In this document: positions 1-20,493 of the stretch, piece after piece
Layout: the number at the start of each line of letters is the position of its first letter
How positions within the stretch are numbered: the first letter of the stretch is position 1
Virus record (IMG/VR): IMGVR_UViG_3300019752_000025
Span: 1 to 20,493 of that record
Strand: one strand, 5' to 3'
Source of the DNA: a virus
DNA length: 20,493 nt
Position numbers and translations under genes: made by a program
Notes under the pieces: generated by a model
The model's database searches: none
Seen by the model: only the letters and a program-made list of their open reading frames with translations
Told to the model about the DNA's origin: nothing

Positions 1-1
1 C

Positions 2-73
2 CACGAGCACGGGGGTAGGTCGGACGAAATGACGCAAGCGTTAATGCGTGCTTTGCTGCGCCCGCGAGGGTGA
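2..73 (+). CDS. 3' end of an upstream gene, possibly the portal protein
   Basis: An open frame enters from the left edge and ends at TGA 71-73, giving 23 residues ending in LLRPRG. The tail is basic and has no recognisable domain. The portal assignment rests on position only: in HK97-like head modules the portal gene normally lies just upstream of the maturation protease and capsid genes. A terminator follows 37 bases after the stop, so this is a plausible gene end. The gene could instead be another packaging or head gene. Confidence 0.45.
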   Translation, partial: HEHGGRSDEMTQALMRALLRPRG

Positions 74-110
74 TGCAACAGCCGCCTGTAACACCCAATA
101 ATTCCAACAA

Positions 111-135
111 AACCCGGCCCCCGCCGGGTTTTTTT
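111..135 (+). terminator. Intrinsic terminator between the left-edge gene and the protease gene
   Basis: A perfect 8-bp stem, AACCCGGC (111-118) with GCCGGGTT (123-130), closes a CCCC loop and is followed directly by five more T residues (131-135). This is a textbook rho-independent terminator. It lies inside a head gene cluster that would normally be co-transcribed, so read-through, antitermination or a downstream promoter must supply the protease message. Confidence 0.85.
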
Positions 136-178
136 ATGCCCGCAATTTGGCCGGGCGTTACGCGTAACGGTGCAAATA

Positions 179-1138
179 ATGCAAATCAACTACCCACTAC
201 TGGCCAGTCAGGTGTTTGGTCAGCCGATTTTTGCTACCCGTGAGGTAGTAGACAGCGTTAAAGCTGTGCTGGAGCCGCGTCTGTTGGGCCAGGTGGCCGC
301 CCTGCCGTCCGGTATCAACGTGGCTAACCATGTACCGGAGCCGCTGGCGCTGGTTGATGATGAGGCCCGCACGGCTGAACGGCTGCAAATTCACGGCAAA
401 GTTGCCGTTATCAAAGTGCACGGCTTGTTGGTTGCTCGGCGCGGAACGATTACCGCCGCCTGTGAGGAACTGATCAGCTATGAGCACCTACGCAACCAGA
501 TTAGTGCCGCGCTGCGCCATGAACATGTGGTCGAAATTGTGGTGGATCTGCACAGCGGTGGCGGCATGGCTGTTGGCTGCAAAGAGCTGGCTGATTTCAT
601 CTACCAGGCACGGAAGATCAAACCGATCACCGCACTGGTGAACTTCGCGGCGTACTCCGCCTGTTACTTCATTGCGGCGGCCTGCACCCGGATTATCTGC
701 AGCCCCACCGGGGGCGCAGGTTCTATCGGTGTGATTTTGGAAACGTTCGAGGTTAGCCGTTGGGAAGAAGAAACCGGCATCAAATACAACACGTTTTACC
801 GGGGAGGCCATAAAAACGATGGTAGCCCCCATGAGCCGATCACTGATCAGGCCACGGCCGCCATCAATAAGAGTCTGGACCGTAGTTATGCCATGTTCAC
901 CGGCTCCGTTGCTCAGTATCTGGATATGGATGTACAGAAAGTGATTGATACTCAGGCCGGTCTGATGGATGCAGAAGAGGCGTTAAGTCTCGGGTTTATC
1001 CATCAAATCGCCCCCGCACAGGATGCGATAGACGAGATATTCGCCGCTCATAAAGTCCCCGCGCCGCCGGTCACGCAGAGCTACAGCGTACAGGCCCGCG
1101 CTGCTTCTATGGCCATGCAGCCCCGGCAGCGGCACTAA
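179..1138 (+). CDS. Head maturation protease, S49 (SppA/ClpP-fold) family
   Basis: This is a serine peptidase of the S49 family, used by phages to cleave capsid and scaffold material in the procapsid. Numbered from ATG 179, the glycine-rich strand DLHSGGGM lies near residues 123-130 and the nucleophile Ser160 sits in AAYSACY. The oligomerisation and substrate-groove segment SPTGGAGSIGV follows, and Lys212 sits in RGGHKND. The 52-residue Ser-to-Lys spacing equals that of the Ser147/Lys199 dyad known in Bacillus SppA. At about 319 residues it is a complete protease domain with no obvious fused scaffold tail. ATG 179 is preferred over GTG 170 because GGTG sits six bases upstream of it; GTG 170 would add three residues. 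Its position just before the capsid gene is typical. The family call is firm and the exact start is less so. Confidence 0.92.
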   Translation: MQINYPLLASQVFGQPIFATREVVDSVKAVLEPRLLGQVAALPSGINVANHVPEPLALVDDEARTAERLQIHGKVAVIKVHGLLVARRGTITAACEELISYEHLRNQISAALRHEHVVEIVVDLHSGGGMAVGCKELADFIYQARKIKPITALVNFAAYSACYFIAAACTRIICSPTGGAGSIGVILETFEVSRWEEETGIKYNTFYRGGHKNDGSPHEPITDQATAAINKSLDRSYAMFTGSVAQYLDMDVQKVIDTQAGLMDAEEALSLGFIHQIAPAQDAIDEIFAAHKVPAPPVTQSYSVQARAASMAMQPRQRH

Positions 1139-1158
1139 CAACTAACCACACCACAACA

Positions 1159-1180
1159 GGCACCCACGGGTGCCTTTTTT
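1159..1180 (+). terminator. Intrinsic terminator between protease and capsid genes
   Basis: GGCACC (1159-1164) pairs with GGTGCC (1169-1174), and the pairing can extend by one C-G pair. Six T residues (1175-1180) follow. Only 24 bases separate it from the capsid start, too few for a complete promoter downstream of the hairpin. Capsid transcripts must therefore read through it or arise from a promoter that overlaps or precedes it. Confidence 0.82.
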
Positions 1181-1204
1181 GTATCTAACGTACAGGTAAA
1201 TCTG

Positions 1205-2521
1205 ATGGCTAAGAGTCGCGTAGACCAGATCAATGAACAATACACCGCCCGTGCTGCCGTCTCCGACAAAGTGCAGGCGCTGGCAGATAAAGAAACGGGC
1301 GGCGAACAGCTGACAGCGGAAGAGGTGGCCGAAGTTACCCAGCTTCAGACGCAGTTTGATGAGATCACCGCCTCTATTAACCGCCTGGAAAAAGCGGAAG
1401 CGATGGCGGCGGCAACGGCGAAGCCCATTACCCCATACGGTCAGGCTGAAGAACTGGGCGATAAAGTGTACCAGCAGGTGAAAACGCCAGACGTTAAAGG
1501 CGCAAAGGTGGCCCGTATGGTTATTTCCATGGCCGCCGCCAAAGGTAACCCGGACGCGGCGGCCCGTTTTGCCGCGAACACCCTGCACGATCAGCAGGTA
1601 GCGGCAGCCCTGACAACGCAAACGGCCACCGGGGGCGGGGTGCTGGTGCCGGTTGATTACCGTCAGGAGCTGATCGAGCTGCTGCGCCCTGAGTCGGTGG
1701 TGCGCAGTATGAACCCGATTGTGCTCCCCATGCCGCGCGGTAATGCCACGATTCCGAAAATCGTATCCGGTGCGACGGCGGGCTATATCGGCAGTGACAG
1801 TGATGCCGGGCTGACCGGTCAGGAATTTGGTGATCTGCAGCTGTCCACCAAAAAGCTGGCCGCGCTGGTGCCGGTGAGTAATGACCTGCTGGGTTTTTCT
1901 TCCCACGCGGTGGAGCAGATCGTTATCAGTGATCTGATCTCGGCGCTGGCAGAGCGTCAGGATCTGGCGTTTATCCGTGGCGATGGCAGCAATAACACGC
2001 CGAAGGGGCTGCGTTTCTGGGCGCCGCCTGCCACGCACCTGATTACAGCCAGTGACGGTGCAACCCTGGCCAAGGTTAAGGCGGATCTGGCTAAGCTGGA
2101 TCTGGCCCTGCGTAACGCCAATGTGAAGATGCGTAAACCGGGTTACCTGATGAGCCCGCGCACCTATGAGTTTCTGGCCGCGCTGGTCGATGGCAATGGC
2201 AACCCTGCATTCCCATCGCTGGAGGATATGAAGCTGAAGAACCGCCCGGTGGGTATCACGACCCAGATCCCGGATAACCTGGGCGGTGGTGGTGATGAGT
2301 CTGAAATTACCCTGTGTGATTTCTCCAATGCGGTGATTGGTGAGGCGGAATCACTGGAGATCGCCATCTCTACTGAAGCCACGTACACCGACACAAACGG
2401 CGATACCGTCAGCGCCTTCCAGCGTGATCAGACGCTGGTGCGGGCGATTGAGCAGCACGATTTCGGTATGCGTCATGATCCATCTGTCGCGGTACTGACC
2501 GGCGTTAATTGGACGCCGTAA
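1205..2521 (+). CDS. Major capsid protein, HK97 fold
   Basis: This 438-residue protein forms the icosahedral shell. Residues 1 to about 135 are charged, Ala/Gln/Glu-rich and likely coiled coil, matching the delta domain that acts as an internal scaffold and is removed by the maturation protease. The shell domain begins near TGGGVLVPVDYRQ (about 142-154) and shows typical family motifs: LRPESVVR, a loop with IPK followed by GSDSDAGLT, LAALVPVSNDLL, and AFIRGDGSNNTPKGLR. It ends with the usual FGMRHDPSVAVLTGVNW C-terminus. No separate scaffold gene lies between protease and capsid, consistent with the fused delta domain. Translation starts at ATG 1205 behind AGGTAAATCTG. The cleavage site itself cannot be read from the sequence. 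Confidence 0.96.
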   Translation: MAKSRVDQINEQYTARAAVSDKVQALADKETGGEQLTAEEVAEVTQLQTQFDEITASINRLEKAEAMAAATAKPITPYGQAEELGDKVYQQVKTPDVKGAKVARMVISMAAAKGNPDAAARFAANTLHDQQVAAALTTQTATGGGVLVPVDYRQELIELLRPESVVRSMNPIVLPMPRGNATIPKIVSGATAGYIGSDSDAGLTGQEFGDLQLSTKKLAALVPVSNDLLGFSSHAVEQIVISDLISALAERQDLAFIRGDGSNNTPKGLRFWAPPATHLITASDGATLAKVKADLAKLDLALRNANVKMRKPGYLMSPRTYEFLAALVDGNGNPAFPSLEDMKLKNRPVGITTQIPDNLGGGGDESEITLCDFSNAVIGEAESLEIAISTEATYTDTNGDTVSAFQRDQTLVRAIEQHDFGMRHDPSVAVLTGVNWTP

Positions 2522-2590
2522 CGCCTTCTATCTGACGGCTGGCGGGGGTTTCTCCGCTGGCTATCCCTACTGACTAACGCAGGTAACACC

Positions 2591-2818
2591 ATGTCTGGAA
2601 AGAATATCGGGCTCGTCTTTCGTCGCCACTGGCGCTCATACAATCCGGGAGAGTTGGCCGGGTTTCCTGAGCCGCTGGCGGCAGAGCTGCAGGAAAAGGG
2701 CATTGCCGAAACCCCGGATGCCCGCGAGAAGCGCATCGCGGCACAAGCGGCGGCGCAAAAAGCGGAGCAGGCCAAAGCCGCGAAAGCCGCCGCCGCTGCA
2801 GCAGATAAAGGTAAGTAA
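2591..2818 (+). CDS. Small phage protein between capsid and connector, unknown function
   Basis: A 75-residue protein. The first 40 residues contain a pattern common in small proteins encoded after phage capsid genes: an aromatic and basic start (VFRRHW), then Y-NPGELAGF and an amphipathic stretch ending in KGIAE. The last 35 residues are Ala/Lys/Gln-rich and probably a charged helix. The start codon follows CAGGTAACACC, a good ribosome-binding site. By position it could be a head-completion or capsid-stabilising factor, but I know of no proven role. The next gene starts three bases after its stop and draws its ribosome-binding site from this gene's last codons. Confidence 0.75.
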   Translation: MSGKNIGLVFRRHWRSYNPGELAGFPEPLAAELQEKGIAETPDAREKRIAAQAAAQKAEQAKAAKAAAAAADKGK

Positions 2819-2821
2819 ACC

Positions 2822-3424
2822 ATGACTGACCCCATCGCCCCTGATCCCGCCCCGGCGGCGGAGCCTGATCCGGTGATCTGGACCGAGCCGGTTACCCTCG
2901 CCGAGGCGCGCACCCAGTGCCGCCTTGATGGGGATATAACCGACGAGGACACACTGATCAGCACCATCCTGATACCCGCTGCCCGGCGTTACTGTGAGCA
3001 GCACTGTCAGCGTCCGTTGCTTAGTGAGGATCTGATGCAGTGGCGGGGCCAGCCCGCCCCGCGTATCGAGCTGGCCGCCGGACTGGTGGCGGTGGAGTCT
3101 GTCAACTACATGGACGCGGACGGGGTAGAGCAAACGCTCCCCCCGGCCCGTTACTACACAGACACCGCCGAACATATCGGCACGGTGCAGCTGCTGGGCG
3201 GCCAGTGGCCTGCGATGCAGCTACACCACCCCAAACCGCTGCGCATACAGTACCGGGCTGGATGGCCCACGGATGCGGTGCCAGCGGATATTAAACAGGC
3301 CATGTTGCTGCTGATTGCGCACTGGTACGACAACCGCGAGGCGGTCGTGATCGGCACAATCACCAGCAACCTGGATTTTGCCGTGGCTGCGTTGTTGGCC
3401 CCGTACCGGATACACACGATATGA
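2822..3424 (+). CDS. Head-tail connector (adaptor), HK97 gp6-like
   Basis: A 200-residue protein of the gp6/gp15-like connector family, which binds below the portal as a dodecameric ring. The first 25 or so residues are Pro/Ala/Asp-rich and probably disordered. The family pattern then follows: VTLAEARTQCRLD, then EDTLISTILIPAARRYCEQHCQ, a central beta region with the RYYTD segment, RIQYRAGW, and the C-terminal helix IKQAMLLLIAHWYDNREAVV. Alternating short helices with an exposed N-terminal LAEA motif is characteristic of these proteins. Its stop overlaps the start of the closure gene (ATGA), suggesting coupled translation. Confidence 0.9.
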   Translation: MTDPIAPDPAPAAEPDPVIWTEPVTLAEARTQCRLDGDITDEDTLISTILIPAARRYCEQHCQRPLLSEDLMQWRGQPAPRIELAAGLVAVESVNYMDADGVEQTLPPARYYTDTAEHIGTVQLLGGQWPAMQLHHPKPLRIQYRAGWPTDAVPADIKQAMLLLIAHWYDNREAVVIGTITSNLDFAVAALLAPYRIHTI

Positions 3425-3729
3425 GATTGCCCCACCGCATCCAGCTGGTGACGCTGGCTGAAACCAAAGACGCTGATTTTAATATCGTCAAAACATGGCA
3501 GGCCGGGCCGGTCATCCATGCCCGTGTACAGCAGACCGCCGCCGGTGAGGCGCTGCAGAACCAGCGCGAGCTGGCGAAAACGGTTATCAATGTGACGGTG
3601 CGCTATCGCACCGGGATCACGGACGATATGCGGCTGATCTACAACGGCGATACCTACGAGATTGACGGCGTGGTAGATAAATCAGGCCGTCGTAAACAGC
3701 TGGCGATCACCGCCACCCGCCACGGATAA
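3421..3729 (+). CDS. Head closure / head-tail adaptor protein (SPP1 gp16-like)
   Basis: A 102-residue, largely beta-sheet protein matching the phage head-tail joining family, which forms the ring that closes the connector channel and docks the tail. Typical features are the opening LPHRIQLVTL, the segment WQAGPVIHARVQQTAAGE, the strand VINVTVRYRTGITDDMRL, and the closing YEIDGVVDKSGRRKQLAITATR. Its length fits the family. ATG 3421 overlaps the preceding stop by four bases, and the gp10-like gene begins five bases after its own stop. Confidence 0.9.
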   Translation: MRLPHRIQLVTLAETKDADFNIVKTWQAGPVIHARVQQTAAGEALQNQRELAKTVINVTVRYRTGITDDMRLIYNGDTYEIDGVVDKSGRRKQLAITATRHG

Positions 3730-3734
3730 CCGCC

Positions 3735-4286
3735 ATGACCCGGCTCGATATCAGAAACCTGGATCACCAGCAGGTGCTGGGTGAGCTGCAGGCGCTGTCT
3801 CAGGATCTGCAGACCAAGGCGCTGCGCTCGGGGCTGGTGAGCGTGGCCGCGCCGATCAAAAAAGCGGAAAAAGCCACCGCCCCGGTCAGTGATCGGGAGG
3901 GCGGCGGGACGCTGCGCCAGGCCATCGGCCATCGGCTGGTAACCCGTAACGACGCGGACAAACTGAACCTGTTTGTCAGTGCGACTAAACGTACCTCAAT
4001 CGATAACCCCGGTATTGCGCTGATTGTGGGGGCTAACCGCAAAGTGGCCGGAAAACACCGTGGCCATATTGCGGCGTGGCTGGAGCATGGTTTGCGAGCT
4101 AAATCCCGCCGCCACCTCCGGGGCCGTAAAAACGGTGGGCGGGTGAAACGCCCGCACGCCCGCTGGTATGCCCACCGAGGGTTGCCCGCTAACAGTTTTC
4201 AGGCCAATGCACTGGCCAGTGTCAGCAATCAGATTGAAACCCGGTTTTATAAGGGCATCGCCCGCTCACTAAACAGGATGCGCTAA
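3735..4286 (+). CDS. HK97 gp10-like neck/tail component
   Basis: A 183-residue basic protein of the HK97 gp10 type, found at this position between head closure and tail terminator genes in siphoviruses. It acts at the head-tail junction or in tail completion. The N-terminal helix contains an LGELQALSQDLQTKALRSGL-like amphipathic stretch. It is followed by APIKKAEKATAPV, which resembles the usual region leading into the beta core, and by an Arg/Lys/His-rich segment (about residues 115-155). The stop codon overlaps the next start (TAATG), so the next gene is probably translated by reinitiation. Confidence 0.82.
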   Translation: MTRLDIRNLDHQQVLGELQALSQDLQTKALRSGLVSVAAPIKKAEKATAPVSDREGGGTLRQAIGHRLVTRNDADKLNLFVSATKRTSIDNPGIALIVGANRKVAGKHRGHIAAWLEHGLRAKSRRHLRGRKNGGRVKRPHARWYAHRGLPANSFQANALASVSNQIETRFYKGIARSLNRMR

Positions 4287-5032
4287 TGACCATTGCTGAC
4301 GAGATCGCCGCTGAATTGCGGGCGGATGGTTGCGTGGCCCAGGCGCAGCCCGCAGCACAGCGGGCAACCTCGGCCCATGCCGTGCATCGCACTCTGGGTG
4401 CCGTGATCGGCCCGGCGGTGGACGGTGAGGTTTACCAGCTGCAGCAGCCGGACAGCCCGGCATATCCCAATGTGACGTTTCAGCCGGTCGGCTATGAGCG
4501 GATCGGCCCGGACGGGCTGCCGCTGATCCGTTCAGATCGTTACGAACTGCATATCCGCGCCCCGGAGCTGGGGCCGCTGATTGAGTCGGTTGATCAGATG
4601 CGGGACGCGCTGATCGTCTATCGGCAGCCGGGCAGCGCGATCGGTTTTGATGTGACCGATCAGGCGCTGGACACCGAGTACACCGAGAAAATCCGCCGGG
4701 CGCTGATGGCCGTGGAGGTGTACAGCCTGGCCACAGAGTCGCAGCTGATCCCCGCCGCGTTTGTGTATGCGGCGGGCATGGGGGCCAGCGAGGCCCGCAC
4801 CGCCACGGTTACGCAAACCGTCGAACACCATTACCACATTGCCATTATCGCGCCGGGTGAGCAGATCGACACCGCCCAGCGCGCGGTTACGGCGGCCCTG
4901 CTGGGCTTTATTCCCAGCGCGGGCGACTACGCTACCGGGCTGGCCCTGGTGGGCGGCGATCTGCTGCAGCATTACGGCCCGCTGGCGTTGTGGCGCAACA
5001 CCTACGTAATCACCGAATACACTTCTGCCTGA
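4286..5032 (+). CDS. Tail terminator-like protein with two modules
   Basis: A 248-residue protein, about twice the usual size of a tail terminator. Residues 1-150 follow the DUF3168 pattern: an N-terminal helix, then YPNVTFQPVGYER, a strand with RSDRYELHIRAPELG, and a helix near VDQMRDALIVY. Residues 165-248 look like a second terminator-type domain of the Gp37/minor-tail kind: HYHIAIIAPGEQIDTAQRAV, then ALLGFIPS, LALVGGDLLQ, and a final strand with WRNTYVITEY. Such proteins cap the growing tube and form the tail's head-proximal ring. The gene starts inside the preceding stop codon. Call by pattern and context; the two-module reading is inference. Confidence 0.75.
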   Translation: MTIADEIAAELRADGCVAQAQPAAQRATSAHAVHRTLGAVIGPAVDGEVYQLQQPDSPAYPNVTFQPVGYERIGPDGLPLIRSDRYELHIRAPELGPLIESVDQMRDALIVYRQPGSAIGFDVTDQALDTEYTEKIRRALMAVEVYSLATESQLIPAAFVYAAGMGASEARTATVTQTVEHHYHIAIIAPGEQIDTAQRAVTAALLGFIPSAGDYATGLALVGGDLLQHYGPLALWRNTYVITEYTSA

Positions 5033-5043
5033 CAGGTAACCCC

Positions 5044-5220
5044 ATGAAACAGATAAAAAAACCGCTGTCGCCCCCGACCGTGGGCGGCATGTTTCGCCGC
5101 GTGGACGGTGGCAAACTGGAGCCCCTGAGCGTAACCCGCCAGCCCGGCACTGAAATCCAACCGGCGGCCCCTGCCGCCCCGAAACTGGAGCTAGACGGCC
5201 ATGCCCCTGACGGAAAGTAA
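5044..5220 (+). CDS. Small protein upstream of the tube gene, unknown
   Basis: A 58-residue protein starting at ATG 5044 behind CAGGTAACCCC. An upstream in-frame start at 4990 lies inside the terminator gene and is not favoured. The protein begins with a basic, Pro-containing stretch (MKQIKKPLSPPTVGGMFRRV) and continues Pro/Ala-rich, so it is probably largely unstructured. I do not recognise a family. It lies between tail terminator and tube genes, and its last 20 bases overlap the tube start in another frame, so expression is likely tied to tail production. Confidence 0.6.
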   Translation: MKQIKKPLSPPTVGGMFRRVDGGKLEPLSVTRQPGTEIQPAAPAAPKLELDGHAPDGK

Positions 5221-6163
5221 AGTACTGCTGCGCGAGGACAGCCAGCTGCTGATGATTGGTGTTGAAAACAGTTATGCCGACGACGCCACGCCGGGGCCTG
5301 TACAGGCCATCCTGGGCGAGGACGTTGATGTAACGGTGGAGCGTAAAACCGAGCAGTCAAACGAGAGTCGCGGTTTCCTCGGCGCGGGCAGTACCGCGAC
5401 CATCCACAGCCATGTAAACGTATCTCTGACAGTCAAACTGGGTGGCTCGAAAGATGGCACCGCCACCACGCCGCCGCCCTATAACGATCTCTATCTGGGC
5501 TGTTCATTAGCCGGAGTGGTTGAGGCGGACCGGGTGGCCTACAACATCGTCGGCAAAGGCAAATCGTTGTCGATCTATTACATGATTGAGGATGAGCTGC
5601 ACAAAATTGTCGGCTGTATCGGTGATGCTGAATTTGTGCTGGGCACGGATGCCATGCCCCGGCTGAAACTGACCCTGAAGGGGTTGTATCTGACGCCCGG
5701 CACCGGCACCCGCCCGGACCCGGCAGATATCGACTACACCGGCTGGGGTAATCCACTGGCCCCGAACAGCAAAAACATCCAGCGTGTGGAATATTTTGGC
5801 CACAAATTACGGATGAGCGAACTGACCCTGAAAATGGGTGTAGGCCTGGTGTATGCCAACGTGGCCTACCAGGAGTTTGTTGACGGCCCGACCCGTGAGG
5901 GCTCGGTCAGTATTACGTTTATCGCCGACGATCTGGCCACGATCAATTTTTATGAACTGGCCGACCGTAACGCCAGTTCGGAGCTGAATTATCAGCTGGG
6001 TGATATGGCCACGAATGTTGGCCATGTGTTTGGCCTGAACATCCCCAATCTGCAGATCAAGGACATCAAGAAAACGTTTAAAGACAAGATCAAGTATTTC
6101 CAGCTTGATTGCGCGATTGTGCCGCTAACGGCCAACAGCGATTTTAATTTTTTCCACGCCTGA
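5201..6163 (+). CDS. Major tail tube protein
   Basis: A 320-residue, beta-rich protein at the tube position, between the terminator and the frameshifted chaperone genes. It probably forms the stacked hexamer rings of a non-contractile tail. Visible features include TESKVLLREDSQLL at the start, VDVTVERKTEQSNESRGFLG (resembling the long inter-ring loop of tube proteins), VNVSLTVKLGGS, and LYLGCSLAG, which recurs in tube proteins. A C-terminal part ends in KIKYFQLDCAIVPL. Only one tube gene is present, with no sheath, in keeping with a siphovirus. ATG 5201 has GGAG about ten bases upstream and overlaps the preceding gene by 20 bases. Confidence 0.85.
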   Translation: MPLTESKVLLREDSQLLMIGVENSYADDATPGPVQAILGEDVDVTVERKTEQSNESRGFLGAGSTATIHSHVNVSLTVKLGGSKDGTATTPPPYNDLYLGCSLAGVVEADRVAYNIVGKGKSLSIYYMIEDELHKIVGCIGDAEFVLGTDAMPRLKLTLKGLYLTPGTGTRPDPADIDYTGWGNPLAPNSKNIQRVEYFGHKLRMSELTLKMGVGLVYANVAYQEFVDGPTREGSVSITFIADDLATINFYELADRNASSELNYQLGDMATNVGHVFGLNIPNLQIKDIKKTFKDKIKYFQLDCAIVPLTANSDFNFFHA

Positions 6164-6191
6164 TAATCGGGCCTGAAACAGGATTTATAAC

Positions 6192-6686
6192 ATGGCTTTT
6201 GTGATGGTTGCGCCCGATGTGGTGACGAAAGAAGTTGAGTTTACCCCGCCGGGTAGTGAAGAAACGGCGTCGATACTGGTCGATTTTAAGTGGCTGTCCA
6301 AGTCTGAGCGGCACGCCCAGGCTAAGAAGCTGGAAGGCCTTATGCGCCGCCAGAGCGTCAGCTACCAGCGCCATCTCAAAGAGATTGAGGCGTATAAAGT
6401 GGCGCTTGATGCGTATCTGGACAAAGAAGCGGCGGGTGAGGCGGTCGAACTGACAGAGCCTGAACCGCCGGAAATGCCTGAGCTGGGCGCGGACGATGTC
6501 GAAATTGCCTGTGATGTGGTTAAAAACATTCAAGGGCTGAAAAATGCCGACGGTGACGATCTGGAATATAGCCCAGGCCTGCTGACAGAGTTGCTGACAA
6601 TGGAGTTTGTCGCCCTGCCGTTTTTTGAGGCGCTGCGCAACTACGTGAACGGCAGCGATCTTGCGGCGGCTCTGCAAAAAAACTGA
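6192..6686 (+). CDS. Tail assembly chaperone, G-like (zero-frame product)
   Basis: A 164-residue acidic protein with a short beta start, a central helix rich in Lys/Glu/Gln (about 35-80), a Pro/Glu linker (EPEPPEMPE near 95) and a helical C-terminus. It holds the position of lambda gpG, the abundant partner that coats the tape measure and recruits tube subunits. The reading frame ends at TGA 6684-6686, directly after the heptamer A AAA AAC, so a minority of ribosomes should shift to the -1 frame and make a G-T fusion. ATG 6192 has CAGGA at a suitable distance. Confidence 0.88.
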   Translation: MAFVMVAPDVVTKEVEFTPPGSEETASILVDFKWLSKSERHAQAKKLEGLMRRQSVSYQRHLKEIEAYKVALDAYLDKEAAGEAVELTEPEPPEMPELGADDVEIACDVVKNIQGLKNADGDDLEYSPGLLTELLTMEFVALPFFEALRNYVNGSDLAAALQKN

Positions 6687-6721
6687 TCGACGCGGGCACC
6701 CGCTGGGCGAACCCGCCGCCC
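6677..6721 (+). promoter_or_regulatory. Programmed -1 frameshift site with downstream structure
   Basis: The heptamer A AAA AAC (6677-6683) is in the correct phase (CAA AAA AAC TGA) for simultaneous P- and A-site slippage, and the zero-frame stop follows at once. Eight bases later a GC-rich region begins that can fold several ways. GCGG (6692-6695) can pair with CCGC (6700-6703) across a 4-base loop. GGGCG (6705-6709) can pair with CGCCC (6717-6721) across a 7-base loop. Alternatively GCGGG (6692-6696) can pair with CCCGC (6712-6716). A classical pseudoknot combining the last two looks sterically poor because no linker remains. The spacing fits a stimulatory stem. Confidence 0.85.
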
Positions 6722-7051
6722 GATATCAATAAACACGCCGAACAGTTGGCGCAGTGGGGCGCGCCCCCTGAAGAGATCGCCGCCGCCCGCGCGGCGGCCC
6801 CCCCACCGTTTGAAGTGCTGGCCCCCAACTGGCGGGCCTTCTGCCTGTTTTGTGACTGCCGTCAGGAGTACGACACCGTCAGCAATCCGGCGGGCACGAC
6901 CTCGCTCTATCGCGGGATCAGTCGTACCGAACTGGCGGCGGTGATGAGCATGGACGGGGTGGGCAAAAAGAAGCAGCGCCGCCTGAAAAATCAGGTGCTG
7001 CTGATTGAGCGCGGCGCATTACAGGGCTGGGCGGATCGGGTAGCGACCTGA
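6683..7051 (+). CDS. T extension of the tail assembly chaperone, made by -1 frameshift (GT fusion)
   Basis: This frame is open from the slip point at 6683 and adds 122 residues, giving a fusion of about 286 residues together with 6192-6682. It has no good independent start; the first candidate is a TTG at 6746. The extension contains a Pro/Ala-rich linker, then FEVLAPNWRAFCLFCDCRQE, SLYRGISRTELAAVM and NQVLLIERGAL. This resembles DUF1799-type sequences that occupy the T position in lambda-like phages. The T part links the tape measure-chaperone complex to the tube protein. Three cysteines fall within about seven residues (CLFCDC), which is unusual for the family as I know it. The 45 bases after its stop lead to the tape measure gene. 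Confidence 0.85.
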   Translation: MIDAGTRWANPPPDINKHAEQLAQWGAPPEEIAAARAAAPPPFEVLAPNWRAFCLFCDCRQEYDTVSNPAGTTSLYRGISRTELAAVMSMDGVGKKKQRRLKNQVLLIERGALQGWADRVAT

Positions 7052-7095
7052 TCCCGTCCGCCTGATCCGTACCCCCTACCTCTGAGTTTATCGCC

Positions 7096-10000
7096 GTGGC
7101 CAAAACCTACAAATCCGGCATCGTCTTAACCGGCGATGCCAGCGGAGCCGTGCGCGCCGTAGAGCTGACAGACGACGCGCTGCGCTCACTGAATGGCCGC
7201 ACCCGGCAGACGAAAACCCGGCTATCAGCGTTGGTTGAAGAGCAGCGTCGGCTGGAAATACAGTCTCAGGAGACGCGGGCGGCGGTGTTGTCGGGCGCTC
7301 AGTCTATGCTGGCCTGGGGCGGCGGATTTGCCAGCGCGGCGGCGGCCAGTACGATCTGGCGCGCCCATATGATCCGCGATACACAAGCGGTCTCCAGAGC
7401 ACTGGGCGTGTCGATCACTGACCTGCAGGCGCTGCAGTATGCCGGGGAATCACTGGGCGTGTCGTCGGATAAAGTCGGCGATATTCTAAAGGATTTCTCG
7501 GAAAAGCTGGGTATTGCGTTCCGCGACGGCACTGGCGATGCCATGGCGGTTATTGACGAGCTGGGGATGTCGCTGGATCAGCTGCGGGGCCTGTCTGCAG
7601 ACCAGCAGTTCCTGACTGTTTTCGACCGGATCGGTGAGCTGTCTGATCGTAATCAGCAGATCAGCATGCTGGAAGATCTTGCGAGTGATGCCAGCCTGCT
7701 GATCCCCATCCTGGGCAATGTCACCGGCCTGATGCTGGAGGCTAAACAGGTCGGCTATGCGTTGTCTGAGCAGGATGCCCAGGCAATCGTTGATTACTCC
7801 GCCGCCTGGGATGGCGTGGGTGCAGCCCTGACAGGTGTCGGCAATCAGGTCACGTTACTGGCCAGCCAGCAGACAACCGGGCTGGTAAACGGCTTAGCTG
7901 CGGCGATCCGTGATAACGCGGGCGCGGTTGAATACCTCGGTACAGCTGCTACCGCAGGGGTGGCGCTGATTACGGCGCACGTCATCCCGGCGATGGTGAG
8001 TAAGGTAGCCGCATCGCGCGCGGTGCAGACTGCGCTGATCGCCGAGGCGACGGCGGAGAAAGCCGCCGCGACGGCAGCGCTGCGCCGGATCAGCTCCAGC
8101 GGCATCGCGACGGCCAGCGCGACAGGTCATGCCGCCGCTGTTGACCGCCTGAGCGCCGCCACCCTGCGCTACAACAGCACCGCCACCCTGGCAGGCCGTG
8201 CCAGCGGTATGCTGTCCGGTGGGCTGGCGATGCTGGGTGGCCCGCTGGGCGTGGGCATCCTCGCCGCGACGGCCATGGGCACCTATGCCGCCAGCATTGA
8301 TACCGCTGCGATCCGGGCGCAAGAGTCTATCGGCCCGATTGACGGCTTGGCGCTGGCGATCCGCGATGTCACCGACGCGATCAGCGGGGCCAATGATCTA
8401 AACCGGCTCAGTGATATCGCCGACGGGTTTGCCAAAAACGGCGCGGAAAAAGTCCGCGCCATGATCGCCGAAACCGAGCGCTATATAAAAACCCTGGAAG
8501 GCGTGAAAGAGCCAAAAGGGCTAAAAAGCCTGTTTGATGGCAGTTACGATACCGCTCAGGAAAACCTCAAAGGTCAGACCGAGCGGCTGGAAGCCCTGCA
8601 GCTGGCGCTGAAAAAACTGGACGAATCCAGCCGGGATGTGGTCGGGGCGAATGAAGCGCTGACGGCCAGCGGCGAAAAACTGACCGAGCAGCAACAGCTG
8701 CTGCTGAAAGAGGTGCGGGACCTCAGTACCAAATACGGCGATCAGCGCAGCAAGGTGCAGACCCTGCGCGATGAAAAAGCCCGCCTGAATCAGGCGATTA
8801 AAGAAGGCATCGGCGATCAGCAGGCGCTGAAAAAGGCCATTGTTGGCGTTACCGCTGCGATCAAGAAAGAAGAAAAGGCCACTAAAACGCTGGCGGATAA
8901 AAACGCCCTGCTTATTGAACATCTTGATGAAGAATTACGGCTGCTGGGGCTGAGTGAGAAAGAACGCGCAATTCAGATCAATCTGAAAAAGCTGGATAAA
9001 CGGGCCACAGATGATCAGCGGATCGCTGTGCGTAACAGCACCGCTGCCCTGTATGACAAAAAGGAACAGTTAAAAGCGGTCGCAGAGGCGACGAAAGAAG
9101 CGACGAAAGAAACTGATCCGTTTGTTAAAAGCTGGGAAGAGGCGACTAAACGCATTGATGCGTCGTTCGCCGATGCGTGGAAAGGGTCTTTTGATTCGTT
9201 CGAGGATTTTACCGACAACATCCTCGGCAGTTTTAAGACAATGCTGGCCGAAATGGCCCACCAGGCGACGACTAAAAAAATTGTACTGAACATTCAGCAG
9301 TCGGTCAGCAGTTCGCTGGGGATCGGTGGCAGCTCCGGCGGTGGTGCGGGTGGGTTGCCGGGCGGGCTGCCCAGCTTGTCAAATCTAGCCGACACTGCGT
9401 CCGGCGCGCTGGATTTTTTCAACCCGGCCAGTGGTGGCACGACGGCGTTTATCAACAGTCAGGCCCAGTCCCTGGGCTATGGCATGGCTGCTGATGGCAT
9501 GGGGCCGCCGACCCAGCTGCTGATTGATCCGAGCAGCGGGCTGGGCGGGGCGCTCAATGCTGCAGGCCCGGCGCTGGCGGCGTTTGGGCTGTCTAAAAAA
9601 CACGGGCCGATTGCTGGTGTGGCAGGCGGTGCAGGCTCTGCTGCGCTGGCCGGTGGTATCAGCGGCATGATCGGCGGCGGCGGGTTTTTGTCCGGTGCCA
9701 GCGGTGCGCTAGCGGGGCTGGGTCCGGCGGGCTGGCTGGCTATCGGGCTGGGTGCAGTCGCGGGGATGCTGGGGCCAAAACCCAGCGATAAAACGCAGTG
9801 GGCGGGCACGACCGGCGGCGACGGTTACGTCTACTCCGGCGGCGAAAACGGCGACAAATTGTGGCAGGAGGGCCGGGACGCGGCAACGCACATCGCCTCG
9901 ATGTTGTCGGCGTTTGATCAAAATATTGCCCGATTTGACGGTGTCGAGCTGACTGACTCGTATGAGGTCGGCGTGGGTCAGCGCGATGGTGCACAGATTC

Positions 10001-12948
10001 GTGTCAGCGATGCGGTCGAAAATGCCGATGATCTCCAGCGTTCGCCGAACGGCAGTGAGTATTTCAGCGGCGGCGACGTGATTTTCTCCGGCACTGACCT
10101 GACTGGCGGTCTGGATGCTGCTTTTGCGCGAATGGCCAAACAGGCCGGGATTCAGACCGATATTTATACCAGTCTGGCGCAGGACGGCGAGGCGCTGGGC
10201 ACTGTCTACGAGCGCCTGAATCTGCAGGTTAAGGGGGTCGATGCAGCATCTGACGCACTGGGGCTGAAATTTGACGCCAGCGCCGATGATCAGCTGCGCC
10301 TCGCCGATCAGCTGGTGCAGAGTGCGGGCGGGCTGGCGGCATTTAACGCCCAGAACGCTGCCTTTGATCAGCAGTTTTTTACTAACGCCGAGCGCCAGCA
10401 GCGGGTCTATGACGACCAGCTGACCCGCTACGACGATTTAGAGAGCGTGCTGCGGGCAAATAATCTGCAGCTTGACGGCAGCAAAACCGGTTTCCGCGAG
10501 CTGATCACCGGCATCGACGGCAGCACCCTGGCCGGTGCGGAACTGCGGGCGGAGCTGCTGCAGTATCAGAATACGGTGGCGTTTCTCGCCCCGGCCATGG
10601 TCGCAGCAAATGAGGCCGGTGCCAGCGGCGTCGAGGTGTTTTACGACCTGCAGCAGGCGTCGGAGGATCTGGGCGACACGATCAGCCGGGTTAGCTCAGA
10701 AGTCGAGACGTTTACCGAGTACAACACCCAGCTGGGCTGGGGCCTGCAGCTGACAGGCGATGAGCTGATCAGCGTCGCCGACGGCTTTATCCAGTCAGCC
10801 GGTGGCATGCAGCAGTTCAGCGCGTCGATGAATACCGGGATGTCGCTGCTGTACACGGATGCGGAACGGGCCTCGATGTCCGCGCTCGATGCCGCGCGTA
10901 ATCTGGGCGCACTGAACGCCCAGCAGGGCCTGTACGGTGATCAGTTGATCACCAATATGGACCAGGCCCGCGCGTATGCTGACGCGCAGGATCTGAGCAC
11001 CGCCGCCGGTCAGCGGGCCTACCTCGCCGCGATTGAGATGGCGCAGGCGATTGACGCCCTGGGCGGCTCACTGAGCGGGGCGACAGCGGCCGCCGGGAGC
11101 AGTGGCAGCAGTGGCGGGGGCGGGACGGTCAGCAGTTCGCCGGGGGTGATGATTGATATCGAGCAGCTGCAGGATGAGCTGGCGGCCGCGCAGGCGGCGC
11201 AGATCACTGCCGCCGCCGACATTGCGGCGGCGATTGCCGATGCCCAAGAGAAAATCGATTACTACAGCACTTTCTGGGGCGACGTGCTGAAGATGGGCGG
11301 CGTAGATGAGTGGATCGCGCACTGGCAGGGCCAGATTGATGATTTGAGTCTGGCTGACGACGGCAGCACCGCGATTGATAAACTGGTCAGCGCAATTGAT
11401 GGTGCCAAAATTCACAATGCCAACGTCACTGCTGCACAGGCAACAGCACCGGCGGTTGTATCGACTCCGGCGACGACGACCAGCAGCGGCGGCAGCAGTT
11501 ACGTTGCCGCCCTGCAGCTGCAGCCGGGCGCGCTGGAGCAGCTGATGCAGTCGGTGCTCAGTGAGTCCGGCTATCTTGACTGGCTGATCGAGCAACGGCA
11601 GCAGCCGATTGATGAGTACAACAGCCTGCACGACACCGCTATCAGTGGGTTTGCTGATCTGGCAGCGGTGGTGGATGGGCTGGAGGTGGGTTCCCAGGCG
11701 TGGATCGAGGCGGTCAACGTAACCGGCGATCTGTCGGCCTGGCTCGATGCCCAGGCCCAGCTGGCAGAGTTGCAGCAGTCGCAGGTGCTGGCTGAGTATC
11801 AGCCGGACATTGATGGTTACTGGCAGCAGTATCTCGATGCTGAGGACGATCTGCAGCGGCTCTATGACGACCGGCTGGAGCAGCTAAAAGCGGAGCAGGG
11901 GCTGGTTGCTGAGTTGGGCCGGATGCAGGACAGTCTGGCGCTGTCGGCACAGTCACCGCTGACCCCGCAGCAACGCTATGACGAGGCGCAGGCGCAGTAC
12001 CGCGAGGTGCTGGCGGCCGTGCAGGGCGGCGATACGGCTCGACTGTCGGAGCTGCAGAGTGCCGGTCAGGCGTATCTGACCGAGTCGCAGGGCATGTACG
12101 GCAGCAGTGCCGGGGCGTTGTCGGTCTACTCCGAAGTCAGCGGCGCGCTGGACGATCTGGCGCTGACGCTCGACAGCAGCAGTTATGAAGACAAATCGCT
12201 GGCGCTGGAGCAGCGCCAGCGGGATGAGCTGGAGCGCATTCGCGCGCAGCTGGAGCGTCAGTTGCGCAGTATCGTTGATCAGTCCGCGCAGCTCGGTGAC
12301 ATCGCCGCGCTGCTGGCGCTGCTGCCGGAGAAGCTCAGCGGCGCGATGGGTGACGCCCTGAGCAGCGATAGCGACAGCGGCGACAGCGGTGGTGGTGGTG
12401 CGGTGGTTGTCGCGCAATCACCGGCGTCTGCTGATGCTGGGCTGGCAGGTCACCAGCAGGTGCTGGCCAGTTTTGTGCTGGGTGGGACGGTCGAAACCGA
12501 GGCTCTGGCGGCCGCCGTTGCGGCCACCGGCGGTGTTTCAGCGGCGCAGGAGGCGGCGATTCGCAGCGCGGGTGGCTGGGTTGACGGCAGCCACCGTGAT
12601 GGCCTGCCCCGTGTGCCGTTTGACGGCTATATCGGCGAGCTGCACAGAGATGAGGCGGTACTGACTGCGCCCCAGGCCGAGGCCTGGCGCGCCGGGCAAT
12701 CAGCCCCACCGCTGCCGTTGCTGGCCCCGCTACCACCGCCGCCGGTTATTCAGTCCGCCAGTCGGGCGGATAACGCGAGCGCTGAGCGTGAATTGCGGGC
12801 GATGTCGGCGACGATTGTCGAGCTGTCTGAAACGATTGAACGGCTGATGACGGATCAGGTCGAGGCCACTAATTTGCAGACGACCCGTGTTATTAAACAG
12901 CTAAAAATCAGCCCACGCCGGGCAACGTCGAGGACTCCCCGTGATTGA
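7096..12948 (+). CDS. Tail tape measure protein (1950 residues)
   Basis: This very long protein sets tail length and is ejected during infection. The start is GTG 7096 with only a weak ribosome-binding site. Visible order: an N-terminal helical region; hydrophobic segments near residues 277-300 and 366-400; a long Lys/Glu/Gln coiled coil (about 450-690); a lambda-H-like block ending the coil, with FVKSWEEATKRIDASF and SFEDFTDNILGSFK; and a Gly/Ala-rich hydrophobic stretch (about 839-892) that could insert into a membrane. A twice-repeated alpha domain follows, with QSAGG at about 1075 and 1233. More coiled coil and low-complexity Gly/Ser linkers come next. The C-terminal motif VPFDGYIGELHRDEAVLT (about 1840-1860) recurs at the end of many tape measures. 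The last eight bases overlap the hub gene. Confidence 0.95.
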   Translation: MAKTYKSGIVLTGDASGAVRAVELTDDALRSLNGRTRQTKTRLSALVEEQRRLEIQSQETRAAVLSGAQSMLAWGGGFASAAAASTIWRAHMIRDTQAVSRALGVSITDLQALQYAGESLGVSSDKVGDILKDFSEKLGIAFRDGTGDAMAVIDELGMSLDQLRGLSADQQFLTVFDRIGELSDRNQQISMLEDLASDASLLIPILGNVTGLMLEAKQVGYALSEQDAQAIVDYSAAWDGVGAALTGVGNQVTLLASQQTTGLVNGLAAAIRDNAGAVEYLGTAATAGVALITAHVIPAMVSKVAASRAVQTALIAEATAEKAAATAALRRISSSGIATASATGHAAAVDRLSAATLRYNSTATLAGRASGMLSGGLAMLGGPLGVGILAATAMGTYAASIDTAAIRAQESIGPIDGLALAIRDVTDAISGANDLNRLSDIADGFAKNGAEKVRAMIAETERYIKTLEGVKEPKGLKSLFDGSYDTAQENLKGQTERLEALQLALKKLDESSRDVVGANEALTASGEKLTEQQQLLLKEVRDLSTKYGDQRSKVQTLRDEKARLNQAIKEGIGDQQALKKAIVGVTAAIKKEEKATKTLADKNALLIEHLDEELRLLGLSEKERAIQINLKKLDKRATDDQRIAVRNSTAALYDKKEQLKAVAEATKEATKETDPFVKSWEEATKRIDASFADAWKGSFDSFEDFTDNILGSFKTMLAEMAHQATTKKIVLNIQQSVSSSLGIGGSSGGGAGGLPGGLPSLSNLADTASGALDFFNPASGGTTAFINSQAQSLGYGMAADGMGPPTQLLIDPSSGLGGALNAAGPALAAFGLSKKHGPIAGVAGGAGSAALAGGISGMIGGGGFLSGASGALAGLGPAGWLAIGLGAVAGMLGPKPSDKTQWAGTTGGDGYVYSGGENGDKLWQEGRDAATHIASMLSAFDQNIARFDGVELTDSYEVGVGQRDGAQIRVSDAVENADDLQRSPNGSEYFSGGDVIFSGTDLTGGLDAAFARMAKQAGIQTDIYTSLAQDGEALGTVYERLNLQVKGVDAASDALGLKFDASADDQLRLADQLVQSAGGLAAFNAQNAAFDQQFFTNAERQQRVYDDQLTRYDDLESVLRANNLQLDGSKTGFRELITGIDGSTLAGAELRAELLQYQNTVAFLAPAMVAANEAGASGVEVFYDLQQASEDLGDTISRVSSEVETFTEYNTQLGWGLQLTGDELISVADGFIQSAGGMQQFSASMNTGMSLLYTDAERASMSALDAARNLGALNAQQGLYGDQLITNMDQARAYADAQDLSTAAGQRAYLAAIEMAQAIDALGGSLSGATAAAGSSGSSGGGGTVSSSPGVMIDIEQLQDELAAAQAAQITAAADIAAAIADAQEKIDYYSTFWGDVLKMGGVDEWIAHWQGQIDDLSLADDGSTAIDKLVSAIDGAKIHNANVTAAQATAPAVVSTPATTTSSGGSSYVAALQLQPGALEQLMQSVLSESGYLDWLIEQRQQPIDEYNSLHDTAISGFADLAAVVDGLEVGSQAWIEAVNVTGDLSAWLDAQAQLAELQQSQVLAEYQPDIDGYWQQYLDAEDDLQRLYDDRLEQLKAEQGLVAELGRMQDSLALSAQSPLTPQQRYDEAQAQYREVLAAVQGGDTARLSELQSAGQAYLTESQGMYGSSAGALSVYSEVSGALDDLALTLDSSSYEDKSLALEQRQRDELERIRAQLERQLRSIVDQSAQLGDIAALLALLPEKLSGAMGDALSSDSDSGDSGGGGAVVVAQSPASADAGLAGHQQVLASFVLGGTVETEALAAAVAATGGVSAAQEAAIRSAGGWVDGSHRDGLPRVPFDGYIGELHRDEAVLTAPQAEAWRAGQSAPPLPLLAPLPPPPVIQSASRADNASAERELRAMSATIVELSETIERLMTDQVEATNLQTTRVIKQLKISPRRATSRTPRD

Positions 12949-14305
12949 TGATCAGCGGTATGCCGCCTGGCTCCAGGCGGGCGACAGTCAGCGTGTCTGG
13001 CTGCTGGAGCTGGAGCACAGCGCGGGGATGGAAACCCTCGCCCACGGCATCTACACCCAGCCCGGCAGCACGGTCTGGCTCGATGCACTGGAAGAGATTG
13101 AGCTGGAGGACGGTATCAACACAGACCGCTCAATCCAGGACCTGACCATCCGCAACACCGGGCGGTTTGACAGCTGGCTGGGGCGCGAGTGGCTGGGCCA
13201 CCCGGTGCGATTGTATCTGGGTGATCGGCAGTGGCCCCGGTCAGATTTTCGGCTGACCGGATCAATGATTAACGGCGGCATCGACAGCGCGCAGGGCGGC
13301 GAGCTGCGGTTTTTGCTGCACAACCCGCTGGCGGCGCTGGATGCACCGCTGGCGGAGGTCGAAGGGGAGCCCGTGCCGGTGCTGTTCGGCACGGTGTTTA
13401 ACGTCACCGTGCCGGTGCCGGATAACAATTTGGGCTATGTAGTACACACCGGCCCGGTGACGATCACTGCGGTGCGCGATAAAGGCGGCGCGGTGGGCTA
13501 CACCCCCGGTGACCCGGTGAATGGGTTTCGGTTGCAGTCGATGCCCCGTGGCGCGATTACGTTTGATGCTGTCGCTGCGGGGGGCACCCCGGCAGCGCTG
13601 GTGCAGTTGCTCTGTGCGGGCACCGCGCTGGTGCCCAATGCCGCCAGCCTGGCCGCGTTGCCCGACTGGCCGCTGGGGATCTCGGCGCGCAGTGATGAGT
13701 CGCGCCGCTCGGTGCTCGATCAGCTGCTGGCCGGTCTGGGGGCGGCGGCGGTGATCAATGCGCTGGGTGAGCTGGAGATTCGCAGCCTGCAGCCGCCGGA
13801 CGCTGTGCCGGTGCAGGTGCTGCGCAGCTCTGCAATCATCGACAGCGCCGCTTCGCCGGGGCTGGAAATTATCGCCGTCGAGCCCCCCGCCGGGCGGGTT
13901 GAGATCCGCTACGGGCGCAACTACACGACACAGGATGCCAGCGGGCTGAACACCGGCACCGACGTGTCGCAGGGCGGAATCAGCCCCGCCGATCTGCAGC
14001 GCTACGGCACCCAGTGGCAGCACGTCAGCGACACGCTGAGCAGTAACCCGCTGGCCCGTGTGATTGAGGTCGATACCCCGTTTGCAGATAAAACCACCGC
14101 TGAGCAGTTGCGGCAGGAGACCCGCGAGCTGTGCGGCGTCACCCGCTACCGCGCCCGGCTGTCGTGTATGTCCAGCGCGGTGCAGCTGATCCGCGCCGGT
14201 GACACGGTCCAGATCACCTATCCGCGCTACGGGCTCGACCAGGGTCGCTGTGTGCGGGTGCTCAATAATCAGCTGACGACCGGCGAACTGGAGGTCTACT
14301 GGTGA
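12941..14305 (+). CDS. Tail hub/tip protein, first after the tape measure
   Basis: A 454-residue beta-rich protein starting at GTG 12941 inside the end of the tape measure gene. The opening has RVWLLELEHS, then TLAHGIYTQPG and LTIRNTGRFDSWL. This suggests a distal-tail or hub-type N-terminal domain. PVPVLFGTVFNVTVPVPDNN follows near residues 145-165, a pattern I associate with minor tail proteins that sit directly behind the tape measure. The C-terminal part (RLSCMSSAVQLIRAGDTVQ) resembles the end of hub proteins that form the tube-closing ring. No lysozyme or peptidase motif is evident. The location supports a role in closing the tube tip. The exact family is uncertain. Confidence 0.65.
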   Translation: MIDDQRYAAWLQAGDSQRVWLLELEHSAGMETLAHGIYTQPGSTVWLDALEEIELEDGINTDRSIQDLTIRNTGRFDSWLGREWLGHPVRLYLGDRQWPRSDFRLTGSMINGGIDSAQGGELRFLLHNPLAALDAPLAEVEGEPVPVLFGTVFNVTVPVPDNNLGYVVHTGPVTITAVRDKGGAVGYTPGDPVNGFRLQSMPRGAITFDAVAAGGTPAALVQLLCAGTALVPNAASLAALPDWPLGISARSDESRRSVLDQLLAGLGAAAVINALGELEIRSLQPPDAVPVQVLRSSAIIDSAASPGLEIIAVEPPAGRVEIRYGRNYTTQDASGLNTGTDVSQGGISPADLQRYGTQWQHVSDTLSSNPLARVIEVDTPFADKTTAEQLRQETRELCGVTRYRARLSCMSSAVQLIRAGDTVQITYPRYGLDQGRCVRVLNNQLTTGELEVYW

Positions 14306-15156
14306 GTGAAAAAATAGGCCGGATCAAACTGATGCGGCCGCACTGGGCGGGGGCCACGGCCACCGCCAGCAGTTCGCCGGACACGGCCCACCATCTGTTA
14401 AACCTGTGGCGGGACCATGTCTGGTACAGCGAGGCAGCCGCGCCGGATCAGCCGCTGGCCGATCAGACGATCACGCTCAGCTGGCCGGAGCCGGTCGCGA
14501 TCGACACCCTGGTGCTGGATCGGCACAACCTGTCAGGCACGGCAAAAGTGCGCTGGCAGCTGTACCGGTCCGGGACTGAGATGTACGACAGCGGGTTTCT
14601 GAGCGTCGGCCACCCGATCCCGTGGGGGGTGTTTAAAGCCGGGGTGAATTTTCTTGGCGAGTGCTGGGATGACCAGCTCAACACCCGCGTGGCGGAGCAC
14701 TATCTGCCGCTGCTGAAGTTTGCTGATCAGCTGATCGTGACGATTTCGGACCCGGACAATAAAGACGGTCAGGCGCGGATCGAGCGTCTGCCGGTCGGCC
14801 AGTCGGACAGTCTGATCAATAATTTCAGCTGGGGCGCGGTGCTGGTCTGGGTCGATAAAACCCAGCATTTTGGCACGGTTGGCGGCGGGCTGGATATCCA
14901 GCGCGGCGAAGTTTATCGCGAGCTGTCAGTCAGTTTTGACTGGCTGGAAGGCGCGGACCGGGCGTGGCTGCACGCCCAGCTGGCGCGCTCAAAAGCTGAC
15001 GTCTGGTTTGTGTCGGCGTACCCGACAGCGCGCAGCGGCGGCATGGAGTCGCTGGCGCATATGTTCACCGGGGTCCGTACCACTGATGTTAAAACGGCGC
15101 GCAGCAATTCCTTGTTCGGCAAGACTGCGGCCCCAATTATTTTCAGAGAGGCGTAG
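14302..15156 (+). CDS. Tail tip protein with a discoidin-like N-terminal region
   Basis: A 284-residue protein that starts at GTG 14302, overlapping the hub stop by four bases (GTGA). Residues 30-110 resemble a galactose-binding-like beta sandwich: LADQTITLSWPEPVAIDTLV, then DRHNLSGTAKVRWQLYRSG and MYDSGFL. Such domains often bind sugars or mediate protein contacts. The C-terminal half has GGGLDIQRGEVYRELSVSFD and a helix with RAWLHAQLARSKADVWF, similar to minor tail proteins of the distal-tail kind. It probably packs against the hub ring. The fold reading is by pattern only and I cannot assign a named family. Confidence 0.6.
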   Translation: MSEKIGRIKLMRPHWAGATATASSSPDTAHHLLNLWRDHVWYSEAAAPDQPLADQTITLSWPEPVAIDTLVLDRHNLSGTAKVRWQLYRSGTEMYDSGFLSVGHPIPWGVFKAGVNFLGECWDDQLNTRVAEHYLPLLKFADQLIVTISDPDNKDGQARIERLPVGQSDSLINNFSWGAVLVWVDKTQHFGTVGGGLDIQRGEVYRELSVSFDWLEGADRAWLHAQLARSKADVWFVSAYPTARSGGMESLAHMFTGVRTTDVKTARSNSLFGKTAAPIIFREA

Positions 15157-15158
15157 AG

Positions 15159-15701
15159 ATGGCAGAGACAGAGACAGAGCTGACGCTGGATCAGCAGCAT
15201 GCTCAGCTGATCGCAAAAGACTGGCCGACTATGGCCCCGGTGATGGGTGATGATATTGAGCTGGTCGATAAGCTGCAGCGGTTGTGTGAAAGTTTCGCCG
15301 AGCTGCTGGCGTACACCGGGCGGTTGCCGGATCACCTGGTATCAGAGATCGACCGCGCGAAGCTGGCCGCGCTGGCCGCGCTGGCGGCCCAGGTCGAAGA
15401 AAATGCGGCGTACACAGCGGCAGGCCGCGACGCGGCGGTGCAGGTGGCGGATGGCGTGAGTCAGATGCAGGATCTGACTGGGCTGTTTATGCAGTCGCTG
15501 TCTGACTCCGCAGCGTCTAACCGCGCAGAAATCGCAGACTGGATCGCGGAGATCGAGCAGGTCGCTGATCTGGCGCAGGCTGCTGCTGCGGGTGATGTGA
15601 TCAATAATTTTACAGTCAGCAGTCTGACAGCCTGGGGTTCGGCGCGTACGTCAGAGTATGCCCGTCAGCAGGCGGTCGCGATGGCAATGGTGCTGGGGTG
15701 A
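15159..15701 (+). CDS. Helical tail-tip-associated protein, unknown
   Basis: A 180-residue acidic, Ala-rich protein, predicted almost wholly helical. The long stretch from KLQRLCESFAELLAYTG to about residue 150 reads as coiled coil with repeats of AA and Glu, and the C-terminus ends in YARQQAVAMAMVLG. ATG 15159 follows TAGAG at the preceding stop, two bases away. I recognise no family. Its place between tip and fibre genes suggests a structural linker or an assembly helper for the tip. Confidence 0.6.
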   Translation: MAETETELTLDQQHAQLIAKDWPTMAPVMGDDIELVDKLQRLCESFAELLAYTGRLPDHLVSEIDRAKLAALAALAAQVEENAAYTAAGRDAAVQVADGVSQMQDLTGLFMQSLSDSAASNRAEIADWIAEIEQVADLAQAAAAGDVINNFTVSSLTAWGSARTSEYARQQAVAMAMVLG

Positions 15702-15704
15702 GTG

Positions 15705-16487
15705 ATGGCGTTTGAGACAGTGATTCTGCAGGGTGACGGTACAGCGCAGCTGGCGGTCACAAATGATGCGACAACAGAGGCGGTGGTCAACAGTCTGCTG
15801 GCGACCAACAGCACCGCCGGTGAGCGGGTATACAGCCTGCTGCTGGATGGTCAGGTGATGCTGCAGCTGCCGGTCGCGGCGAATAGCAGCGCGCCGCTGG
15901 CGGTCAAACCGAATGTCCCCGCCGGGGCGACATTGACCGTGCAGGCTCCGGCTGGACTGGCGGTGACGCTGTGGGTCTATCGGCAGTCGATTGATCTGGC
16001 GGCGGGTCTGACGGCGATGCAGTCCGCCGTGGCGGCGGCCCGCGAGGCTGCCGCTCGGGCCGCCACAGCGCTCCCGGTTGGGGTGCTGGATGATGATCAG
16101 GTGGCAGCGGATCGCGCGTGGAGCAGTCGGCAGATTGATGTGGTAAAGGCCGACCGCACCCCGGCGCTGATCGCGTTGGGCGCGCACGCGGGCGGGGTGG
16201 TGATCGACGTATCGGCGGGGCCGGTGCAGCAGTTGACGATTGCCGGTGATACACAGCTGACGCTGACTGGCTGGCCCGCCGCAGGGGTATACGCTGAGGT
16301 CGAGATCGAGCTGATCGATGGCGGTGCGCATGTGCTGACGCTGCCACCGGTGAATTGGTTAATCGGCGACGGGTCGCGGACGGGCAGTTTTGCGGATACA
16401 AAAATCGCACTGCAGGAGTCGGGCGGTAACGTTTTGGTGCTGTGGAGCAGTGACGGCGGTGTGACAGTGTGCGGGGTGGCGGGATGA
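15705..16487 (+). CDS. Tail fibre-like or tip attachment protein
   Basis: A 260-residue protein starting at ATG 15705, with GGGGTG upstream; a GTG at 15702 would add one residue. Residues 1-95 are beta-rich and could form a sandwich domain. A short Ala/Arg coiled coil (AMQSAVAAAREAAARAAT) follows, then DDQVAADRAWSSRQIDVVKA, a linker pattern frequent in phage fibre proteins, and a beta-rich C-terminus with LTLTGWPAAGVYAEVEIELI and VLWSSDGGVTVCG resembling trimeric fibre tips. It probably joins the tip to the lectin-like protein encoded next, whose start overlaps its stop by four bases (ATGA). Confidence 0.65.
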   Translation: MAFETVILQGDGTAQLAVTNDATTEAVVNSLLATNSTAGERVYSLLLDGQVMLQLPVAANSSAPLAVKPNVPAGATLTVQAPAGLAVTLWVYRQSIDLAAGLTAMQSAVAAAREAAARAATALPVGVLDDDQVAADRAWSSRQIDVVKADRTPALIALGAHAGGVVIDVSAGPVQQLTIAGDTQLTLTGWPAAGVYAEVEIELIDGGAHVLTLPPVNWLIGDGSRTGSFADTKIALQESGGNVLVLWSSDGGVTVCGVAG

Positions 16488-18568
16488 GCAGTAAAAAACT
16501 GATGCTGTCGCAGCGGGTGCAGTCGCAGGCAAATGCGGGAATAATTAGGGATGCTGTGGATTTTGATGGGGTGGAGGATCATCTCAGTCGTGGCGGGCTG
16601 TTGGGTACCGATAGTAAGGCGTTTACACTCAGTTTGTGGCTGTATCCGGTTACGCTTGAAACCGGAGAGCAGTACATAAATTTTGGTTCTGATCGTTTTG
16701 TGTTATATAAGTCAGGTACTGATAAATATCGACTATTGGCCCGGAATCCAGACCACACAAGTGTTGTGGTTTTTAGTGTATCTGCGCTGTTAGTAAAGGA
16801 TACATGGACGCATATAGTAATGTCAGTAGATACGACTGACCTTGCGAAGCGGAATGTATATGTGAATGATGTTCCAGTGTCTGTTTTGTGGGATACGTAC
16901 ATTAATGATGTAATAAATTTCTCTAATACGCCGTATTACGTTGGTTCTAATAGTACTACTTCTACTTTATTTAAAGGTAGAATGTCGCACGTATTTTTAG
17001 ATACATCGTATTATGATTTGTCGGTAGATGCTAATCGGCGACTGTTTACTGAATACGGTCCTAATGGTCTGATGCCTGCTAAAAGCCAAGTCTCATTGAA
17101 TCCGATTCTCTATGTTTGTGTCGATTCTGAAAACCCAGGGATTAATTTCGGTTATGGGGGTGACTTCGTTCAGCATGGGGTGATGGCGCAGAGCCAGGTC
17201 GGGCCGAGTGATTATAACGCTCCCGCCACTCAGTTCGCTCCGGATGACGGGTATTTGTATCGTTCAGACTATATTCCTGGCCTCGACGGGTTTGTAATTA
17301 CATTTTCAATTTTATTTATTTTGAATAAAAGGGTAGGGAGGCAGTATCTTTTTGTAAGCGAAACATCGGGTGGTGCGAGAAATCGTGGGGTTTGTGTATA
17401 CACAGATGGGGTAGATATTCACATATCTGCAGCATCGAGCGTGGGCGGAACTATAGGGTTGTGGACACTGCCTGTTCCTGAGCACCGCTGGCAGCAGGTC
17501 GATTTCAGCTTGGATACGAGGGATTTCACAACGCTACGCTGCGCGGTCAACGGCGCTTTAGTGCCTGTCGTTATCAAGTATCAGCTGGGGTATGCGCAGA
17601 GTATCGGGTATGGAATTCGACTAGGAGTCGGCTCGGATTCTGTCGGTGGAAACAGGCTGGACGGTGCGCTGGCACGGGTCTGGCTAGACAGTAAGTATGT
17701 CGATCTGGCTGACAATCCGTTTTGGGAAAATGGTCGAACTGTATATCTGGGAGATAATGGTGAAATACCTGCATCAACCCTGCCGGTCGTGTATATGCCG
17801 ATGGTGGCTAACAGGCCGGGTGAAAACCGGGGGGCGGGTGCTGACTTCGATGAAAATGTTACATTCAAAGGGGCGCGTGGGCCGAGCGAGTACTGGGCAC
17901 GTAGTGTGACTGCCTCAGACCATTCAGCCGGGTTACATGCTACCGCATCCGGGTTGCAGGGGTTGTCTACGGCTGCGCTGTTTATTGCATTTGATCTGTC
18001 CCGCTACGCGGGTTCTGACATATCAACAATATTCAGGGCTGGCAGCAATGATTGCCAGCTCAGAATATATAATTCCGCGAAACAGGTTATATTCGATTTT
18101 TGTGGCAGTAATTCCAGTGTAGATAACTGGAGTTTTAAAACTGCGGGTAGTTTAAACACTACCGGCTGGAATTTTTTGTTTCTCGATTTTGATAACTCGG
18201 CCCCAGCAAATACCCGCTGTATTCTAAATGGTACGTCGGGGGTGTCATTTACAGATACACGCGGCCACCCTGTTTTTTCGTCCAGCCAGGCGCTGGATCT
18301 ATTGACGCTGATTAGCGGCGTTGATATTGGATGCTGCTATATAGCGGATTCAGTCATCGGGTTTGATGATGAGGCAGTCCGGCTGTTGTTTGTCGATGCC
18401 TTTGGTTATCCCGTGCCGTTGCAGCCGTCAATTGATGCGGGTCTGATCCCGCCTGGGGTGGTGGATTTGCGATTCGATGACCTGACCGCGCTCGGTTTTA
18501 ACGCGGGTACAGGTGGGGATTTTGTTATTAACGGCACGGTAACGCCGGGCGCAGACGTAGGAGCGTAA
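16484..18568 (+). CDS. Receptor-binding protein with three tandem lectin-like (LamG/ConA-type) units
   Basis: A 694-residue protein, started at ATG 16484 because that codon overlaps the preceding stop; ATG 16469 lies inside the upstream gene and is less likely. Three units of roughly 227 residues each contain a jelly-roll-like pattern (AFTLSLWLYP, then W-T/Q, then NG or ND with V/LV, then G-M/LAR-VWLD). Each ends in a shared tail: GINFGYGGDF (about 217), GENRGAGADF (about 443) and GFNAGTGGDF (about 673). Such domains bind glycans in other phage adhesins, so a host-surface polysaccharide is the likely ligand. DNA here is much AT-richer than in the neighbours (16681-16740 has 20 G/C of 60; 15961-16020 has 39 of 60), indicating recent acquisition. 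Confidence 0.7.
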   Translation: MSSKKLMLSQRVQSQANAGIIRDAVDFDGVEDHLSRGGLLGTDSKAFTLSLWLYPVTLETGEQYINFGSDRFVLYKSGTDKYRLLARNPDHTSVVVFSVSALLVKDTWTHIVMSVDTTDLAKRNVYVNDVPVSVLWDTYINDVINFSNTPYYVGSNSTTSTLFKGRMSHVFLDTSYYDLSVDANRRLFTEYGPNGLMPAKSQVSLNPILYVCVDSENPGINFGYGGDFVQHGVMAQSQVGPSDYNAPATQFAPDDGYLYRSDYIPGLDGFVITFSILFILNKRVGRQYLFVSETSGGARNRGVCVYTDGVDIHISAASSVGGTIGLWTLPVPEHRWQQVDFSLDTRDFTTLRCAVNGALVPVVIKYQLGYAQSIGYGIRLGVGSDSVGGNRLDGALARVWLDSKYVDLADNPFWENGRTVYLGDNGEIPASTLPVVYMPMVANRPGENRGAGADFDENVTFKGARGPSEYWARSVTASDHSAGLHATASGLQGLSTAALFIAFDLSRYAGSDISTIFRAGSNDCQLRIYNSAKQVIFDFCGSNSSVDNWSFKTAGSLNTTGWNFLFLDFDNSAPANTRCILNGTSGVSFTDTRGHPVFSSSQALDLLTLISGVDIGCCYIADSVIGFDDEAVRLLFVDAFGYPVPLQPSIDAGLIPPGVVDLRFDDLTALGFNAGTGGDFVINGTVTPGADVGA

Positions 18569-18572
18569 TTAA

Positions 18573-19103
18573 ATGGAACAGTATATAAATGTTGAAACAG
18601 GCCAGTACCCGATCTACCGCCGCCGGATTGAATTAAATCACCCGGATATTATTTTTCCGAAAGCAAAGCCGATTAATCACCCGGACTATGCGCTGGTTAA
18701 CCCGGTCAATAAACCCGCAGGCGATGTAGTCACGGAGGGCGCACCAGAGCGGGTTGACGGTGAGTATCAGCAGACGTGGCAGGTCCGGCCGTTTACTGCA
18801 GAGGAAAGCGCCGCGCAGGTAGCGGCGCTGGTGCAGTCGCGCCTGAGCCTGGCTAAAACCGAATGTTCCCGCCGCATTGTTGCGGTCATTGATCTGGCCG
18901 CCCAGGCGAATCTGACCGCCGCCGCCGCTGCGCAGGTCTTCAGTCCTGAGCAGGTGGCGGTCTATCAGCAGGGGGTGCAGTGGATCGCCCAGACCCGCGC
19001 CGCCCAGCGGCCGCTGGCTGAGGATCTGACGGCAGAGATCAGCGATGATCAGCACTGGCCAGCGCCGCCGCCCGCCGTGGTGGCGCTGGCTGCACAATTC
19101 TGA
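18573..19103 (+). CDS. Tail fibre assembly chaperone-like protein
   Basis: A 176-residue protein directly after the receptor-binding gene, four bases from its stop. The N-terminal part has NHPDIIFPKAKPINHPDYAL, and GDVVTEGAPERVDGEYQQTW is typical of short proteins encoded next to fibres. The C-terminal half is helical: SRLSLAKTECSRRIVAVIDL, then AQANLTAAAAAQV and VQWIAQTRAAQR, recalling DUF4376/fibre-assembly-type tails. It may help trimerise or protect the fibre, or act as a fibre-linked structural protein. Its base composition returns to that of the main operon. The stop codon lies at the edge of a terminator hairpin. Confidence 0.65.
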   Translation: MEQYINVETGQYPIYRRRIELNHPDIIFPKAKPINHPDYALVNPVNKPAGDVVTEGAPERVDGEYQQTWQVRPFTAEESAAQVAALVQSRLSLAKTECSRRIVAVIDLAAQANLTAAAAAQVFSPEQVAVYQQGVQWIAQTRAAQRPLAEDLTAEISDDQHWPAPPPAVVALAAQF

Positions 19104-19125
19104 CCCGGCACCTGCCGGGTTTTTT
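19103..19125 (+). terminator. Terminator at the end of the tail operon
   Basis: ACCCGGCA (19103-19110) pairs perfectly with TGCCGGGT (19113-19120), with a CC loop or a slightly smaller stem and larger loop. Five T residues follow (19121-19125). The first base of the stem is the last base of the preceding stop codon. The stem closely resembles the hairpin at 111-130. Confidence 0.85.
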
Positions 19126-19143
19126 AATCCCAGGAATCCCGAT

Positions 19144-19377
19144 ATGAAAAAATTACTGATGGCGCTGGCGCTGGCGTCCGTGCTGCCCGGCTGTGCGTCA
19201 CAGATGACCCCGGCGCAGCAGGCATCCGTCCTGCAGGCGCAGGCTGAGCGGCCCACACTGGCGGTTACCTGTCCGGCTGGCAGCGGCTCAGTAGTCGCCC
19301 CGCCACAAACAAAGAAGCCCGGCCATTGGCCGGGCGTCTTTCTGTGTTTTTCTGTGTTTTTCTGTGTTTTTCCCTGA
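19144..19377 (+). CDS. Small lipoprotein, probably truncated at its 3' end
   Basis: A 77-residue frame with a lipoprotein signal peptide: a KK start, a hydrophobic core, and lipobox LPGC with Cys17. The following A and S suggest outer-membrane sorting. The ribosome-binding site CCAGGA is well spaced. After the lipobox the text QMTPAQQASVLQAQAERPTL leads to VTCPAG. In related small phage lipoproteins as I recall them, this point would be followed by a C-rich, DPRDR-type region. Here the frame instead passes into a hairpin (19317-19335) and a 10-bp triplicate, encoding an odd end (FLCFSVFFCVFP). It may be a spanin-like or surface protein that lost its 3' part. Truncation is inferred. Confidence 0.55.
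   Translation: MKKLLMALALASVLPGCASQMTPAQQASVLQAQAERPTLAVTCPAGSGSVVAPPQTKKPGHWPGVFLCFSVFFCVFP
19311..19341. terminator. Bidirectional terminator-like hairpin
   Basis: GCCCGGCC (19317-19324) pairs with GGCCGGGC (19328-19335). The stem is extended by AAAGA (19311-19315) with TCTTT (19337-19341) across one A-G mismatch, so T-rich sequence follows the stem on both strands. It lies between the + strand tail genes and the - strand genes on the right and could stop transcription from either side. It sits inside the last part of the lipoprotein frame. Confidence 0.7.
19341..19370 (+). repeat. Three exact copies of TCTGTGTTTT
   Basis: The 10-base unit repeats head to tail three times without a mismatch, directly downstream of the terminator hairpin. 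It supplies much of the T-rich tract after the hairpin and the last residues of the lipoprotein frame. Replication slippage is the simplest origin. Confidence 0.95.
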
Positions 19378-19379
19378 TC

Positions 19380-19406
19380 CAACTATCCGGAATTTCCGGA
19401 TAGTTG
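19380..19406. repeat. 27-bp inverted repeat
   Basis: CAACTATCCGGAA (19380-19392) is the exact reverse complement of TTCCGGATAGTTG (19394-19406) around a single T. Neither strand has a T tract directly after it, so it is a weak candidate for a terminator. It might be a protein-binding or recombination site, or a stem protecting the 3' end of the convergent - strand message, whose stop lies 18 bases away. Confidence 0.85.
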
Positions 19407-19424
19407 AAACTTTTCTCCAGGTGA

Positions 19425-20045
19425 TTATTTAGCCGCGTTAGCAGCAGCGAGGTAATGCGCAATGCTGTCGTCTGCGTAATACGCAACGGCAGGGGTTAGC
19501 GTATGTGCCGGGTCGCTGCCGTTGCGCAACGCAAAACGCACGGCTGCTGCCGCCGCCTTCCACGCGGGCTGCTGTGCAGGCTCCTCGGGCGTGGGCGTGA
19601 TCGCAGCTACGTCCAGTTGCTCCAGCAGGTCTTGGCTGGCCTTGGCCGGTTCTGCGCTGCTCAGCACCGCCGCCAGCTGCCGGGCCAGCTCAGTGCCTGG
19701 CAGGTACGGCAGGGCCGCCTGAGCGGCGACCAGAGCAGCACCCTGGCGCTCTGCCAGACTGTCGGGCCGGTCGTCCCAATTGGGGTGTTCCTCACCCCGT
19801 ATCCCCCGGTCTACTACAACCGGGCCGCTTAGGATGTCATCCCAGGGCCAGTCCCGCGTCAGGTTCCATTTTCCTTCAAGCGGCACCTCAATGATGAGGT
19901 GGCCGCCCTCTGGCGGCTGCTGCAGCGGCGTGACCTGCAGCTGGTCAGTGGCATCGAGCCACAGCCCGAGTTTGGCACCTGCTTCGACGGCGGGTTGGTG
20001 CTGGCGCAGCACCGCCACAAATTCACGTTCCGTAATCGTTTTCAT
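19425..20045 (-). CDS. Hypothetical protein, 206 residues
   Basis: I do not recognise this protein. It begins MKTITEREFVAVLRQHQPAV and continues with mixed alpha/beta sequence (LGLWLDATDQLQVTPL, HLIIEVPLEGKW), a Trp/Asp-rich patch (LTRDWPWDDI), and helical Ala-rich C-terminal parts ending in HYLAAANAAK. There is no signal peptide or membrane segment, and the charge is acidic. An AGGAG motif lies about 12 bases before the start, rather far, with GGAA closer. The gene opposes the tail operon. Candidate roles are a late accessory protein or a lysogenic-conversion gene, neither shown by the sequence. Confidence 0.7.
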   Translation of the reverse strand: MKTITEREFVAVLRQHQPAVEAGAKLGLWLDATDQLQVTPLQQPPEGGHLIIEVPLEGKWNLTRDWPWDDILSGPVVVDRGIRGEEHPNWDDRPDSLAERQGAALVAAQAALPYLPGTELARQLAAVLSSAEPAKASQDLLEQLDVAAITPTPEEPAQQPAWKAAAAAVRFALRNGSDPAHTLTPAVAYYADDSIAHYLAAANAAK

Positions 20046-20080
20046 AATTCCGTTTAGCTCCTATTTTCCCTGCTTTCGTT

Positions 20081-20194
20081 TTAGTCTTTGATTACCGCGC
20101 AATGCTTGAATCGGAAGTCATGCAGATACAGGTCTTTTTCAATACCTTCTGCGTACAGACCGTTCCCGCTGGGGTGATTCTTTAACTGTCGTCG
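20081..20194 (-). other. Coding-like frame without a visible start codon
   Basis: On the - strand a frame is open from just after TGA 20195-20197 to TAA 20081-20083 and reads NHPSGNGLYAEGIEKDLYLH followed by DFRFKHCAVIKD. Composition and codon choice look like real protein, yet there is no ATG, GTG or TTG in frame. The preceding gene overlaps it in the 0 frame and this frame is -1 to it. It could be a gene remnant, a frameshifted extension or the result of a sequence error. Confidence 0.35.
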
Positions 20195-20421
20195 TCAACG
20201 GCCCAATCAAGGCCGGTTTGATGTGTTACAGCGGAATCCTCTTCCGCTGGTGCTACCCGGACGTTGTGATAACCGCCGCGCAACTCATCGAACGCATATT
20301 CAGCTGCTCCGGTGGCTTCCTCCACTGACGGAAATACAGCGCGGAATGACTGTCCAGACTGGCCTGACGTGTACTCCATTTTGCACTTACCCTGGTAGCC
20401 GGTCGGTAGATCTATACGCAT
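20182..20421 (-). CDS. Small hypothetical protein, possibly continuing past the right edge
   Basis: From ATG 20421 the frame gives 79 residues: MRIDLPTGYQGKCKMEYTSG, then a segment with FPSVEEATGAAEYAFDELRG and an acidic end (WAVDDDS). GTG 20424 is an alternative start. Upstream the same frame stays open for 23 codons to the window edge, so the real start may lie outside. A GGGGC about seven bases before ATG 20421 is a possible but weak ribosome-binding site. I recognise no family. The compact alternating pattern suggests a small alpha/beta protein in the same operon as the gene at 19425-20045. Confidence 0.6.
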   Translation of the reverse strand: MRIDLPTGYQGKCKMEYTSGQSGQSFRAVFPSVEEATGAAEYAFDELRGGYHNVRVAPAEEDSAVTHQTGLDWAVDDDS

Positions 20422-20493
20422 CACTTTTGCCCCGTATTTTCCCTGGTTGTTGCTTAGTCCGATATCACGACTCTGCGCACCGGATGAAATGAG

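Follow-up and report, generated by a model that had tools for sequence, protein, structure and literature searches.

The locus studied here raises the question of what a three-part protein encoded among phage tail genes does, and how such a protein varies among related phages. The window, by which we mean the whole stretch of DNA analysed, is an IMG/VR record of 20,493 bases that is classed as linear and is possibly a fragment. Its gene order runs from a head maturation protease through the major capsid protein, a head-tail adaptor and a 1950-residue tape measure protein to tail tip genes, and we presume the phage to be siphovirus-like. Two of the tail tip genes (12941 to 14305 and 14302 to 15156) matched PHROG families of unknown function alone (phrog_8917 and phrog_8610). 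Judged by its open reading frame, a profile match and its predicted fold, the protein in question (16484 to 18568; 694 residues) is a three-unit LamG protein and a probable fibre-tip adhesin; its gene, the two flanking genes and all parts of it located below are on the plus strand. Translation from the ATG at 16484 gives the 694 residues, and this start lies in a 4-bp overlap (ATGA) with the upstream gene's stop, while the program-made list of open reading frames starts the frame at a GTG at 16469 instead. G+C content was 51 to 54% over 16001 to 19000, the adhesin region, versus 56 to 67% elsewhere in the window, and a foreign origin of this region would fit its low G+C.

Motifs and predicted LamG units

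The initial annotation had described three tandem lectin-like units, each ending in a matching motif. The three motifs, GINFGYGGDF (residues 219 to 228; 17138 to 17167), GENRGAGADF (residues 446 to 455; 17819 to 17848) and GFNAGTGGDF (residues 671 to 680; 18494 to 18523), all follow the pattern GxNxGxGxDF. The match between them stood, but the positions first given (217, 443 and 673, with a period of 226 to 230 residues) were slightly off, the motifs beginning at residues 219, 446 and 671 with spacings of 227 and 225 residues. The pattern occurs three times in the adhesin; 200,000 shuffles of the protein yielded 36 matches in total, and none of the shuffles held two. N221, G223, G225 and G226 were invariant across 36 aligned three-unit proteins, and the motif is a feature of the family.

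Pfam Laminin_G_3 (PF13385) matched three stretches of the whole adhesin (E 2.9e-18; 66.9 bits, the cut-off being 27.6). When the units were scanned singly, unit 1 passed (48.9 bits) and units 2 and 3 gave no match to this family. An AlphaFold2 model built from the 36 aligned three-unit proteins had a pLDDT of 83, a pTM of 0.81, a value that speaks only for confident placing of the units, and strands throughout the three units. Unit 1 (residues 1 to 234; 16484 to 17185), of which residues 1 to 19 were disordered in the model, matched the carbohydrate-binding protein 4dqa over modelled residues 21 to 243 (Z 20.0, rmsd 2.5, 194 residues aligned), and the same range also matched pentraxins (Z about 19). 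For unit 2 (residues 235 to 461; 17186 to 17866), modelled residues 244 to 460 matched neurexin LNS2 (2h0b; Z 15.6, rmsd 2.8, 169 aligned). Unit 3 (residues 462 to 694; 17867 to 18565) was the poorest region of the whole-protein model; folded singly from 55 sequences, it reached a pLDDT of 86 and a pTM of 0.87, and over its residues 10 to 233 it matched the LamG domain of PAPP-A (7y5n; Z 18.7, rmsd 2.7, 196 aligned) and serum amyloid P (Z 16.9, rmsd 2.8, 182 aligned). All three units have both profile and fold matches, and for each a beta-sandwich of the LamG/concanavalin A-like superfamily is predicted. The aligned ranges take in the motif, which is therefore part of the same domain. The Laminin_G_3 stretches and the predicted structures bear out the earlier description of three lectin-like units in tandem; the common fold and the proposed boundaries hold in the models, and sequence and fold agree in placing each motif close to the C terminus of its unit. 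We found no support for a packing of each unit end onto the next unit: unit 3 alone keeps an ordered motif end (block pLDDT 93 to 96, last block 80).

A sequence search of the PDB with the adhesin alone gave no match. Searches with alignments gave an S-layer LamG domain at E 3.3e-5, followed by neurexins at E 0.02 to 0.11, and the unit 3 alignment reached neurexins at E 0.45 and worse. The LamG domains of laminin, neurexin and pentraxin have the same beta-sandwich as each unit, and laminin and neurexin carry several per chain; however, their identity to the adhesin is 8 to 16%, and on multi-domain superposition the relative placing differs (rmsd about 18 to 20 Angstrom).

Relatives, unit order and gene neighbours

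Whole-protein scans for close relatives in viral and genome contigs found none, and relatives surfaced solely once an alignment served as the query; a neighbour gene used as bait yielded one weak locus. Alignment queries of IMG/VR found 78 loci with unit 1, 68 with unit 2 and 59 with unit 3, in scans that overlap in contigs. Ordered U1-U2-U3 proteins accounted for 50 of the 78, 55 of the 68 and 51 of the 59 loci, counts that take in cut proteins, proteins with extra parts and a few weak ones. As the scans were queried with conserved frame peptides, the loci are a non-random sample. Once identical and contained sequences had been taken out, 62 complete U1-U2-U3 proteins were left, window copy included, with a median length of 711 residues. 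Two phage records contain partial relatives of the adhesin, and tblastn with three family members against 50,697 phage records returned this pair for every query; neither of the two has three LamG cores. The adhesin genes of loci L005 and L030 are identical to genes carried by contigs from two cultured bacteria, Giesbergeria anulus (ATCC 35958) and Thalassobaculum litoreum (DSM 18839). In the sequences searched, the three-LamG form was thus found in uncultivated phages and bacterial contigs only.

The order of the units is fixed. All 108 units from 36 proteins scored best against the profile of their own position, although each profile excluded sequences more than 60% identical to the query. 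This result contradicts the suggestion that whole units are interchangeable modules. Three is the usual number of units among the relatives, and variants with fewer and with more parts occur. Unit 1 was found without units 2 and 3 in Roseobacter phage CRP-603 and in L064, in both cases before DUF7483; units 2 and 3 seldom occur without unit 1. Unit 1 may be the part closest to the fibre, which would fit its occurrence without the other two.

The upstream gene (15702 to 16487; 261 residues) is tail-fibre-like, its C-terminal 90 residues sharing a profile with the gene that precedes the adhesin in relatives. A leave-one-out profile of these last 90 residues matched in 49 of the 53 testable loci, window included, and in the family searches the window's own upstream protein had a weak match. 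Both upstream relatives that were scanned matched tail fibre families. The downstream gene (18573 to 19103; 176 residues) encodes a probable tail fibre assembly protein; it matched phrog_4998 (E 3.2e-20), a family of unknown function, and a leave-one-out profile of the downstream protein matched in 48 of 51 loci, window included. Among five downstream relatives scanned, three matched PF16778 and two DUF4376, and tail fibre assembly PHROGs were matched as well. Going by gene order and profiles, the fibre, adhesin and assembly genes form one cassette. Beyond it lies a small open reading frame (19144 to 19377) with a lipoprotein-like beginning (MKKLLMALALASVLPGCAS) and weak matches alone, Cor superinfection exclusion and Rz-like spanin families among them.

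The placement between tail fibre and fibre assembly genes is like that of a receptor-binding protein, the role proposed initially. LamG folds bind ligands of many kinds, and the protein could instead be a virion surface protein other than a receptor-binding protein, which binds environmental or host-secreted glycans or serves as a structural fibre cap; the N-terminal fibre-like gene upstream would be compatible with such a role. However, both the placement between fibre and assembly genes and the turnover of the cores described below suit host recognition better, and we regard the alternative as unlikely. From the fold and this turnover, we infer that the cores bind ligands on the host cell surface.

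Constant frame and variable cores

Across 55 proteins, three cores, each of about 130 residues, interrupt a conserved frame consisting of the N-terminal strand, the unit ends, the motifs and the linkers. We drew the boundaries by eye from a single pair, in L046 coordinates, and applied them to all 55. This set was derived from 63 aligned sequences by leaving out L001 (the window itself) and L032 (a near copy of L033) as duplicates, and L002, L051, L059, L062, L079 and L082 as incomplete or weak. Carried over from the relatives to the window, the same boundaries place core 1, the variable slot of unit 1, at residues 36 to 164 (16589 to 16975), core 2 at residues 272 to 398 (17297 to 17677) and core 3 at residues 485 to 616 (17936 to 18331). 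Mean pairwise identity was 43, 58, 53 and 50% in the four frame segments and 33, 23 and 20% in the three cores, and core identity stayed near these values at any frame identity.

Over the 1485 pairs, the frame segments covaried (Spearman 0.37 to 0.63), whereas cores against frame gave -0.08 to 0.14 and core against core 0.00 to 0.03. The core-core correlation is weak evidence, because most cores are at the identity floor. In a version free of boundaries, conserved blocks gave 0.29 and blocks inside one core 0.05 to 0.09; these within-core blocks hardly covary for the same reason. The flanking genes correlated weakly with the frame (Spearman 0.27 and 0.28), their median identities rising from 35 to 70% and from 28 to 64% between pairs with frame identity below 50% and pairs with at least 70%.

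Single pairs were more telling, and the pairwise cases are, at sequence level, strong evidence for core exchange. In ten pairs, identity of 85 to 100% dropped to about 15 to 35% within one or more units and then recovered. Among the 139 pairs with frame identity of at least 68%, 128 share no core at 55% identity, 11 share one and none shares two. L041 and L101 are 90% identical in the frame, where 117 of 142 fourfold sites are equal (82%), and 28, 23 and 31% identical in the cores; their aligned DNA blocks end near the core edges. Other pairs have a single core in common: core 1 in L027/L008 (90%) and L035/L025 (93%), core 2 in L146/L160 (91%), and core 3 in L031/L076, L046/L166 and L019/L020 (95 to 97%). 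The frames of L027 and L008 are 54% identical, and fourfold agreement is 48 of 59 sites in core 1 versus 11 of 33, 10 of 25 and 7 of 15 in frame segments 2 to 4, so that core 1 is younger than the frame. In L035/L025, 67 of 70 fourfold sites agree in core 1, and the frame is 70% identical. Taken at the level of the relatives' sequences, these comparisons show exchange of cores one slot at a time.

Very fast divergence of the cores in place, under host selection and with the frame held by structural constraint, would require no exchange. It would account for cores that are everywhere far less conserved than the frame, and the identity floor at which most pairs have their cores would be given equally by fast divergence. 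However, it does not sit well with dissimilar cores in L041/L101 at a time when the frame's fourfold sites are still 82% equal, nor with a core 1 younger than the frame in L027/L008 and L035/L025, and we consider it a distinctly improbable account. Diversification of the cores by a diversity-generating retroelement is hardly credible: according to the accessible text of PMC10743442, lectin-fold portions of receptor-binding proteins in phages are targets of such elements, but no reverse transcriptase (PF00078) match was found within the 20,493 bases, a fragment, and the differences between cores extend along about 130 residues, include insertions and deletions, and leave no DNA similarity.

The exchanged cores are specific to their slots. 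Core sequence alone assigned 163 of 165 cores to the correct slot, and each slot held 49 to 53 distinct cores among the 55 proteins, depending on the threshold. BLAST at E 1e-6 gave 1505 cross-slot and 1920 same-slot core hits, and matches across slots occur as one fold should produce them. The best-scoring cross-slot pair was 42% identical, and the top identity among the 15 listed was 46%, so low that no recent change of slot was detected. The modularity claimed initially survives in altered form: in relatives, core cassettes inside the units are exchangeable within a constant frame, but whole units are not modules. The frame of the window adhesin is at most 44% identical to that of any relative, too distant for core exchange to be followed in its own lineage; by extension from the relatives, this protein too has presumably changed by core exchange.

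Several relatives depart from the usual layout. In Thiohalocapsa phage LS06-2018-MD03 (TPMD03), 14 and 23 residues replace cores 2 and 3, which elsewhere span about 105 to 115 profile positions, and the flanking profile positions are matched. L051 and L079 have 33 and 27 residues where core 3 would be. Short N-terminal frame pieces score merely 1.5 to 10.5 bits in this comparison. A long insert near the end of unit 1 is present in L038, L057 and L070. That of L070 (residues about 234 to 369) matched a seven-bladed beta-propeller just over the cut-off, that of L057 a related family below its cut-off, and that of L038 no family. An open reading frame for an HNH endonuclease (phrog_374) interrupts the adhesin gene at a similar site, in the frame part of unit 1, in L059 (4004 to 6804; E 1.9e-64) and L079 (3968 to 7301; E 7.3e-61). 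No group I intron was found at these split genes with Rfam at E up to 1, the sole match at that level being an unrelated, sub-threshold one in L084. From the HNH genes in these two loci, endonuclease-driven core exchange is possible. The first 270 or so residues of the L079 open reading frame at 5298 to 7301 are a repetitive-looking extra stretch that is without a family match. In L007 (2853 to 4965) and L084 (4917 to 6515) the three-unit gene is in two open reading frames with the break inside core 2, through either sequencing error or decay.

Known adhesins and a proposed mechanism

The nearest functional parallel is T2-type gp38 (T2, S16 and PP01), a fibre-tip protein in which, in the available text of PMC12892980, glycine-rich motifs flank hypervariable regions. 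Both proteins are separate gene products tied to a tail fibre, and the relatives of the adhesin have an analogous pattern of conserved parts around variable ones, although with another motif and with variable parts of another size. That text describes gp38 as having a beta-helix and a poly-glycine II sandwich with variable loops, whereas three LamG beta-sandwiches are predicted for the adhesin; in the adhesin family whole cores are replaced in fixed slots. Owing to its fold, the adhesin is not classed as a gp38, and the best reading, by analogy, is that it would work like T2-type gp38 on another fold. CRP-603 gp52 (LamG and DUF7483) has a related unit 1 with the motif and likewise follows a fibre gene, but has DUF7483 domains where the adhesin has units 2 and 3. 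TPMD03 gene 54 shares unit 1, all frame segments, the three motif places and the same neighbours, and differs in its cores 2 and 3, cut to 14 and 23 residues. In the host recognition modules of Alteromonas phages A5 and V22, a fibre and an assembly gene are common to distant phages and the tips are lectin-like; whole fibre and chaperone genes move there, and the accessible portion of the source describes no LamG units or core cassettes (PMC10579305). PMC9127768 and PMC7029224, in what is available of them, mention phage LamG or concanavalin A domains as domains for adhesion. A literature search covering titles and the beginnings of abstracts, with most subscription papers outside it, found no three-LamG phage adhesin and no LamG core exchange.

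Taken together, we think it probable that the protein is a fibre-tip adhesin of three LamG units with a constant frame, whose cores are exchanged slot by slot in such phages. By gene order and fold, the adhesin would sit at the end of the tail fibre of a long-tailed phage, its three LamG beta-sandwich units forming one chain. The constant frame, made up of the strands that open and close each unit together with the GxNxGTGGDF motif and RGP linkers, would set the order and geometry of the units and may dock the adhesin onto the fibre encoded by the upstream gene, aided by the downstream assembly protein. The middle 130 or so residues of each unit would be the exchangeable cores and the putative receptor-binding surface, facing the host. 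Recombination in the conserved frame DNA on both sides, to judge from the comparison of relatives, swaps one core at a time, and by such single-core replacement host recognition can change while the fibre is not rebuilt. A more elaborate version, for and against which we see the case as evenly balanced, is a combinatorial adhesin with three position-specific sockets, each with its own pool of LamG cores, on which receptor sets are assembled slot by slot, possibly by endonuclease-driven exchange, and with an insertion point for extra domains near the end of unit 1.

Fibre tips in which constant flanks enclose hypervariable parts were known already from T2-type gp38. Here the same principle recurs on a different fold: entire lectin cores serve as cassettes in three fixed slots per chain, and the frame persists where sockets are nearly empty. 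If true, this would provide a rule for reading the recognition parts of uncultivated phages from sequence, the frame first and then the three cores, and the presence of several independent receptor specificities on one adhesin would become a testable question. Core replacement within a kept framework looks like a means of changing what the phage sticks to.
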